Both the position numbers and the translations under genes were made by a program. Shown here in pieces: positions 1 to 64,000 of a DNA stretch of 64,000 nt. The stretch comes from Melioribacteraceae bacterium (GTDB lineage Bacteria > Bacteroidota > Ignavibacteria > Ignavibacteriales > Melioribacteraceae). The notes under the pieces are model-generated. The model was not told where the DNA came from and did no database searches. It saw nothing but the letters and a program-made list of their open reading frames with translations. The DNA lies in the NCBI GenBank assembly GCA_030584085.1, contig CP129490.1, forward strand, positions 3,319,511 through 3,383,510, in the 5' to 3' direction. Every line of letters starts with the position of its first letter. Positions within the stretch are counted from its first letter, which is position 1.

Positions 1-2
1 AA

Positions 3-71
3 GAACCGGAATGGAATGAGAATTCACCATATCTAAATACCAGACTCCGTTCAATCGCAGAGAAACGATAA
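3..71 (+). CDS. C-terminal end of an upstream gene (partial)
   Basis: The window opens inside a reading frame with no stop until the TAA at 69-71. The other two forward frames close within the first 40 bases. The last 22 residues end in RLRSIAEKR and are too few to identify a family. The TAA directly abuts the ATG of the next gene (TAAATG), which suggests an operon with the phosphate-binding protein. It could be any upstream operon member. I infer coding only from the open frame and the tight junction. Confidence 0.5.
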   Translation, partial: EPEWNENSPYLNTRLRSIAEKR

Positions 72-902
72 ATGAAAATAAGATCATTATTAGATATTGT
101 TTTAATAATTGTTCTAGCCGGCTGCACTTCTTCAAATTATGAAGTCGCAACTATACGTATTAAGGGGTCTGATACTATGCTGCAACTTACAGAGAAACTA
201 GCAGCACAATATATGAAGGGAAACCCAAGTGTTTCAATATATGTTTCCGGTGGTGGAACAGCAAGCGGAGTAAATTCGCTAATTAATAATGAAGTTGATA
301 TTGCAACGGCATCAAGAAATCTAAAAGCCGAAGAAGCAAAATTACTTGCCGAATATTATGGTTCTCTTGGCATGTACTATTTAATTGCAAAAGATGCACT
401 AAGTATTTACATAAATCAAAACAATCCGGTAAAAGAATTTACGCTTTCAGAATTAAAAAAAATATTTTTATGTGAAATTAATAATTGGAAAGAACTTGGA
501 GGCGAGAATAAGATGATTCAGACTGTAATCAGGACTCCAAATTCGGGAACTCATTTATACTTTTTAGAACATGTTTTGGAGGGTTCACAATACTGTAATA
601 ATTCTGTTGTTTTACCAACAACTGAATCCGTTATTGATTTCATTGATGAAAATGAAAATGCAATAGGTTATGGAGGAATCGGATATAAAGAAGATATAAC
701 TCATGCCGCAATAAATGGAATTGAGTCTTCGGAAGCTAACGCCAGAAACGATAGATACCCAATTACACGTTACCTGCATTTCTTCACTTCAAAAACACCA
801 ACCGGGGCTATTAAAAATTTTATTGATTGGGTTTTGAGTCCGGCCGGACAAAAAGTCGTAAAAGATTCAGGATTTATTCCGTTGTGGGAGATTTCTTATT
901 AA
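72..902 (+). CDS. pstS: PstS-like phosphate ABC transporter substrate-binding lipoprotein
   Basis: This periplasmic or lipid-anchored protein should bind inorganic phosphate and deliver it to a PstCA permease. The N-terminus has a short hydrophobic run ending in the lipobox L15-A-G-C18, so the mature protein should be lipidated at Cys18. The body shows PstS-family signatures: IKGSDTM near residue 32, SGGGTASGV near 59, a DIATASR stretch near 76 and a later TPNSGT segment. At 276 residues it is typical for the compact PstS-like (PBP-like domain) subfamily. No pstCAB follows, because the next gene is convergent, so any permease must lie upstream or elsewhere. A PhoB-type two-component system a few kilobases away fits phosphate sensing. 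The specificity for phosphate is family knowledge, not shown directly. Confidence 0.85.
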   Translation: MKIRSLLDIVLIIVLAGCTSSNYEVATIRIKGSDTMLQLTEKLAAQYMKGNPSVSIYVSGGGTASGVNSLINNEVDIATASRNLKAEEAKLLAEYYGSLGMYYLIAKDALSIYINQNNPVKEFTLSELKKIFLCEINNWKELGGENKMIQTVIRTPNSGTHLYFLEHVLEGSQYCNNSVVLPTTESVIDFIDENENAIGYGGIGYKEDITHAAINGIESSEANARNDRYPITRYLHFFTSKTPTGAIKNFIDWVLSPAGQKVVKDSGFIPLWEISY

Positions 903-912
903 AACAAACCGC

Positions 913-942
913 AAACCGGTAAACCCCTTACCCTACCGGTTT
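913..942. terminator. hairpin between convergent genes
   Basis: A perfect 9-bp inverted repeat, AAACCGGTA (913-921) and TACCGGTTT (934-942), with a 12-base loop lies between the + strand pstS stop and the end of the - strand gene at 964. There is no long T-tract on either side, so it is a plausible but weak bidirectional terminator. Confidence 0.5.
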
Positions 943-963
943 ACAGTTTAAGGCTGGGAGGTA

Positions 964-2013
964 CTAATTTCCGAAAATTATATCCCAAATATTTTTTTTA
1001 CGTTTTTTCTCTTTCCAATAAGTACGATACTTATCTTGTGTAATTAATCCGATTGGTCCTTCATAGATTCCACCATCCAAGTAGCCATCATACACCCTAA
1101 CAGCTAAAATATTTTTTTCACCAAATTTTATAACATCATCCGCTAAAAAATAACCTCTAAATTCGGCATACTCATTTGAAAAATTTGATTCCCATTTACT
1201 ATCAATCACACCTGTAGAACCAACTTTTTTACCGTTGATATATGCTTCATCCAAGTCATCAATTTTGCCGAGGACCATTACAAGTTTCTTACCTTTTAAT
1301 TTCTCCGGGACTGTAAACTCTAACCTATACCAAGCAAATCCATCATAATCAGTCCAGCCTTGTGGTTCCCAATAGCCAGGAACAAAAATAGATTCCCAAT
1401 CTCTATCATTAAAATTTGCATCTTTCCATTCAAAATTGTCCCCGGCACTAATTTTCCATTCGCCTTCGAGGTTTAGATCAAGTTTCATTCCACCAGTGTA
1501 TGCAAATACTCCAATATCTCCGCCAGTTATTCCGCCGTCAAGTTGAGAATCAAAGACTCTTACGGCAATTGTATTAATGCCATGTTTATTTAAATACTTA
1601 TCCGGAATAGGATAACTTCGATTAACATTATATGCCGTATAATAATTTGGAGGAAAACTGCCGGACTTACCGATTAAATTACCATTTAAGTAAACTTCAT
1701 CAACATCATCAATATACCCCAACTGTATTTTTATACTGTATCCCTCTGCATCCCTTGGTAATTCAAAAGTTGTTCTGTACCATGCGTAACCATTATAACC
1801 ATGAAATCCTTGAGATTCCCAAGATGATGGAACACGGATATCTTCCCAGCTATTATCATTATGGTTTGGCGATGACCACTTCAAATCATCACCAATTGTA
1901 AATTTCCAATAACCTCTAAGGTTGACTACTCTTTCCCACTCGTCCGCTTTAATTGCCGAAGGAATTAAAATGAGAAGAACTAGTACTAATATTTTCTGAA
2001 TAGATGTTTTCAT
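964..2013 (-). CDS. secreted protein with two tandem GH2-type sugar-binding (galactose-binding-like) domains
   Basis: After a signal peptide ending near SAIKA, the protein is two copies of the same beta-sandwich of about 150 residues. Each copy repeats the pattern LxGxWKxxxGDxxxW, DxxWExIxVPxxWExQG, GxAWYRxxFxxP, LGxIDDxDExYxNGxxxG and an AVRVxDxxLDGGIxxGxIG tail. This is the N-terminal sugar-binding domain seen in GH2 beta-galactosidases and glucuronidases. No catalytic TIM barrel is present. It probably binds glycans at the cell surface or in the periplasm. An in-frame start lies upstream at 2049, but the ATG at 2013 puts the signal peptide at the very N-terminus and leaves room for the repeat array at 2050-2087, so I prefer it. 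Neither start has a clear Shine-Dalgarno. It is the last gene of the cluster behind the two-component system. Confidence 0.75.
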   Translation of the reverse strand: MKTSIQKILVLVLLILIPSAIKADEWERVVNLRGYWKFTIGDDLKWSSPNHNDNSWEDIRVPSSWESQGFHGYNGYAWYRTTFELPRDAEGYSIKIQLGYIDDVDEVYLNGNLIGKSGSFPPNYYTAYNVNRSYPIPDKYLNKHGINTIAVRVFDSQLDGGITGGDIGVFAYTGGMKLDLNLEGEWKISAGDNFEWKDANFNDRDWESIFVPGYWEPQGWTDYDGFAWYRLEFTVPEKLKGKKLVMVLGKIDDLDEAYINGKKVGSTGVIDSKWESNFSNEYAEFRGYFLADDVIKFGEKNILAVRVYDGYLDGGIYEGPIGLITQDKYRTYWKEKKRKKNIWDIIFGN

Positions 2014-2049
2014 AATTTCATTCAAAAATCGTGAAATGGGGCTGAACAT

Positions 2050-2087
2050 TTGTTAATTAATTGTAATTAGTTGTCATAAATTGTCAC
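2050..2087. promoter_or_regulatory. tandem TTGTCA-like repeats, candidate PhoB/OmpR-type operator
   Basis: TTGT elements start at 2050, 2061, 2071 and 2081, with a period of 10-11 bp; the last two read TTGTCAT and TTGTCAC. Direct repeats in helical phase are the hallmark of PhoB/OmpR-family operators, and TTGTCAT resembles half of a Pho box. On the opposite strand the units read like the ATGACA/TTAACA repeats bound by PhoP. The array sits directly upstream of the GH2-like gene. Binding by the nearby response regulator is an inference. Confidence 0.45.
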
Positions 2088-2097
2088 TGAATCATTT

Positions 2098-2502
2098 CTA
2101 TTTTAAAGAAAATGGTATCTCATTCTCCACTAAGTAATTCATCGCAATCGCAGAAAGAATATTCTTGGTATGATTATTTTCTGAATTATTTGCGGTTTCG
2201 ATCACTTTCATCATTGCCTCCAGATTTCCAATCCTATATATCGCTAATGAAACTAAAACTAAATTTGAGGGATCAGATTCTCTTTCCAAAACTTCAAACA
2301 GAGCCTCTACTGCTTCTTCAACTCGATACTTACCTGCAATAAAAATAGAACTTCTCATTAAACCATAGTTCTCTGATTTTATTCCTTCAATTAATGTTGC
2401 AACTTCACTTTCACTCAAATTTGGTGCTTCTTCAGCTAAATTAATCATTATTGATACTGAGAAAAAAACTAATATTGTTGCTACTTTAACTATTGTTTTC
2501 AT
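2098..2502 (-). CDS. small secreted HEAT-repeat-like protein
   Basis: A 134-residue protein with an N-terminal signal peptide (KTIVKVATILVFFSVSIMI), followed by helical pairs of the HEAT/armadillo type, for example around VEEAVEALFEVLERE and NLVLVSLAIYRIGN. Such repeats are protein-binding scaffolds and no catalytic motif is visible. The ATG at 2502 has a near-perfect Shine-Dalgarno (AGGAGG, 5 bases upstream); a GTG one codon earlier is less well spaced. It lies 97 bases after the response regulator gene and is preceded by its own TTGTCA-like repeat array, so it is a plausible target of that regulator. The fold is a pattern-based assignment and the function is unknown. Confidence 0.6.
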   Translation of the reverse strand: MKTIVKVATILVFFSVSIMINLAEEAPNLSESEVATLIEGIKSENYGLMRSSIFIAGKYRVEEAVEALFEVLERESDPSNLVLVSLAIYRIGNLEAMMKVIETANNSENNHTKNILSAIAMNYLVENEIPFSLK

Positions 2503-2547
2503 CACTGCCTCCTAGTAAAATTTCTATTTCAAATTTACCGAGGCAAT

Positions 2548-2594
2548 CTGTAATCGTTGTCAGTTCAAAGTAAATGATTGTAATAAATTGTCAC
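2548..2594. promoter_or_regulatory. second TTGTCA-like repeat array, candidate operator
   Basis: TGT cores at 2549, 2558, 2579 and 2589 (CTGTAAT, TTGTCAG, TTGTAAT, TTGTCAC) lie on roughly one helical face with one unit missing. The 11-mer TAAATTGTCAC occurs both here (2584-2594) and in the array at 2077-2087. It sits between the response regulator stop and the HEAT-like gene, suggesting a shared regulator for both downstream genes. Confidence 0.45.
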
Positions 2595-2599
2595 AGTCA

Positions 2600-3286
2600 T
2601 TAAGCATTGATTAACTTGTAACCAATTCCATGAACAGTCAAAATTACTTGCGGGTGGTTTGAATCTATTTCGATTTTCTGACGAAGTTTCAAAACAAAAT
2701 TATCTATCGTACGTGTTGTTATATAAACATCCTCACCCCAAATATTAGCAAGAAGCTCATCACGAGAAACTGTATTGTTTTTTTTCTTCCAAAGATAATT
2801 GAGTACTTCAAATTCCTTATGCGACATTTGAACAGAGTTTCCGTTTTCAAATGCATTATAAGTTTCAAAATTAATATCGAGTTTGCCGATTTTAATTATT
2901 GAATGGTCTTGGTTCGATAAATTTTCACTTCTTCTAAGAACAGCTTTTATTCTTGCTAGTAATTCGCGTAAACTGAAAGGTTTTGTTATGTAATCATCTG
3001 CACCGAGTTCAAGTCCTAACACTTTATCAATTTCTTCACCTTTTGCCGTGAGCAATATTACCGGAGTTGTGTTTCCTTCTTTCCTTATAGTCTTGCATAC
3101 ATCGAATCCGGATATTTTTGGAAGCATTACATCCAGCAATATTAAATCATATTTAGATGAATGAATTTTTTCTAATCCAACTTTTCCGTCTTCTGCTATT
3201 TCGACTTCATAGCTTTCATATTCAAGATTATCTTTTAATCCTAATCGCATACTTGGTTCGTCTTCAACTATCAATATCTTTGGCAT
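2600..3286 (-). CDS. OmpR/PhoB-family DNA-binding response regulator
   Basis: The N-terminal receiver domain (about residues 3-118) has the acidic pocket E9-D10, phospho-acceptor D53, T81 and K103 (numbered from the first of two adjacent Met codons). The C-terminal winged helix (about 130-228) contains the EFEVLNYLWKKK and TRTIDNFVLKLRQKI segments typical of Trans_reg_C. The second ATG (3286) is better spaced from the GGAGG Shine-Dalgarno than the first. The gene begins 9 bases after the sensor kinase stop, so the two form an operon and a cognate pair. Phosphate response is suggested by the neighbouring pstS and Pho-box-like repeats but is not proven. Other OmpR regulons remain possible. Confidence 0.9.
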   Translation of the reverse strand: MPKILIVEDEPSMRLGLKDNLEYESYEVEIAEDGKVGLEKIHSSKYDLILLDVMLPKISGFDVCKTIRKEGNTTPVILLTAKGEEIDKVLGLELGADDYITKPFSLRELLARIKAVLRRSENLSNQDHSIIKIGKLDINFETYNAFENGNSVQMSHKEFEVLNYLWKKKNNTVSRDELLANIWGEDVYITTRTIDNFVLKLRQKIEIDSNHPQVILTVHGIGYKLINA

Positions 3287-3298
3287 CATTCCTCCGTA

Positions 3299-4849
3299 TT
3301 AACTTATTACTGCATTAAATATTATTCTAAAAGTTGATCCTTTGCCCGGTTCGCTTTCTAATTCTATCCTAGCATTATGTGCATCAATAACATGCTTAAC
3401 AATCGTCAAACCTAATCCGGTACCTTTTGTGTTATGAACTAGTCCGGTTGAAACTCTAAAAAATTTATCAAAGATTTTTTGTTGATCATCTTTAGAAATT
3501 CCTATTCCATTATCCTCTACTTCAATTCCGATTTCATTTACCCGATTAAAAGTTCGTATAACGATTCTTTTTTTCTCTTCGCTGTATTTTACAGCATTAT
3601 CAATTAAGTTAATAACAGCTTCGGATATTGCTTCTCGATCAATTTTAACAGAAAGAATATTTTCTGCTGGTTCAAATCTAAAATTGAATTTTTTATTCGA
3701 TAGATGAAATTTATAATTATCATATATCTGCTGGATAAGTTCATTTAAATCAGTATTCGAAAAATTGTAAGTTCTCTTTCCTGCTTCAATTTTAGAAAAA
3801 CTCAAAATTGAATTTACAATTCTGCTTAACCGATTTGATTCTTGACTTATAATTCTATAGTACTCATTTCTTTTATCTTCATTCTGCACCCTTCCCATTT
3901 CGAGTGTTTCGGCAAACATACTGATTAATGCAAGCGGTGTTCTCAATTCGTGGGAAACATTTGAGACGAAATCCGATTTAATTTGAGCCAGTTGAATTTC
4001 TTTACGAATAGATCGGTAAATAAAAATGATTCCCCCGATTATTATAAAATTCATAAAAAGGAGAATTATAAGGTTAGTATAAGTTCTTTCTGCTGTTAAC
4101 CCCTTAAGTGTTCTGCCTTTTATTTTAATTCCGAGTTCGTAGTTCGGCAAAATCCATAGATTACTTTTTACATCCGGATGTTTATCCGAAACAGATTCAT
4201 CAAAGTTAAATTCATGAATATCATTTTCTGAGTTACAAGAGATTGCAAACTTTTCTCCGGCCGCTTCGATAATTAAAGGGCGCAGTACATTTTCAATATA
4301 AATCGATGGATTAATTTCAATGATTGCGAGTGTTTCTTTTTGGTTCACGGTTAATAAAACAGCAAGGAACTGATTTTGCCCAATAGTTGATTCAAGCGGT
4401 TCAACCTTTCTATAATCAGCTTGAATGTACCTAAAAAGTCTTTCAATTTTACCGGTGTTTGCTGATATCACATTTTTTAATTTTTCTTTATCAGAAGCTG
4501 TTTCTTGTTTAAACGTTATTCCATTTTGTGTAAGCGTATCGTGAACTATAAAAATTTGCAATAAGGATTTGTTACGGTGGAATAGTTCATCAAAAATATT
4601 TTGTGACTTTAAATAAGTGTTAACATTTTTATCAATAGCAGAGTTTATATCATTAACCCAAGATGTAATTACCAAGTCAGAATATTGATTAACCGAATTA
4701 AGAATCGCGTCAAGTTGGTTCAAATATATTTCTTGAATAACTTCTTCGGTTTCGTTTAGCGATGTAATTTCATAAAATGTATAGCTTAATATTGGAAGCA
4801 TTACAACGAGTAACAGTGGAATTATAATCTTCTTTAATGTGCTGTTCAT
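3299..4849 (-). CDS. membrane sensor histidine kinase (PhoR-like core)
   Basis: One membrane segment lies near residues 9-27, followed by a periplasmic sensing region of about 230 residues. A second membrane segment near 258-282 leads directly into the HisKA helix with the H-box SHELRTP (phospho-acceptor His300). The HATPase domain has the N-box (INLIDNAVKYS), G1 (DNGIGI), F-box and G2 (GTGLGL) motifs. No recognisable HAMP domain separates the second membrane segment from HisKA. The periplasmic part is rich in asparagine and matches no domain I know. It is co-transcribed with the OmpR-type regulator that follows, and the membrane protein at 4919-5443 lies just upstream. Confidence 0.88.
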   Translation of the reverse strand: MNSTLKKIIIPLLLVVMLPILSYTFYEITSLNETEEVIQEIYLNQLDAILNSVNQYSDLVITSWVNDINSAIDKNVNTYLKSQNIFDELFHRNKSLLQIFIVHDTLTQNGITFKQETASDKEKLKNVISANTGKIERLFRYIQADYRKVEPLESTIGQNQFLAVLLTVNQKETLAIIEINPSIYIENVLRPLIIEAAGEKFAISCNSENDIHEFNFDESVSDKHPDVKSNLWILPNYELGIKIKGRTLKGLTAERTYTNLIILLFMNFIIIGGIIFIYRSIRKEIQLAQIKSDFVSNVSHELRTPLALISMFAETLEMGRVQNEDKRNEYYRIISQESNRLSRIVNSILSFSKIEAGKRTYNFSNTDLNELIQQIYDNYKFHLSNKKFNFRFEPAENILSVKIDREAISEAVINLIDNAVKYSEEKKRIVIRTFNRVNEIGIEVEDNGIGISKDDQQKIFDKFFRVSTGLVHNTKGTGLGLTIVKHVIDAHNARIELESEPGKGSTFRIIFNAVIS

Positions 4850-4918
4850 TTCTTTAGATTAGAAAATTGATAGGGATAAAATAGGAAAAGTGAGAATAAA
4901 GTTGGGAAGAATCTTTTA

Positions 4919-5443
4919 CTATCCAATTAAAGGAGTTACTGAGATAATCTCTTCGAGATTTCCTTCCAACACATAATCATACTGTAGTTGATTCCAAACT
5001 AAATTACCTTCGAAGTCCAATATTTCCTTTTCGATCGGAAATTTTCTGATTTGATGTACCTCTGCTTTTAGTCTAACTTTTTTCATCAAATAAGATTCAT
5101 ATTCTTTCGTGTTACGAGGATCGATTGCAAGCTTTACTAAAATAATATTCTCGTTAGAACAAATTACACGAGCAATCAAGTAAGAATTTTTTAGATCATG
5201 ATGGATTTTATAGGCAAGCGTATCTAATTCAACATGCTGATATTCGATCGATGATTTCGATTGAAATTCGTTGCTTGGAATTTCAAAATCAGATTTGCCA
5301 TCAGAGTAGCTATAATTTTTTGCGGTTGATTTATAAAACGTAACCCCTTTATCAACATCAATTACGAAACAAAAAATGATATAGACGATCCCTGCTAGAA
5401 TTGCTAAAACATACTTTGGGGATATTGCTTCGTTTTGCCTCAT
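4919..5443 (-). CDS. membrane-anchored protein of unknown function
   Basis: A 174-residue protein with one N-terminal membrane segment (about residues 11-28) and a soluble, probably periplasmic remainder. A middle section (NSYLIARVICSNENIILVK) and the charged stretch around MKKVRLKAEVHQIRKF look like a small beta-rich fold, but I recognise no family. It ends 69 bases before the sensor kinase on the same strand, so it could be co-transcribed with it and act as an accessory signalling protein. That role is inference from position only. Confidence 0.6.
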   Translation of the reverse strand: MRQNEAISPKYVLAILAGIVYIIFCFVIDVDKGVTFYKSTAKNYSYSDGKSDFEIPSNEFQSKSSIEYQHVELDTLAYKIHHDLKNSYLIARVICSNENIILVKLAIDPRNTKEYESYLMKKVRLKAEVHQIRKFPIEKEILDFEGNLVWNQLQYDYVLEGNLEEIISVTPLIG

Positions 5444-5517
5444 GCTTTAAAATAGAAAAGTGCCGCATCAAAATAAAGCCAATGACACGACACCTTTACC
5501 AGCCGTAAAATTTATAT

Positions 5518-5625
5518 TTAATCTGAGTTTTTACTTTTGTAAGCAACGTAAGAGATAAAAACAATTCCCACAACAAAAGAGGCAAAAACCAATAAAGCTG
5601 AATATACAATTGTACTAAGTGTCAC
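5518..5625 (-). CDS. 35-residue single-pass membrane peptide
   Basis: A GTG-initiated frame of 35 codons ends in TAA. The product starts VTLSTIVYSALLV, has one hydrophobic segment of about 24 residues, and ends in a charged tail (YKSKNSD), giving a positive-inside topology with the C-terminus in the cytoplasm. AAGG lies about 12 bases upstream of the GTG and an in-frame stop precedes it, so the start cannot be far upstream. The composition is that of a real membrane helix rather than random AT-rich sequence. I cannot name a family. It lies 74 bases upstream of the membrane protein at 5443 on the same strand. Confidence 0.5.
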   Translation of the reverse strand: MTLSTIVYSALLVFASFVVGIVFISYVAYKSKNSD

Positions 5626-5830
5626 AATAAAAGACCCTTTGTATTTTTAATTACAAATATAGCATTAAGTTTATTTTTGACAATGAGGTATATCACATTC
5701 ATACTTTTCAATAGAAAAACTGTATATTTCGCCAAGGAGACATGGTTGAATAAACCTGGGCAATGAACTTAGTTGGGCATTGTCCGTCTCCATTTTTAGC
5801 ATACTTTTGTTGATAAAAGGAAAGTTCGAG

Positions 5831-6448
5831 CTACTTAATTGATTTTTCAAAATGCTGATAATCTTTCTTCGTTGTCCAATCCCCACCCCATTCCCAACCT
5901 CGTTTTTTGAAAATTTTAACAATAACTGACTCTGCTGTTATTGTACCAGTTTGTTTGGGATTGTATTTACTCCCTGAAGGAGAAACTTTTTTACCCACTA
6001 TGTAAGGATTTTGGAAAGGATTTAGGTCGACTGCAAAACCGTATGCATGATTAGATAATTTTTCTGTTCCAGCAATAAACCTATAATTAAATGCCGAAGA
6101 ATTATTATCTGCCATTGATTTTTCATCATCCCAGCCATACTTCACAATTGGAATCACTTTTTCAATAGGAAATCTTTTTGCAAGGAGTTCATCAAAAATT
6201 TCTTTTAGCTCGGCAGAGAGTTGTTTATGAATTACAATTTGTCCTTTATGAATTTTCTCATCAAAAGAAATGTACATCACATTTATGAGAGTGAGATTCT
6301 TCCTAACTTCCAAAGGAAATTCGAGTCCGGCGACTGCTTCGTCAAACGTCATATCCGAATCTACTATAATGCTGCTGTATTCTTGCATATAGAATTTTTG
6401 ATTACTTAATAGAAATATTATTAGCAAATAGAAAAGCGATGATTTCAT
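5831..6448 (-). CDS. M15-family peptidoglycan peptidase (D-alanyl-D-alanine carboxypeptidase-like), exported
   Basis: An N-terminal hydrophobic signal (MKSSLFYLLIIFLLS) is followed by the M15 zinc-peptidase fold. Zinc ligands are visible in SNHAYGFAVDLNP (the SxHxxGxAxD motif) and in the C-terminal DYQHFE, with the WEWGGDW stretch typical of the M15 (VanY/M15C-like) group between them. Members cleave D-Ala-D-Ala or L-Ala-D-Glu bonds in peptidoglycan, here presumably in the periplasm. The 205-residue length fits the family. The following gap to 5626 holds nothing I recognise; an 83-residue frame reaching into it from inside this gene looks accidental. Confidence 0.85.
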   Translation of the reverse strand: MKSSLFYLLIIFLLSNQKFYMQEYSSIIVDSDMTFDEAVAGLEFPLEVRKNLTLINVMYISFDEKIHKGQIVIHKQLSAELKEIFDELLAKRFPIEKVIPIVKYGWDDEKSMADNNSSAFNYRFIAGTEKLSNHAYGFAVDLNPFQNPYIVGKKVSPSGSKYNPKQTGTITAESVIVKIFKKRGWEWGGDWTTKKDYQHFEKSIK

Positions 6449-6518
6449 ATTTCTTAAAAAACTTTATTATTATATAAAACAATTTTTCCAAATTCACTAA
6501 TTCTTTAATTCAATTTAT

Positions 6519-6526
6519 CAAAGATA
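6519..6526 (-). promoter_or_regulatory. candidate Bacteroidota-type -7 box (TATCTTTG)
   Basis: On the - strand the sequence reads TATCTTTG, an exact TAxxTTTG box, 70 bases upstream of the M15 peptidase start. A TTTG lies 16 bases further upstream, slightly closer than the usual 19-21. Supported by motif and position only. Confidence 0.3.
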
Positions 6527-6551
6527 AATGTTAGTTTAAGAGCAAAATTTT

Positions 6552-8048
6552 GTGAAAATAATGGTTTCAACTCATATTCTCAGTAAATCGACTTTTCTAA
6601 AAGGTCTTCAGTGCGATAAGCATCTTTATCTTTATAAAAATAATAAGGAATTACTTGACCCACTTAGTGAGATGCAGCAAGCAATATTTGCAAGGGGGAC
6701 GGATGTAGGTAAATTTGCTCAAAAACTTTTCCCAAACGGAGTAGATGTTTCACCAAACTCACCGATGAATTTCGTTAAATCGATTGAACAAACCGAACAA
6801 CTGATGAATGCCAAGGAAAAAGTAATTTACGAAGCTGCTTTTGTTTATGATGACGTCTTAGCCGCAGCAGATATTGTAGTAAAAAATAAAGACGGCTGGA
6901 ATATTTTTGAAGTGAAGAGCTCAACATCTGTAAATGAGGTTCACTTAAACGATGCTGCAGTTCAATACTGGATAATCAGCAATCTGGGTTATAAAGTAAA
7001 TGATATAGCAATCATTTATATAAACAATCAGTATGTTAGGAATGGCAAACTTGATATTAATTCGTTATTCAAATTTGAATCGGTATTGGAATCTGTTATT
7101 AAAAAACAAATTTTTGTATCGAAAGAAATTGCTAGACAAAAGAAAGTACTTGAAAAAAATGCAGTCCCAAAAGTAGATATCGGGATGCATTGCACAGATC
7201 CTTATCCATGCGGATTTATCGGCTATTGTTGGGACCATATTCCACAAAATTCTGTGTTTGATATTTCCGGTATGCATCTCAGAAGGAAATTTGAGCTTTA
7301 TGACCAGGGAATAATAAAGATGGAAGATATTCCCGAAGATGCCGGATTAAATTCAAATCAATGGATGCAAATAGAGGGAACGCTAAAGAATAAAGAAATA
7401 ATTGACAAAGAAGCAATCAGTGAATTTTTAAAGACAATTAATTACCCTATGTTCTTTGTGGATTTTGAATCATTTCAGCCACCGATTCCTTTATATGATT
7501 ATTCAAAACCATATCAACAAATCCCATTTCAATATTCTGTTCATTACAAAGAAACTGCTTCTAGTGAACTTATACACTTTGAATTTTTGGCTGATCCTCA
7601 TATTGATCCAAGAATTCCGTTTATTGAAAATTTGATAAAGGTACTTGGTGATAAAGGCGATATTATTGTTTACAACAAATCTTTTGAGATGACAAGGTTA
7701 AAAGAGATTGCGAGAGACCACCCAAAGTACTCTGACAAAATTGATAAGTTATTAGATAGGGTAAAGGATATTATGCTTCCATTCCAGAAAAAGTATTATT
7801 ATACCCCAGAGATGCAAGGTTCATATTCAATAAAATATGTACTGCCCGCACTAGTTCCGGAGTTAAGTTATGCTGATTTGCAAATTGGTGACGGTGGAAC
7901 AGCTTCTCTTGCTTATGAAAGTCTGTTGAACATGGATGATTTTATAAAAATAGATGAAATAAAAAAACAGCTTTTGGAATATTGCAAGTTGGATACATTT
8001 GCTATGGTTAGGATTTTAGACAGACTTGAAAATTTAGTTGGAATTTAA
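6552..8048 (+). CDS. DUF2779 protein: Cas4-like Fe-S nuclease domain fused to a DEDD-type exonuclease-like domain
   Basis: The N-terminal half resembles the Cas4/AddB nuclease architecture: Cys21 in the KGLQC start motif, a PD-(D/E)xK core (D near 107, then E120-V-K122), and three more cysteines (C214, C220, C226) that with Cys21 could hold an iron-sulfur cluster. The C-terminal half is an RNase H-fold region with acidic motifs FVDFES (D304, E306), YNKSFE (374-379) and YCKLD (D481). This layout matches the DUF2779 family. It probably acts on nucleic acids, but its substrate is unknown. The GTG start at 6552 and an ATG at 6561 are both possible. The 3' end overlaps the convergent hepT-like gene by 15 bases. 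Confidence 0.8.
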   Translation: MKIMVSTHILSKSTFLKGLQCDKHLYLYKNNKELLDPLSEMQQAIFARGTDVGKFAQKLFPNGVDVSPNSPMNFVKSIEQTEQLMNAKEKVIYEAAFVYDDVLAAADIVVKNKDGWNIFEVKSSTSVNEVHLNDAAVQYWIISNLGYKVNDIAIIYINNQYVRNGKLDINSLFKFESVLESVIKKQIFVSKEIARQKKVLEKNAVPKVDIGMHCTDPYPCGFIGYCWDHIPQNSVFDISGMHLRRKFELYDQGIIKMEDIPEDAGLNSNQWMQIEGTLKNKEIIDKEAISEFLKTINYPMFFVDFESFQPPIPLYDYSKPYQQIPFQYSVHYKETASSELIHFEFLADPHIDPRIPFIENLIKVLGDKGDIIVYNKSFEMTRLKEIARDHPKYSDKIDKLLDRVKDIMLPFQKKYYYTPEMQGSYSIKYVLPALVPELSYADLQIGDGGTASLAYESLLNMDDFIKIDEIKKQLLEYCKLDTFAMVRILDRLENLVGI

Positions 8049-8375
8049 TAGTTGATTTAAGTTTACTTTTAAATCGCTCAGTTCTTTCGAAATAATTTGC
8101 CAAATTATGTCTTGATCAACTCCAAAATAATCGTGCACAATTCTATTTCTAATACCTCTAAGTTTTTTCCAAGGTATCTTATCAATTTGTGCTTTAACAT
8201 CATCTGGAATTCTATTAGAAGCTTCACCAATTATTTCAATATTACGAACAACAGCATCTTTAACTAAATCGTTTACAATAAAATCTTCATAGGACAATTC
8301 ATTGGTATAATTTTCAATTTTGTTAATAGCGAAAAGAATATCATTTACTAATATTTTCCAATCTTTTTTAGACAT
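8034..8375 (-). CDS. hepT: HepT-family toxin (HEPN RNase-like) of a MntA/HepT pair
   Basis: A 113-residue all-helical HEPN-type protein with the diagnostic RX4HXY motif at R76-H81-Y83 (RNRIVHDY). In characterised type VII systems HepT is a toxin, reported to act as an RNase, and is silenced when MntA adds AMP groups to the motif tyrosine. The start overlaps the end of the nucleotidyltransferase gene by 8 bases, the usual coupled arrangement. Function is from family knowledge; activity of this pair is untested. Confidence 0.85.
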   Translation of the reverse strand: MSKKDWKILVNDILFAINKIENYTNELSYEDFIVNDLVKDAVVRNIEIIGEASNRIPDDVKAQIDKIPWKKLRGIRNRIVHDYFGVDQDIIWQIISKELSDLKVNLNQLLNSN

Positions 8376-8658
8376 AATTCAAATCAGATTCAATTTGTGT
8401 AAACATACTTTTATTCAGTGCATTCTTCGTTACCACATCGATTTTAACTTCTAAAAGTAACTCCAATTCATCGGCAAAAGTCACAAAATCAAGTCCGATC
8501 GGTCTATTGAACTCAACTAATAAATCAACATCACTTAATTCAGTTTCATCCCCTCTAGCATATGAACCGAATACAGCAATACTTTTAAGTCCATATTTCT
8601 CTGCAAAATAAGGTTTAGAGTTGTTAATTATGCTTTTTATTTCAAATAGTTTTTTCAT
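8368..8658 (-). CDS. mntA: MntA-type minimal nucleotidyltransferase (antitoxin)
   Basis: A 96-residue minimal nucleotidyltransferase with the complete GSX10DXD signature: G31-S32, then D43-x-D45, followed by the usual LLVEF strand. The length is typical of the single-domain antitoxin. It is the first gene of the two-gene unit, so antitoxin is made before toxin. The family transfers AMP from ATP to the partner HepT tyrosine. The pair sits beside the DUF2779 nuclease gene, an accessory or defence-like setting, though such pairs are also common in ordinary chromosomes. Confidence 0.85.
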   Translation of the reverse strand: MKKLFEIKSIINNSKPYFAEKYGLKSIAVFGSYARGDETELSDVDLLVEFNRPIGLDFVTFADELELLLEVKIDVVTKNALNKSMFTQIESDLNYV

Positions 8659-8700
8659 AGAGCACTTTGCATTTTTATAACTATAATATAAAAAATATTG

Positions 8701-11007
8701 TTAATAACTCCTCAACTGCACATTTAAAGTTGTTTCCCTTCCCCTGTCATCCATACATGTAATTTTAATTTTACCATCGGAAGCTTTCATAAAGATTTTT
8801 TCACTCGGAGAACATTTTTTATAAAACTTATCATTAATAAACCAATAATGAATTTTAACATTCGGATCTGAAGCGGCTTGAAGTAATATTTCTTCCTCAT
8901 TTCCTTTTTCAATTAGATATTCAAACTCGTTTGAAGGTGAGATTATTTTCGGTCCTTCGGAACTAAATTTTGCACTGCAATCCGGGTTATGTTTTGGTGG
9001 TCGTTTTACGTTAACATTATTTCGCTTTTGCCATAATGTTAATTCGGGATCATAAAACGAGTAAGCTACTTTTTTGTATCCTTCATTCGGTAAACATTCC
9101 GGACAATATTCTATTGTTTCTTCTTCATTAACAAATAACTCTCGATCTAATGTACATCTCGTCATAGGTGAGTGATTTTCTATGTAATAATCATCCATTA
9201 GATTCGCACAAAATTTCGAAGGCAGTAATCCCGTTTCTGTACACACTTCTCTTGTTCGAAGATTCTTTGGGAATTCAAACCATTCATTTTGTGAATCATA
9301 GTCAACTGCGTTGAAGAGATCAAACAAAAGTGGGACGGCCATTTCAGCACCTGATAAATGAGGCGAACCTTTACCGTCAAAATTACCCATCCAAACACCA
9401 ATTGTATAATTTGGATTAAATCCAATTGCCCATGCATCACGTTTACCATATGATGTTCCAGTTTTCCAAGCTATTCTTGGTTGCTTTGTAGTAAATAAAA
9501 ATTCAGCAGGAAAATCCGGCCGTTCATTCTTCATCAATATTTTTCCGACAATGTATGCTGATTCTTCTGATAATATTTTTATACTTTCACTCTCTTTAGT
9601 AGTAAACGTATAATTCAATTTCGGTAGATTTCCTTTCGAAGCAAATGAAGCGAATAATCTTGTTAATTCTTCAAGCGTTACACCACATCCACCAAGAATT
9701 AATGAAAGTCCCAACTTACTTTTTGAATTCGCTACAGTTTCAAAACCCGAACGCTCTAACAGACTGAGAAAATTATTCATTCCAACTTCTCGCAATAGTC
9801 TAACTGCCGGAATGTTCAAGGAATTTGCTAATGCAAACTCTGCCGTTACATCTCCGTAAAATTTAAGATCATAGTTTTCCGGTTCATAACCTCCAAAGTC
9901 TGTAGGAATATCAAGAAGTTTCATTTGAGGTGTAACAAAACCGTTATCAATCGCATAAGCAAATAATGCCGGCTTTAATGTTGATCCCGGTGCCCTGACG
10001 GAAGTAATTCCATCAACCTGTCCCGAAATTGAATTGTTATAGAAATCGGCCGAACCACAATAACCGACAACATTCGCACTTTGATTATCGATTATGATTA
10101 CGGCTCCATTTGTTACTCCTTTCCCGGTGACTTGATTCACATATTTTTTTAACAGTGATTCTGATTTGTATTGAATACTTAAATCGAGGGAGGAGATTAT
10201 TTGGTCATCTTTAAATTTAGTTGAGATATTTCTTGAAAAGTGAGCTGCAATGTTTGGGATTTCATAACGAGCAAAAATAATTGGTTCGTCTTTTGCATCC
10301 TTTAAATCTTGAATCGGAAAGATTTCTTCATCCATAAATTTATCAATCCAAATATTTCTTCTTGTCAGTGTGTTGGAATTCTTAGTATCCAATCGCAGCT
10401 TGTTTGGATCATTCGGAATAATTGTAAGCAAAATTGATTGTGATAAACTCAATTTGTCCGGAGGTCTGTTGAAATATATAAACGATGCCGATTTAACACC
10501 TTCAATATTTCCTCCAAAGGGTAAATGACTTAAGTAAATTTCAAGGATTTCATCTTTGCTAAAATGAATTTCCAGTTGAATTGCTCTAAGTATTTCTAAA
10601 AACTTATTCCAATAAGTTCTATCAGCAGGTTCAAGTAACCTTGCAACTTGCATTGTTATGGTTGATGCACCGGAAACCCTTGTTCCGCTGAAAACATTTT
10701 GAGCAAGAGCTCTAATAATTGCAATAGGATTTACACCGGGATGCCAATAAAACCAACCGTCTTCTTTTTCAATAATTGCTTTTACCAAATCGGGTGTTAC
10801 TTCATCGAGATTAGTTCTCATTCGCCATTTATCATCTTCTGATAAATAAGCATTAAGCAGAGTTCCATTATTGGAATAAATTGTTTTTGAATATGATTTT
10901 GTCGATGGGAGTGGATAAATGAAATTGAGTGTAATAGCTAAAAATATAATTACCAGAATTAACCTGAATAAAATATTTTGTGTTAACTTTCTTAGTTTAT
11001 CGGTCAT
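8701..11007 (-). CDS. pbpC: penicillin-binding protein 1C
   Basis: A bifunctional peptidoglycan synthase-like protein. One N-terminal membrane anchor is followed by a GT51 transglycosylase domain with the catalytic Glu in KEDGWFYWHPG and the TITMQVARLL motif. A transpeptidase domain follows with SxxK (APGSTLKP), SxN (ANSLNIP) and KTG (KTGTS) motifs, and then the C-terminal BiPBP_C domain typical of PBP1C. I take the ATG at 11007 as the start. The frame extends to 11043, but that part is made of a dispersed palindromic repeat and encodes arginine-rich sequence. It follows the alpha-2-macroglobulin gene by about 70 bases, the conserved yfhM-pbpC pairing. Confidence 0.92.
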   Translation of the reverse strand: MTDKLRKLTQNILFRLILVIIFLAITLNFIYPLPSTKSYSKTIYSNNGTLLNAYLSEDDKWRMRTNLDEVTPDLVKAIIEKEDGWFYWHPGVNPIAIIRALAQNVFSGTRVSGASTITMQVARLLEPADRTYWNKFLEILRAIQLEIHFSKDEILEIYLSHLPFGGNIEGVKSASFIYFNRPPDKLSLSQSILLTIIPNDPNKLRLDTKNSNTLTRRNIWIDKFMDEEIFPIQDLKDAKDEPIIFARYEIPNIAAHFSRNISTKFKDDQIISSLDLSIQYKSESLLKKYVNQVTGKGVTNGAVIIIDNQSANVVGYCGSADFYNNSISGQVDGITSVRAPGSTLKPALFAYAIDNGFVTPQMKLLDIPTDFGGYEPENYDLKFYGDVTAEFALANSLNIPAVRLLREVGMNNFLSLLERSGFETVANSKSKLGLSLILGGCGVTLEELTRLFASFASKGNLPKLNYTFTTKESESIKILSEESAYIVGKILMKNERPDFPAEFLFTTKQPRIAWKTGTSYGKRDAWAIGFNPNYTIGVWMGNFDGKGSPHLSGAEMAVPLLFDLFNAVDYDSQNEWFEFPKNLRTREVCTETGLLPSKFCANLMDDYYIENHSPMTRCTLDRELFVNEEETIEYCPECLPNEGYKKVAYSFYDPELTLWQKRNNVNVKRPPKHNPDCSAKFSSEGPKIISPSNEFEYLIEKGNEEEILLQAASDPNVKIHYWFINDKFYKKCSPSEKIFMKASDGKIKITCMDDRGRETTLNVQLRSY

Positions 11008-11017
11008 AAAAATTATT

Positions 11018-11070
11018 GCGACTCTGCGCCTTTGCGGTCCCATTTTTTAACCGCAGAGACGCAAAGACGC
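11018..11070. repeat. intergenic palindromic repeat, GCAAAGACGC family
   Basis: The two arms, 11018-11038 and 11050-11070, form an imperfect inverted repeat built from CGCAAAG/CGCAGAG units around a short AT-rich loop. A related copy is at 51237-51301. It lies between the macroglobulin and pbpC genes. Possible roles are mRNA processing, a partial terminator, or a REP-like mobile element. Confidence 0.65.
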
Positions 11071-11079
11071 TAAGAAGTT

Positions 11080-14000
11080 TTATCGAACTCTAATTTGTTT
11101 TGCGCCGTTATATGAACTATGCTCTTTATCATACATCGCTTCCGCACCAATTGCGGGTAATTCAAATTTTCCTTTGTTAACCACTCTTAACAAGTAATAA
11201 AATTCTGTTGTTTTATTTCTTATTAACTCGGTTGAGATTATCATTCTATCATCACGAATATCTGAGAATTGAACATTCATCAAATTACTTGAATTTACAT
11301 TCAGTCTACCTACTTCTGTAAGACGTGGATTTTCAATTTCAAAACCGGATGGAATCATATCCGTGATTAAAATATTTTCAGCCGATCGTTCAAACCCTTG
11401 TAAAGTAATTTTTGCTACAATCATTTGACCTTGCGTAAAACTATTAACCGGGTCTCCGGTTCTGTAATCATAATATGTTCTTCTGACTGCCATGTAAGAA
11501 TCTTTTTCTTTTACTTTTTCGTTTACTTTAACTCCCTCGGAACTCCAGAAATAATAGACTTCTCCTTTACCGCTTCCTTTCAGAGAAATTTCCGCACCGT
11601 TCAATTCGTTTGAACTAATTGAAATATCTCTACCGTTGAACGATGCGAGTTTTTTATTACCAATCAATATATCAACATTTACATCTGCATCGGCATTTAG
11701 ATTTGCGGCTTTACCAAGCGCGAGGAATGACCATGCTTGATCTTGTGTTGAGTACATTTTATCGGTTAATGATGATAAATGTCTAACCATTGATTGAACT
11801 TGTTCGTTAGTCGGATCAACTTCCAAAAGTACATTTAACATTATGGCATTTGCTCTCACCTCCGAATCAAACCAAACTCCAGTTTGCCTTTCGGAATATT
11901 CCGGTTTGAAAATTTCCGGAAGCATTTGCTTATACGATGTCCATTTTCCGTCCAATGCATAAGCACCGGCGAGAAGATATTTGGTGTCTTCTGTTAGTAG
12001 ATGCAGCCGCGCTTTGTAATAATTCATTGTTGATATATCAGCTTTTCCTGAAAGAGCTAAAACATATAATGAATATATAACAGCTTTATCTGCGATCTTC
12101 TTAACTGTTCTTCTAGTACCGGAATAAGAAGTATAATCAACTACATTTCTTTCTTTAGCTTTATTTTGGATATAACTGATTGCTTTGTTCAATACATCTT
12201 GATTTACTTGATAACCGGCTTTCTTCGACTCAAGTAAGAAATGGACTGCATAAACATGGCTCCATTCATTTGTATAATTTCCGCCTTGCCAATATGCAAA
12301 TGAACCATCGTATAACTGCATTGCTTCTATTTTACGAATTCCTTCTTTTACAAAGTAAACGGGATTATTTGTTCTGTATAATTCCGGGGCAATCACTTTG
12401 GCAAGTTCATCAAAATATATTTGAGGAAATAATTTAGAAACAGATTGTTCTAAACAGCCATAAGGGAATCCAACCAAGTTCTTGAGTTGCTTTGCAAATT
12501 TTATTGCGGGGAATTTACTTATTGTCAAAACCGATGATTGAGTTCCGTCTAAAAAATTTGTCGGAATTTTTATTTTTGTTTGAGTATCACCTTTTATTGT
12601 TCCGGAACCCGTTTCGGTAACATATGGCGAAATTGGGCGTACTCCGATTTCAATTTTTTCCGAAACATTTGCCAAACCGCTTGTAGAGATTTTTATCTTA
12701 GCCTTTCCGACTTCTGTCTTACTTGTAATAACGAAACTCCCTTTAGCCGTTGAGTTTGGTTTAACTTGAAGATCAACATTTGATTTCGAAGTAAGTTTAA
12801 TCGGGCCATCAACTTCGACACTTAATTTTACACTTCCATCTTTCTCTGTTGTGTTGATAACTGTAACCGGCATAATTAGTGAATCGCCTATTGAAAGTAC
12901 TCTTGGAATTTCCGGTTCTATGATTAAATCATCGGCAACTTTAATTGATTTTTCTGCACTTCCAAACTTTGATTCGGTATAAGCAACGGCCATTAATCTT
13001 ACTTCACCGTTAAATTGAGGAATATCTAATTCTACTTTAACAATTCCATCTGATCCAGTTCTTTTAATTCCGCTCCAGAATGAAAGCAGCTTAAATCTTT
13101 TTGTGGTAATTGGATTTGCACGCTTTTGCAATTCTGCGGCTAGCATATCACCACCGGTTGAAGAAGATGTTGAAACAATTTCCGGTAGTAACAACTTATA
13201 TAAATCATAACTATCAACTTTAAGCGGGCGTTTAGCGTACATATAAGCGTATGGATCCGGTGTTTGATAATTCTTAATCTGTAATATTCCTTCATCAACC
13301 GCGGCTAATGTTACAAAGACATTTTTTTGTGATTCTGTTTTTATTGTAATTGTCTGCTTGGTATTTGGTTTTATTTTTTCATTGGCGGCAATACTAACCG
13401 GAAGTTTATTAGATTTCTTCTCAACTTTCATCGATGCAAAACCGTGTGCTACTAAAAATGGCGATTTATTTTCCGCTTGATGAGGGCGGAACAATGTTGC
13501 CGTTACATAAACATTCGGCATAAATGAATCTTTGGCTTTCAAATTTAATTCATACGATCTATCATTTACATCAACGTATTGATGTTCGTAAACTCCATTT
13601 CGTTCAAATGTAATTAGCATTTTCCCGGCGAAAGGTGTCATGAAAAGTATTTTTGAATTTTCTCCCGGCTCATAATTTTCCTTATCGAATACAATTTCTA
13701 TACGTCCTTCTTTGTCAACTTCAAAAGACGATGCTGTAGAACTGCCCCAACCGTATGCGTAAAACTCCTTGAAAACGAACCCATCATTCTCTTTTCCCTT
13801 TTTTGTTAAGCGTAATTGATATTTACCTGAGTGAGAAAGGACAAATTGAATGTCTGCTTTACCGTTACTGTAACTAATATCTTTTTGCCATTCTAAGATT
13901 TCAACTTCTTCCGAGGTGTAGTAATAGCTATCACTGTAATCTTTTTTGAGGACTGTTTTCCATTCATATCGAACAAGTTGAGCTGTGCCTGTAAAATTAC

Positions 14001-16464
14001 TGATAGCTTTATCGTCATTATTAACAACAGCCGATTTGAAATTCAATTTTTCATTTGTCCCGAAATAATAACCGGGAGATTTAACTCCGACAAAATATTC
14101 TTTTGGAAAGATTGAAAAATCAGTAACTCGATTTACAGGCCGTCCTGTTAAATCGAAAACACTTACGAATGCATAACCTTTTAATATTCCGCCCGATGTA
14201 ATTCCATCGGGAATAATGTATTTAATATCAGCATGACCGGTCTCATCCAAATTACCGTCAACAAACCCATTTTGAACAACTGTATTTTCAGTAGTTGATC
14301 TTGAAAAATCATAATCGGGAAATGTTTTACTGATGAAAGGTTGGTGACGCAATTGAATATCGGCTTCATATCTTAAACCACCGGCCTCAGCACCGAATAA
14401 AAATTCAGCATCAGCATCAATTTGAACTTGTTCTCCGGGAGAATAATTTTTTTTGTCACTTTTTAGAGTTAATCTAATTTTATCGGGTACAAAATCTTCA
14501 ACACTGAAAGAATACACACCAATTAATTGATTATTCCCGATAGATAATTCAGCTCTATATTGTCCAGTTAATGCATAATCGGGTAAATTAAACGATAATT
14601 CAAACGAGCCTTCAGTGTTTAGATCCTTTTTGAATTCATTAAAGATTTTTCCGGTTGGTGAAAACACTTTGATAATAACCGGTAAATCTTTCACTACATT
14701 AATTGAGTTATTTCTGATTATAGCGGAGATGTTAACTTTATCTTGCGGTCTGTATAAATTTCTATCACCATAAATGAATGCTTGATAATTATCGGCATAT
14801 TCAGTCTTTCCTCCGACATCAAAACGGGATGTTTCAACATAAGTTTCACGTAGATCGATATAGTTAAAATCATCATCTAATTCTGCAGTGATTAACTGTG
14901 GTGCAAAATCTTTCAATTGTTCGGAAGTGTTATTAAAAGTTATAATCCCCGATTCATTTGTTGTGCCTTCCAATCTAATTTGATTATTGTATGAAACTAC
15001 CGAGACATTAACATTTGAAACCGGCTCTGCAGATTTAATGGAATTAACAAATACGACAAGTTGATTATCCGATCTCTTGGCAATAATTGCTAAATCGGAA
15101 ATTGCAATCATTTTTGAATCTTGTATCCATCTATCTTCAGCGGAGCGAACTGTAACTGTATATATTCCCTTTAGATCCGATTGAATAGCTTTATCTAAAT
15201 TTAAGTTTAATTTTTGAAGCCAATTTCGGCTTGAGTTCAATTCAACTTTTTCTGTATAAAGTGTTCTTCCAAAACTTTCACCATAAAAGAAAGGATTGTA
15301 ATAACCTTCGAAATCATCATATGTATAAGAATAGCGATCCAAGAAATGAACTAAATTATTTTTAAATATTTGAGAAACTTCAATTTCAACTTGATCAACG
15401 TTTACAATGTTTGTCTGCAAATTTTTATTACCGCCGAGCATTAAGTACTTGCCGCGCTTATCCGAAAAGTTTATTGATGGATTTAAACTTACAAGTGAAA
15501 CTACTTGTTCATATTCAAACTCTAATTCACCACCATATAATCCGGGTAAACCTTTTTCTATTTTTAATTCAACCGTTTCCATGTTATCAAGATTTGATTC
15601 GATACGAAACGAATTTTCTGTTACAAAGAACTGCATATCACTTTTGGGATTTAGAGCAACATAATCTCTCAATTTTGTTTCATCGACCATTTGTGTAGTA
15701 CCGACAATTATTGAAGTAATCTCTCCGTTATATTCCGATGCAACACCAGTAATTTGTAATTTAGTGATTGGTGGTAAATCTTTTGCAAAGGAACGTGATT
15801 CGCTTAAAGGTTTTTTACCCACAATCGACATTAATCCTTTTTCAACTTTTATTTCAAACTCTTGATCTTTATCCAATTGCTGAATTTCGCCAAAGTTCAT
15901 AGCTATTGTTTGATTAGAGCTTTGCGATACTATCTCATAGTTTGAAATTTCTTCTCCTTCAACAAACACTTTTATGTACTGCTTAAGTTGGTCCGGATTT
16001 ACCGCATAATTGAAATTAATATTAGCTTGAACGGATAGTTTGTAAGTTTGATTAGGGATCCTAGTCCAGAAAAAATCTACCGAAACTACATCAAATTCCG
16101 GGGTGTGAAATTTGACTTCATCAAAATCGGGACTAAATGTTGTATTGAATAAAACTTTTTTTGTGATATTAGCTGTGTAAGACTGAATCGGTTCAAGCGG
16201 AACATCCGGTGAAAATATTAATGTACTCGCATCAATCCATTTAAATTGACCGGGAATCTTTGGATTGAAATCTATAAATTCTTCTTGTAGCCATTGGTCA
16301 TGAATATCTGCTGGTGCAAGGTTCTCTGAAAACTCAACAGTAAATGTAGTTAAATTGTTAACTTCTCCTGTTGGTGTGAATTGGTTAATTTTAACACTGT
16401 TAGAAGGTCCACACGCGCTAAAAAATAGGCTTATAAAAACCAAAGTCAAAACTGCTTTTTTCAT
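11080..16464 (-). CDS. yfhM: bacterial alpha-2-macroglobulin lipoprotein (YfhM-like)
   Basis: A 1794-residue protease-trap protein of the periplasm. The N-terminus is a lipoprotein signal with the lipobox FSAC (Cys18). A series of macroglobulin MG domains is followed by the bait and alpha-2-macroglobulin domains and a thioester domain with the motif GCLEQ (Cys1337 to Gln1340), whose Cys-Gln thioester covalently traps attacking proteases. Helical TED repeats follow and a C-terminal domain closes the protein. The family partner is PBP1C, encoded immediately downstream, and the two are thought to repair and protect the envelope after attack. Length and thioester match full-length, probably active members. 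Confidence 0.92.
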   Translation of the reverse strand: MKKAVLTLVFISLFFSACGPSNSVKINQFTPTGEVNNLTTFTVEFSENLAPADIHDQWLQEEFIDFNPKIPGQFKWIDASTLIFSPDVPLEPIQSYTANITKKVLFNTTFSPDFDEVKFHTPEFDVVSVDFFWTRIPNQTYKLSVQANINFNYAVNPDQLKQYIKVFVEGEEISNYEIVSQSSNQTIAMNFGEIQQLDKDQEFEIKVEKGLMSIVGKKPLSESRSFAKDLPPITKLQITGVASEYNGEITSIIVGTTQMVDETKLRDYVALNPKSDMQFFVTENSFRIESNLDNMETVELKIEKGLPGLYGGELEFEYEQVVSLVSLNPSINFSDKRGKYLMLGGNKNLQTNIVNVDQVEIEVSQIFKNNLVHFLDRYSYTYDDFEGYYNPFFYGESFGRTLYTEKVELNSSRNWLQKLNLNLDKAIQSDLKGIYTVTVRSAEDRWIQDSKMIAISDLAIIAKRSDNQLVVFVNSIKSAEPVSNVNVSVVSYNNQIRLEGTTNESGIITFNNTSEQLKDFAPQLITAELDDDFNYIDLRETYVETSRFDVGGKTEYADNYQAFIYGDRNLYRPQDKVNISAIIRNNSINVVKDLPVIIKVFSPTGKIFNEFKKDLNTEGSFELSFNLPDYALTGQYRAELSIGNNQLIGVYSFSVEDFVPDKIRLTLKSDKKNYSPGEQVQIDADAEFLFGAEAGGLRYEADIQLRHQPFISKTFPDYDFSRSTTENTVVQNGFVDGNLDETGHADIKYIIPDGITSGGILKGYAFVSVFDLTGRPVNRVTDFSIFPKEYFVGVKSPGYYFGTNEKLNFKSAVVNNDDKAISNFTGTAQLVRYEWKTVLKKDYSDSYYYTSEEVEILEWQKDISYSNGKADIQFVLSHSGKYQLRLTKKGKENDGFVFKEFYAYGWGSSTASSFEVDKEGRIEIVFDKENYEPGENSKILFMTPFAGKMLITFERNGVYEHQYVDVNDRSYELNLKAKDSFMPNVYVTATLFRPHQAENKSPFLVAHGFASMKVEKKSNKLPVSIAANEKIKPNTKQTITIKTESQKNVFVTLAAVDEGILQIKNYQTPDPYAYMYAKRPLKVDSYDLYKLLLPEIVSTSSSTGGDMLAAELQKRANPITTKRFKLLSFWSGIKRTGSDGIVKVELDIPQFNGEVRLMAVAYTESKFGSAEKSIKVADDLIIEPEIPRVLSIGDSLIMPVTVINTTEKDGSVKLSVEVDGPIKLTSKSNVDLQVKPNSTAKGSFVITSKTEVGKAKIKISTSGLANVSEKIEIGVRPISPYVTETGSGTIKGDTQTKIKIPTNFLDGTQSSVLTISKFPAIKFAKQLKNLVGFPYGCLEQSVSKLFPQIYFDELAKVIAPELYRTNNPVYFVKEGIRKIEAMQLYDGSFAYWQGGNYTNEWSHVYAVHFLLESKKAGYQVNQDVLNKAISYIQNKAKERNVVDYTSYSGTRRTVKKIADKAVIYSLYVLALSGKADISTMNYYKARLHLLTEDTKYLLAGAYALDGKWTSYKQMLPEIFKPEYSERQTGVWFDSEVRANAIMLNVLLEVDPTNEQVQSMVRHLSSLTDKMYSTQDQAWSFLALGKAANLNADADVNVDILIGNKKLASFNGRDISISSNELNGAEISLKGSGKGEVYYFWSSEGVKVNEKVKEKDSYMAVRRTYYDYRTGDPVNSFTQGQMIVAKITLQGFERSAENILITDMIPSGFEIENPRLTEVGRLNVNSSNLMNVQFSDIRDDRMIISTELIRNKTTEFYYLLRVVNKGKFELPAIGAEAMYDKEHSSYNGAKQIRVR

Positions 16465-16641
16465 AACAACTCCGTCTTCCCGGTTTATAATTTTAATGTT
16501 TTTTACTCTTGTGAGAATTATTAATCATAATGAAAAGTAATGAATTGCAATTAAATATGTAGAAAATATTATTTTAAGTGAAATCTTTTGTCCAACATAA
16601 AAAGGATTTTCGTATATTTAATTCACTTTATTAGGAAAGCC

Positions 16642-16692
16642 ATGATGAATTGTATCAACAGATTTTCATCACTTTCTTCCGCGGATAATTAA
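16642..16692 (+). CDS. 16-residue leader ORF ahead of the sensor kinase gene
   Basis: Two ATG codons in tandem (16642, 16645) follow an AGGAAAG Shine-Dalgarno and open a 16-codon frame (MMNCINRFSSLSSADN). Its TAA stop overlaps the TAAGGAAA ribosome-binding site of the TTG-initiated kinase gene. TGATGAA and TTCATCA within it can pair into a 7-bp stem. This could give translational coupling or leader control of the kinase. Whether it is translated is unknown. Confidence 0.35.
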   Translation: MMNCINRFSSLSSADN

Positions 16693-16702
16693 GGAAACGA
16701 TT

Positions 16703-18922
16703 TTGACTCAAAAAAAGAGAATATTGTCCTATCAAGCTTTGTTAATCTTTTGTGCCATGATAATTGTAATGTTATTATTTGTGTTGATTAAAAATTACTT
16801 GTCTGGTAACGAAATTATACTCTTTGACGATATACCGATTATTTTATTCAGTTCGTTGATAGCGGCAATAGTTTCTTCATTGGTAATACAGAACTTTCGT
16901 TTGTTAATTAACGATGGAGTAACCCAAAATTTAAATATCGATCAAAATCACGAGAGTCAGTATAATCTTTCCCTATTAGAAGCAACGATTGAATCGACCG
17001 CAGATGGTATTTTGGTTATTGATACAAATAAGAAGGTTTCACTAACCAACGAAAAATTTGCAGAGTTATGGAATATTCCGCCATCATTATTGGCTTCTAA
17101 AGATGATGACAAAATGCTCGCTTTTATTTTAGACCAGCTTAAAGATCCGGATCAGTTTATAAAAAAAGTTGAAGATCTGTACAGGCATCCGGAAAAATCC
17201 AGCTATGATGAAATAGAATTTAAGGATGGTAGAATCTTCGAGCGTTATTCAATACCACAGAAATTTGGGGATAAAATACTTGGTCGTGTATGGAGTTTCA
17301 GAGATATAACCGAAACACGACAAGCAGAAAAATCTTTACGGGAAAGCGAAAAAACATATAAAGCCATTTTTGAAAGCTCTACCGATTCTATGTTTTTAAT
17401 GGACGACCTTTTTCTTGATTGTAATGATTCAGTATGTGAACTATTTGAATGTAAGAAAGAAGAAGTCATTGGTAAGTCACCTCTCCACTTTTCACCGGAA
17501 TATCAACCGGATGGAAAAAAGTCAGCGGAAGCTGCCGCTGAAAAAATTCATCAAGTTAAAAACGGTATTCCGCAAAGATTCTATTGGCAGCACAAGTCCA
17601 AAAGTGATAAACTGATTGATGCCGAGGTTTCCTTAACCCCAATTAAACTAGCAGGCAATGATGTAATTCTAGCAATTGTTAGAGATATAACAGAAAGAAA
17701 AAAAGTTGAAGTAATGCGGGAAGCACTTTACCAAATTTCCGAAGCTGCTTATACTGCATCGGATATGGTCGCATTGTATAAAAAGATTCATGAAGCCGTA
17801 AGCACCTTAATGCCTGTAATAAACTTTTACATTGCAATATATGATGAGAAAACAGATACAATTTCATTCCCGTATATGGTTGACGAATATGATCCGCCAT
17901 ATCCGCCAAAAAAAGCCGGAAAAGGTTTAACGGAGTATATCTTAAAAAAAGGTGAAGCAACATTGATCGATGAAAAGCTTGATCTTGAATTAAGAGAAAC
18001 CGGCGAAGTTGAGATGATTGGTACACCAACTTTAATTTGGCTTGGTGTACCGTTAAAAGTAGAAGGCAAAACAATTGGTGTTATTGTAGTCCAGGATTAT
18101 CATACAGCCGAAACTTATGGCGAGGAAGAAAAACAAATTCTCGTATTTGTTGCTGAACAGATAGCACAAGTAATCGAGAGAAAAAGAAATTCTGAGGCAA
18201 TAAAGAAATTTTCAGAAGAATTAAAAGAATTGAATACAACCAAAGATAAATTCTTTTCAATAATTGCTCACGATCTTAAAAATCCTTTTATAACAATTTT
18301 AGGTTTCTCGGATATTCTTCTTGCGGATTATGACGAATTATCAGACGAGGAAAGAAAATTCTACGTTGCTGAGATGGAGAAATCCGCCAATCTTTCTCAC
18401 AACTTATTGCAGAACTTGCTCCAATGGTCAAGAGCACAAACCGGTCGGATAGAATTTAATCCAAGTGAATTAATTTTAAGTGACGTTGTTGAAGAGAATT
18501 TTCAATTACTGAGAAATTCCGCTAATGAAAAGAAAATTGAGTTAACCGCAGATGTACCTCGCGATCTTAAAGTCTTTGCCGATGAAGATATGTTAAATAC
18601 AATTCTCCGGAATCTTCTGACCAATTCAGTTAAGTTCAGTAATTCGGGTGGAACGGTAAGTGTTTTTGCCGAACAAAAAGAGAGTTTAGTTGAAGTACAA
18701 GTCCGGGATTCAGGTGTAGGAATGGATCAAGAAACAATTGATAAATTATTTAGACTGGATACAACAAATTCTAAAATCGGAACAAGCGGTGAAACAGGTA
18801 CAGGCCTGGGACTTATTCTGTGCAAAGAATTTGTCGAAAAACATAATGGTAAAATCAGAGTTGAAAGTGAACCAGGTAAAGGTTCCAGCTTTATTTTTAC
18901 TTTCCCATTTAAATCTTCATAG
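16703..18922 (+). CDS. membrane PAS-PAS-GAF sensor histidine kinase
   Basis: Two membrane segments (about residues 9-29 and 42-62) are followed by two PAS domains (about 90-210 and 215-335), a GAF domain (about 345-500), and a HisKA domain with the H-box IIAHDLKNPF (His523). The HATPase domain has NLLTNSVKFSN, DSGVGM and GTGLGLILC motifs. Translation appears to begin at TTG (16703), set by a good AAGGAAA Shine-Dalgarno about 6 bases upstream. No response regulator is adjacent, so it is an orphan kinase. The GAF and PAS domains suggest sensing of small molecules or redox state. The signal is unknown. Confidence 0.88.
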   Translation: MTQKKRILSYQALLIFCAMIIVMLLFVLIKNYLSGNEIILFDDIPIILFSSLIAAIVSSLVIQNFRLLINDGVTQNLNIDQNHESQYNLSLLEATIESTADGILVIDTNKKVSLTNEKFAELWNIPPSLLASKDDDKMLAFILDQLKDPDQFIKKVEDLYRHPEKSSYDEIEFKDGRIFERYSIPQKFGDKILGRVWSFRDITETRQAEKSLRESEKTYKAIFESSTDSMFLMDDLFLDCNDSVCELFECKKEEVIGKSPLHFSPEYQPDGKKSAEAAAEKIHQVKNGIPQRFYWQHKSKSDKLIDAEVSLTPIKLAGNDVILAIVRDITERKKVEVMREALYQISEAAYTASDMVALYKKIHEAVSTLMPVINFYIAIYDEKTDTISFPYMVDEYDPPYPPKKAGKGLTEYILKKGEATLIDEKLDLELRETGEVEMIGTPTLIWLGVPLKVEGKTIGVIVVQDYHTAETYGEEEKQILVFVAEQIAQVIERKRNSEAIKKFSEELKELNTTKDKFFSIIAHDLKNPFITILGFSDILLADYDELSDEERKFYVAEMEKSANLSHNLLQNLLQWSRAQTGRIEFNPSELILSDVVEENFQLLRNSANEKKIELTADVPRDLKVFADEDMLNTILRNLLTNSVKFSNSGGTVSVFAEQKESLVEVQVRDSGVGMDQETIDKLFRLDTTNSKIGTSGETGTGLGLILCKEFVEKHNGKIRVESEPGKGSSFIFTFPFKSS

Positions 18923-18991
18923 TAATTCGAAAGTAGTTAGATTTCTCTTTGTTTAGCCGCCTCAAATTGCTTTCTGTTATCAATGAAATTA

Positions 18992-19029
18992 AAAAGCCGG
19001 TCATTCAATAAAATGAACTTCCGGCTTTT
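18992..19029. terminator. bidirectional intrinsic terminator
   Basis: AAAAGCCGG (18992-19000) pairs with CCGGCTTTT (19021-19029), with extra pairing inside the loop (TCATT/AATGA). A-rich and T-rich flanks on both sides fit a terminator serving both the + strand kinase and the - strand secreted protein that converge here. Confidence 0.8.
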
Positions 19030-19053
19030 AATTAAGCTGGGAGGCTCAATTTG

Positions 19054-20823
19054 CTACTTAACAAGAAACATTTTTTTAGAGCTTTTTAGTTCCCCAAAAT
19101 ACATAGAGTAAAAATAAACACCGGAGGAGACCGTTTCCCCGGTGCTTGTATTCCCCTTCCATAAAACGGAATAAAGACCCGGAGAGCTGTATTGATTTAC
19201 CAGCTCTGTAACTTTGTTGCCCAGTAAATCATAAACAACAATTTTTACATTACCCGCTTTTGAAAGGTTATAACTTATTGTAGTAGTTGGATTAAAAGGG
19301 TTAGGGTAATTCTGAAATAGAGTAAAATCATTTTGTACTGATCTATCATCTTCAACGCTTAAGTCAATATCTTCTTTAAGAGAATTAACTGAATTTAATT
19401 CAACATTATCGTAAACCTGAATTAAACCGCTTGGCCATTCAACAATTACTGAGTCAATACTTGATGCCTTACCTAATCCAAAGTGAGCTTCTAAATTTTG
19501 TGCGCAATAACCGTTTTGTCCTTCAATTCTTCTTGCCTGCCAAACATTCTTCCCGTCAATATTTGTTTTTATTCTAACGATAGCACCTATTCCGACACGG
19601 TTGTTAAGCTGTGCATCCGAATCGGCATCAAGTCTAATAATAATCCAATTATTACTATTTCCGGTTGTGTTAATAAATAGTGCGTTGTTCTCGGTTGCGC
19701 TGTAGCATTTTGCTATTGCAAGATCTAGATAACCATCTCGATTAAGATCACCAAAGCTCACACCGTAAGTCCAACCGCCGACATTCGTAATTTCATTTTC
19801 AACTTTTGTAAATGTACCGTCACCATTATTTATATACATAAAATTATTCGTTTCAGTTGATGCAAAAGCATTACCTACGTATAGATCTAGATCGCCGTCA
19901 TTATCTATATCACCCCAATCACTTCCGGAAGAATGTCCGCCGTCATTAACTATATCGCCATCGGTAATTTGGGTAAATGTTCCGTCTCCGTTATTTTGAT
20001 AAAGAGAGTTGTTTTGACCGTTCCAGTTTGTATAGAAGAGATCAAAATCACCGTCGTTGTCGTAATCAATCCAATTGCTGCTCCACGATGATTTACTGTC
20101 TTGAACAATATTAATGTCGGTAACTTTTTCGAATGTACCGTCACCGTTATTTATATAAAGCGCATTATTTTGACCGGATTCATTTGTAACATAAATGTCT
20201 TGCAAGCCGTCACCGTTGATATCGACCCAATCGACATCGCGTGTATAATGTGCATCTGTTACAACATTACCGGAACTAATTTTAGTAAATGTGTTATCGC
20301 CGTTATTTTGGAAAAGTAAATTTCTTCTGTTTCCGTCGCTGTTAGCTACAAGCAAATCAAGATAACCGTCATTATTAAAATCCCCCCAACTTGCGGTTTC
20401 TGAATATGAATTACTTGCATTGATTAGTTCACCGGTAATTTCTGTAAAAGTTTTATCACCGTTATTTAGATAAAATTTGTTTGATTGACCCCACCAATTT
20501 GCAACGTATAGATCGAGATCACCATCATTATCAATGTCTCCCCAAGTGCTTCCGTCCGATGCGGAATTATCCAAAACAATTGCGATATCTGTAATTTTAG
20601 TGAAAGTACCGTCACCATTATTTTCATAAAAGAAATTGTTTTGACCGTTGCGCGGACCGTTTGTGATGAAGAGATCGAGATCACCGTCATTGTCGTAGTC
20701 GATCCAGTTAACTGCGCGAGAATCCCCTCCGTCCTCAACAACCGGACCGACTTCGACAGGCTCGAAAGTTTGAGCCGATATGAATGAAGAAATGAACAAG
20801 ATTAGAATTATAGCTTTATACAT
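19054..20823 (-). CDS. secreted FG-GAP/VCBS repeat protein with ASPIC/UnbV domain and T9SS sorting tail
   Basis: A signal peptide ends near FISAQ. Seven repeats with a DxDNDGDLDL-type calcium-binding loop (about residues 40-370) form a beta-propeller of the integrin-like FG-GAP/VCBS class. An ASPIC/UnbV-type domain follows (RVGIGAIVRIK through VIVEWPSG). The last 90 residues are a type IX secretion type A sorting domain with NYPNPFNPTTTI and the end block GVYFYSMYFG. It should be exported by T9SS and attached to the surface or released. CRTAC1-like proteins are of uncertain function, often linked to adhesion or polymer binding. Confidence 0.85.
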   Translation of the reverse strand: MYKAIILILFISSFISAQTFEPVEVGPVVEDGGDSRAVNWIDYDNDGDLDLFITNGPRNGQNNFFYENNGDGTFTKITDIAIVLDNSASDGSTWGDIDNDGDLDLYVANWWGQSNKFYLNNGDKTFTEITGELINASNSYSETASWGDFNNDGYLDLLVANSDGNRRNLLFQNNGDNTFTKISSGNVVTDAHYTRDVDWVDINGDGLQDIYVTNESGQNNALYINNGDGTFEKVTDINIVQDSKSSWSSNWIDYDNDGDFDLFYTNWNGQNNSLYQNNGDGTFTQITDGDIVNDGGHSSGSDWGDIDNDGDLDLYVGNAFASTETNNFMYINNGDGTFTKVENEITNVGGWTYGVSFGDLNRDGYLDLAIAKCYSATENNALFINTTGNSNNWIIIRLDADSDAQLNNRVGIGAIVRIKTNIDGKNVWQARRIEGQNGYCAQNLEAHFGLGKASSIDSVIVEWPSGLIQVYDNVELNSVNSLKEDIDLSVEDDRSVQNDFTLFQNYPNPFNPTTTISYNLSKAGNVKIVVYDLLGNKVTELVNQYSSPGLYSVLWKGNTSTGETVSSGVYFYSMYFGELKSSKKMFLVK

Positions 20824-20910
20824 CTTCCCCCCACAGGATTATTAATTGATCTAATGCTAAGTTGAAAAAATCAATGCCGAAATGATACTACCGGAGTTGG
20901 GTGTTTTGAA

Positions 20911-21528
20911 TTACACTAGTTTCTCTTTTATGGCTTTAGCAACAGCCTCCGATTTTGAATGGACTTGGAGTTTACGGTAAATATTTTTGATATGAAAATG
21001 AACCGTGTCTTCACTTACAAAGAGAGTATCGGCAATTATTTTATAACTTTTCCCTTTGCAAAGTTCATTCAGTACTTCTGTTTCTCTTTTTGTTAGAGGT
21101 GAATCTTTTGTAACTCGGAATGAAGTAATTACCTTTCTTGCAATTGAAGTGCTCATCGGGGAGCCGCCGCTGATAACTTCTTTAATTGCTTCCAACAATT
21201 TATGAGGTGGTGTATTTTTCATCAAATAACCGCAGGCACCTGCACAAAGTGAATCGAATATCACCTCATCACTTTTGTGAACTGTGAGCATTATGATATC
21301 CAAATTAGGAAGTTTATCGTTAAGAATTCTTACACCTTCAATTCCGGTCATCCCGGGAAGTGTAATATCCATAAGTAGAACATCCGGAATTTCTTTTTGT
21401 AATTCGGGAATTGCGGTTTCACAATCTCGGAAATCACTAATGCACTTAAAACCTTCCGCATTATTTATAAGAAGTTTTATAGTTTCCCGAATTTCGTCGT
21501 CATCTTCAACTAAACTAACATATATCAT
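20911..21528 (-). CDS. NarL/LuxR-family response regulator
   Basis: The receiver domain has D9-D10-D11, phospho-acceptor D54, T82 and K104. The C-terminal LuxR helix-turn-helix (about 140-200) contains LTKRETEVLNELCKGKSYK and SEDTVHFHIKNIYRKL. At 205 residues it is standard for NarL-type regulators. Its start overlaps the stop of the propeller kinase by 4 bases (ATGA-type), so the two are coupled and surely a cognate pair. The T9SS-type genes on both sides (19054-20823 and 24648-25748, same strand) are plausible targets by position only. Confidence 0.92.
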   Translation of the reverse strand: MIYVSLVEDDDEIRETIKLLINNAEGFKCISDFRDCETAIPELQKEIPDVLLMDITLPGMTGIEGVRILNDKLPNLDIIMLTVHKSDEVIFDSLCAGACGYLMKNTPPHKLLEAIKEVISGGSPMSTSIARKVITSFRVTKDSPLTKRETEVLNELCKGKSYKIIADTLFVSEDTVHFHIKNIYRKLQVHSKSEAVAKAIKEKLV

Positions 21529-24500
21529 TTTCTTTCCTCCGGAACTATTAGAGATAGCTGAACTGTTGTTCCCTTCTCATCTGATTGAATTTCGATTTTA
21601 CCATCGACAATTTTTGCGCGTTTTCTAATGCTTGTTAATCCTCTGCCGTTTGTATGATTTTTTTCTGTGTCAAATCCTTTACCGTTATCAGATAATCGTA
21701 TTATTAAATTCTTGTTACTAATTTCAGCTTCCATTTCGGCAGATGATGCTTGTGAATGCTTTAAAACATTATTCATAACTTCTTTAAAGATCAATATTAT
21801 TTCTCTCTTCCATTTCATCGGAAGTGTGTACTTTTTATATTTCTCATCTATTTCGTTTACCTTGAACGCTATAGATGAGCGATTAAAAAAATCATCACCA
21901 AAATCTTTTAAGTAAACCAACACGTCATAAACAGAATCATTACCGGGATCTAATGACCAGATGAAATCCTTAGTTTCATAAAATAATGAGTTTGAAGCTT
22001 CACTAATCTTATCAAGATACAATTGCTTATTTGTACCAAACTCGTCTTGATTCCTTATCATCTCAGAATAAAGAGAAATTCTTGTTAGTTTATGACCGAG
22101 ATCGTCATGAAAATCGTCAGCGATTCTTTTTCGTATGGTTTCAATTTCTCTAATACGTTTATCTTGGTTTATTATTCTCATCTTGTAAATGGAATATAAA
22201 ACTAAAAGCGCCGCTGAAATGAGTATAAATCTAAACCACCAAGTTGCCCAAAACGGAGGATGAATTACAAACGATAATGCAATTCCTTCTTCATTAAATA
22301 CTTGATCGCTGTTTGATCCTCTAACAACAAATCTATATTGACCGGGATTCATATTCGGGAATGTTGCATATCTTTTAGTACCGGCTTTTATCCAATTTTT
22401 ATTAATTCCTTCAAGCATATATTCATAATTATTCTTTTCCGGATTTGTAAAATCCAGCGCCGAAAATTCAAACGAAATTGAATTCTCGAAGTGATCGAAT
22501 TCAAGAATTTCTTTATAGCTTTCTGAAATGTTGTTGACTACAACACTGTCATACAGAAGAACTTTGTCGATTAATATTTTGGGAGGAATTTGATTTACGA
22601 CAATGTCCTGAGGATAGAAATGATCAAATCCGTTTATTCCACCGAAAAATAATTCACCGTCTTTACTTTTCGAAAATGCTTTACTGTTGTATTCATAACT
22701 TTGAATTCCGTCTTTCGGATCAAGTGTTCTGACAGTTTTTTTTATTGGGTCAAATTCAAAAACACCCCGATTAGAACTCATCCAAAGCTTATTATTATCA
22801 TCAAATAGTGCCGCATAAAGAATGTTATCAGGCAAACCATCTTGTTGAGTAAAATGTTCTAATTGAGATGTAACTTTATCGTAAGCGAACAGCCCATCGC
22901 CATAGGTCGTAAACCATATTTTTTTGTTATCAAAACTTGTTAGTGAAGAAATGTAATCGATTTTTAAGTTTAATTTAATCTCAGTGACTACAACTGAATC
23001 AATGTAAGGATTGGCGATATATAAACCATTGTTGGTTCCGATCCAGAGTTGCTTTGAATCATCTAAGTAACAATCCAGAACTGAAGTCTGCATATTCTTT
23101 GAATCGGGAATCGAGAATTTTTTGGTATTATCATTTGCTGTATTATATACGAATAATTCACCGAACGATGTTCCGATTATTAAATGTTCTTCATCAAGTT
23201 GAAATACTTCTGTAATGTTTCCCTTACAATCAAATTCAATTTTTTCATATCTATCATTTTGTACATCATATTTAATCAAGTTTTTGACTAGAGAAAGCCA
23301 TGCTTTATTCTTCATAAAAATTATGTTATAAATCTTCATCATGTAGGGAGTAAACTCATTAGACAGAGATAATCTTACAGCAATCTTGGTATTCCGATTA
23401 ATTTTGTACAACCCTGAACTTGAGGCAAACCAGATATCTCCATTTTCATGTTTAGAAACTGCCGTTGCAAAATAACTTTCAATTGTATCATACTTGCTTT
23501 CACTTGCGTTAATGGAATTCAACTTCTCTTTACCAGGTATTAACTTTATCAAACCATCCCGTTGTGTACCAATCCAGACTATTCCACTTCTATCAATTAA
23601 GATGGAAAGAGATTCTAAAAGTTGACTTCGAATTTTTTGATCAAGTAACTCGCTGATATTTTGTAATGTATTTTTACGACTATTCCATATTATAACACCT
23701 GCTCCATAAGCAGATATCCATAAATTTCCTTCCTTATCAAAAACGGCATCTCGTAATGAGTATTCCTTAAGTTGCAGATTAAAATTTTTATTGAAATCAT
23801 CTACTATTTCCGATCTTGGATCATAAATTAAAATTCCTTTTGATCCTGTAAATAACAAAAGTTTATTTTGGAAAGGAATTATTTTGTAAATAACCGTATG
23901 GTTAAATCCTGTGATATTTTCAAAAACATTATCTATAAATTCTGTTCGTGGATTGAATTTAACCAAACCTTTGTAAGTTGCAATCCATATAATTCCGTTT
24001 CCATCTTCATAAAAATGTCTAACATAATCTAAACTCGAATCACCGGTTGAGTCGGGATCGTTACGATAATTTTTTATTTCTTTGAAATCGGAAGAAACTT
24101 TATAGAAACCTTGTCCAAATGTTCCGAACCAAATATTATTTTGGGAATCTTCAAAAACACATTGTACTACCCCGAATTCTAGGCTATTATCGTTCAAAAG
24201 TTGATTAAGGTTTTCCGGTTTTTCTGAATGTATGTGAAGTCTGCTTAATACACCGGAAGAACCATACCAAATATCGCCAAGATGATCTTCAATTATTGAG
24301 AAGATAGTGCCGCGTGATGTCAAAACTTTTCTTGAATCGATTGTATGAAAGGGAGTGATTGTATAACCGTCAAATTTATTGATTCCGCCTTCAGTGCCTA
24401 ACCATATTAATCCACGTGAATCCTGGAAAATGGAATGAACACTAGCTTGACTCAATCCATCTTCGACAGAAAAAGATTCAACCGAGCGAATGTTTATCTG

Positions 24501-24557
24501 CGAGAATATTATGCCGCTTGAAATCAGAAATGATATTATAATCTTTTTAATGCTCAT
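21525..24557 (-). CDS. two-component-regulator propeller histidine kinase (Reg_prop, Y_Y_Y, HisKA_3)
   Basis: A signal peptide or N-terminal anchor is followed by about 650 residues of two-component regulator propeller repeats (LWIGTxxGGxxK-type), forming two periplasmic seven-bladed propellers. A Y_Y_Y domain (YEYMLEGINKNW to NPGQYRF), one membrane helix near residue 780, a HisKA_3 dimerisation domain with FHDDLGHKL (His817) and a HATPase domain (DNGKGF, GRGLTSI) complete it. Unlike SusR-type hybrids it has no receiver or AraC domain; the response function is in the separate LuxR-type regulator downstream. In relatives this architecture often senses polysaccharide breakdown products. Confidence 0.92.
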   Translation of the reverse strand: MSIKKIIISFLISSGIIFSQINIRSVESFSVEDGLSQASVHSIFQDSRGLIWLGTEGGINKFDGYTITPFHTIDSRKVLTSRGTIFSIIEDHLGDIWYGSSGVLSRLHIHSEKPENLNQLLNDNSLEFGVVQCVFEDSQNNIWFGTFGQGFYKVSSDFKEIKNYRNDPDSTGDSSLDYVRHFYEDGNGIIWIATYKGLVKFNPRTEFIDNVFENITGFNHTVIYKIIPFQNKLLLFTGSKGILIYDPRSEIVDDFNKNFNLQLKEYSLRDAVFDKEGNLWISAYGAGVIIWNSRKNTLQNISELLDQKIRSQLLESLSILIDRSGIVWIGTQRDGLIKLIPGKEKLNSINASESKYDTIESYFATAVSKHENGDIWFASSSGLYKINRNTKIAVRLSLSNEFTPYMMKIYNIIFMKNKAWLSLVKNLIKYDVQNDRYEKIEFDCKGNITEVFQLDEEHLIIGTSFGELFVYNTANDNTKKFSIPDSKNMQTSVLDCYLDDSKQLWIGTNNGLYIANPYIDSVVVTEIKLNLKIDYISSLTSFDNKKIWFTTYGDGLFAYDKVTSQLEHFTQQDGLPDNILYAALFDDNNKLWMSSNRGVFEFDPIKKTVRTLDPKDGIQSYEYNSKAFSKSKDGELFFGGINGFDHFYPQDIVVNQIPPKILIDKVLLYDSVVVNNISESYKEILEFDHFENSISFEFSALDFTNPEKNNYEYMLEGINKNWIKAGTKRYATFPNMNPGQYRFVVRGSNSDQVFNEEGIALSFVIHPPFWATWWFRFILISAALLVLYSIYKMRIINQDKRIREIETIRKRIADDFHDDLGHKLTRISLYSEMIRNQDEFGTNKQLYLDKISEASNSLFYETKDFIWSLDPGNDSVYDVLVYLKDFGDDFFNRSSIAFKVNEIDEKYKKYTLPMKWKREIILIFKEVMNNVLKHSQASSAEMEAEISNKNLIIRLSDNGKGFDTEKNHTNGRGLTSIRKRAKIVDGKIEIQSDEKGTTVQLSLIVPEERK

Positions 24558-24604
24558 CTTCGATAATTATTCAATTATAGATAAGCAATTTCTGTATAAT
24601 TTGT

Positions 24605-24624
24605 AACTACCCTTTCGGGGAGTT
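24605..24624. terminator. short hairpin downstream of the T9SS-secreted protein gene
   Basis: AACTACCC (24605-24612) and GGGGAGTT (24617-24624) pair with one mismatch around a TTTC loop, in the 90-base gap between two - strand genes. The stem is short and has no strong T-tract, so it is only a weak terminator or processing hairpin. Confidence 0.35.
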
Positions 24625-24647
24625 GTGTGGATAGCTAGCTTATCCGT

Positions 24648-25748
24648 TTACTTCACCAAAATCATTTTACGTGTCTGCACAAAATTGTCGGTTATCAACC
24701 TATAAAAGTAAACGCCTGATGATAAACGATTTCCGTTGAATTCAATTTTATGAAGACCCGGACTAAGCTGTTCATTAATCAATGATTCTACTCTCTGTCC
24801 AAGTACATTATAAACTGCCAATTCAACTTTTTGCATACTTGGTAAACTAAATTGAATTACAGTGGAGGGATTAAAAGGATTCGGATAATTTTGTTCAAGA
24901 ACAATTTGTTTGGGCAGAGCTTCATTATCAACTACCGAAGTTATATCTGAATTAAATCTTTCAACAGCCAGAGTCATATTCGAATCTAATTGTATCTCAT
25001 CTATTCCGACCGCAAGGGCAATGTAAACATCATAAGTTTCTCCGGGATTTATAATTAGCGGATCTATTCCCGGGAAAATTATCGATCCTAACTCACCGGC
25101 AGTATATTCCGGCAAAATTTCATTACTAAAAAGGTTTGCGTATAAAAGTGAATCTGAACGATTATAAGCCGTATCCCACTCGATTACATTCATCGAAATT
25201 AAGGGATTATTCAAAAATTTTACGCCGATATATGTAGAAAGACTATCTTTATAAATTTTTATATAATCAGCTTCGGAATCATAAACGATTGTTTCATTTC
25301 CGTAAAGATTATCAACAAAAGGTAAAATCTCCAAACCAAATTTTGAGTTGTAAGTAAACGAATCTATATTGGTTACATTGTAATGTGAGATAGCATAAGA
25401 ACCGTTCGTCCATCCGTAAGAATTAAGTTCAACTTCATAAGCCGGTGGAGCAAAGGAAAAACTATTATCAAAAATAGTTGCTACATGAAAGTTTCCGAAT
25501 CTTGGAGTAGGTAATGTGAAAGCTGTCGTATCGCTATCGGCATCATTTAAATAATCAAAAACTTCTCCTTCAGAACCGCTAATTAGTGCACTGATTCTTA
25601 CAATCTGAAGATTCTGCTGATTTGGTGAACCGATTAAAGTTGAACCCGCGTTTGTTAATTGTAAATAAAAACTGCCTGTGTTAAAGTCCTGTGCCGTAGA
25701 AACACTTATAATTAGTAGTAACGAGATTATCAATCTTTTCATATTCAA
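24648..25748 (-). CDS. secreted protein of unknown function with T9SS type A sorting domain
   Basis: A signal peptide (KRLIISLLLIISVSTAQ) leads into a mature region of about 260 residues with no domain I recognise. It is rich in aromatic and acidic residues, likely all-beta, and carries motifs such as PRFGNFHVATIFDNS and YDVYIALAVGID. The C-terminal 80 residues are a type IX sorting domain with QNYPNPFNPSTVIQFSLP, YNVLGQRV and the end SSGVYFYRLI. It is exported to the cell surface or medium. It lies 90 bases upstream of the propeller kinase on the same strand, so co-expression with that sensor is likely. Confidence 0.8.
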   Translation of the reverse strand: MNMKRLIISLLLIISVSTAQDFNTGSFYLQLTNAGSTLIGSPNQQNLQIVRISALISGSEGEVFDYLNDADSDTTAFTLPTPRFGNFHVATIFDNSFSFAPPAYEVELNSYGWTNGSYAISHYNVTNIDSFTYNSKFGLEILPFVDNLYGNETIVYDSEADYIKIYKDSLSTYIGVKFLNNPLISMNVIEWDTAYNRSDSLLYANLFSNEILPEYTAGELGSIIFPGIDPLIINPGETYDVYIALAVGIDEIQLDSNMTLAVERFNSDITSVVDNEALPKQIVLEQNYPNPFNPSTVIQFSLPSMQKVELAVYNVLGQRVESLINEQLSPGLHKIEFNGNRLSSGVYFYRLITDNFVQTRKMILVK

Positions 25749-25877
25749 TCAATTTGTTAATGTGTGAACGTAAATATAAAAAATGTTAGGACTTTGTGAT
25801 GTATAAATAATTTCCCATTGAAAATGAGGAATGCAATTTTGTCGAATTTATAATAGAATTTTTTCATTTAATCTAAT

Positions 25878-25885
25878 TATCTTTG
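25878..25885 (+). promoter_or_regulatory. candidate -7 box (TATCTTTG) for the M14 peptidase gene
   Basis: TATCTTTG matches the TAxxTTTG box of Bacteroidota promoters, 28 bases before the ATG at 25913. No clear TTTG -33 element is visible. An AGGGG Shine-Dalgarno follows. Confidence 0.35.
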
Positions 25886-25912
25886 AAAACTTTTCAATAT
25901 AGGGGATAAAAA

Positions 25913-28666
25913 ATGTTGAGGAAGTTGTCAATCATCTTAAGTTTAACAATTATTACACTTGCCCAATCACAATTCAATTTCTATTCGACAAATGAGTATA
26001 ATTCAACAATTCAAAAGCCGGAGCAATTTCTGGGATTTTCAATTGGCGAAAGACCGGCAAGATACGATGAAACCGAAAGCTACTTAATGTATTTAGATCA
26101 AGCATCAGATCGAGTTAAACTTGAATGGCGTGGTAAAACTCATCAAGGCAGAAAACTTTATTATTTGTTTGTTTCTTCCGAAAAGAATATTAGCAACTTA
26201 AGTACGATTCAATCTAATATTAAAGAATTAGCTGATCCTCGCAAAACAAATGAACAAAGCGCCGAGAGCATTATTCAGAAAACACCTCTTGTAGCTATGA
26301 TGATGTATTCGATTCATGGTAATGAATTGTCCGGAACAGACGCATCGATTCAACTTGCTTACCAATTAGCCGCCGGAGAAGATGAGGAAACGAAGAAACT
26401 GTTGGACAACTTAGTCACAATAATCTATCCGATGGAAAACCCTGATGGTAGAGAAAGATTTTTAAGCGACCGTGAGCAATGGACGGGAAAAATTCCAACA
26501 GATGATACACAAAGTTTACCACATGCCGGAACTTGGCCGACCGGACGTACTAATCATTATCACTTTGATTTAAATCGCGATTGGTTTATTCTTTCTCAAC
26601 CGGAAACAAAATCAAGAGTTTCAATAATGATGGAATGGTTTCCTCAATTTGTAGTTGACGCACATGAGATGGGATCGTTTAGTTCGTTTTTGTTTAATCC
26701 ACCGCGTGAACCTATTAATCCATACTTAGATAAAAAAATTCAAAATTGGTGGAATGTTTTTGCTAAAGATCAAGCAGCCGCGATGGATAATTACGGATGG
26801 AGTTATTATACGAGAGAATGGCTTGAGGATTGGTTCCCCGGTTATGGAAGTTCTTATCCAAGTTTTTACGGAGCGGTTAGTATCCTCTATGAACAAGCAA
26901 GAACGGCAGGCTTGAATGTAAAAAGACCGGAAGGAAGAATTTTAACCTATGCGGAATCGGTTCATCATCAATATGTCGGTTCTTTAGCAAACCTAATGAC
27001 TGCAGTAAAAAACAAAAGCGAATTGATGAAGACGTTTTATGAAATTCGTTCGGAAGGATTGAAAGCCTCTCATCCTTTAGGAATAAAAGCATACGTATTT
27101 GAAAGATCAACAAATGAAAGTCGAGTTGATTCATTAATGAAAGTATTACAATTCCAGGGCATAGAAGTTTTAGAAGCAGAAGAAGGTTTCGAAATTTCCA
27201 AAGTGAAAAGTTACTACGATAGGCAAACTTCAAACAAAAAATTCAAAAAGGGTTCATATATTGTCCCGCTTGAACAACCGCATCAACAATTAATAAAAGC
27301 AATTCTCGACTTTGACACACGTTTAGAAACATCATTTTTAAAAACAGAACGGGAATCTCTATTAAAGGGAGAAGGCTCCGAACTATATGAAGTTACATCT
27401 TGGGCATTACCGCTTTCATTTGGTTTAAACACTTTTGAAAGCTATAGTTTGCCGGCGGTTAAAACGACAATTCCACAATATACTTTTACCGAAGGAAAAC
27501 TTGTTAACAGCAATTCTAAATATGGCTATTTAATTGAATATAAAGATGACCGGGTTATAAAATTCTTAAAAGATTTACCTGAAGAAAATATTAAAGTTCA
27601 TTCAGCTCGTAAATCATTTACAGTCGAAAACCGGAAATATGAAAAAGGAACATTACTCATTAGACTAGAAGATAACGGTGAAGTTGAAGAGAAGCTGAAC
27701 AATCTTGCTCAAAAACATTCAGTGGAAATTATCGGAGTTAATACTGCATTAGCTCAAGATGGTGCTGATCTTGGCGGCGGCGAATTTGAATTGCTGGAAA
27801 AACCTAAAGTTGGTTTTTTGGTTGGGCCTAAAACCAGCATGTATAACTTCGGTGAACTTTGGTATTTGTTAGATAATAGAATTGAATTGAAAACTTCGAT
27901 GATATATATCGATAACCTAGGATTCTATGATCTTCGAAAATACAATGTGTTGATTATGCCGTCCGCTTGGGGAAGTTTAAGTGATGTTTTGAATCGACAA
28001 ACATCAAGCAAGTTAAAAACTTGGATTGAACAAGGCGGAACTTTGATTGCAATTGAAGGATCGGTTGCAGCTTTAGCCGATTCATCTGTTGGAATTTCTA
28101 ATATAAAGCTGAGAAGAAATTCTATTAAAAAATTAAATGATTATTATAAACAAGTCGCGGAAAAACTAGCTGTTGAATCTATCTCTATTGATAGTGCAAA
28201 AATTTGGGAAGCTGAATCGCCAATGCTTGATTCGGTAAAACCAGTATTAATAATCGATGAAAAAGAAGAATCGGAGCGCGATAAAAACTTTATCAAATTT
28301 ATGCCTCAAGGTGCTATTTTAAATGTTTTACTTGATGAAGAACATTGGTTAACAAATGGACTTACAAAAAATCTTCCGGTTTTTTACTCCAGCAATTATT
28401 CTTTTCTGGGTTTGAATTCAGCAGAGATTGTAGGCCGAATGGAATCACCACAAAACATTAGATTATCAGGCTTACTCTGGCCGGAAGCTCAACATAGATT
28501 ATCATATGCGAGTTATCTAATGCATGAAAGGGTGGGAAGAGGACAAATAATTTCTTTTGCTGAGACTCCGTTTTTCCGTGCACAATTTCACGGGACAGCA
28601 AGATTATTTTTGAATGCAATATTTTTGGGTCCCGGTTTTGGCGCAAGTCAAGTAGTTGAATTTTAA
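25913..28666 (+). CDS. secreted M14-family zinc carboxypeptidase
   Basis: A signal peptide ends near ITLAQS. The M14 catalytic domain (about residues 50-370) has zinc ligands in SIHGNELSG (HxxE) and VVDAHEMGS (His), substrate-binding residues around NPDGRER and NRDW, and the catalytic Glu in ILYEQARTAG. The C-terminal 500 residues include a glutamine-amidotransferase-like segment (LKTWIEQGGTLIAIEGS) found in the long M14 peptidases of this phylum. At 917 residues it matches that subfamily. It lacks a T9SS tail, so it is probably periplasmic or surface-bound by another route. A short AGGGG sets the ATG start. Confidence 0.87.
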   Translation: MLRKLSIILSLTIITLAQSQFNFYSTNEYNSTIQKPEQFLGFSIGERPARYDETESYLMYLDQASDRVKLEWRGKTHQGRKLYYLFVSSEKNISNLSTIQSNIKELADPRKTNEQSAESIIQKTPLVAMMMYSIHGNELSGTDASIQLAYQLAAGEDEETKKLLDNLVTIIYPMENPDGRERFLSDREQWTGKIPTDDTQSLPHAGTWPTGRTNHYHFDLNRDWFILSQPETKSRVSIMMEWFPQFVVDAHEMGSFSSFLFNPPREPINPYLDKKIQNWWNVFAKDQAAAMDNYGWSYYTREWLEDWFPGYGSSYPSFYGAVSILYEQARTAGLNVKRPEGRILTYAESVHHQYVGSLANLMTAVKNKSELMKTFYEIRSEGLKASHPLGIKAYVFERSTNESRVDSLMKVLQFQGIEVLEAEEGFEISKVKSYYDRQTSNKKFKKGSYIVPLEQPHQQLIKAILDFDTRLETSFLKTERESLLKGEGSELYEVTSWALPLSFGLNTFESYSLPAVKTTIPQYTFTEGKLVNSNSKYGYLIEYKDDRVIKFLKDLPEENIKVHSARKSFTVENRKYEKGTLLIRLEDNGEVEEKLNNLAQKHSVEIIGVNTALAQDGADLGGGEFELLEKPKVGFLVGPKTSMYNFGELWYLLDNRIELKTSMIYIDNLGFYDLRKYNVLIMPSAWGSLSDVLNRQTSSKLKTWIEQGGTLIAIEGSVAALADSSVGISNIKLRRNSIKKLNDYYKQVAEKLAVESISIDSAKIWEAESPMLDSVKPVLIIDEKEESERDKNFIKFMPQGAILNVLLDEEHWLTNGLTKNLPVFYSSNYSFLGLNSAEIVGRMESPQNIRLSGLLWPEAQHRLSYASYLMHERVGRGQIISFAETPFFRAQFHGTARLFLNAIFLGPGFGASQVVEF

Positions 28667-28686
28667 TTATGCGGCTCGAATTGTCT

Positions 28687-28715
28687 CGAGAGAAGATCAT
28701 TACGATTTTCTCTCG
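28687..28715. terminator. hairpin between convergent genes
   Basis: CGAGAGAA (28687-28694) pairs with TTCTCTCG (28708-28715) around a 13-base loop, between the + strand M14 gene and the - strand TPR kinase. It fits a bidirectional terminator. Confidence 0.6.
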
Positions 28716-28720
28716 GGAAT

Positions 28721-31324
28721 TTATTTGTCGAAAATTATCTTAAATGTGGTTCCTTTATCTCTTTCACTTTCGATTTGAATTTCTGCATTAATGAGTTGAC
28801 AATAATTTTTAACAAGAGACATCCCTAATCCGCTACCTTCAAATTTTCGGGTATATCCTCTCTCCTCTTGTGAGAAAGCTTCAAATATTTCCTTTTGATA
28901 TTCTTCCGACATTCCAATTCCGGTATCACGAATTTGAATTTCGTATTTATTATTTGAGTGATCAACAATAACTATCTCAACAAATCCTTCATAAGTATAT
29001 TTTATAGCATTATCAATAAGGTTCGCGAATATTTGATTGACCGCATACTCATCGGAATAAATTTCTGCGGTTTCTACATCAGAGACTAAACGAAGATCTA
29101 ATTTTTTTCTTTTTGCAAGGTTTAAATATTCTCTCCTAATATTTGATAGCATAACAACCAAATTCAATTTTCTGTTTGAAACATGGTAGGTACCGAGCTG
29201 AAGTTCAGACATATTAAGTATTAAATCAACCGTTCTAATCACTCTTTTACTTGCAGATTCAATTCCGGAAAATGATATTTCGACTTCTTCATTAATGTTA
29301 TTAGCAAATTCTGATTTCAATAATTGCGAGAAATTTAAAACTGCGTTTAGCGGACTTCTTATTTCATGTGAGATCTGTGCCAAAAATTCTGATTTAAGTT
29401 GATTAGCTCGTTCAGCTTGCAATTTAGCGGTTTCAAGTTCTAATTCAGCACGTTTCCTTTCTGTTATATCATGATGAACACCGGCTGCACGTTTAGGATT
29501 ACCTTTAGTATCATATTCTACTATCTTGCCTACATCCAAAATCCATTTCCAATTGCCGTTTTTTGTTTTTATTCGATACTCGGTTTTATATATCTCGGAT
29601 TTGCCATCCAGGTGTTCTCTAAGTTTATTGAATACAAATTCTCTATCCTCGGGGTGAACTAATTCTTCCCATGAATTATAGTTAGAATCAATTTCACCTT
29701 CATCAAATCCTAACATTTGATTATAACGACCACTATAAATAATTTCACTTGTGTTTATATTCCAATCCCAAGTCCCTAATTCAGCAGCTTCTACAGCCAA
29801 GTTATATCTTTCTTCACTTTTGCTTAGAACCGATTTTATTTTGTGTTTTTCTGCAATTTCATTTTCCAACTTTGCTGTTCTTTCTTCAACAATATCTTCC
29901 AAATGTTCATGATATTTTTTTAGCTCAATCTCGTTTAGTCTTAGTGATTCTTCAACTTCTTCCCTTTTAATAATATTTTCTTTTAGTGATTTATTATCGC
30001 GTTTAAGTTTTATATAAAGAATAGAAATAATAATCACAGTGATCGCAGTTAATAGAGTAAATCCAATTAAGGCGATAGTTATTATAAATTGATTTTCTTT
30101 TTCTTTGTTAAGCAGTTCAATTTCTTTCTCTTTCGATAATAGTTCTTGCTTAGCCTCTAATTCGGCAATTATTTTGTTGTTTTCAATTGTATAAATCGAA
30201 TCACGAATTTCAACCGCTTTTGTAAATTTTTCCAATGCATTTTTGTAATCATTTTTCAGCTTATAAACTTCAGAAAGAGAAAATAATATTTCTTTTGTTT
30301 GATCTTTTTCACCCAGCGTTTTAAACTTTCCTTCAGCAATACGAAGGTTATATATTGATTTATCTATAAGTTCGTTTTTAAGTAGAACATCATTTCCTTT
30401 GTAGTTTTGAACCTGCTTTAAGTACATCTTCCCGAGATTTCCGATTTGATGAGCAATTCCATATTCATCATTTATTTCTTCTGCAATTTGTAATGATTGA
30501 TTAAAAAACGATTCAGATTTTTTATAATTACCAATATCAGAGTAAACCAGCCCGCTATTACCAAGAAAAGCAGATATATTCCATAAATCGTTTAGTTCCC
30601 TAAATATTCGCAATGCCGCGTCATAATTTTTAATCGCTATTTCGTAGTTCTTAAGTTCGTAGTTTGTTAAACCTATATTTCCTATTAGAATTGCTATGTT
30701 TCCCTTCTCATTTAGAATTTCAAAAATATTCTTCGACTCTTCAAAATATTTTAAAGCAAGTTCGTATTCTTTTAATGTGCTGTGAATAATTCCAAGATGG
30801 CTTAAATTCTTTGCTACAATCATTCTATCATTAATAGTTCTTGCTAATGTAAGTGATCGGTTGAAGTATTCATGGGCTTTTGTGAAATCAGAAATGTTGA
30901 AGTAAGACATTCCGAGCTGACTTAAAGTATGTGCTTGTCCCGCAGTATCATCAAACTCCGTGAAAAGAGATAAAGCATAGTTATGATTTTCTATCGAATT
31001 TGTTATTTCGCCCTTAAAGCGAAAGGATTCGCCAATATTATTGTAAGCAATTGCTGCTCCTTTTTTCCACTTTATATCATTTGCGATTTCAAGAGCTTTT
31101 TTACTATAACTTAATCCGGAGTCACCACTTATTGGAATATAATTCCATGCTATTTCGTTTAACAAGTTAACTTTGTTTGTATCATCAGGAAGAATTTTAA
31201 CGGCAGCAGCCAGACTATCCAAATATTTATCGAATTGAGATTCTTCACGGTTTGCAAACAAATAATTATTGATTGAGATAAAACTCAACGTGTAAAGAAG
31301 TAAAAATGTGAATGTCGATTTCAT
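28721..31324 (-). CDS. TPR-PAS sensor histidine kinase
   Basis: A signal-like N-terminus is followed by about 340 residues of tetratricopeptide repeats (ten or so, for example KGAAIAYNNIGESFRFKGE), predicted to be periplasmic. A membrane segment (about 412-436), a coiled coil, one PAS/PAC domain (about 510-625), HisKA with QISHEIRSPLNAVLNFSQ (His653) and HATPase with DTGIGMS and GSGLGMSLV follow. No receiver or regulator is adjacent. The kinase core is almost the same as in the next gene upstream, showing recent duplication or domain swapping between the two. Confidence 0.88.
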   Translation of the reverse strand: MKSTFTFLLLYTLSFISINNYLFANREESQFDKYLDSLAAAVKILPDDTNKVNLLNEIAWNYIPISGDSGLSYSKKALEIANDIKWKKGAAIAYNNIGESFRFKGEITNSIENHNYALSLFTEFDDTAGQAHTLSQLGMSYFNISDFTKAHEYFNRSLTLARTINDRMIVAKNLSHLGIIHSTLKEYELALKYFEESKNIFEILNEKGNIAILIGNIGLTNYELKNYEIAIKNYDAALRIFRELNDLWNISAFLGNSGLVYSDIGNYKKSESFFNQSLQIAEEINDEYGIAHQIGNLGKMYLKQVQNYKGNDVLLKNELIDKSIYNLRIAEGKFKTLGEKDQTKEILFSLSEVYKLKNDYKNALEKFTKAVEIRDSIYTIENNKIIAELEAKQELLSKEKEIELLNKEKENQFIITIALIGFTLLTAITVIIISILYIKLKRDNKSLKENIIKREEVEESLRLNEIELKKYHEHLEDIVEERTAKLENEIAEKHKIKSVLSKSEERYNLAVEAAELGTWDWNINTSEIIYSGRYNQMLGFDEGEIDSNYNSWEELVHPEDREFVFNKLREHLDGKSEIYKTEYRIKTKNGNWKWILDVGKIVEYDTKGNPKRAAGVHHDITERKRAELELETAKLQAERANQLKSEFLAQISHEIRSPLNAVLNFSQLLKSEFANNINEEVEISFSGIESASKRVIRTVDLILNMSELQLGTYHVSNRKLNLVVMLSNIRREYLNLAKRKKLDLRLVSDVETAEIYSDEYAVNQIFANLIDNAIKYTYEGFVEIVIVDHSNNKYEIQIRDTGIGMSEEYQKEIFEAFSQEERGYTRKFEGSGLGMSLVKNYCQLINAEIQIESERDKGTTFKIIFDK

Positions 31325-31492
31325 TTAGAAAAATTTCCGAGAAAAAGAGAATTTTCAAATCTATGTTTTATCGATTTATCACGCAGACTAAACCGTTTAA
31401 TTATCGAAGAATTTTGGGAAAAGTTTAGCCGATCTTTTGTGATATTAGTTTTTAAGGATTTAGCGCACTGTTTGGGATAAGCTAGAATTTGT

Positions 31493-33952
31493 TTAAGGCA
31501 AAAATACTGTAAAAGTTGTTCCTTTTCCTTGTTCGCTTTGAATATTAATTTCTGCACCGATTAATAAACAATAGTTTTTAACAAGAGACATTCCAAGTCC
31601 GCTGCCTTCAAATCTTCTTGTATAACCTCTTTCCTCTTGCGAAAATGCTTCGAAAATTTGTTCCTGATATTCTTTGGACATTCCAATTCCGGTATCAGTT
31701 ACCGAAACTTTAAAACTGCCTGTTTGATTTTTGTCGATGCCAATTTCAACATAGCCTTCTTTAGTGTATTTAATGGCGTTATCAACCAGGTTAGCAAATA
31801 TCTGGATTACAGCGTATTCATCAGAGTTTATTTCGGCTTCCTCGACATTGGATGTAAATCTTAATTCTAATTTTTTTGTTCTAGCTAAATTCGAGTATTC
31901 TTTTCTGATGTTTGAAAGTATGGCTATAAGATTCAAGTTCCTGTTTACAACTTCATACGTACCAAGCTGTAATTCGGACATGTTTAAAATTAAGTCAACA
32001 GTTCTTATTACTCGTTTACTTGCCGATTCAATTCCCGAGAAAGAAACTTTTACATCCTCATGCATCTTATCGGCAAATTCTTCTTTAAGTAGTTGAGAAA
32101 AGTTTAATACAGCGTTCAATGGACTTCTAATTTCATGTGAAATTTGCGCAAGGAATTCCGACTTAAGTTGATTAGCTCTTTCGGCTTGTAATTTTGCAGC
32201 TTCTAATTCTAGTTCAGCTCTTTTTCTTTCATCAACATCTAGATGGATTCCACTAGCTCTTCTTGGTTTTCCATTTTCATCGCGTTCATAAATTCTACCC
32301 CAATTTAATATCCATTTATAGTCACCGCTTGCGGTTCTTAGTCGATGTTCTACCTTAAATTCGGGTATTCTCATGTTTTCATGTTGAACTATCGCGTCCT
32401 CAACTAAATTATAATCATCTGGGTGAATAAGTTCTTTCCACGAAATTAATTCATCATTAATAGTCTCTGTAGAATAACCAAGCATTTCTCCCCATCTTCC
32501 CAAACGTAAAACTTTACCGGTTGTAAAGTCTTGATCCCATATTCCAATATTAGCTCCATCAATTGCGGTTTGAAGTCTGGTGTTGAGCTCTTTAAGTTTA
32601 TCTTCAGCGACTTTTTGTCTAGTCACATCATGTGCTACACCTTGTAAACCAACAACTTTACTCTCATGGAAAATTGGTTTCTCATAAACCTCTAAAATGA
32701 TATGTGAATTATCCGCATGTTTTATTTCAACAAAAACGGGATCAGTGTTTATTACTCCGGAAAGATGCATGTGGGTTCTTCTTTTTGCTTCATCGTTTAT
32801 TTTGGAATCCGTAACATACCAATGCCGCTGACCAAGCCATTCTTCAACGGTATATCCCGTTATTTTTTCTACCGAAGGAGAAATGTATTTTACATAACCT
32901 TCAACATCCTGCACATAAAAGAATAGGTGTGGTGTTCCTTCAACAAGTACCTGCATCCTTTCTTTTGATTTTTTTAAGTCCTCCTCTACTAATTTCCTTT
33001 CGGTAATATCGCGCATAATTCCTATCACGCTTATATGTTCTTTGCTTCCTATTGATGCGGTACTTAGCTCAACCTCTTTTATTGCATTATCTTTTCTCTT
33101 TAATTGTATTGAGTAAGTTAGAGGGATCGACTCACCCCTTTTTCTTGCAAGGTATCTTTCATTAACTAAATCAAGACTTTTCTCTGTTAAAAGTTTAGTA
33201 AAATCAAAATCCTTAGATATTAGCTCTGCTTTAGAATATCCAGTAATCTCACAAAATCTTTCGTTTACATATGTGTATCTTGTATCATCCATCATGTAAA
33301 TTCCGTCAAATGCATGCTCTACGAGTGTTCTGAATTTTTCTTCACTTTTCTTCAGGTATGTTACTAATTGTCCGCTGCTTTCTTGATCGTGTAATATTTT
33401 ACCTATAATCAAAGTCATAAAAGGATAGACACCAATAACAGTAATTCCGATTGTCTGGTAGACTTGTAGAATCCTAGCTGATGGAAGTGAAAAAATGAGT
33501 GCAAGCATAATAATGTGAACAATTAAACCCAATAGGTAAAGCTGCATATTGCTTACATTTTTGAGAGATGATTTTTGTTTGAAATAATAAAATGCATAGC
33601 CTACTAAAAATGCCTCAACAATTGTAAGAACTCCCATAATTATTCCTGCACCACCAATATAAAACCGGAGACTAGCAGCTAAAACTACCGATATGAAACC
33701 GGAAATCGGTCCGAAGAAAAGGGTGCACAAACTCACAACTATTGTTCTGCCGTCGAAGATTATTCCTTCAGTTAAAACGAAAGGATATAACATTCCTATG
33801 ATTGCTGTTATACCGAAAAGTAAGCCTTGGAAAATTTTACCGGTGGTCTCCGTTCTCTTAAATCGGGCATCTATAAACCCGGAGAGAACGCTAAGCGATA
33901 CTAATAAGGAGAGATTGTATATTAACTCAACTATAATCAAGATTTTCCACAA
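31493..33952 (-). CDS. LytS-type 5TM, triple-PAS sensor histidine kinase
   Basis: The N-terminus is a 5TMR-LYT membrane domain with the hallmark EGIIFDGRTIVVSL and GPISGFISV motifs, followed by three PAS domains (starting near FRTLVEHAFDGIY, MQVLVEGTPHLFFY and LQTAIDGANIGIW), HisKA (SHEIRSPLNAVLNF) and HATPase (DTGIGMS, GSGLGMS). The frame extends to a GTG at 34021, but the usual family start begins at the first membrane helix. TTG codons at 33952 or 33940 fit better, although none has a strong Shine-Dalgarno. It lies 168 bases upstream of the TPR kinase on the same strand. LytS-like 5TM domains respond to membrane or cell-wall cues in relatives. Confidence 0.85.
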   Translation of the reverse strand: MWKILIIVELIYNLSLLVSLSVLSGFIDARFKRTETTGKIFQGLLFGITAIIGMLYPFVLTEGIIFDGRTIVVSLCTLFFGPISGFISVVLAASLRFYIGGAGIIMGVLTIVEAFLVGYAFYYFKQKSSLKNVSNMQLYLLGLIVHIIMLALIFSLPSARILQVYQTIGITVIGVYPFMTLIIGKILHDQESSGQLVTYLKKSEEKFRTLVEHAFDGIYMMDDTRYTYVNERFCEITGYSKAELISKDFDFTKLLTEKSLDLVNERYLARKRGESIPLTYSIQLKRKDNAIKEVELSTASIGSKEHISVIGIMRDITERKLVEEDLKKSKERMQVLVEGTPHLFFYVQDVEGYVKYISPSVEKITGYTVEEWLGQRHWYVTDSKINDEAKRRTHMHLSGVINTDPVFVEIKHADNSHIILEVYEKPIFHESKVVGLQGVAHDVTRQKVAEDKLKELNTRLQTAIDGANIGIWDQDFTTGKVLRLGRWGEMLGYSTETINDELISWKELIHPDDYNLVEDAIVQHENMRIPEFKVEHRLRTASGDYKWILNWGRIYERDENGKPRRASGIHLDVDERKRAELELEAAKLQAERANQLKSEFLAQISHEIRSPLNAVLNFSQLLKEEFADKMHEDVKVSFSGIESASKRVIRTVDLILNMSELQLGTYEVVNRNLNLIAILSNIRKEYSNLARTKKLELRFTSNVEEAEINSDEYAVIQIFANLVDNAIKYTKEGYVEIGIDKNQTGSFKVSVTDTGIGMSKEYQEQIFEAFSQEERGYTRRFEGSGLGMSLVKNYCLLIGAEINIQSEQGKGTTFTVFLP

Positions 33953-34152
33953 ATAAGATTTCTGATTGAAATGTAAACATATCAAAGAAGTTTGGCAAAC
34001 AGTATAATTTACTATATGCACGGTAATTTTTAACTAATCATCGAAAAAATTTCGAGGTACTTGAGAGCGATTCTAAATTCGATAGCGGCTCCGATTTGTG
34101 ATTCTCTCTAGTAATGAACAAGTTGAATTAAATGTGTACTATTTCAAAAATG

Positions 34153-34581
34153 CTAACCGAGAATAAATTTCAGAAATGGATTTGAATAAGATGTTTTTTT
34201 CTCAATCATCGATTGCAAAGAAAATTTTCCCGGACCGGTTAAGAATAATAAAACATAACTTGCTAAAAACAACAAAGCTTTTTCTTTACTTCCAAATGGA
34301 TCATCCGCATGAAAAATGAAAGCTGCTACTCCCATAGTAATAATTAAAGTTACCGAGCTTAATCTGGTAAAGATTCCTAGAATAATTAATCCTGCTGCTA
34401 TGAATTCCGAAAGGACTGCCAAACTCAACGAAAAGGTTGGTCCAAGACCAAATGGATCGAAAAATTTTATTTCTTCACCGCTAAACAGACGATTGAATTT
34501 ACCGAGCCCGTGAGCAAACATCATAAATGCAGAAATTACAACACGAAAAATTAATAAGGCAATATCGTTTAATATGGACAT
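34153..34581 (-). CDS. DoxX-family membrane protein
   Basis: Four predicted membrane helices and the family motifs LLIFRVVISAFMMFAHG near the N-terminus and LSLAVLSEFIAAGLIILG in the middle identify a DoxX protein, about 142 residues long. DoxX proteins are small membrane proteins of uncertain biochemistry, linked to quinone or thiosulfate oxidation in some archaea and to redox homeostasis in bacteria. The ATG at 34581 has a Shine-Dalgarno (AGGAAAATA) directly upstream; the longer frame to 34614 lacks one. It stands alone between kinases and a transporter. Confidence 0.82.
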   Translation of the reverse strand: MSILNDIALLIFRVVISAFMMFAHGLGKFNRLFSGEEIKFFDPFGLGPTFSLSLAVLSEFIAAGLIILGIFTRLSSVTLIITMGVAAFIFHADDPFGSKEKALLFLASYVLLFLTGPGKFSLQSMIEKKTSYSNPFLKFILG

Positions 34582-34687
34582 TATTTTCCTAAGGTTATTT
34601 GAAAAGAATAACAACTAAAAAGAATATAAAAAAGTTCACAAATAGATTGGTATAAAAAGAGGAGAAAAAATTATATATACTTACAGA

Positions 34688-36532
34688 TTAATCATTCAAC
34701 TTTGGCCAAAGCTTAAGAATAATTACAGAACAAATAATTACAACAATTGTTAGAATAATGGCAATAAGATATTGTGAATATAACCAATAACCTATAGACA
34801 TCAATAATCCATAAACTGCAATAACACCAAGAAACATCGCTAAAATTCCTAAAGGCAAATGAGATTTTGTTTCATCAGTTGAAAATATTTCCCCGTTACT
34901 TTCTGCTTTCTCAATGACTTTCTTCCAGCCAATTCCGCCTGGTCTAACAAGTTTATAGAAACTTAAAAGTTTCGATTCATCAGCCGGTTTTGTAATTAAT
35001 GTTACAATAATCCATGAGAACGTAGTAATGATCACACCTATCACTAACTCCTGATAACTTTTTAAAGCACCGATTTGCATAGCTGCGGTTTCTCTATCGA
35101 TTCCATTTTCAACGAGCAAGTTAATTTGCTCATTATGATAGTTACCTAAGAACAAAAAGAATAACGCAATTAAGAAAGAAACAACCATCGCGGTTAATTC
35201 GCTGTAAGCATTTATTCTCCACCAGAACCATCTAAGAATAAAAAGCAAACCTGTTCCGGCACCAATTTGAAGCAGAACATTGAAAGCGTTTAACGCGCTT
35301 TCCAAAAACAATGCGAATGAACTCGCTATTATCATCATTACTATTGTGGAGATTCTTCCTACAAAAACTAATTCCTTTTCACTGGCTTGTGGTTTTAAGA
35401 ATCTTCTATAAAAATCATTAACAACGTAAGAAGATCCCCAATTCAAACTTGTTGACATTGTTGACATATATGCGGCAATTAGAGAAGCTATAACTAATCC
35501 TAGTAAACCGCTTGGCAATAATGTTAACATTGCGGGATATGCCATATCATGTTTTATTATAGAATCATCAATATGAGGTAAAGCTTCTTTGATCATACTC
35601 AATTCGGGAAAGACAATTAACGAAGCTAACGCAACAATTATCCACGGCCATGGACGTAAAGCATAGTGAGCAAAATTAAAAAATAATGTTGCACCGACTG
35701 CATGTTTTTCATTTTTAGCAGCAAGCATTCTTTGTGCAATATATCCACCGCCGCCCGGCTCGGATCCGGGATACCAAACAGACCACCATTGAACTGCTAT
35801 TGGTATAATGAAAACCGTCAGAGCTAATTCCCAATTATTGAAGTCGGGAATTAAATCAAGCTTTCCAATTACATTTGGATGAGATAATAAATTTGAGAGA
35901 CTACCGATCTCAGGTAAACTGACTGCAACATATGCGGCAGTAATTGATCCAAACATTGCCAGTATAAATAAAATAAAATCTGTTATAAGTACGCCAAGCA
36001 ACCCGCCAAGTGAACTATAAATAACTGTAACACCGCCGGCTATTAAAATGACTTCAAGCGGAGTAAGATTTAACATCACATTACCAACTTTAATAGCTGC
36101 CAAAGTTACTGAAGCCATTATGACAATGTTGAAAAACATTCCAAGATATAATGCACGAAATCCTCTTAGAAATGCAGCAGGTTTGCCGCTGTAGCGTATT
36201 TCATAAAATTCAACATCAGTCATAACATCGGATCTTCGCCAAAGCTTTGCATAGACAAAAACAGTCAACATCCCGGTTAAAAGAAATGCCCACCAAACCC
36301 AATTACCGGCTATACCGTTTTGTCGAGTTATATCGGACACTAAATTTGGTGTGTCAATTGAGAATGTTGTTGCAACCATAGATACGCCGAGAACATACCA
36401 AGGCATATTTCGTCCGGAAAGAAAATATTCCGAAGAGTTTTTACCTGCTCTTTTAGTTGACCAAATACCAATCAACAACGCAAGCAGCATAAATGCAACA
36501 ATTGCAATCCAATCTATAGTTTGAAGAAGCAT
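34688..36532 (-). CDS. sodium:solute symporter (SSS family)
   Basis: A 614-residue protein with about 13-14 membrane helices. It shows SSS-family features: the EYFLSGRNMPWY start motif, GVSMVATTFSID after helix 1, the long helices around YSSLGGLLGVLITDFILF, and ASLIAAYMSTMSTSLNWGSSYV. Family members couple sodium uptake to import of sugars, amino acids, nucleosides or sialic acid. The WYPGSEPGGGGYIAQRML segment is typical of sugar-transporter-like members in this phylum. The substrate cannot be read from the sequence. The gene is transcribed away from the DUF72 gene. Confidence 0.87.
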   Translation of the reverse strand: MLLQTIDWIAIVAFMLLALLIGIWSTKRAGKNSSEYFLSGRNMPWYVLGVSMVATTFSIDTPNLVSDITRQNGIAGNWVWWAFLLTGMLTVFVYAKLWRRSDVMTDVEFYEIRYSGKPAAFLRGFRALYLGMFFNIVIMASVTLAAIKVGNVMLNLTPLEVILIAGGVTVIYSSLGGLLGVLITDFILFILAMFGSITAAYVAVSLPEIGSLSNLLSHPNVIGKLDLIPDFNNWELALTVFIIPIAVQWWSVWYPGSEPGGGGYIAQRMLAAKNEKHAVGATLFFNFAHYALRPWPWIIVALASLIVFPELSMIKEALPHIDDSIIKHDMAYPAMLTLLPSGLLGLVIASLIAAYMSTMSTSLNWGSSYVVNDFYRRFLKPQASEKELVFVGRISTIVMMIIASSFALFLESALNAFNVLLQIGAGTGLLFILRWFWWRINAYSELTAMVVSFLIALFFLFLGNYHNEQINLLVENGIDRETAAMQIGALKSYQELVIGVIITTFSWIIVTLITKPADESKLLSFYKLVRPGGIGWKKVIEKAESNGEIFSTDETKSHLPLGILAMFLGVIAVYGLLMSIGYWLYSQYLIAIILTIVVIICSVIILKLWPKLND

Positions 36533-36661
36533 GAGTGTAAATTTGTACTATAGAATTAAGAAATACAATAATATTTTGAAATAGTTAAGTAAGTTTGATG
36601 GAGTACAAAAATCATCGAATGATCATTTAATAATATCAATTAGAGTTGACAATAAATTTTT

Positions 36662-36691
36662 GTAAACGGTGAATTTCTTATATTCACTTTA
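36662..36691. promoter_or_regulatory. imperfect dyad in a divergent promoter region
   Basis: GTGAAT (36669-36674) and ATTCAC (36682-36687) are inverted around a 7-base spacer, and outer bases GTAAA/TTTAC extend the symmetry. It lies in the 223-base gap between the divergent symporter and DUF72 genes, so it could be an operator or an RNA hairpin. I saw nothing else definite in the gap. Confidence 0.35.
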
Positions 36692-36755
36692 CACTCTCGT
36701 ATAAATTAGTCGATCGAGAATTATTGATAAGAAATAACATAATATCTTCCATACA

Positions 36756-37634
36756 ATGAAAAATCTATATGTCGGAACAGCAGGTTGGTCATACAAAGAT
36801 TGGATCGGAAGTTTCTATCCGAAAGCACAATCAAGTGATTTTAATTGGCTGGAATATTATTCTCAATTTTTTAATTGTGTAGAAGTTAACTCAAGTTATT
36901 ATACTTATATCGATCCAAAGACTGTTAAGAGTTGGTTAACTCATATTTCCGACAAAACTGATTTTGTGTTTACAATTAAACTTCATCAAGATTTTACTCA
37001 TAAAAAAAATTCCACAAACGAAAATATTAAAGCCGTTAAACTTGTTTTAGATCAACTCTCAGACGAAGGAAAATTAGCCGGACTTTTAATTCAATTTCCC
37101 TATTCATTTTCTCTTGATAAAGCAAATGCAAATCACCTTAAAAAGTTAGTTGATACTTTTGCCGAATATGAAAAGTTTATTGAAGTAAGACATAAGTCGT
37201 GGTTTATCGATCGCTTTTTTGAGTTTGTCAGATCAAATAAATCTTCGTTATGTGTTATTGATCAACCTATGTTGGGTAAAGCAGTTGATTTCCAACCTAA
37301 CGTTATAGGTGATAATTTATATTTACGTTTTCATGGACGAAACGAAAAAGCTTGGAGTCAGTCAATTAAAAATTTTGGTAATAAACAGAATTATGAACAG
37401 CAAAGCGCGCGATATGATTATCTTTATTCACCCGGAGAGTTAATTGAAATGGATCAAAAACTGAAAGAAGTTATTGATACGGTAAACAAAGTTATTGTTA
37501 TTATGAATAATCATCCGCATGGCAATGCTGTTGCAAATGCACTTGAGTTATTACACATGTTGAGTGATAAAATGAAAGTTAATGTACCGGAGAATACTCT
37601 TAAAGCTTATCCGAGATTGAAGAAGATTTTGTAG
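36756..37634 (+). CDS. DUF72-family protein
   Basis: The N-terminal GTAGWSYKDWIGSFYP motif, the central FTIKLHQDFTH and LIQFPYSF stretches, the FIEVRHKSWF block and the C-terminal VIMNNHPHGNAVANALEL identify DUF72, a TIM-barrel family of unknown biochemical function (E. coli YecE group). The length (292) is slightly longer than the usual 240-280. No Shine-Dalgarno is obvious. Downstream paired hairpins separate it from the convergent dnaE fragment. Confidence 0.87.
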   Translation: MKNLYVGTAGWSYKDWIGSFYPKAQSSDFNWLEYYSQFFNCVEVNSSYYTYIDPKTVKSWLTHISDKTDFVFTIKLHQDFTHKKNSTNENIKAVKLVLDQLSDEGKLAGLLIQFPYSFSLDKANANHLKKLVDTFAEYEKFIEVRHKSWFIDRFFEFVRSNKSSLCVIDQPMLGKAVDFQPNVIGDNLYLRFHGRNEKAWSQSIKNFGNKQNYEQQSARYDYLYSPGELIEMDQKLKEVIDTVNKVIVIMNNHPHGNAVANALELLHMLSDKMKVNVPENTLKAYPRLKKIL

Positions 37635-37635
37635 C

Positions 37636-37687
37636 CGTCGGCTTCATGCCGACGATTTAGCAACAAAACGCAGACATAAAGTCTGCG
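37636..37687. repeat. twin palindromic hairpins between convergent genes
   Basis: Two perfect hairpins directly follow the DUF72 stop: CGTCGGC/GCCGACG (37636-37642, 37648-37654) and CGCAGAC/GTCTGCG (37669-37675, 37681-37687). The second is related to AGACATAAAGTCT at 54784-54796. They look like REP-type intergenic elements that can also act as terminators. Confidence 0.65.
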
Positions 37688-37699
37688 ACTACTCAACAA

Positions 37700-39394
37700 C
37701 TAAATATAAGCTTTCCTCAACTTCTCTTTTCCCAAAGAATTAACAAGATGAATTTCATCAACTGTCAGTTCTTTTTCCGGTTCACCGAAGAAGTCTTTGC
37801 TTGTTCTATCTTTCTGTGTTATTGATTGTGCTTTAACTGCCGAGAGAACTTCCATCTTTTCAACAATTATATTGTTACCGCTTTCTGCATCTACTTTTCC
37901 TTCAACTAAATACGGACCCATAGAAATTGTAAGCTCCGCATACTTCCGATACGCTTCGGGAAAAATTACCGCTTCAAACGTTTCGGTTTTATCTTCGAGC
38001 GAAAGAAATTTCATTATTCCGCCTTTGCTTGTCATCACCCGCTTCGATGCCATATACCAGCCGATCATTTTAATTTTTTTGTTGTGATACTTCTGCATAT
38101 CCGTAGCTTTTATAATATCTTTTTGGTTTACTTCATCAAAAAAATCTAATGGATGATGCGAAACCATGTAACCGAATATTTCGTATTCATTGTGACAAGT
38201 TTCCTCTATTCCGAATTCTCTGTCTATTTTAACTTCTTGTTCAAGTTTGCTTGTGTTGTTAACAAAAAGGTTCATGTTACTCTCTTCAAGCAGTTTTTTA
38301 TTGTAGAAATAAATATCGAGTAAACGGAGAAGTGTTGGACGTGTTTGTTTAAGTGAATCCATTGCGCCGCATTTTATTAATCGTTCCGCACTTTCATAAC
38401 CAAGATGAACACGAGAAAGAAAATCCGCGAGTGATGTAAATCGTCCGTTCTTTTTTCGTTCGTTTATAATTTTAGCGGCATAGCTTTGTTCAAAATTTTT
38501 AATGGCAATAAACCCTATTCTTACTTCCTTATCTTTCCCCGTATAATCGTACTCGCTTTCGTTTATGCACGGAAGAAGAACTTTTAATCCAAGGCGTTTG
38601 CATTCACTTATATAAACCGCAGACGAATAATATCCGCCGCCATTGCTAAGCACGCCTGCCATAAACTCGGCCGGATAATATGTTTTAAGATAGGCAACTT
38701 GGTAAGAAAGAATGGCAAACGATGCGCTGTGTGCTTTACAAAACGCATATCCTGCAAATGATTCTATTTGGTGCCACAGTTCTTTTGCGATTTTATCTTC
38801 GTAACCCTTTGCTTTACAGCCGGCAAAAAACTTATCAACTATTAATTGCATTGCTTTGTGCGAGCGCATCTTGCCGCTCATTGCACGGCGGAGTAAATCT
38901 GCTTCTTCCAAAGTAAGACCAACAATATGATATGCCACTTTAATTACATCTTCCTGATAAATCATAACGCCGTAGGTTTCACCAAGATATTCTTCCATTT
39001 CGGGGATTAGATATTTTCTTCGTGAAGGATTTTTATGCCGTTCAATAAACTCTTTCATCATACCGCTTTCGGCAACACCCGGACGAATAACCGAACTTGC
39101 TGCAGTAAGCATTTCAAAATTATCACAATTAAGTCTGCGCAAAAGTGAACGCATTCCGGGACTTTCAATATAAAAACAGCCGATAGTTTTTCCTGTTCGT
39201 ATTAAATCGTTTGTGGCTCTATCGGTAAAAACTTTTTCATAGTCGAACATATTAAAACCGGTTTGCTGAATAATTTGCGGCACTCTGTCAAAAATCCTCC
39301 CAATTTGGGGTGAATTAGGAAGTGCATATTGCGCCATATCCAGTAAAACCGGCTTGTTACTTTCGGGTAATTTATTGATATTTATAGTGAACAT
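37700..39394 (-). CDS. dnaE: C-terminal half (fingers, HhH, OB fold) of a split DnaE-type DNA polymerase III alpha
   Basis: From residue 72 (GCFYIESPGM) to the end, the protein matches the second half of the alternative DnaE proteins that accompany DinB: VIRPGVAESGMM, YGVMIYQEDVIKVA, LRRAMSGKMRSH, QIESFAGYAFCKAHSASFA, the helix-hairpin-helix zone (SLADFLSRV, KCGAMDSL) and a C-terminal OB fold (KIKMIGWYMASKR to MGPYLVEGKVDAESG). It has no PHP domain and no palm aspartates; these are in the + strand gene at 41539-43236. The first 48 residues do not resemble DnaE. The ATG at 39394 is preferred; a TTG lies 6 codons upstream. Together the halves make one complete polymerase, but whether they assemble is unknown. 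Confidence 0.85.
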   Translation of the reverse strand: MFTININKLPESNKPVLLDMAQYALPNSPQIGRIFDRVPQIIQQTGFNMFDYEKVFTDRATNDLIRTGKTIGCFYIESPGMRSLLRRLNCDNFEMLTAASSVIRPGVAESGMMKEFIERHKNPSRRKYLIPEMEEYLGETYGVMIYQEDVIKVAYHIVGLTLEEADLLRRAMSGKMRSHKAMQLIVDKFFAGCKAKGYEDKIAKELWHQIESFAGYAFCKAHSASFAILSYQVAYLKTYYPAEFMAGVLSNGGGYYSSAVYISECKRLGLKVLLPCINESEYDYTGKDKEVRIGFIAIKNFEQSYAAKIINERKKNGRFTSLADFLSRVHLGYESAERLIKCGAMDSLKQTRPTLLRLLDIYFYNKKLLEESNMNLFVNNTSKLEQEVKIDREFGIEETCHNEYEIFGYMVSHHPLDFFDEVNQKDIIKATDMQKYHNKKIKMIGWYMASKRVMTSKGGIMKFLSLEDKTETFEAVIFPEAYRKYAELTISMGPYLVEGKVDAESGNNIIVEKMEVLSAVKAQSITQKDRTSKDFFGEPEKELTVDEIHLVNSLGKEKLRKAYI

Positions 39395-39495
39395 TTGAAC
39401 ACTATAATACAAACTGATTATGAATGTTTCAAGAAGAAAAAATGGGGATTTTTGAGTGAAAAAGAAGAAAATGGGAGTCTTGGTCTCATAATGTC

Positions 39496-39525
39496 ATTCT
39501 TCTCCCAACCTGTCGGGGGAAGAAT
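39496..39525. repeat. intergenic palindrome upstream of the dnaE C-terminal half
   Basis: ATTCTTCTCCC (39496-39506) pairs with GGGGGAAGAAT (39515-39525) with one G-T type mismatch. It sits in the 197-base gap between the NYN gene and the split dnaE fragment, close to the presumed inversion breakpoint. The rest of the gap is AT-rich with no gene. Confidence 0.55.
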
Positions 39526-39591
39526 CTCACATTAAATTTTCCGGAAAACTTGGGAGTGAGATTTTCACAAAGTTCGCGGAGGTATAATAAG

Positions 39592-40215
39592 CTACCAATC
39601 TTTTGGTTTTACAATACTTGTTTTTGGTATTTGATGTGGAAGCTGAGAAGATTTAAGAACACCAGTTCTAACTCGTTTTACAAAATCGGCGTGCTGCATT
39701 AGTTCTTTGGAAGGATGACCTTTGCCTGGCATAACTAAGCCAAGCGTTTTATCAGGATGGTGAACTTTAACTAGTTTCATTGACTCAGCTAAATCACTAT
39801 CATTTGATACTACAACTGCACAATCATAATTATTTAACCATGCATCGTTGAGTAGATGAACTGAGATATTAACGTCCGAACCCTTTTCTTCAGTTTTTAT
39901 AATCTTGACAGTTCGCTTATCGTTCTCAGGCTTTGCCAAAGGAACATAGACTTCATGAGTTAAAAAGTGACCATAATAAATTTCTATCTCAGGAATGTAT
40001 TCTTTTAATGCCCGCAAAAATGTCTGTTGTTTAATTGGTTTTTGTGAATTGTATTTCCCGGAGACCAGCGCTGTAAAATATTTTATTTGAACGATCTGAT
40101 TATGAGAAGCAAGTAATTTTTGAAAAAGGGATTTGAAATCAAGCCATTTGTAAGGAGTGTTTTTAACAGCACCGTAATAAAAATTGAAGCCATCAATATA
40201 AATTATTGTTCTCAT
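39592..40215 (-). CDS. NYN-domain (PIN-like) putative RNase
   Basis: A 207-residue protein of the NYN/LabA-like group. The N-terminal IYIDGFNFYYG carries the first acidic residue (D8), and later acidic positions include KGSDVNISVHLL and SNDSDLAESM, forming the PIN-like metal site. A basic tail (KTSIVKPKDW) follows. Families of this fold cut RNA. A leader containing two hairpins and a T-tract precedes it. It lies between the two dnaE halves and divergent from dinB. A link to DNA damage tolerance is only positional. Confidence 0.85.
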   Translation of the reverse strand: MRTIIYIDGFNFYYGAVKNTPYKWLDFKSLFQKLLASHNQIVQIKYFTALVSGKYNSQKPIKQQTFLRALKEYIPEIEIYYGHFLTHEVYVPLAKPENDKRTVKIIKTEEKGSDVNISVHLLNDAWLNNYDCAVVVSNDSDLAESMKLVKVHHPDKTLGLVMPGKGHPSKELMQHADFVKRVRTGVLKSSQLPHQIPKTSIVKPKDW

Positions 40216-40242
40216 TTAGCTTTGATTATATATAAAAAAGCA

Positions 40243-40286
40243 AGCCCGCCGGAGGCGGGCTGCGCCCTTGGTCGAAACCAAAGGGG
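40243..40286. terminator. two hairpins with a - strand T-tract in the NYN leader
   Basis: AGCCCGCC/GGCGGGCT (40243-40250, 40254-40261) and CCCTTGGT/ACCAAAGGG (40265-40272, 40277-40285, with a bulge) lie between divergent genes. On the - strand the first is followed by TTGCTTTTTT, a canonical intrinsic terminator, only 28 bases before the NYN start codon. It may be an attenuator or the relict terminator of a displaced gene. Confidence 0.6.
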
Positions 40287-40380
40287 TGGTTAAATCCAAT
40301 ACAAATTTATAAATATTTAGTAAAATATTCAAGTAATTAAATGTACAACATAATTTTATTCTTGTTTTTCGGTAATTGTT

Positions 40381-41529
40381 ATGAAAACAATATTTCACTT
40401 AGATATGGACGCATTTTTTGTTTCGGTTGAACGAAATTTAGATCCTTCACTAGAAGGTAAGCCGGTTATTGTCGGCGGTAGTCCTAAAAGTGGGCGCGGA
40501 GTTGTGGCTGCATGCAGCTACGAAGCACGTGCTTACGGACTTCATTCTGCAATGCCAATTAAAACTGCTTATCGATTATGTCCGCATGGAGAATATATTC
40601 GCGGGCATGGTAAAGAATACAGCCGTTACTCAAAAGCTGTTAAAAGAATTTTAGAAAAATATTTCCCAACTGTTGAACGTGCTTCTATTGATGAGTTTTA
40701 TCTTGATTTTACCGGTTGTGAAAAAATGTACGGTCATCCCGAAGAGTTTGCAAAAAAAGTACAGAGCGAAATTTGGCATCAGCTTCATCTTCCGTGTTCT
40801 ATTGGGATTTCAAGTAATAAATCGGTTTCAAAAATTGCATCTGATTATAGAAAACCGAAAGGAATAACTTTTGTCCCGCATGGAAAGGAAAAAGAATTTT
40901 TAGCGCCTCTCCCAATTGAAAAAGTACCCGGTATTGGAAAGGCAACTTTCCCACTCTTACGTTCACGGGGATTTAAGACAGTCGGTGATATTGCAAACGC
41001 TCCACAAGATTATCTTACAACTTTACTGGGCAAATACGGCATTGCACTTTGGGAAAAAGCCAACGGAGAAGGAAGTACACATTTTTCAACCGACCACGAA
41101 CGTAAAAGTATTTCGAAAGAGACAACTTTTGGCGAAGATATTGTTAATAAAGAGAAAATCGAATCCATTCTTTTTGAATTGGTAGAAGAAGCATGTCAAT
41201 TACTGCGAAACGAAAATTGGCAGACTTCAACCGTTTCTATAAAACTGCGCTATTCGGATTTTGTAACGTGGACTCGCTCTAAATCATTACAAGCAACGGA
41301 TGACGATAAAACAATTTATAATGTAGCGGTTGATCTTTTCCGCAAGGCATATACACGCAGAGTTGGTGTGAGACTTATAGGAATTCACTTAAGCAAGCTT
41401 GAACATTTTACAGAACAAGAATTACTCTTTGAAGACGAAGAAACAATTAGAAAAAGAATGCTGAGAGCAGTAATGAAAATCCGCGACAAGTTTGGCTTTG
41501 ATGTAATCCATATGGGCAGAAATGTTTGA
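40381..41529 (+). CDS. dinB: Y-family DNA polymerase IV
   Basis: A translesion DNA polymerase. The palm motif HLDMDAFFVSVE carries the first catalytic aspartates, and ASIDEFYLDFTG carries the second acidic pair. GISSNKSVSKIASDYRKPKG and the helix-hairpin-helix VPGIGKAT follow, then a little-finger domain (SISKETTFGEDI). At 382 residues it is full-length for DinB. Its stop lies 9 bases before the DnaE N-terminal fragment, so the two are co-transcribed, as in the known dinB-dnaE cassettes of Bacteroidota. I found no convincing LexA box upstream. Confidence 0.93.
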   Translation: MKTIFHLDMDAFFVSVERNLDPSLEGKPVIVGGSPKSGRGVVAACSYEARAYGLHSAMPIKTAYRLCPHGEYIRGHGKEYSRYSKAVKRILEKYFPTVERASIDEFYLDFTGCEKMYGHPEEFAKKVQSEIWHQLHLPCSIGISSNKSVSKIASDYRKPKGITFVPHGKEKEFLAPLPIEKVPGIGKATFPLLRSRGFKTVGDIANAPQDYLTTLLGKYGIALWEKANGEGSTHFSTDHERKSISKETTFGEDIVNKEKIESILFELVEEACQLLRNENWQTSTVSIKLRYSDFVTWTRSKSLQATDDDKTIYNVAVDLFRKAYTRRVGVRLIGIHLSKLEHFTEQELLFEDEETIRKRMLRAVMKIRDKFGFDVIHMGRNV

Positions 41530-41538
41530 AGATCAAAA

Positions 41539-43236
41539 ATGATAACACTACACACACATTCAAATTACTCTTTGCTTCAAGGGACAATTCCTATTGAAGA
41601 ACTTATTTCTTTTGCAAAGAAAGATGGGAATCAATACGTCGCCTTAACGGACACAAATGCGATGTACGGACTTATTCAATTTGCTAAACTTGCTCAAGAA
41701 GAAAATATCAAACCAATACTTGGTGCATTGATTGATGATCCGATTGATAAGAATTTATCTGCAATTTTTCTTGCAAAAAACAATACGGGTTATTCGCATC
41801 TTTGTAAAATTATCACTACAAGAAAATTAAAAGACGATTTCCGCTTAACCGATTTATTTATCGAACCACTCGAAAATTTGTTCATAATTACATCATCTAT
41901 CGAACTTCTTAAGCGAATCAAATTAACAGACCAACTTCGCTCAAATTTATTTGTTGAGCTAATCATCACATCAAATCAGAAACGAAGAACGCGTGAACTT
42001 TATGATTTTGCAAGAACAAAAAAATTGCAGATAGTTGCTACACATCCAGCTTATTTCTTAAAGAAAGATGATTTTATTCTGCATAAAACTGTCACTGCCA
42101 TCAGACTTAATACCACAATCGATAATCTCAGCAAAGATGAACTGGTTGATGAAGAGTATCACCTGAAAACCAGCGATGAATTAAAACAAGAATGGCGGTC
42201 CTTGCCCGAAGCATTATGGAATGCCGAACGAATTGCTAAAAATTGTAATGTTGATTTAGAGTTTAGTAAATATAAGTTCCCCGTTTTTCCACTTCCCTCA
42301 ACGGAAACTGCTTTCTCGTTTTTATGGAAAATATCATTCCATGGATTGGAGAAAAGATATCAACCAATTACAGAACAAGCTGTTAAGCGATTGCAATACG
42401 AGTTGGAAGTTATCGACGAAATGGGTTTTTGCGATTACTTTTTGATTGTGTGGGATATAATTCGTGAAGCAAAAAATCGCGGTGTTATGCATATCGGAAG
42501 AGGTTCTGCAGCTAATAGTTTGGTTTCATATTGCCTTGGTTTCACAGAGGTCGACCCAATTAAATACAATTTTTATTTTGAAAGATTTCTAAACCGCGGA
42601 AGATTTTCTCCGCCGGATGTTGATCTTGATTTTTCTTGGAAAGAGCGCGACGAAATCATAAAGTATGTTTTTGATAAATATGGCTATAATAAGGTTGCAA
42701 TGATTTCAACTATGGTAACATTCAGGGCGCGGTCTGCTTTTCGTGAAGTTGCAAAAGTATTCGGAATTTCACAAAACGAAATTTCTACTTATAGTAAATT
42801 CATACCTTGGACAAGCGCAAAGAATCTTGATAAACTTTCTGAAAAATTTCCCGAATCAAAATCGCTCAACTTTGAAAACGAACCGTGGAAAACAATTATA
42901 AAAATTGCATCAAAGTTATCTCGTTTTCCTCGTCATTTAAGCATTCATCCTTCGGGAATTGTAATCACTAAAGAACCAATTACAAATTATCTTGCGTTGG
43001 AATATGCAAAAAACAAGGGACTCGGATTAATTATTACGCAACCGGATATGTATCCAATCGAGGATTATGGATTAATAAAAATTGATTTATTAAGTCAACG
43101 CTCAATCGGTGTGTTCAAGGACGCGATGAATACAATCAACAATAATTTTAGTGATGATGTGAAAATCGAAGATGTTGAACCGGCGAAGAAGAACTTATAT
43201 TTGATTAAAACAAAAAACCCGCCTACAACTATTTGA
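41539..43236 (+). CDS. dnaE: N-terminal half (PHP, palm, thumb) of a split DnaE-type DNA polymerase III alpha
   Basis: The PHP domain begins ITLHTHSNYSLLQG with the metal-binding H5 and H7. The polymerase palm has GRGSAANSLVSYCLGF, PDVDLDF (359-365; D360 and D362 catalytic) and the third catalytic aspartate D516 in LIKIDLLSQRS. The protein stops 49 residues later, where intact family members continue into the fingers. The last seven residues (KNPPTTI) are encoded by an intrinsic terminator hairpin, and the TGA sits in its loop. The missing fingers, HhH and OB fold are encoded on the other strand at 37700-39394. Alone this half should not polymerise DNA. No intein motifs are present. Confidence 0.88.
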   Translation: MITLHTHSNYSLLQGTIPIEELISFAKKDGNQYVALTDTNAMYGLIQFAKLAQEENIKPILGALIDDPIDKNLSAIFLAKNNTGYSHLCKIITTRKLKDDFRLTDLFIEPLENLFIITSSIELLKRIKLTDQLRSNLFVELIITSNQKRRTRELYDFARTKKLQIVATHPAYFLKKDDFILHKTVTAIRLNTTIDNLSKDELVDEEYHLKTSDELKQEWRSLPEALWNAERIAKNCNVDLEFSKYKFPVFPLPSTETAFSFLWKISFHGLEKRYQPITEQAVKRLQYELEVIDEMGFCDYFLIVWDIIREAKNRGVMHIGRGSAANSLVSYCLGFTEVDPIKYNFYFERFLNRGRFSPPDVDLDFSWKERDEIIKYVFDKYGYNKVAMISTMVTFRARSAFREVAKVFGISQNEISTYSKFIPWTSAKNLDKLSEKFPESKSLNFENEPWKTIIKIASKLSRFPRHLSIHPSGIVITKEPITNYLALEYAKNKGLGLIITQPDMYPIEDYGLIKIDLLSQRSIGVFKDAMNTINNNFSDDVKIEDVEPAKKNLYLIKTKNPPTTI

Positions 43237-43247
43237 AGGCGGGTTTT
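43214..43247. terminator. intrinsic terminator overlapping the dnaE fragment stop
   Basis: A perfect 11-bp stem, AAAACCCGCCT (43214-43224) and AGGCGGGTTTT (43237-43247), is symmetric in its A/T tracts and can stop both the + strand dnaE fragment and the - strand serC that ends at 43258. The TGA stop of the dnaE fragment (43234-43236) abuts the 3' arm. Confidence 0.85.
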
Positions 43248-43257
43248 AGAATTATGC

Positions 43258-44343
43258 TTAATTATTTTTCTTAAAATCTTTCATGAATTCGACAAGCGCT
43301 GCAACGCCTTTTGTTGGGAATGCATTATAAATTGATGCACGAATTCCGCCGACAGATCTGTGACCTTTCAATCCGCTGAACCCTTTTTCTGAAGCTTCGG
43401 CAATAAATTTCTTTTCTAATTCTTCCGAAGGCAAACGATATGTTACGTTCATTAAAGATCTGTCTTCTTTTACAACTGTACCTTTATAATATCCGTCGCT
43501 TCCGTCTATATAATCATAAAGAATGGCTGCTTTTTCTTTATTGATTTCATACATCTTATCTAACCCGCCAAGATTTAATAACCACTTGTAAACCAATCCC
43601 ATTATATAAACCGAATAAGTTGCGGGAGTATTGTAAAGTGATTCGCCTTCAACATGAACTTTATAATTGAGATAAGTATGAAGTGAATCCGAACTTCTTT
43701 CAAGCATATCTTTTCTAATAATTACAAGAGCAACACCGGCAGGACCCATATTCTTCTGAGCGCCCGCATAGATTAAAGCATATTTGTTTACATCAATTTT
43801 TTTGTGAAGCATATCGGAAGAAGTATCACAAACTAAAGGTACAGAACCGACTTCCGGTTCAGTCTTGTATTGTGTTCCGAAAATTGTATTGTTGGAAGTA
43901 TAGTGAACATATGATGCATCCGGATCTAACTTCAATTCTTCTTGTTTAGGAAGTCTAACAAACTTTTCTGCTTCGGTTGAACCGGCAATATTAACGGTAC
44001 CGACTCGTTTTGCTTCTTTAACTGCTTTCTTTGCCCATGTACCGGTTACAATATAGTCGGCTTTGTTTTTGGGAGGCATTAAGTTTAACGGAACCATAGA
44101 AAATTGGAGAGTAGCTCCGCCTTGTAAAAACAATATTGCATAATCATCACTGATGTTTAATAACTTTCTTAAATCAGCTTCGGCACCTTTGAAAATTCCG
44201 TCATATACTTTTCCACGGTGACTCATTTCCATAACATTCATTCCGGTGCCTTTGTAACTTAGCATATCTTCTTGTGCTTCTCGTAAAACTTCTTCGGGTA
44301 ATATTGCGGGACCCGCGCTGAAATTATAAATTCTGTTTGACAT
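43258..44343 (-). CDS. serC: phosphoserine aminotransferase
   Basis: A class V PLP aminotransferase for serine biosynthesis that converts 3-phosphohydroxypyruvate to phosphoserine. The start NFSAGPAILPEEVL, the PLP lysine K197 in YAGAQKNMGPAG, FLQGGATLQFS, TSNNTIFGTQ and the C-terminal GLKGHRSVGGIRASIYNA match SerC across 361 residues, the usual length. It follows the DUF1015 gene by 30 bases. This DUF1015-serC pairing, often with serA, is conserved in many anaerobes and suggests the DUF1015 protein acts in the same pathway. No serA is seen here. Confidence 0.95.
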   Translation of the reverse strand: MSNRIYNFSAGPAILPEEVLREAQEDMLSYKGTGMNVMEMSHRGKVYDGIFKGAEADLRKLLNISDDYAILFLQGGATLQFSMVPLNLMPPKNKADYIVTGTWAKKAVKEAKRVGTVNIAGSTEAEKFVRLPKQEELKLDPDASYVHYTSNNTIFGTQYKTEPEVGSVPLVCDTSSDMLHKKIDVNKYALIYAGAQKNMGPAGVALVIIRKDMLERSSDSLHTYLNYKVHVEGESLYNTPATYSVYIMGLVYKWLLNLGGLDKMYEINKEKAAILYDYIDGSDGYYKGTVVKEDRSLMNVTYRLPSEELEKKFIAEASEKGFSGLKGHRSVGGIRASIYNAFPTKGVAALVEFMKDFKKNN

Positions 44344-44373
44344 AACTTTATTCCTTTTTTTAATAACTACGAA

Positions 44374-45612
44374 TTAATCTATAGCGTGAACTAAAAGACC
44401 GTCTCTTAATTTTGGTTCGAACCAAGTTGATTTTGGCGGCATAATTTCACCTGCATCGGAAATATTAATTAAATCATCTACCGAAACGGGGTACATAGAA
44501 AATGCGATCGATGCTTTTCCTTCGTTAACTAATTTTTCAAGTTCTTCCGTACCTCTTATTCCGCCAATAAAATCGACATTAGTATTTGTGCGAGGATCAT
44601 CAATTCCAAACAGCGGACTTAAAACATAGTTTTGTAAAATACTTACATCCAAATTTTCGCCAATACTCTCACCGGGTTTTACATTTTCATTTGGTTTTAA
44701 TAAATACCATTTCTTTTTATAGTACATACAAATGCTTCTTCTTTCAGGTGGATTCGGATTATCTGTTTCCTCAACTGAGAAATTCTCCTTTAACATATCC
44801 ATAAAGTTTTTTTGTAATCCCCGTGGAAATTCAAATACAACTCTATTGTATGGAAGAATTTTCAATTGCTCTGCCGGGAATAAAACTGCCATGAAGAAAT
44901 TATATTCTTCATTCCCGGTATGACCGACATTGTTTTCTTTCTTAACCTTTTGTGAACGGCTTGCACTTGCGGCTCTATGGTGTCCGTCTGCAATGTAAAG
45001 ACTTTCAACCTTGTCCAATTCAAAAATAATAATATCATTAAAGTCATCAGGAACTTGCCAAACTGTATGACGAACTCCGTCAGGTGCAGTAAAATCATAA
45101 AGAGGATCATATTCATTGATTGTTTTATCAACAACTTCGTTTACTTCAGGAACACCTTTATAAGTTAAGAAGACAGCACCTGTTTGTGCTTCAGTTGTAA
45201 CTATATGATTGGTTCTATCATCTTCCTTAACTTTTCTAGTCTTCTCATGCTTTTTGATGACGTCGTTATCATAATCGTCGGCTGAAAATGTTGCAGCGAT
45301 ACCTGTCTGTACCTGCTCTTTCCATTTCAATTGATAGATATAAAAATGAGGTTTTTCATCTTGAAGAAGGGGTGCTTCTTTGCGCAATCTTTTCCAATTT
45401 TCTTTTGCTTTAAGATAAACTTGATCCGAGTACGGATCTGTTTTCGCTTCAAGTTCTATTTCTGATCTGGTAACTCTTAAAAAACTTAATGGATTACCTT
45501 TTGCAAGTTCAGCGGCTTCTTCTCTGTTAACAACATCATAAGGAACACTTGCAACAAGGTGTGCAACATTTTCATCGGGTCTAACTGCTTTAAATGGTCT
45601 TATTACAGCCAT
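44374..45612 (-). CDS. DUF1015-family protein of the serine biosynthesis neighbourhood
   Basis: A 412-residue cytosolic protein with the family signatures PFKAVRPDENVAHLVASVPYDVVN at the N-terminus (given here only to mark the block), LYIADGHHRAASAS in the middle and FSMYPVSVDDLI near the C-terminus. The invariant HH pair suggests a metal or catalytic site. The biochemical role is not established as far as I know. Close linkage to serC is widespread, so a role in serine or phosphoserine metabolism is a reasonable guess. The start follows a short leader, and the gene is first in the operon. Confidence 0.88.
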   Translation of the reverse strand: MAVIRPFKAVRPDENVAHLVASVPYDVVNREEAAELAKGNPLSFLRVTRSEIELEAKTDPYSDQVYLKAKENWKRLRKEAPLLQDEKPHFYIYQLKWKEQVQTGIAATFSADDYDNDVIKKHEKTRKVKEDDRTNHIVTTEAQTGAVFLTYKGVPEVNEVVDKTINEYDPLYDFTAPDGVRHTVWQVPDDFNDIIIFELDKVESLYIADGHHRAASASRSQKVKKENNVGHTGNEEYNFFMAVLFPAEQLKILPYNRVVFEFPRGLQKNFMDMLKENFSVEETDNPNPPERRSICMYYKKKWYLLKPNENVKPGESIGENLDVSILQNYVLSPLFGIDDPRTNTNVDFIGGIRGTEELEKLVNEGKASIAFSMYPVSVDDLINISDAGEIMPPKSTWFEPKLRDGLLVHAID

Positions 45613-45710
45613 TACTACTCCATATTTGTAAAAAGAATATTTTTTGAATAATTAAAATACGATAAATATATCTATCTGTAAATTTAATCCGTTCGTCATT
45701 TCTTATTGAA

Positions 45711-46169
45711 TTACTTTTTCTTCAGATTAAAAATTTCCTGTTCAATATTGTCACCCCTTTTCATATCTAGCGTTACTTTTATCTCTGTTGACGATACCAG
45801 TTCATATCTCAATCCTTTAAATTGGATGAAATCATCACCCATTTTTTGAAATGGAAATTCAAGATATTCATCTTTCTCTTCCCAGCCGGTAAAATCGGGA
45901 TTGAAATGGCGAAGCCGAAGTGCTAAATTTCCATCATATTCAGATAAAATCCAGTGTTCGGTAAATTGAACTTTGCCTTCATTTATGAGTCTGAACATTC
46001 CAATAATTGAATTGCCATTTGGTGCACTCCAATATTCTTCGACAATTCCTCCCCATTTTTCTGTTGTCCATGTGCCTTCAAGCCAATTTAAGTTTTCAAT
46101 TTTTTGCTGAGCAAAAAGAATTGATGTACAAAAAATTAAGCTCAGTAAACCGGTTTTTATTTTTAACAT
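45711..46169 (-). CDS. exported DUF6265-like protein
   Basis: A signal peptide (KTGLLSLIFCTSILFAQ) is followed by about 130 residues with LNWLEGTWTTEKWGGIVEEYW at the start and LSEYDGNLALRLRHFNPDF in the middle, resembling the DUF6265 lipocalin-like fold. Such beta-barrels bind small hydrophobic molecules, but nothing is known of this group. The length is normal for the family. It stands alone, 98 bases after the DUF1015 start on the same strand. Confidence 0.7.
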   Translation of the reverse strand: MLKIKTGLLSLIFCTSILFAQQKIENLNWLEGTWTTEKWGGIVEEYWSAPNGNSIIGMFRLINEGKVQFTEHWILSEYDGNLALRLRHFNPDFTGWEEKDEYLEFPFQKMGDDFIQFKGLRYELVSSTEIKVTLDMKRGDNIEQEIFNLKKK

Positions 46170-46236
46170 TTTATCCCCCGCTTTAAAAGATGTTTTGTAT
46201 TATAAAGATTAATTCCCTGTGGGTAAAGGATTTTTT

Positions 46237-46905
46237 TTGTACTTTTTAAATAATCATCACGAGGCTAATATCAGAAAAGTAATTTGCATTTTCATGTTTG
46301 TTTTAAGTTCCAGCTTATATGCTCAAAATCTAACTGTTGGGTTTGGTTGGGGTTTGGTCGAATTTAAGAATAACGTTGTTGAAAGAAACAATTTCGATAT
46401 TCTTTCATATAATGTTGACGGGGATTCAAAATTTTCACTTGCAGTAAAATACCGTTTACCAGATAAAAATCTCAGATTCAAGGGTGGTTATTATTATTCA
46501 GAAGTAAAAGGCAACGGAATTGTTAGAAACATTAATCCGGCAGCTAATTCGATTCCATTGCAAGTAGAAGTTATAAACAATTTAACCACTATTACGGTTG
46601 GATTGGAATACATTCTCGAATTTGGAGATTTCCATCCTTATCTTGGCATCGACATGCTCTTCGGTTTGTTTGGTGATGCTGAACTTTATAGAACTGATAC
46701 ACAAGGTAAAACTAGAATCGAAAGTTTTCCGGGTAAGACTAAAATTGGCTTAGGTACAAGTGGTGGAGTTGGCTATTCACTATTTCCCGGAATTGAACTT
46801 GATCTAAACTTCGCCTACAGCTCATTGAATTTACTAGGCAAAGAAGATTATGAAGAAAGCATTTTAACTTCTGATTTGACTTTATCTCTATACTTTTCGT
46901 TTTAA
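46237..46905 (+). CDS. outer-membrane beta-barrel protein
   Basis: A signal peptide ends at SSLYAQ. The mature part has alternating hydrophobic strands, such as LTVGFGWGLVEFK, GGYYYSEVKG, TVGLEYILEFGDFHPYLGIDMLFG and ELDLNFAYSSLNLLG, and ends in an aromatic-terminated strand (LTLSLYFSF), typical of an 8-10 strand OmpA/OmpW-like barrel. The frame opens at a GTG (46219), but the TTG at 46237 has AAAGGA 6 bases upstream and I prefer it. It overlaps the end of the convergent DUF481 gene by 4 bases. The function is unknown. Confidence 0.7.
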   Translation: MYFLNNHHEANIRKVICIFMFVLSSSLYAQNLTVGFGWGLVEFKNNVVERNNFDILSYNVDGDSKFSLAVKYRLPDKNLRFKGGYYYSEVKGNGIVRNINPAANSIPLQVEVINNLTTITVGLEYILEFGDFHPYLGIDMLFGLFGDAELYRTDTQGKTRIESFPGKTKIGLGTSGGVGYSLFPGIELDLNFAYSSLNLLGKEDYEESILTSDLTLSLYFSF

Positions 46906-47660
46906 AATCTTAGTGCAATTCCCAAATCAGTTTTAGTATCGGTTTGTTCAATTCCATCCGGCGGAAGTGAATCGTGCCTAACTTTAAAGTTAATTGAGAT
47001 TGATAGCAGCTCTGTTATTAAAACTGTAATACTATTTTCATTTAATAATCGTAAATCAGAAAATTTTTCGAACATAGGTTGATAATATACTACTCCGCCA
47101 ATTGTAAGTAATGAATTCAATTTAAAATAGTACGAGATGTAATTACTCCACCGACTTACACTTACTTCAGATTTGTGAATTGAACTATTAGGCAAATTAT
47201 AATTCTCATGCTCAAACATGTATGCCGATCCGATTACAATATCTCCATCCTCAAAATCAAATAGTTTGTATCGAAGTCCGGCACCAATCAATTCTCGGTT
47301 AGCAACTAGAATTTTTTTGTCATAATTGATTTGGAAAAAAGCCTCAGAACTAAGATTGTTAACTAAGCCGGTTACATTTCTAATATGCAGCAAACCCGCA
47401 TCCGAAGATCGATTTCCGTTAACCCATTCATAATCACTTTGGAAAATAAAAAATGTTGTGGTCTTTCCGGTTTTCCAATCCAATCTACCGTCGATTGAAG
47501 CTTCTGTTTTATCTGTGTTCCCTGTTTTAACCGTCCCGCTTAGTTCAAGAAAGCCGGCTAATCCAACAAAGTCTTCAGAGGTTCGATATTTTTCCGTATT
47601 AACTTGGGCGGTTAAATTTGCAATAAATAAAAGGAATATTACATAGATTATTTTATTCAT
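46902..47660 (-). CDS. DUF481 outer-membrane protein
   Basis: After a signal peptide (IIYVIFLLFIANLTAQ) the protein carries DUF481-type beta-strand motifs: LELSGTVKTGNTDKTEAS, FFIFQSDYEWVNG, ELIGAGLRYKLFD and a final TKTDLGIALRF ending in Phe, as in outer-membrane barrels. DUF481 members are putative salt-stress-induced outer-membrane proteins. In-frame Met codons are at 47705, 47669 and 47660; I choose 47660, where GAGAA lies just upstream and the signal peptide starts at once. Confidence 0.8.
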   Translation of the reverse strand: MNKIIYVIFLLFIANLTAQVNTEKYRTSEDFVGLAGFLELSGTVKTGNTDKTEASIDGRLDWKTGKTTTFFIFQSDYEWVNGNRSSDAGLLHIRNVTGLVNNLSSEAFFQINYDKKILVANRELIGAGLRYKLFDFEDGDIVIGSAYMFEHENYNLPNSSIHKSEVSVSRWSNYISYYFKLNSLLTIGGVVYYQPMFEKFSDLRLLNENSITVLITELLSISINFKVRHDSLPPDGIEQTDTKTDLGIALRF

Positions 47661-47753
47661 TTTTCTCATTAATTTTTGGAAGTGAAGTCTAAAAATACCA
47701 AACATAGCTTTAATATGAAAAAAGTTGCATGATTGATGCGAAGGAAATTGTAA

Positions 47754-48404
47754 ATGAAAAGAGACGATTTATTCAAAACAGAATTCGGTGATTTTGTAAT
47801 TAAGTCAAAATTAGGAAGAGGTAAATCGGGTGACTCTTATCTGGCATACTTCCAAAATGAAAAGTATGTAATCAAGGTTATGCACGATGAGAATGTGAGT
47901 TATTATAAATGGAATCAAAGTAAACTGAGAGATGAAGTTAGTTCATACAAAACTCTCTCCAAGTTGAAAATCAACATTCCAAAACTTCACTATGTTGATT
48001 ACAAGAACAATTACTTAATAAAAGATTTTATTAACGGGAAAGTGGCTTCACAAATTATTGCTGAAGGCTGTCTGTTAGAAAATACCATTAAAGATCTATT
48101 CGCTTTATCAAATCATCTTCAAAAACATAAGCTCAATATTGATTATTTTCCAAATAACTTTGTTATATCGAACGAGAAACTTTTCTATATTGATTATGAA
48201 CTTAATGCCTATGATGAAAAATGGAATCTCGAGAATTGGGGAATTTATTATTGGTTAAACACAGATGGATTTTCAAATTTTCTAAAAACTAACGACGCAA
48301 AATTTATTAACGCAGATATTGAGAAGGGTATTCCTATTAAGGAACCCTTTAGAGACAAAGTAAAATCATTAATCCAAAAATACTCGGAAAATTGGAATGG
48401 ATAA
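47754..48404 (+). CDS. small protein-kinase-fold protein coupled to dpaL
   Basis: A compact (216-residue) kinase-like protein. It has a glycine-rich loop LGRGKSGDSYLA (21-31), the beta-3 lysine in YVIKVM (K41), an alpha-C glutamate (E61), a catalytic loop IDYFPNNFVI with D130 and N135, and a metal-binding IDYE (D147) in place of DFG. This resembles RIO/Bud32 or aminoglycoside-phosphotransferase-like small kinases. The substrate is unknown. It overlaps the diaminopropionate ammonia-lyase gene by 8 bases, so the two are translated together and it may phosphorylate a related amino compound or the enzyme itself. That is inference. Confidence 0.65.
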   Translation: MKRDDLFKTEFGDFVIKSKLGRGKSGDSYLAYFQNEKYVIKVMHDENVSYYKWNQSKLRDEVSSYKTLSKLKINIPKLHYVDYKNNYLIKDFINGKVASQIIAEGCLLENTIKDLFALSNHLQKHKLNIDYFPNNFVISNEKLFYIDYELNAYDEKWNLENWGIYYWLNTDGFSNFLKTNDAKFINADIEKGIPIKEPFRDKVKSLIQKYSENWNG

Positions 48405-49635
48405 ATCCTTTAATCAAAATAATTTGAATCAGCTTGTTAATGTCATTAATAATAAAAATGTCAATCCAAATGTAAGTGAATATGCCAATCTCTTTTCAGA
48501 TGAAATTGCTATAGGAATTAGAAACTTTCATCGAACTGTTCCTAAATACAACACAACGCCGTTAATTGAATTGGAAGATACCGCGATTAAATTTGGTATC
48601 AGCAAGTTATGGTTAAAAGATGAATCTCATCGAATGGGATTGAAAGCATTCAAAATTTTAGGTGGAAGTTACGCTATCACAAATATTCTTAGTAACAAAC
48701 TCGGTATTAATAAAGAATTTCTATCATTTGAAAAATTGTCAGCAGAGGATTTATCGTCATTTAGTTTTGTTACAGCAACAGATGGCAACCACGGTAGAGG
48801 TGTTGCTTGGGTTGCAAATAAACTTGGATGTAAATCTTTTGTGTTTATGCCAAACACATCTTCTGAATCTAGAATAAATAACATAAAAGAATTTGCTACA
48901 GAAGTTTTTGTAGTCGATGGTAATTATGATTTTGCTACAGAAAAAGCTAAACAGTTTGCCAAAAATGAAAACTCAATTCTTGTTCAGGATTCATCATGGT
49001 TTGGTTATGAAGAAATTCCCTTAATGATCATGCAAGGTTATTTAACTCTGATAGATGAAATTTATGAGCAGCTTAATGGAGAAAATTTCACACACATATT
49101 TCTTCATTGCGGAGTTGGATCAATGCCGGCTGCAATCGAAGCGTTTCTAGTTAATAAATTTGGAGTCAATAAACCCAAGACAATTATTGTTGAGCCAAAT
49201 AAAGCTGATTGCTTTTATAAATCAATTGAAATAAATGACGGAGAACCTCATATAGTTTCCGGTAAACTTGATTCTATTATGGCCGGTCTTTCTTGCGGAA
49301 TTCCAAGTAAGATTGCGTGGGATATCATATCCAAGCACAGCGATTATTTCATTTCATGCGTTGATGAAATCGCAAAAATTGGGATGCGTGAACTCGCAAA
49401 ACTTAATATAGTTTCAGGTGAATCAGGTGCAGTTTCATATGGAACTTTGAATTATGTCTTTGAAAATGATAGATCGCTTTTTGAAAAGTTAGGAATAAAT
49501 AGCCAGTCAAAAATTATGCTTATTTCAACCGAGGGTGATACTGACCCGGAATTTTATAACTCTATAATTAATGTAAATAGCCCAACCCCGATTGATCGGG
49601 GTTGGGCTTTTCTAATTGCGCCAATTTTATTTTAA
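48397..49635 (+). CDS. dpaL: diaminopropionate ammonia-lyase, reading frame extended through a terminator
   Basis: A fold-type II PLP enzyme that breaks 2,3-diaminopropionate to pyruvate and ammonia. RNFHRTVPKYNTTPLIEL, the PLP lysine region GLKAFKILGGSYA, ATDGNHGRGVAW, VGSMPAAIEAF and MAGLSCGIPSKIAW match DpaL. The family usually ends soon after STEGDTDPEFY. Here the frame continues about 20 codons, ending WAFLIAPILF, through a perfect terminator stem at 49579-49608, with its TAA beyond the T-tract. Transcripts ending at that terminator would have no stop codon. The C-terminus also overlaps the beta-lactamase gene by 9 bases. Confidence 0.87.
   Translation: MDKSFNQNNLNQLVNVINNKNVNPNVSEYANLFSDEIAIGIRNFHRTVPKYNTTPLIELEDTAIKFGISKLWLKDESHRMGLKAFKILGGSYAITNILSNKLGINKEFLSFEKLSAEDLSSFSFVTATDGNHGRGVAWVANKLGCKSFVFMPNTSSESRINNIKEFATEVFVVDGNYDFATEKAKQFAKNENSILVQDSSWFGYEEIPLMIMQGYLTLIDEIYEQLNGENFTHIFLHCGVGSMPAAIEAFLVNKFGVNKPKTIIVEPNKADCFYKSIEINDGEPHIVSGKLDSIMAGLSCGIPSKIAWDIISKHSDYFISCVDEIAKIGMRELAKLNIVSGESGAVSYGTLNYVFENDRSLFEKLGINSQSKIMLISTEGDTDPEFYNSIINVNSPTPIDRGWAFLIAPILF
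49579..49612 (+). terminator. intrinsic terminator inside the 3' end of dpaL
   Basis: AGCCCAACCCCGAT (49579-49592) and ATCGGGGTTGGGCT (49595-49608) form a perfect 14-bp stem followed by TTTTCT on the + strand. It lies wholly within the dpaL frame, 21 bases before its stop. On the - strand the 3' flank is not T-rich, so it is oriented for dpaL rather than for the beta-lactamase gene. Confidence 0.85.
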
Positions 49636-50397
49636 AACACCTAGTTCGGTAAGTATATTTTTCGTTAAATCAATTCTTACTTGTGTTTTTATTTTTTCGT
49701 AATCTTCTGCTTCCATATTCATCGCGAAAACGTAAACATTATTATTCGCTTCAACATAACCGACATACCAACCGGTATAAAGTCCATCACGTTTATCACC
49801 GAGACCGGTTTTTGCACGCAAAACATAATTGTCAGTTTGTTCAGCTATTAAAATTTCTTTTGTTATGTCAATCGATCTTTGCGAAACCGGAAGTTCATTT
49901 TTAACAAACTTTTTTAAGAATTCAATCTGTTCATTTGCGGAAATCTGTAAACTCCAATCGAGCCAAAAATTGTCAATTCTATCACCGATTGTTTTGTTAC
50001 CGTAATCAAATTTATCTAGATAATTTTGATATACTTCTCTTTCCATTCGTCGAGCTAATTCTTGATAAAACCATACTGCAGAATATTTAATTGCAGTTCT
50101 CAAATTATGGTCCATATTCCATTTATCCCAACCTCTATCAACACTATCCCATTTAACCATAAAATTCTCATCCGGAATAATATTTTCCTCTAAGAAAATA
50201 ATGGAGTTCATGATTTTAGAAGTTGATGCAGGTAAAAATCTTTGTTCACATCTCTCTTTATTGTAACGAATATACTCATCATTATTAAAATCATATAAAA
50301 CGAAGCAGCCGTTAATATTTTTGAAATATTGTGATATGTTATTTTGAGCCGAAAGAATAATGATGAAAGAAAAAAACAAGAAAAATTTTTTGTTCAT
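49627..50397 (-). CDS. class D beta-lactamase
   Basis: A serine beta-lactamase of the OXA class, exported (signal NKKFFLFFSFIIILSAQ). Active-site motifs: S58-T-S-K61 (S-T-F-K in most OXA enzymes), S106-A-V108 in YSAVWFYQ, Y132-G-N134 and K196-T-G198. The FWLDWSLQIS block corresponds to the omega-region FWLxxxLxIS. At 256 residues it is full length. It should hydrolyse penicillins in the periplasm, unless it is a BlaR-type sensor remnant; there is no membrane-signalling domain, so an enzyme is more likely. No mobile-element signs surround it, so it is probably a native gene. Confidence 0.9.
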   Translation of the reverse strand: MNKKFFLFFSFIIILSAQNNISQYFKNINGCFVLYDFNNDEYIRYNKERCEQRFLPASTSKIMNSIIFLEENIIPDENFMVKWDSVDRGWDKWNMDHNLRTAIKYSAVWFYQELARRMEREVYQNYLDKFDYGNKTIGDRIDNFWLDWSLQISANEQIEFLKKFVKNELPVSQRSIDITKEILIAEQTDNYVLRAKTGLGDKRDGLYTGWYVGYVEANNNVYVFAMNMEAEDYEKIKTQVRIDLTKNILTELGVLK

Positions 50398-50413
50398 ACT
50401 TGCCCCCTTTTTA

Positions 50414-50444
50414 GAAACCCAACTTCTTCAAGAAGTTGGGTTTC
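50414..50444. repeat. perfect 15-bp palindrome (GAAACCCAACTTCTT family)
   Basis: A stem of 15 perfect base pairs around one central base (50414-50428, 50430-50444) lies between the start of the beta-lactamase gene and the end of the enoyl-CoA hydratase gene (both - strand). It is probably a terminator for the hydratase gene and a member of a dispersed palindrome family. Confidence 0.7.
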
Positions 50445-50448
50445 ACAA

Positions 50449-51207
50449 TTACCTATTTCCTTTATTGAATGCTTCTATATATTCTTTAGTGAAATCACTT
50501 AAGACTAATTTACCGCTTATTTCAGCGCGTTGTTCCAAAAGTTGATCCCAGTTATCAGTTCCTTCCCAAAGAACTTTTTTCAATTGCCGCATTGCTTCTT
50601 TACTTCCTTCAGCCAAGGATGTACTTAGCTTTGTAACTTCTTCATCAACTAAATCTATTGATTTGAAAACTTTGTTATAAAGTCCTTTTCTTTCACACCA
50701 TTCGGCAGTTCTCCAGTCATAGTCAATGGACATTTCACTAAAAGCACTATTTCCAATTTTTCTTTCTACCGCCGGTCCGACAACAAACGGACCAATGCCA
50801 AGCGCAAGTTCACTTAATTTAGCTGAAGCAGTATCAGTTGCAAATGAATAATCCGAAGCAGCCACAACACCAACACCGCCGCCGACAACCTTACCTTGAA
50901 TTCTACTAATAATAAACTTCGAACATTTTCTCATTGCATTTATAACTTTTGCAAAACCCATAAAAAAGTTTTTCCCTGTTTCAAAATCATTGATCGATAT
51001 TAGCTCATCAAAAGATGCCCCGGCACAGAAAGCTTTATCACCTTTGCTTTTAAGAATAATTACATTTACATTTTCTTGATTTTCCACCTTTGTAATTGTC
51101 TCTGCGAGTTCATTTAATATCGCACCTGGTAATGAGTTGCTTTTGGGATGATAAAATGAAATTGTTCCAATATTATTCTCAATTGAAGTTGTTACTTTAC
51201 CTTCCAT
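50449..51207 (-). CDS. enoyl-CoA hydratase/isomerase family protein
   Basis: A crotonase-fold protein of 252 residues. Oxyanion-hole segments are AFCAGASFDEL and GKVVGGGVGVVAASDYSFAT, and the ELALGIGPFVVGPAVERK block corresponds to the region holding catalytic acidic residues, though only one clear Glu is in place. It acts on acyl-CoA thioesters, possibly in beta-oxidation or branched-chain catabolism. No other beta-oxidation gene is adjacent. A dispersed palindrome separates it from the HAD phosphatase gene upstream on the same strand. Confidence 0.87.
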   Translation of the reverse strand: MEGKVTTSIENNIGTISFYHPKSNSLPGAILNELAETITKVENQENVNVIILKSKGDKAFCAGASFDELISINDFETGKNFFMGFAKVINAMRKCSKFIISRIQGKVVGGGVGVVAASDYSFATDTASAKLSELALGIGPFVVGPAVERKIGNSAFSEMSIDYDWRTAEWCERKGLYNKVFKSIDLVDEEVTKLSTSLAEGSKEAMRQLKKVLWEGTDNWDQLLEQRAEISGKLVLSDFTKEYIEAFNKGNR

Positions 51208-51236
51208 CTACACCTCTTTTCTTAATTCAACTTTTT

Positions 51237-51301
51237 TTTGCGTCTTTTCAACTCTGCGGTTGTTATTCATTAACTCACCGCAAAGACGACAAGACGCAAA
51301 G
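51237..51301. repeat. second GCAAAGACGC-family palindromic repeat
   Basis: Arms around TTTGCGTCTT...CTGCGGT (51237-51260) and ACCGCAAAGACG...CAAAG (51277-51301) form an imperfect palindrome like the copy at 11018-11070, with the same ACCGC and GACGCAAAG units. It fills the gap between two - strand genes. Confidence 0.65.
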
Positions 51302-51305
51302 TTGC

Positions 51306-51950
51306 TTATAAAAATTTTAACAGTTCATTTAATTCGTCAATCACAAAATCCGGATTGAGATTTTGCAATTCCTCTTTTGTTCTATAACCATAAGTTACCC
51401 CGCATGTTCTTGACCCGGCATTCTTTCCGCAAAGAATATCCATTTCAGTGTCGCCGACCATTAATACACTCGCAGGTGAAGCATTTAGTTTTTCACAAAT
51501 ATGTAGAAGCATATCCGGTGCAGGTTTATGAGCTATTCCTAGTCTTCTTCCCATTATGTAATCAAAATGTTGGGATAAGTTAAAATGGTCAATAATTCTA
51601 TCCGCTTGATCCTGTCCCTTTGTTGTAAGAAGTGCGATATTAATATTACGAGCCTTTAGTTCATCCAAAACTTTTTCAACATAGGGATAAAGTATTGAAG
51701 AATCGATAAAATCGAAGTATGCATCTTTGTATACTTTAATAAACTTTTCGAAATCATCCACAACTATTCTGAAATCAGCAAAAATATCTTCAAAGTGATG
51801 ACCAATTTTATTATAGAATTGTTTTTCAGGTAGAATGTCAACAATCTTTAGTTTCTCAAAAGCGTACATAGTGGCTTTATAAATATTTGTGTGAGATTGA
51901 ACTAGCGTACCATCTAAATCAAAAACAACTGTAGAAATGTTTGAATCCAT
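51306..51950 (-). CDS. HAD-family phosphatase (phosphoglycolate-phosphatase-like)
   Basis: The nucleophile motif VVFDLDGTLVQS carries D11 and D13, a helical cap follows, motif II is ALLTTKG, motif III is HKPAP and motif IV is VGDTEMDI. At 214 residues this is the standard size of Gph-type HAD hydrolases with a C1 cap. The substrate may be 2-phosphoglycolate or another small phosphate monoester; the subfamily has broad specificity. It lies upstream of the enoyl-CoA hydratase gene, but a palindromic repeat separates them. Confidence 0.87.
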   Translation of the reverse strand: MDSNISTVVFDLDGTLVQSHTNIYKATMYAFEKLKIVDILPEKQFYNKIGHHFEDIFADFRIVVDDFEKFIKVYKDAYFDFIDSSILYPYVEKVLDELKARNINIALLTTKGQDQADRIIDHFNLSQHFDYIMGRRLGIAHKPAPDMLLHICEKLNASPASVLMVGDTEMDILCGKNAGSRTCGVTYGYRTKEELQNLNPDFVIDELNELLKFL

Positions 51951-52054
51951 TTATAACCATCTTGTAAGGGTGATTTGCAAAGTTATGAAATTTCATCTTA
52001 CGATATGGTCGAATAATTAATCATTTTGCTCGTGGTTTATTTTTTCTAATTGGG

Positions 52055-52062
52055 TATATTTG
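52055..52062 (+). promoter_or_regulatory. candidate -7 box (TATATTTG) for the aldolase gene
   Basis: TATATTTG is an exact TAxxTTTG match 46 bases before the aldolase ATG, followed by an AAGGAG Shine-Dalgarno at about 52098. A TGGTTT about 17 bases upstream could serve as a poor -33 element. Confidence 0.4.
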
Positions 52063-52107
52063 TCCAATTAATTTTATAAAGTTATTAACGAAATAAAAGG
52101 AGATAAA

Positions 52108-53139
52108 ATGCCAGTTGTAAATTTTGAAAAATATTGCAAAATGTTGGATAACGCTAAGAAAAATAAATTTGCTTATCCGGCGATTAATGTGACTTCCGAG
52201 ATTACCGCAAATGCTGTTCTAGAAGCTTTGGCAGAAACAAAATCTGATGGAATAATTCAAGTCAGTACCGGTGGCGGTGAATTTGCTTCAGGTAAAATGT
52301 TAAAAGACGCGGCACTCGGAGCAATTTCAATAGCTAATCATATACATCTAGTGGCCGATAGATATGATATAAATGTTGCACTACATACAGATCATTGTCA
52401 GCCTAAGAAGGTTGATTCATTCTTGAGACCATTAATAGCTGAATCAAAAAAGCGAGTTGCGGAAGGCAAGCTTCCATTATTTAATTCACATATGTTTGAT
52501 GGAAGTGAATTACCGCTTGATGAGAATATGAAGATTGCTCTTGAATTATTAAAAGAATGTAATGAACTCGGAATTATTTTAGAAGTTGAAGCGGGCGTTG
52601 TTGGTGGCGAAGAAGACGGTGTAAGTAATGAAGATGCTCCCGCGGAAAAACTTTATACGACTCCCGAAGACATGCTTTACGTTTATGAAAAATTGAGTCA
52701 AGTTAAAGGTGCACGATATATGTTTGCTGCAACATTCGGAAACGTTCACGGTGTGTACAAACCGGGTAATGTGAAATTACGTCCATCTATATTAAAAGAT
52801 GGTCAAGCCGCAGTTATTGCAAAATATGGTGAAGCCGCAGCATTCGATTTAGTATTTCATGGTGGAAGCGGTTCATCTCTTGAGGAGATTAGAGAAACTT
52901 TAGACTACGGTGTTATTAAAATGAATGTTGATACTGATACGCAGTACGCATTCACTCGTCCGATTGTTGATCACTTCTTTAAGAATTATGATGGCGTATT
53001 AAAAGTTGAGGGTGAAGTAGGTAACAAAAAAGTCTACGATCCGCGTGCATACTTAAAGATGGCAGAGAATGGAATGAAAGAAAGAGTTAAACAAGCAGTT
53101 AGTGATTTACGCGGTGAAGGAACGACATTAGGAGTATAA
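52108..53139 (+). CDS. fbaA: class II fructose-1,6-bisphosphate aldolase
   Basis: A zinc-dependent aldolase of glycolysis and gluconeogenesis. The metal-binding LHTDHCQPKK, the ILEVEAGVVGGEEDGV segment (Glu/Asp), the FGNVHGVYKPGNV histidine block and VFHGGSGSS near the C-terminus match class II (FbaA-type) enzymes. The 343-residue length is standard. It is monocistronic: its own promoter-like box and AAGGAG Shine-Dalgarno precede it, and a terminator follows. Confidence 0.95.
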   Translation: MPVVNFEKYCKMLDNAKKNKFAYPAINVTSEITANAVLEALAETKSDGIIQVSTGGGEFASGKMLKDAALGAISIANHIHLVADRYDINVALHTDHCQPKKVDSFLRPLIAESKKRVAEGKLPLFNSHMFDGSELPLDENMKIALELLKECNELGIILEVEAGVVGGEEDGVSNEDAPAEKLYTTPEDMLYVYEKLSQVKGARYMFAATFGNVHGVYKPGNVKLRPSILKDGQAAVIAKYGEAAAFDLVFHGGSGSSLEEIRETLDYGVIKMNVDTDTQYAFTRPIVDHFFKNYDGVLKVEGEVGNKKVYDPRAYLKMAENGMKERVKQAVSDLRGEGTTLGV

Positions 53140-53149
53140 TAATTATTAA

Positions 53150-53179
53150 GATTCCCGCAATTTTAAGGTTGCGGGAATC
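53150..53179. terminator. intrinsic terminator after the aldolase gene
   Basis: GATTCCCGCAA (53150-53160) and TTGCGGGAATC (53169-53179) form a perfect 11-bp stem with an 8-base loop, flanked by A/T-rich bases. It serves the + strand aldolase gene and possibly the convergent radical SAM gene. Confidence 0.85.
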
Positions 53180-53194
53180 AAAAAAACTATTAAC

Positions 53195-54706
53195 TTATGC
53201 TGCAACAGCCTTTTTCATAACCAAAATATTTTCTTCCCTCAAAACACTGTATTGATACAGAATCAAAGAGAAAAGAAGAGCCAAATCAAGATAATTGTAA
53301 TTTTTCTTTAGAACAAGCTTAATAATTTTCCAAAAATACTTTCTATTTTTATCAACAACACCTAAGATGAAAATGATTTTGAGAGACTTCAAAAAATCAA
53401 GGAACGTTAACTTTCTTTTAAGTGGATACTTTACTTTATATGTTCTGTTGAATTCAAAATATTTTCGAACACGTTTAAATACACTTTCGGAAGAATAAAT
53501 TGTATCAATAATTTTTTTGTATCCCTTTTCTAATTCATCTAAGCCCATTAAGGGAATTACATTAGTAGCGTCTTCACCAAACTTAAATGTTGAAAGAAGT
53601 CTCCCCTCTCTTTTCATTCTATCATAAAGCTCAGTTCCAGGGGGAGCTTTTAAAATATTTATTATCGAAAGTACTATTCCGCTTTCTTGAATAAATTTAA
53701 TAACATCATCAAAAACAGTAGGCTTATCCGTATCCAGACCGACAATGAATGTACCCATGATTATAAAACCGAGATCGTGTAAGTATTGAATATCCTTTAA
53801 AAGATTTCGCCTTGTGTTTTGTTTCTTTTTCATTGCAATAAGAGAATCTTCATCAACTGATTCAATACCTATCAAAATATTTCTAAATCCCGCTTCAAGC
53901 ATCATTTCGGCAAGTTCTTTGTCATCGGCTAAATTGATTGTAACTTGTGTTGCAAAACCGGGAGCAAAGGGATTTTCTTCCCTCCACTTAATTAATGCGG
54001 GGAGAAGCTCTTTCTTAAGTAAATTTTTATTTCCGATTAAATTGTCATCTGCGAAGAGAACCTGCTCAACTTTTCCAAGTGAAATTAATTTGTCCAATTC
54101 ATTTATAATCTGTTCCGGGGTTTTTGTACGAGGTCTCCTTCCAAACAAAGCAGTAACATCACAGAAGTCGCATAAGTAAGGACATCCTCTGGAATATTGT
54201 ACTACCGAATAAAGATAATCTTCAAGATTTGCTAATTCCCATTTTGCGATTGGAGTTTTGTGTATATCTGCAAATTCATTTGATCGATAAATTTTCTTAG
54301 GTGTACCTTTCTCCAAATCTTCTAAAAATAATGGCAGTGTAATTTCTGCTTCATTCAGTACGAAGTGATCAACCCCTTCATATTCCAAATATTCATGTGT
54401 GAATAGAGGTCCGCCCGCAACGATCTTAAGATTGTATTTATTCAACAGTTTTATTAAGTCACGAACACTTTCCGATTGCACATTCATTGCGCTTATAAAT
54501 GCATATTCTGCCCATTCAATATCATTTTTATTTAGAGATCCCGTATTTAGATCTATTAATTTTTTATCCCAAGATTCAGATAACAATGCTGCTACGGTTA
54601 GGAGTCCCAGAGGAGGAAAAGCCGATTTTTTACCCACAACTTTTACCATATCGGGAAATTGAATTATTGACCTCGGAATTTCGGGATATAATAAAAGTAT
54701 ATTCAC
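53195..54706 (-). CDS. B12-binding radical SAM protein
   Basis: An N-terminal cobalamin-binding Rossmann domain (about residues 1-140) is followed by a radical SAM barrel with the Fe-S cluster motif C175-x3-C179-x2-C182 in SRGCPYLCDFCD. A DUF4070-type C-terminal region contains a basic, partly hydrophobic tail. Relatives with this architecture (KEIPPxE-like and HpnJ/R-like) modify lipids, hopanoids or antibiotics by methylation or rearrangement. The substrate cannot be told here. At 503 residues it is full length. Confidence 0.87.
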   Translation of the reverse strand: MNILLLYPEIPRSIIQFPDMVKVVGKKSAFPPLGLLTVAALLSESWDKKLIDLNTGSLNKNDIEWAEYAFISAMNVQSESVRDLIKLLNKYNLKIVAGGPLFTHEYLEYEGVDHFVLNEAEITLPLFLEDLEKGTPKKIYRSNEFADIHKTPIAKWELANLEDYLYSVVQYSRGCPYLCDFCDVTALFGRRPRTKTPEQIINELDKLISLGKVEQVLFADDNLIGNKNLLKKELLPALIKWREENPFAPGFATQVTINLADDKELAEMMLEAGFRNILIGIESVDEDSLIAMKKKQNTRRNLLKDIQYLHDLGFIIMGTFIVGLDTDKPTVFDDVIKFIQESGIVLSIINILKAPPGTELYDRMKREGRLLSTFKFGEDATNVIPLMGLDELEKGYKKIIDTIYSSESVFKRVRKYFEFNRTYKVKYPLKRKLTFLDFLKSLKIIFILGVVDKNRKYFWKIIKLVLKKNYNYLDLALLFSLILYQYSVLREENILVMKKAVAA

Positions 54707-54783
54707 TACTCTTTCCTTTTTATTTTCTGTTTAGGTTGTAACTAACATTTCGCCTTATCCCAACAAAAATCGATTTTCAACCA

Positions 54784-54838
54784 AGACATAAAGTCTACGT
54801 TATGCTCTATTACAGAGACGACCCTGTGAGTCGTCTCT
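54784..54838. repeat. two intergenic palindromes
   Basis: AGACATAAAGTCT (54784-54796), which shares its core with the hairpin at 37669-37687, and the perfect 9-bp hairpin AGAGACGAC/GTCGTCTCT (54814-54822, 54830-54838) lie between two - strand genes. They are REP-like and the second may be a terminator for the DUF1761 gene. Confidence 0.6.
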
Positions 54839-54850
54839 ATTGTCAATAAC

Positions 54851-55258
54851 TTACCAAACATAAATAATAACAGCACCAACTAAGAAAACCACAAGATGAT
54901 AAACTTCATCTATAACAAGAAGACCAAATTTTTTGTCTTCGAATAAACCGGTGATAAAATTTGTAGCAAAAGTAAATCCGAGCCATGTCCAGAAAGCCGT
55001 ATGCAAAGCTGCACCGAGAGTTACCACATTTAGATACACAAACAAGTTTGCCATTACAGCAAGGGAGACAAAATGTCCAAGCAGGGCCAAACTATAAGTT
55101 TTAGCCGGATTAAATCCTTCTTTCAGTTGCTCTTCGGTTTTACCCATATATCCCATCCACATTTTACCGAACAGCGGTCCGTACCACATAGCACCGACAA
55201 ACATTGCCGCAATTGCTGAAACAATTACTGCTAAATAATTCACATCGGCTATATACAT
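54851..55258 (-). CDS. DUF1761 membrane protein
   Basis: A 135-residue integral membrane protein with four helices and the family start VNYLAVIVSAIAAMFVGAMWYGPLFGKMWMGYMG (cited as a landmark, residues 7-40), with AFWTWLGFTFATNFITGLFEDK in the second half. DUF1761 is a small family of unknown function. It lies 19 bases downstream of the isoaspartyl peptidase gene on the same strand and is probably co-transcribed with it. Confidence 0.85.
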   Translation of the reverse strand: MYIADVNYLAVIVSAIAAMFVGAMWYGPLFGKMWMGYMGKTEEQLKEGFNPAKTYSLALLGHFVSLAVMANLFVYLNVVTLGAALHTAFWTWLGFTFATNFITGLFEDKKFGLLVIDEVYHLVVFLVGAVIIYVW

Positions 55259-55277
55259 AGCCCCCTCCTTAAGTTAG

Positions 55278-56297
55278 TTATTGATTATCCTTGAAGAATA
55301 ATACAACAGGATCTTTCCCCTCTAATTTAAATCCGCGGAACATTCCCGGTGTGTTAAACGGCATAACGATGTTACCCTCTTTATCAATTGCTATAACACC
55401 TCCGGTTCCTCCTAGCTCGTGCAGTTTTTCAAAAATAACCTCATCCGCAGCTTGTTGTAAAGTTTTGTTTTGATATTCCATCATCGCCGAAATGTCTCGA
55501 GCAACACCAAGTCTAATAAAGTATTCCCCATGCCCGGTTGCGGAAATTGCACATGTATTATTATTTGCATAAGTACCAGCTCCAATTACCGGCACATCTC
55601 CCACTCTTCCGAATTTTTTATTTGTCATACCTCCGGTAGAAGTCCCTGCAGCAAGATTTCCATGCTTATCCAAAGCAGCAGCACCTACAGTTCCAAATTT
55701 CGATTCAGGATCATTCAGAAACGACTGTCCATTTTTTTCATTTTCTAATACTCGCTGTAAATCATCCCACCGTTCTTGAGTAAAGAAATAAGAGGAATCT
55801 ACAAGTTCAAATCCATTTTGAATTGCAAACTGTTCGGCTCCATTACTAATTAACATAACATGCTTTGATTTTTCCATTACAGCTCTTGCGAGTGAAATCG
55901 GGTTTCGAATATGCCTTAATCCTGCCACTGCACCGGCTTCTAAAGTTTTGCCATTCATTATTGAGGCATCAAGTTCGTTTAATCCGTTAGAGGTAAATAC
56001 TGATCCTTTACCAGCATTAAAAAGTGGTGAATCTTCAAGGATTTTAATAGCTGCTTCAACTGCATCCAGGCTGCTTCCGTTTTTTTCTAAAATCTTAAAC
56101 CCGGCATCTAAAGCTTCGTTTAATTTGATGCGATATTCTTCCTCTTCTTCAGGAGTATATCTTCCGGGAACAATAGACCCAGCACCACCATGAATTACAA
56201 TCCCATAATTATGTTTTTGTGATATATTTTCTTGTGAGAAAAGTGCGAGAGAAAAAAGAAGAAGGGTAATTAATATTAGTGTTGATTTTCCTTTCAT
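55278..56297 (-). CDS. iaaA: exported isoaspartyl peptidase/L-asparaginase (Ntn hydrolase)
   Basis: A signal peptide (KGKSTLILITLLLFSLALFS) precedes a plant-type asparaginase. The precursor is self-cleaved before Thr203 in FGTVGAAALD, which becomes the catalytic nucleophile of the beta chain. NYGIVIHGGAGSI at the start and GTSTGGMTNKKFGRVGDVP after the nucleophile match the family. It removes isoaspartyl dipeptides or asparagine; the signal peptide suggests scavenging in the periplasm. The 339-residue length is normal. Confidence 0.9.
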   Translation of the reverse strand: MKGKSTLILITLLLFSLALFSQENISQKHNYGIVIHGGAGSIVPGRYTPEEEEEYRIKLNEALDAGFKILEKNGSSLDAVEAAIKILEDSPLFNAGKGSVFTSNGLNELDASIMNGKTLEAGAVAGLRHIRNPISLARAVMEKSKHVMLISNGAEQFAIQNGFELVDSSYFFTQERWDDLQRVLENEKNGQSFLNDPESKFGTVGAAALDKHGNLAAGTSTGGMTNKKFGRVGDVPVIGAGTYANNNTCAISATGHGEYFIRLGVARDISAMMEYQNKTLQQAADEVIFEKLHELGGTGGVIAIDKEGNIVMPFNTPGMFRGFKLEGKDPVVLFFKDNQ

Positions 56298-56378
56298 AGC
56301 TTACCATTTTGTTTTGATCAAAGAAATTATTTTATATAGTCGTAAAAAACAATCAAAAAATTAGTTAGCTTTAATAAT

Positions 56379-57866
56379 ATGATAAAAACATTCAACAATA
56401 TTATTTTGTTAATGCTTTGGTTTAGCCTAATTAGTCCGGCTCAAGTTAGCTCACATCATTTTGATAAATTCAAGCATAGAGACAATATTAGTCCGAGTAA
56501 TCTTAAACTTAATACAAAGAATTACAAAAATTTGTTAAAGAAAAATATTTTCGGTTACTTACCTTATTGGGAATTGAGTAGCGCTAATATTAGATTGGAT
56601 TTATTATCCCACATTGCAATTTTTGATTTTGTTTTAAACAGCGATGGTTCACTCATCCCTCCATATAATTGGCCTGACGATTGGCTATCTATTATTAATG
56701 AAGCTCAATCAAATGATGTAAAAGTGATTTTGACAGTCTCCAATTTATCATTAACTGAAACAGATAGTAATCTTGTAAGTTCACTCATCAACAATCAGTC
56801 AAATAAAAATATTTTCTTTGATGAAGTACACGATTTAATCTCAGACTATAATTTAGATGGAATTAATATCGATTTCGAAAATCTTAAGTTAAGCGAGCGC
56901 GGCGATCCAATAAATAATTTTATGCAGGAACTTCGGGATTCGTTGAGCACTTGGTTAATCGATAAAGAATTATCTTTTGCCACACCAGCCGTCAATTGGG
57001 GAAATAGATGGAAGTTAAAAGAGCTTTCGGAAATTTGCGATTACCTTTTTATAATGGCTTATGATTATCATGGAAGCTGGAGTACAAACGCGGGTCCCGT
57101 TGCCCCTTTAACCGGAAATAATAATTATAGTCCTTACAATTATGTAAGAACAATTTCAACAGATTATTATAATGTAGACCCAATAAAAATAATTCTTGGC
57201 GTTCCTTATTACGGTGCCGAGTGGTTAGTAGATACAAATGATAATTATGCAAATGTGAATCCCGAGGGTGAACCCAATTCAAATTGGGTCGGCCATGTTG
57301 ATTATGCCGATGTTCATTACTTATTTGCAGATTATAACTATGTTAAATTTGATGGAATTTCACAAACCACTTATGTTTTGGGACCTCAGGGAAATAAGTT
57401 TAAACTCATTTGGATGGATACCTCACCTTCGCTAGCATTAAAATATGATTTTGCGATTGAGAATAATTTCGGTGGGATTGGAATTTGGTCACTAGGCAAA
57501 GATGGTAATAGAACAGAATTGTGGGATTTAATAGAACAAAAGTTTGCCGATACTACAACCGGTGTTGAAGCGGAAGATTTAACAAATAATTTTATACTAC
57601 ATCAAAATTATCCTAATCCTTTTAATCCGAGTACAACAATAAAATTCACTGTACCATCAAATGTGAAACGTGAAACGTCAAACACAAAATTAATTGTGTA
57701 CGATATTTTAGGTAAGGAAGTTGCAACTATCATTAATAATAAACTGCTGCCGGGTCATCATGAAGTAATTTTTGATGCGACCGAACTTTCTAGCGGTTTG
57801 TACTTTTATAAATTAATTATCGGTAACAAGCATAGAGCTACAAAGAAGATGCTCCTTTTAAAATGA
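56379..57866 (+). CDS. secreted GH18 family protein with T9SS sorting tail
   Basis: A signal peptide ends near LISPAQ. The GH18 barrel (residues about 55-395) has the catalytic strand DGINIDFENL (160-169; E167 the acid, with N163 where the common motif DxxDxDxE has Asp), the NVNPEG to YFY segment, and FGGIGIWSLGKDG near the end. It resembles YaaH- and spore-germination-type glycosidases. It should act on chitin or peptidoglycan, outside the cell. The last 80 residues are a T9SS type A tail (HQNYPNPFNPSTTIKFTVP). It contains an in-frame VKRETSN insert from a nucleotide repeat. Confidence 0.85.
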   Translation: MIKTFNNIILLMLWFSLISPAQVSSHHFDKFKHRDNISPSNLKLNTKNYKNLLKKNIFGYLPYWELSSANIRLDLLSHIAIFDFVLNSDGSLIPPYNWPDDWLSIINEAQSNDVKVILTVSNLSLTETDSNLVSSLINNQSNKNIFFDEVHDLISDYNLDGINIDFENLKLSERGDPINNFMQELRDSLSTWLIDKELSFATPAVNWGNRWKLKELSEICDYLFIMAYDYHGSWSTNAGPVAPLTGNNNYSPYNYVRTISTDYYNVDPIKIILGVPYYGAEWLVDTNDNYANVNPEGEPNSNWVGHVDYADVHYLFADYNYVKFDGISQTTYVLGPQGNKFKLIWMDTSPSLALKYDFAIENNFGGIGIWSLGKDGNRTELWDLIEQKFADTTTGVEAEDLTNNFILHQNYPNPFNPSTTIKFTVPSNVKRETSNTKLIVYDILGKEVATIINNKLLPGHHEVIFDATELSSGLYFYKLIIGNKHRATKKMLLLK

Positions 57867-57893
57867 TTTTTCAACCAACTTCGAACAATTGTA

Positions 57894-60293
57894 TCATCTT
57901 CTTGAATGTTCCTCTAATAATTCTTTTGCTCTTGGTTTGAATACTGTGTGATAAAACAAATCAAGATACGCTTCCATTCCTTTGTTTTCCAGATCTGTTG
58001 AGTATTTCCAAAAACCGTAAATTTTTGATTGCGATAAAAGTTTCTCTGTATATAAGGGCCAATTATATTTTTCATCAACGCGTTTAATTGCATTACTCGA
58101 AATTTTATCCCAATATTCTGGATCATCAATCATCTTTGTTATTCGTTCTTCTAGTACAGAAATAGACTCACCATCATTAGCGGGATCAATATGAAAGCCA
58201 TGTACTTTATGTTCAATAATTTCCAATGGTCCACCGTATTTTGTTGCAAAAACCGGAACTCCGGTTGTCATTGCTTCAATAACGGTTAAGCCAAATCCTT
58301 CAAATAATGCCGGTTGAACAAAGACACCTCTCTTCTCTGCAATTCTTCTATAAGCTTCTCCCGATTCGTCTTTTCGTAAAGGTCTGCCGATCCACCTAAC
58401 CTTATCATGCAATTTGTATTTTTCTAACAACTCATGAGTTAGAATAATTTCTTCTTTCTCTTCATTATCGGAAGATTCATCAGGGTTTATTCTTCCCGCA
58501 GCTAAAATCAAATTTACTTTATTTTGTAATACTTTTGATTCCCCAAACCATCTAATTAAACCGGTAATATTTTTTATTTTATCCAGCCTAGACATTGCAA
58601 AGATTGGAACTTTATCCGGATCGGCTAACTTTCCCCATAAAAATGATTCTTCTTTATTTTCAAAAAACATTTCATCAACACATCTTGTGACTTCATCAAC
58701 TCGATCTTCTTTTTGTGATGGAGGGAAGAAAACATTTTGATTAACCCCCGGTGAAACGATATTGAATTTCATGTGTTTCGGATTTACTCCGTTTTCAACA
58801 CGATAAAGACCCGGCATTGTAAAATGTTTGTATGATTCATATTGTCCCATTGAATCATCGGTTCCTGCAATTTCTTGATATGACGATGTAATCAAAAAAT
58901 TGGCAGAGTTAATTGCAATTAGATCGGCTGAAAATTGTAATGAGAAATGATAGTATTGCTCCAAATCTTTCCAATAAAGTGCACTGAAAAGATATTTGCT
59001 TTTTTCTAAAGCGTGTGCGATACAGCATTGTGTTACTTTGAATCTCTTTGCTAATAAATATGATACTAAGTTACCATCTGAGTAATTGCCAATAATAAAA
59101 TCCGGACGAGATCCAAATTCGGCAAGTAATTCTATGTATGAATCTTCCGCAAATTCTTCTAGATAAGGCCATATTTCGAATCTAGAAATCCAATTATCGG
59201 TAACATTTTTATTATGCTCTCTGAAAGGAACACGCAGTATCCAAGAATTTTTTGAATTGTGGATTTTTTCAAGTCGTTTATCACAATCAGTACCCATATG
59301 ATTTGGGATTAATCTGGTTAGCACAACAATTTTAGGAAGTGCATTTATACCAGATTTTTTAAGAGAATCAATTAATGCTTCCTCAAGAGCTTTAACTTGA
59401 TCAAGAATATAGACTACTTGTCCACCGGTATCTGGTAAACCCATCGCGCTAGTTTGAGAGAAGAAACCGTGGGGAGAAATTATTGCAATCTTAAAAACCA
59501 TTGGGATTCTAGCAATGAATTCGGCAAGTGATTGATGATCAGGAGAGTTAAGAATGTTATCTAATAAGTTTAAACAGATTTTTAGTTCTTTAACATCTTT
59601 ACCGAGTCCCGGTTCAAAACCAAGTTCTTGCAACTTATGTTTTACTTCTTTAAAGGAAACATTCTCATCATAATCTTTTAATAATCTGACAGCTTTGTCA
59701 ATTTGTTCATTAAGTTCATCCGCATCATTAATTCTATCATTTAATAATAACTGTTCACCATCATATTTGTGAAGATGTAAAAAATTAAATAGAAGTTTTT
59801 TCCACTTTGCAGTATCGTTAAAAAGTTGACTTGACAGATATCTATTTAAATATTCAACTCCCTGTCCTATATTTTTAGTATCACGCACAAAGGGATTATT
59901 ATCATAGAATGGGGAGAAATCCAGATTCAAAATATTATTTGAATTACTTGAATCGATAAATTTCTCTTTTACCATTAAATAATTTTTAGTCGCTATTTCT
60001 TCCGTAAAATGTTCTGAAATATTTACATAATAAAATCTAGTTTGACTAATTTTTTCTCTTACTTCAAGGTAGATTGAATCATGAATTGCAATTGATTCTT
60101 GACAACTTTTTAAGATATCTTCTAATTCAATAACTTTAGATTCTGTTTTCTTTGAATATGTATAAAAGTATTCCAAAATATTTCCTTTTACACACAACTT
60201 TTTCTCTTGTTGAGCGAGGAAATTCATAAACCCATAAAATATGCCCGAATTTTTTTCAATTGATTTTAAAAATTTAGTCATAGTTATAACCAT
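57894..60293 (-). CDS. susA: sucrose synthase
   Basis: A GT4 enzyme that reversibly makes sucrose and UDP (or ADP) from fructose and NDP-glucose. The N-terminal regulatory region (about 1-260) precedes the GT-B core with LPDTGGQVVYILDQVKALE, the GNYSDGNLVSYLLAKRF block and the C-terminal E-x7-E of FEGFGLTVIEAMTTG. At 799 residues it matches plant and bacterial SuSy. Its start shares one base with the SPS stop (TAATG), so translation is coupled. An in-frame ATG at 60281 is an alternative. It is the last gene of the sucrose operon. Confidence 0.92.
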   Translation of the reverse strand: MVITMTKFLKSIEKNSGIFYGFMNFLAQQEKKLCVKGNILEYFYTYSKKTESKVIELEDILKSCQESIAIHDSIYLEVREKISQTRFYYVNISEHFTEEIATKNYLMVKEKFIDSSNSNNILNLDFSPFYDNNPFVRDTKNIGQGVEYLNRYLSSQLFNDTAKWKKLLFNFLHLHKYDGEQLLLNDRINDADELNEQIDKAVRLLKDYDENVSFKEVKHKLQELGFEPGLGKDVKELKICLNLLDNILNSPDHQSLAEFIARIPMVFKIAIISPHGFFSQTSAMGLPDTGGQVVYILDQVKALEEALIDSLKKSGINALPKIVVLTRLIPNHMGTDCDKRLEKIHNSKNSWILRVPFREHNKNVTDNWISRFEIWPYLEEFAEDSYIELLAEFGSRPDFIIGNYSDGNLVSYLLAKRFKVTQCCIAHALEKSKYLFSALYWKDLEQYYHFSLQFSADLIAINSANFLITSSYQEIAGTDDSMGQYESYKHFTMPGLYRVENGVNPKHMKFNIVSPGVNQNVFFPPSQKEDRVDEVTRCVDEMFFENKEESFLWGKLADPDKVPIFAMSRLDKIKNITGLIRWFGESKVLQNKVNLILAAGRINPDESSDNEEKEEIILTHELLEKYKLHDKVRWIGRPLRKDESGEAYRRIAEKRGVFVQPALFEGFGLTVIEAMTTGVPVFATKYGGPLEIIEHKVHGFHIDPANDGESISVLEERITKMIDDPEYWDKISSNAIKRVDEKYNWPLYTEKLLSQSKIYGFWKYSTDLENKGMEAYLDLFYHTVFKPRAKELLEEHSRR

Positions 60294-62449
60294 TACCTTT
60301 CGAGAAATTTGTAATATTCTAAACCTTCAATAATCCCATCGGATCTTTCGGCTTTAGCAAAATAAATTCTTCTTCTACTTTTCAATTTATTTAATTCATC
60401 ACCATGATTGCCTACTACTACGCCAAGCAATTCGCCCGTTAACATATCCTCGTCATTGCCGGAATCTCCGGCAACTAGTATGTTATTGTGAAGCAGATTC
60501 CATCGGTATGCAATGTATCTTACCGCTCTTCCTTTACTTGCTCTTGCCGGAAGAATATCCAAATAATTTTTGTGACTAATTATACAATTTGCTTTTATTT
60601 TGTTTTGCACTAAAGTGTTAACCACTTTTCTATAATTTTTTTCGGCATTATCAATGTAAAAACTTACTTTAAAGTTACGTTGTGTGTTTTCCTCTTGGTA
60701 TTCGAGAAAATCATAATCAGAGAGTGAATCTACAATTTGCTCTCGCTTCCATCCTTGCGAAATATGAGATTCCCACCCGGTTGAAAAAACATATTCTTCT
60801 TTATTTCTATAATATATTTCAGAACCCACGGATGATATTATTAGATCTGGCAGCACAAAATTATTTTCAGCTAGAACTGTTTTTGCTGAATCAATAGTTC
60901 GTCCGGTCGCAACTCCAAATCCTATATGATCAGAGTTTTCTAAAATTACTTTTTTCATTCTTTCGGCTGCATCCGGATTTCCCAGTAAAGTATCGTCTAT
61001 ATCAAAAACCATGAATTTGTCATAGTTCAACAATTTTCTGCCTGTTGAGATAAATGTTTTTGGTTCCTCACTATACTCTTCAAGAAGATCTTTGAGAACA
61101 TCCATATATTTGGTTGTATGTGCTTTCCAAGAGTAAAATTTTTCAACTTTTTCAACTCCGGAGTGTGAATATTTTTCCCATTTTATCTCATTGTCTAATA
61201 TTTTATGGATACCTGCAGCTATATTTCTTGATTCTGTAACATCAACAAGTTCCCCGTTATTTAAGTTGGCTAAAATATCGCGCGGACCTCCGTCATCTGT
61301 TGCTACTACAGGTAAACCACTAGCAGCCGCTTCAATTAGAGTTAATCCGAAAGGTTCATTAAATGCTGAATTGACAAAAACTCCGCGAGATTCCGCGGCA
61401 ATTCTATAAAGCTCCGGAACTTCATCATGAACATCGTGACGTTTAGGAATTGCCATTTTACCATACAGGTTGTATTTGTCTAATAATAAAAGCATTTCGG
61501 TTAATACTTCTCTTTCGATATCCGGCATCTTCATTATATCTTTTCTAATTCCGGCAAAGATTGCAAGGTTTGCTTTTTTTTGCAGTTCTTTATCTTCTCC
61601 ATAAGCTGTAATTAAACCGGAAATGTTTTTTCTCTTTTCCGGGCGGCACAAAGAAAGTATTATTGGCTTGTTAAGATTGGTAAAAAACCGCCACAACTCC
61701 TCTCTTATATGATCTCGAATTTTACTTTCTTCTTCATCCCATTCTCGTTTTTCGTTATAGGGATAGAATCTATCGAGTCCCACGCTAGGTGGAATCACAA
61801 CAAATTTTTCCTCATTTGTGTTTTCGTATAAGCCGTATTGCTTTTTGATTTCTTGTTTTGTACTTGTTATAATTCTATCAGCAAAGAAAATGACACTTTC
61901 TTCTGCATTGATGCGCTGATCCATTTTATAGCGTTTGTTAATTTCATCTTCCCTAAGACCATTTTTCAAAAGATTTGTAAGCTTATTTTTCCCCAGTGAG
62001 TGACCAGTGTGGATTAGCGGAATACCAAAAAATTTAGTCAGTTCTGTGCAAACATATCCAGCATCGGCATAATGACTGTGAATAATATCAGGAAGTTCTT
62101 CTTTGCTTTTAATGTATTTTATTGATTTATCAACAAATTCTTCAAGATGCGGCCAGAGTAATTCTTTTCGGATGTATTTTAATCCACCGCAACGAATTCG
62201 AACTATGGTTAATTTTTCATTTACAGTTTCTTCATGGACGGAATAATCTTTCGAGACTTCCTTGTCATCAATTCTTCTTGTTACAATCTCAACTTTTCTA
62301 ATATCATCTCTTTCACTTAAAGATTTTGCCAACTCAAGAACATATTTTGTCTGTCCCCCGGTATCAGCATCAACTCCAAGTTCCAAATTGTGTCCTCTTA
62401 TTAATCCATGAATATTATAGAGTTGGATGAACAATCCTTTTTTGCTCAT
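60293..62449 (-). CDS. sps: bifunctional sucrose-phosphate synthase / sucrose-phosphate phosphatase
   Basis: The GT4 synthase part (about residues 1-460) has the substrate loop ADTGGQTKYVLELA, HSHYADAGYV, TGHSLGKNK and FNEPFGLTLIEAAASGLP. The C-terminal HAD phosphatase domain has the nucleophile motif VFDIDDTLLG (D483, D485), ATGRTIDSA and VAGDSGNDEDML, so both steps from UDP-glucose and fructose-6-phosphate to sucrose are in one chain. At 718 residues it is the two-domain cyanobacterial/proteobacterial form. Its start overlaps the fructokinase stop by 4 bases. Confidence 0.92.
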   Translation of the reverse strand: MSKKGLFIQLYNIHGLIRGHNLELGVDADTGGQTKYVLELAKSLSERDDIRKVEIVTRRIDDKEVSKDYSVHEETVNEKLTIVRIRCGGLKYIRKELLWPHLEEFVDKSIKYIKSKEELPDIIHSHYADAGYVCTELTKFFGIPLIHTGHSLGKNKLTNLLKNGLREDEINKRYKMDQRINAEESVIFFADRIITSTKQEIKKQYGLYENTNEEKFVVIPPSVGLDRFYPYNEKREWDEEESKIRDHIREELWRFFTNLNKPIILSLCRPEKRKNISGLITAYGEDKELQKKANLAIFAGIRKDIMKMPDIEREVLTEMLLLLDKYNLYGKMAIPKRHDVHDEVPELYRIAAESRGVFVNSAFNEPFGLTLIEAAASGLPVVATDDGGPRDILANLNNGELVDVTESRNIAAGIHKILDNEIKWEKYSHSGVEKVEKFYSWKAHTTKYMDVLKDLLEEYSEEPKTFISTGRKLLNYDKFMVFDIDDTLLGNPDAAERMKKVILENSDHIGFGVATGRTIDSAKTVLAENNFVLPDLIISSVGSEIYYRNKEEYVFSTGWESHISQGWKREQIVDSLSDYDFLEYQEENTQRNFKVSFYIDNAEKNYRKVVNTLVQNKIKANCIISHKNYLDILPARASKGRAVRYIAYRWNLLHNNILVAGDSGNDEDMLTGELLGVVVGNHGDELNKLKSRRRIYFAKAERSDGIIEGLEYYKFLER

Positions 62450-63351
62450 TTTATTTTCTCTTTATATAGTTGATACAAATCATCGTTTTCAGGAATAGCA
62501 CCATGAATTTTGCAAATCTCGCCAGCGAACTCCGAAGCAAACATGTTTATCCTATCCAGATCCCAATCCCTTAAATATCCAAGACACATCATTGCCGAAT
62601 ATGCATCACCGGCACCAACTGTATCAGCTATTTTATTAATTTCCACTTTATAGTAGCTTTCTGAATCTTCACGAAACAGATATGCGCCTTTATGGCCAAG
62701 AGTAACACAAAGCAAATCCAAATCGAAATGATTCCGAATTCTTTTTGAAGAAGCCATAATTTCATCTTTTACATTAAATAATAGATATGTCACCAACTCT
62801 AATTCGGCTTCATTTAATTTGACAACATTACTTCTATTAAGTGTCTTTTCAATTACTTGTTTTGAATAGAAATTTTGCCGAATGTTTAAATCACAAAAGA
62901 CTTTCCGCTTCATTTCAAGTGTTTTTTTTATTGTTTCGCGCGAAACTGTGTTTCGTTGAGCAAGAGTTCCGACATATAATAGATTTGAGTTTTGAATCAG
63001 ATTCACAATAGTGTCGTTCAGTTGAATATTATCATATGCTCGATTGTTAAGAATTTCAAACGATGGGATTTTATTATCATCTAAAAGTACTTTCACAATT
63101 CCGGATTCAAACTTCTCATCTATTTGAATAAAATCTGTATTAATATTTTTCTCTTCCAAATAATTTAGAATTTCCTTACCGTCTGAATCATTACCAATTC
63201 TTGAAATGATTCTTCCATTGCCAACTAGTTTTTCGATGTGATAAATGAAATTAAAGGGTGCACCACCAAGTTTTTTATGAGTTGGATAAACATCAAAGAG
63301 AATTTCCCCAACCGCTGTTATATATTTTTCATTTGAACTTAGCTGTTGCAT
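62446..63351 (-). CDS. frk: fructokinase (PfkB family)
   Basis: A 301-residue ribokinase-fold sugar kinase. Conserved PfkB parts: the substrate-binding GGAPFNFIYHIEKL near the N-terminus, NRSNVVKLNEAEL in the middle and the catalytic DTVGAGDAYSAMM (D249). It phosphorylates fructose, here likely to channel fructose released by sucrose synthase into fructose-6-phosphate for the SPS next door. It is the first gene of the three-gene operon, and each junction overlaps by 1-4 bases. Confidence 0.9.
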   Translation of the reverse strand: MQQLSSNEKYITAVGEILFDVYPTHKKLGGAPFNFIYHIEKLVGNGRIISRIGNDSDGKEILNYLEEKNINTDFIQIDEKFESGIVKVLLDDNKIPSFEILNNRAYDNIQLNDTIVNLIQNSNLLYVGTLAQRNTVSRETIKKTLEMKRKVFCDLNIRQNFYSKQVIEKTLNRSNVVKLNEAELELVTYLLFNVKDEIMASSKRIRNHFDLDLLCVTLGHKGAYLFREDSESYYKVEINKIADTVGAGDAYSAMMCLGYLRDWDLDRINMFASEFAGEICKIHGAIPENDDLYQLYKEKIK

Positions 63352-63438
63352 AGTTTTTCATTATACAAAAAAATATGGAATTCATCAAAAAATGGAGTTG
63401 TAGTAAGTTATTATCCAATTTTATTAATAATTTTTAGA

Positions 63439-64000
63439 ATGAAATTCAGAACAGAAATCCAGATTGAACCAAGCAAAAGAAAAATTGAACACAATGACTC
63501 AATCTTTACCATTGGTTCATGTTTTGCTGAAAATGTAGGTGAGTTTTTCCAAAAGTATAAATTCAAGTCTATGATTAATCCCTTTGGTGTTTTGTACAAT
63601 ACCGCTTCTATTAAGAACGCCATTGAGTTTACAAAAAATGAAAAGGTTTTCACTATTGATGACCTGGTATTTCATCAAAGTGAATGGCATAGTTTTTATC
63701 ATCATAGTGATTTTTCTCATCACGAAAGTGAAATAATTTTGCAAAGGATTAATAATAAATTTAAGGTAGTTCGTTCGTTTTTAGAAAATGTTAACTGGTT
63801 TATAATTTCATTAGGAACTTCCTTTGTTTATCGTCATATAGAAAAAGATATTTTAGTTTCTAATTGTCATAAAATACCGCAAGGAAATTTTCAAAAAGAA
63901 TTTTTGTCTGTTCAAGAAAATGTATCATATTTATCTGAGTTAATAACCTTGATCAGAGAAGTAAATTCAAATGTAAGTTTTGTGCTTACTGTTTCTCCGG
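63439..64000 (+). CDS. GSCFA-domain protein (partial, runs off the right edge)
   Basis: From the ATG at 63439 an open frame of 187 codons reaches the end of the window without a stop. The product contains FTIGSCFAENVGEFFQKYKF, the FGVLYNTASI block, FHQSEWHSFYHHSDFSH and FIISLGTSFVYRH, which match the GSCFA family, a GDSL/SGNH-hydrolase-related group named for the GSCFA motif. Members may be esterases acting on acylated glycans; the function is not firmly known. It diverges from the fructokinase gene, with an 87-base gap. Confidence 0.85.
   Translation, partial: MKFRTEIQIEPSKRKIEHNDSIFTIGSCFAENVGEFFQKYKFKSMINPFGVLYNTASIKNAIEFTKNEKVFTIDDLVFHQSEWHSFYHHSDFSHHESEIILQRINNKFKVVRSFLENVNWFIISLGTSFVYRHIEKDILVSNCHKIPQGNFQKEFLSVQENVSYLSELITLIREVNSNVSFVLTVSP

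Follow-up and report, generated by a model that had tools for sequence, protein, structure and literature searches.

The window, a 64,000-nucleotide stretch of DNA from a Melioribacteraceae bacterium, lies wholly inside one 3.74 Mb contig. Within it we found the two halves of a C-family DNA polymerase (DnaE) encoded by separate genes on opposite strands, with a dinB-type gene directly in front of one of them (Table 1). In Pfam searches the palm half matched PHP (3.9e-23) and DNA_pol3_alpha (1.1e-81) and nothing else. The fingers half matched DNA_pol3_finger (7.7e-38) and HHH_6 (5.1e-24), and its OB match (5.4e-6; 26.7 bits against a curated cut-off of 27) as well as an HHH_3 match fell below the curated cut-offs. 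These matches agree with an earlier, sequence-only reading of the locus, which had assigned PHP, palm and the catalytic residues Asp360, Asp362 and Asp516 to the plus-strand gene, and fingers, helix-hairpin-helix (HhH) and OB fold to the minus-strand gene. The C-family domain order of PHP, palm with three Asp, thumb, fingers, HhH and OB is carried by the two chains jointly and by no single polypeptide, as it would be in DnaE. For the fingers half, the ORF list also holds a longer frame from an alternative TTG start (37700-39412, minus strand, 570 aa). DUF72-like genes, one of which adjoins the fingers half, were repeatedly found close to dinB and palm-half genes at other loci.

Table 1. Features of the split polymerase locus, in positions of the window
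Feature	Position	Strand	Description
Palm half (N-terminal chain)	41539..43236	+	ATG start, 565 aa ORF; PHP, palm, thumb
Fingers half (C-terminal chain)	37700..39394	-	ATG start, 564 aa; fingers, helix-hairpin-helix, OB fold
LexA operator	39385..39404	.	TAGTG-N10-CACTA palindrome overlapping the fingers-half ATG
dinB-type Y-family polymerase	40381..41529	+	stops 9 bases upstream of the palm half
N-terminal extension of fingers half	39260..39394	-	about residues 1-45; unaligned with intact relatives
C-terminal tail of fingers half	37703..37822	-	about residues 525-564; kept in the split order
DUF72 gene adjoining fingers half	36756..37634	+	candidate partner (Pfam; accessible part of PMC11791011)

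Beyond the third Asp the palm half continues through the palm helix into a variable tail (residues 537-565). Its stop lies 49 residues beyond Asp516, as had been counted before; across relatives these tails have about 0-30 residues. The fingers half has gained a new N-terminal extension of 30-45 residues, a candidate docking segment, and contains the sequence NMNLF, a candidate clamp motif. Its C-terminal tail aligned poorly with intact relatives, and no Pfam domain was matched in the roughly 40 residues that follow OB. In alignments with solved structures the palm half matched Taq DnaE up to residue 636 and the fingers half from residue 628, indicating a core that is complete or nearly so. 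The sequence-only reading had placed the cut at the palm/fingers boundary with little lost, and this held: aligned with intact DnaE, the halves together make up a whole core from PHP to OB, in order. The model of the palm half had a pLDDT of 91.1, a pTM of 0.89 and a TM score (by query) of 0.85 to Taq DnaE (3e0d), and that of the fingers half a pLDDT of 80.4, a pTM of 0.77 and a TM score of 0.68 to the M. tuberculosis polymerase (7pu7), with pLDDT below 50 at residues 1-32 and 527-564.

Among the matches listed for the 164 genomes of the order, relatives of Ignavibacterium, the palm half was present in 103 and the fingers half in 104; 93 genomes had both as separate genes and 50 had neither (Fisher p 2.6e-21). 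The 66 better assemblies gave a similar picture in these matches, with both halves in 44, neither in 19, only the palm half in 1 and only the fingers half in 2. One half only was listed for 21 of the 164 genomes, many of them fragmented, although fragmentation did not explain G331 and G149. For the gene arrangements we counted one row per genome and half, merging second fragments into the first, and excluded matches of at most 36% identity, which identity and frame length, rather than a tree, assigned to the replicative DnaE. The halves lay on different contigs in 52 of the 93 genomes, which is mostly what 'unlinked' means in draft genomes, and more than 10 kb apart on one contig in 6, five of which are single-contig chromosomes; the linked pairs were divergent (16), tandem with the C-terminal chain leading (11), tandem with the N-terminal chain leading (5) or convergent (3). 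The two genes in the window lie on opposite strands. The sequence-only reading had suggested that a single inversion would restore a normal dinB-dnaE operon, and had named an inverted assembly as something that would refute the split. No fused ORF of the lineage was found among the matches listed for the 164 genomes, at the top of which a fused gene would be expected, and the largest open frames of the halves were 665 and 628 codons. In addition, the divergent layout of the window was present in 15 other genomes, the halves were 477 kb to 3.3 Mb apart in five single-contig chromosomes, and the fingers half has new conserved termini. An assembly inversion or a recent, strain-specific break was therefore refuted for the group by the order-wide arrangements, and we give it practically no weight at this locus. 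Searching a named genome collection yielded no more than 5 loci. Viral contigs yielded no locus when one fingers-half protein was the query and 3 loci when an alignment was, and relatives in the plasmid search were all below 60% identity (best among the matches listed, 43%).

The identical cut was present in family f54 of the same class. Intact relatives in other families of the class had 1028-1065 codons, and in families f51, f13 and f57 one ORF matched both halves in 15/15 loci fetched. In the tree the split proteins formed one clade (SH-aLRT 99.2), and by these sequences the split arose once. Relative to G002 the dN/dS of the two halves was 0.057 and 0.075, with dS near saturation, a comparison that places both under purifying selection. 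The between-genome distances of the two halves were only moderately correlated (Pearson 0.48; 1/2000 permutations as high). We considered whether the halves might be decayed or remodelled into something other than a polymerase, for example a PHP or DNA-binding protein and a clamp- or ssDNA-binding factor. The PHP site of the palm half no longer has the DH pair that is otherwise conserved (TDTN versus TDHG in Taq), and in some pairs of family f3 the palm half changes faster (71 versus 84% identity for the fingers half between G026 and G037). However, Asp360, Asp362 and Asp516 were invariant in 31/31 split and 10/10 intact sequences examined, 70 columns of the fingers half were invariant across split and intact proteins, the halves co-occur, and dN/dS is far below 1; such remodelling is thus improbable, and the idea of a broken mutasome polymerase does not fit halves that are conserved and separate in so many genomes. 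An intact dnaE elsewhere together with degenerate or unexpressed halves had been named as the pattern that would speak against the split. The same genome does have a second, separate DnaE (1150-codon frame), but the halves are not degenerate, and the second enzyme is consistent with a non-essential role of the split polymerase in damage mutagenesis. Joining of the halves by an intein or an intron was rejected, as neither half has a Hint domain by Pfam, no intein halves flank the junction, and no Rfam intron was found within positions 36500-44500. Joining after translation or through RNA trans-splicing by some unknown mechanism would suit the clean cut, and the extension of the fingers half is about as long as a C-intein. 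These same absences count against it; moreover, an N-intein would not fit into the short palm-half tails, and the conserved intein end is lacking in the extension. We consider such joining very unlikely. A two-chain, DnaE2-like polymerase, in line with the two-chain option of the sequence-only reading, is best supported: one and the same cut persists through the order and in family f54 whatever the gene arrangement, the intein is absent, selection is purifying, and the catalytic and core finger residues are kept.

The linked Y-family partner matched DNA polymerase IV (PRK02406, 329.7 bits against a cut-off of 256), and LDMDAFF and SIDEFYLD in it are presumably active-site motifs. A dinB gene was nearby in 19/40 further palm-half loci; in one additional case (G005) it lay close to the fingers half instead. 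The locus thus has the linked Y-family polymerase of a DnaE2B-PolY-RecA system, its activity being a prediction. The DinBs share a conserved C-terminal KIRDKFG..I..G that by eye resembles the RecA-NT motif; local alignment of the DinB C-terminus with the N-terminus of its own RecA gave no support for it, since 303/1000 shuffles scored as high. There was no ImuA among the ORFs of 33-48 kb of the window.

The LexA operator near the start of the fingers half is a new observation. This palindrome is also present next to the lexA ATG, which is preceded by two operators, and the LexA of this genome is well above the TIGR00498 cut-off (227.5 versus 110.95 bits); the fingers half thus has its operator in common with lexA, as expected of the LexA regulon. 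A first survey found the operator in 31/32 loci. These 31 supplied the weight matrix and therefore score by construction, so we tested 58 further loci independently: 45 scored at least 15 bits and 48 at least 12, and a mononucleotide-shuffled control gave 0 matches at 15 bits in 770,675 bases. The full survey took open frames of at least 500 codons only, which covered 95/104 fingers halves and 91/103 palm halves; a 92nd palm half (G427) was excluded because its contig ends where the gene starts. Among the 91, five (G017, G419, G317, G363, G328) had less than 1.3 kb upstream. For 41 loci of the palm half and 37 of the fingers half, the status was carried over by hand from the first surveys. A LexA box was found at 83/95 fingers halves and at 21/91 palm halves, and 19 of these 21 are accounted for by the layout, the palm half being either divergent from the fingers half or downstream of it. 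When both halves of unlinked genomes were examined, 47/48 had the box at the fingers half and not at the palm half, and 51/51 unlinked palm halves had none in the available upstream stretch (four stretches below 1.3 kb). No box was found at twelve fingers halves; for three of them (G361, G348, G387) the searchable sequence was about 100-210 bases long, and two (G033, G381) had an operator of LexA2, a second LexA paralogue, in its place. Five tandem pairs whose upstream sequence was long enough (G316, G319, G353, G374, G375) had no LexA box, nor was one found in genus g31 or in five f54 loci, suggesting that LexA gating is not universal. In the window's own genome, operators with at most one mismatch occurred at 3 places versus 4 in the control, so that only their positions are informative. 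The window's dinB-palm operon had neither a LexA nor a LexA2 operator, and the palindromes upstream of its dinB corresponded to no known operator. The LexA2 operator ACCATACAAATGTATGGT was found upstream of the palm half in 10/90 loci, and in G005, G027 and G029 it stood before the palm half while the fingers half had the LexA operator.

Taken together, the best explanation, which we hold with good confidence, is an accessory C-family polymerase of the error-prone, DnaE2-like type, from the group that has a DinB-type partner. A single event would have divided it between palm and fingers, and its two chains would operate as a non-covalent complex with the fingers chain under SOS control. The palm chain would provide the catalytic aspartates and the fingers chain the nucleotide-side fingers, the clamp motif and the HhH and OB parts; with these parts divided, neither chain should polymerize alone. 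In most genomes examined LexA would bind at or near the start codon of the fingers chain, and an unlinked palm chain would be expressed from dinB, LexA2 or housekeeping operons free of a LexA operator. With the operator at the fingers half but absent from the unlinked palm half, relief of LexA repression upon DNA damage would provide the fingers chain and so complete the polymerase, which may serve in translesion synthesis. Whether assembly itself is the SOS switch, with a LexA-free palm chain and a LexA-held fingers chain, and in some genomes (G005, G027, G029) two LexA paralogues that each control one half and so form an AND gate on mutagenesis, we regard as an even question. A two-chain polymerase under ordinary LexA control, with no gating and the palm half induced in another way (LexA2, read-through or other sites), is a less probable but serious alternative. 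It fits the LexA2 operators before palm halves, the LexA-like gene behind such an operator in G025 and G005, and the possibility that damage also leads to cleavage of LexA2. It does not fit the unlinked palm halves, of which all 51 examined were without a LexA box in the available stretch, or those of family f3 (such as G026), which lie behind guaB- and purD-like genes without either operator.

To our knowledge, C-family polymerases are single chains, except those rejoined by inteins. The split B-type polymerase of Methanobacterium thermoautotrophicum (Kelman 1999, in the reference list of PMC3984812) is reported to consist of two gene products; it belongs to another polymerase family and to an archaeon, and we know of no SOS control of it. 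In the cyanobacterial split DnaE, intein halves join the two parts again, and its cut point differs from the one here. That DnaE likewise comes from two separate genes, with a split intein (accessible part of PMC3919608), whereas the present enzyme is accessory and has no intein. The same part of PMC3919608 describes the error-prone DnaE2 group as having no C-terminal domain (CTD) after OB, in agreement with our Pfam result for the fingers half. The DnaE2B-PolY-RecA systems of Bacteroidetes also combine a DinB-type polymerase with an accessory polymerase of the C family, but there the latter is one chain, and the accessible part of PMC12926913 makes no mention of a split polymerase. The closest intact relatives found for the split polymerase are from this phylum and class. 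The ImuA-ImuB-DnaE2 mutasome, as far as the accessible parts of PMC12926913 and PMC8565304 describe it, is similar in its LexA-controlled C-family and Y-family polymerases; it differs in that the partner here is Pol IV-like with no adjoining ImuA, and that the polymerase is in two chains with the LexA operator mostly on one. A literature search that covered few subscription papers and no preprints gave no published split DnaE2.

Surveys that reconstruct fragmented polymerases or exclude truncated ones (PMC3919608 and PMC12926913, in their accessible parts) could miss such systems. A natural palm/fingers cut across a whole order and beyond suggests that this polymerase can be assembled in trans, and the split enzyme may serve as a tool for finding which contacts build the active site. 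LexA control of one half, if true, would be a new way of holding a mutagenic polymerase inactive: one part would be withheld, instead of the entire enzyme being repressed or, as in Pol V, a partner being cleaved. If the gating is true, DNA damage may activate the enzyme by providing its missing half.

The window (bases 3319511-3383510 of a 3.74 Mb single-contig genome) carries DNA polymerase III alpha (DnaE) as a palm half and a fingers half, two ORFs on opposite strands (table). The sequence-only reading had placed three catalytic aspartates in the palm half with 49 residues after the last one, and we confirmed this in the ORF (Asp360, Asp362 and Asp516). It had also held that little is missing at the palm/fingers boundary, which was borne out when we aligned both halves with solved structures and with intact relatives. 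On Taq DnaE the palm half reached residue 636 and the fingers half started at residue 628; on intact relatives from other Bacteroidota, the palm half stopped within the helix that follows the third aspartate (LLSQRSLGVLRDTM...) and the fingers half picked up at the next segment (...FDIYDYxxLFxDxxTxxLIRxGxTIGCFYIESP). Since the two ends adjoin on intact relatives, the polymerase core predicted from both halves together is complete or nearly complete. Two segments were gained by the fingers half: 30-45 residues at the N-terminus, beyond intact relatives, and ~40 residues at the C-terminus, a tail conserved within the order Ignavibacteriales. A short palm-half tail with a KIFxI-like motif, recognized by eye, occurred in many members of two families and few of a third and was not universal. 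The final palm-half residues of the window were not common to the near relative G002, whose ORF ends earlier at a TAG. The palm half was 99% identical in the metagenome assembly Ignavibacteriales bacterium SURF_28. The genome of the window also has another DnaE gene, with a frame of 1150 codons, at ~985 kb, and the split polymerase is therefore most likely an accessory enzyme.

Positions of the split polymerase genes, their neighbors and the predicted LexA-type operators
Feature	Position	Strand	Remark
DUF72 gene	36756-37634		adjoins fingers half
Fingers half, 564-residue ORF	37700-39394	-	only fingers, helix-hairpin-helix (HhH) and OB parts
LexA operator TAGTG-N10-CACTA	39385-39404		upstream of fingers half, overlaps ATG at 39394
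NYN-domain gene	39592-40215		between LexA operator and dinB
Palm half, 565-residue ORF	41539-43236	+	only PHP and palm/thumb parts of DNA polymerase III alpha
Final palm-half residues	43147-43233		not common to G002
LexA2 loci	L327 (own genome), L105, L106, L107, L119, L126, L127		palindrome ACCATACAAATGTATGGT

We then looked for the same split in relatives and found it. Among the matches listed for 164 genomes of the order, 103 had a palm half and 104 a fingers half. Both occurred, as separate ORFs, in 93 genomes; 10 had the palm half only, 11 the fingers half only and 50 neither, and the presence of the two halves was strongly linked (Fisher p 2.6e-21). Among the 66 better assemblies (completeness at least 95%, at most 200 contigs), 44 had both halves, 1 only the palm half, 2 only the fingers half and 19 neither. 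The one-half genomes in this subset were G411, G149 and G331, and in G411 alone the fingers half lies only 494 bases from a contig end. In the matches listed, palm-half frames reached at most 665 codons and fingers-half frames at most 628; the matches for the 164 genomes thus included no fused gene of this lineage. The halves of the 93 two-half genomes lay on different contigs in 52, which in drafts is no proof of distance, and on a single contig but over 10 kb from each other in 6, five of which are single-contig chromosomes with the halves 477 kb to 3.3 Mb apart. The arrangement was divergent, as in the window, in 16, convergent in 3, tandem with the fingers half first in 11 and tandem with the palm half first in 5. 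Such varied and distant arrangements fit function in trans. The split is a conserved state and no accident.

The origin of the split was sought with the fingers half as query in 391 genomes drawn from the class Ignavibacteria. A short fingers-type ORF was also found in five genomes of another family, f54 (587-606 codons in four, a contig-end piece in one), most matches in the families f51, f13 and f57 had long frames, and both matches in f56 contained an internal stop. Of the 5 f54 loci fetched, 3 had a palm half apart from the fingers one, and the remaining 2 had no palm half in the stretch examined; in one genome of this family (G467) the palm-half frame was interrupted. In f51, f13 and f57, each of the 15 loci fetched had a single ORF matching both halves, of 1028-1065 codons in 14 and of 847 in one cut at a contig end. 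In a tree of 54 proteins, with the split ones joined end to end, the 31 split proteins (29 from the order and 2 from f54) formed one clade (SH-aLRT 99.2), which argues for a single cut before the last common ancestor of the order. The f13 loci have dinB shortly before the intact gene, and in 3 of the 4 (L343, L345 and L350) a DUF72-like ORF (25-29% identity) separates the two, a layout that may resemble the ancestral operon. Upstream of the intact DnaE2 in f51 lies a gene of at least 1200 codons, mostly cut by the stretch (L338-L342, L346, L347, L349 and L352), which had no match to dinB.

The sequence-only reading had left a choice between a broken mutasome polymerase and a two-chain enzyme without an intein. 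Purifying selection was found on both halves, with dN/dS between the window and G002 of 0.057 (palm) and 0.075 (fingers), values that are rough because dS was near saturation (1.6 and 1.0, respectively). The three catalytic aspartates were invariant in 31/31 split and 10/10 intact sequences. Across split and intact proteins together, and with one cut-off fingers-half sequence excluded, the palm half had 41 invariant columns and the fingers half 70. The LF of the candidate fingers-half clamp motif was kept in 32/32 fingers halves. AlphaFold single-chain models, built from 41 and 39 rows, were confident for both the palm half (mean pLDDT 91.1, pTM 0.89) and the fingers half (mean pLDDT 80.4, pTM 0.77), the latter with residues 1-32 and 527-564 below 50. 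Both models matched the same DnaE structures in Foldseek, with TM-scores by query length of 0.85 for the palm half on 3e0d and 0.68 for the fingers half on both 7pu7 and 3e0d. The PHP site of the palm half lacks the conserved DH pair (TDTN vs TDHG in Taq), so proofreading by this domain is unlikely. Against the two-chain enzyme we counted the one-half genomes, as exceptions, and the correlation between the inter-genome distances of the two halves, only r = 0.48 (1/2000 permutations as high). In family f3 the palm half evolves faster than the fingers half (71 vs 84% identity for G026-G037, 58 vs 71% for G024-G035).

Exact matches to the LexA palindrome occurred in two places only in the window's genome, at the start of the fingers half and just before the ATG of lexA (product of 211 residues; TIGR00498, 227.5 bits vs a cut-off of 110.95); a further copy at lexA has one mismatch. 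This search gave 3 places vs 4 in the reversed control, a count not above control, and the operator evidence in this genome is the locations, not the number. The recA stretch of the genome had no LexA box. In a first survey, 31/32 fingers-half loci had the operator with at most 2 mismatches. A weight matrix built from these operators and run on 58 further fingers-half loci scored at least 15 bits in 45 and at least 12 bits in 48, with 0 matches at 15 bits in 770,675 bases of shuffled sequence. Overall, a box was found near the fingers half in 83/95 and upstream of the palm half in 21/91 (upstream stretches mostly at least 3.5 kb, five below 1.3 kb). In 19 of these 21 the box is explained by a palm half that is divergent from the fingers half or follows it; the remaining two (G394 and G424) are on short contigs without a fingers half, with the box at a distance typical of divergent pairs. 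When both unlinked halves were examined (48 genomes), the box was on the fingers half and not the palm half in 47, and on neither in G381. In G012 the box lies between the two halves, both on the same strand. Counted against LexA gating, no box turned up in five tandem pairs whose upstream sequence was long enough, in four genomes from genus g31 or in the five f54 loci.

dinB was near the palm half in the window and in 19/40 further loci. The dinB-palm operon of the window had neither a LexA operator nor that of LexA2, a second LexA paralogue. In several relatives dinB is directly divergent from the fingers half; the NYN-domain gene may have separated dinB and the palm half from LexA control in the window. 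In G026 (f3) the palm half lies behind IMP dehydrogenase-, glycosyltransferase- and PurD-like genes (read from sequence), and several other f3 genomes have ORFs of the same sizes. The palm half follows LexA2 in G025 (identified by Pfam, PF01726 and PF00717) and G005 (by eye), and G027, G029, G412 and G382 have an ORF of LexA2 size at the same place. LexA2 has its own operator, found in 7/7 loci examined, one with a mismatch. This operator was upstream of the palm half in 10/90 loci, and an eleventh match (G033) precedes the fingers half. G005, G027 and G029 have the LexA operator on the fingers half and the LexA2 operator on the palm half; in G033 and G381 (g31) the LexA2 operator replaces the LexA operator on the fingers half. 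The window's genome has a LexA2 gene of 207 codons at ~1916 kb, with its sole LexA2 operator in front of itself; a small gene and an O6-methylguanine-DNA methyltransferase-like gene (by eye) follow. In several relatives (L098, L101, L105 and L119), DUF72-like genes recognized by eye precede dinB or the palm half, and DUF72 is placed beside PolB2 in PMC11791011. Since DUF72 lies by the fingers half, dinB, intact DnaE2 and PolB2, translesion polymerases in general may have it as a partner.

DnaE2-PolY-RecA associations are known in Bacteroidetes (PMC12926913), and the LexA that controls imuA-imuB-dnaE2 in this group is a different one and has other motifs (PMC8565304). A 2013 survey scored one Ignavibacteria genome as DnaE1 + DnaE2 and rebuilt fragmented sequences whenever relatives had intact ones (PMC3919608). 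Our literature search, limited in coverage, turned up no report of a split DnaE2. The nearest precedent is a B-type polymerase of an archaeon, which is reportedly split.

We propose that the two chains would associate and build one active site, to which the palm chain would give the metal-binding aspartates and the fingers chain the clamp motif together with the parts facing the incoming nucleotide and the DNA. For the related ImuA-ImuB-DnaE2 complex, a published model has the Y-family partner contacting the PHP and HhH domains (PMC12926913); here PHP and HhH are on separate chains, so DinB could also bridge the palm and fingers chains. A RecA-binding motif suspected in DinB was not supported by local alignment (303/1000 shuffles scored as high), which we counted against the mechanism. 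The LexA-gated half would be the bold part of the proposal, and the positions of the predicted operators support this LexA-regulated step: LexA acting where the fingers gene begins would keep the fingers chain absent until damage, and the palm chain, in some genomes perhaps made constantly, would await it.
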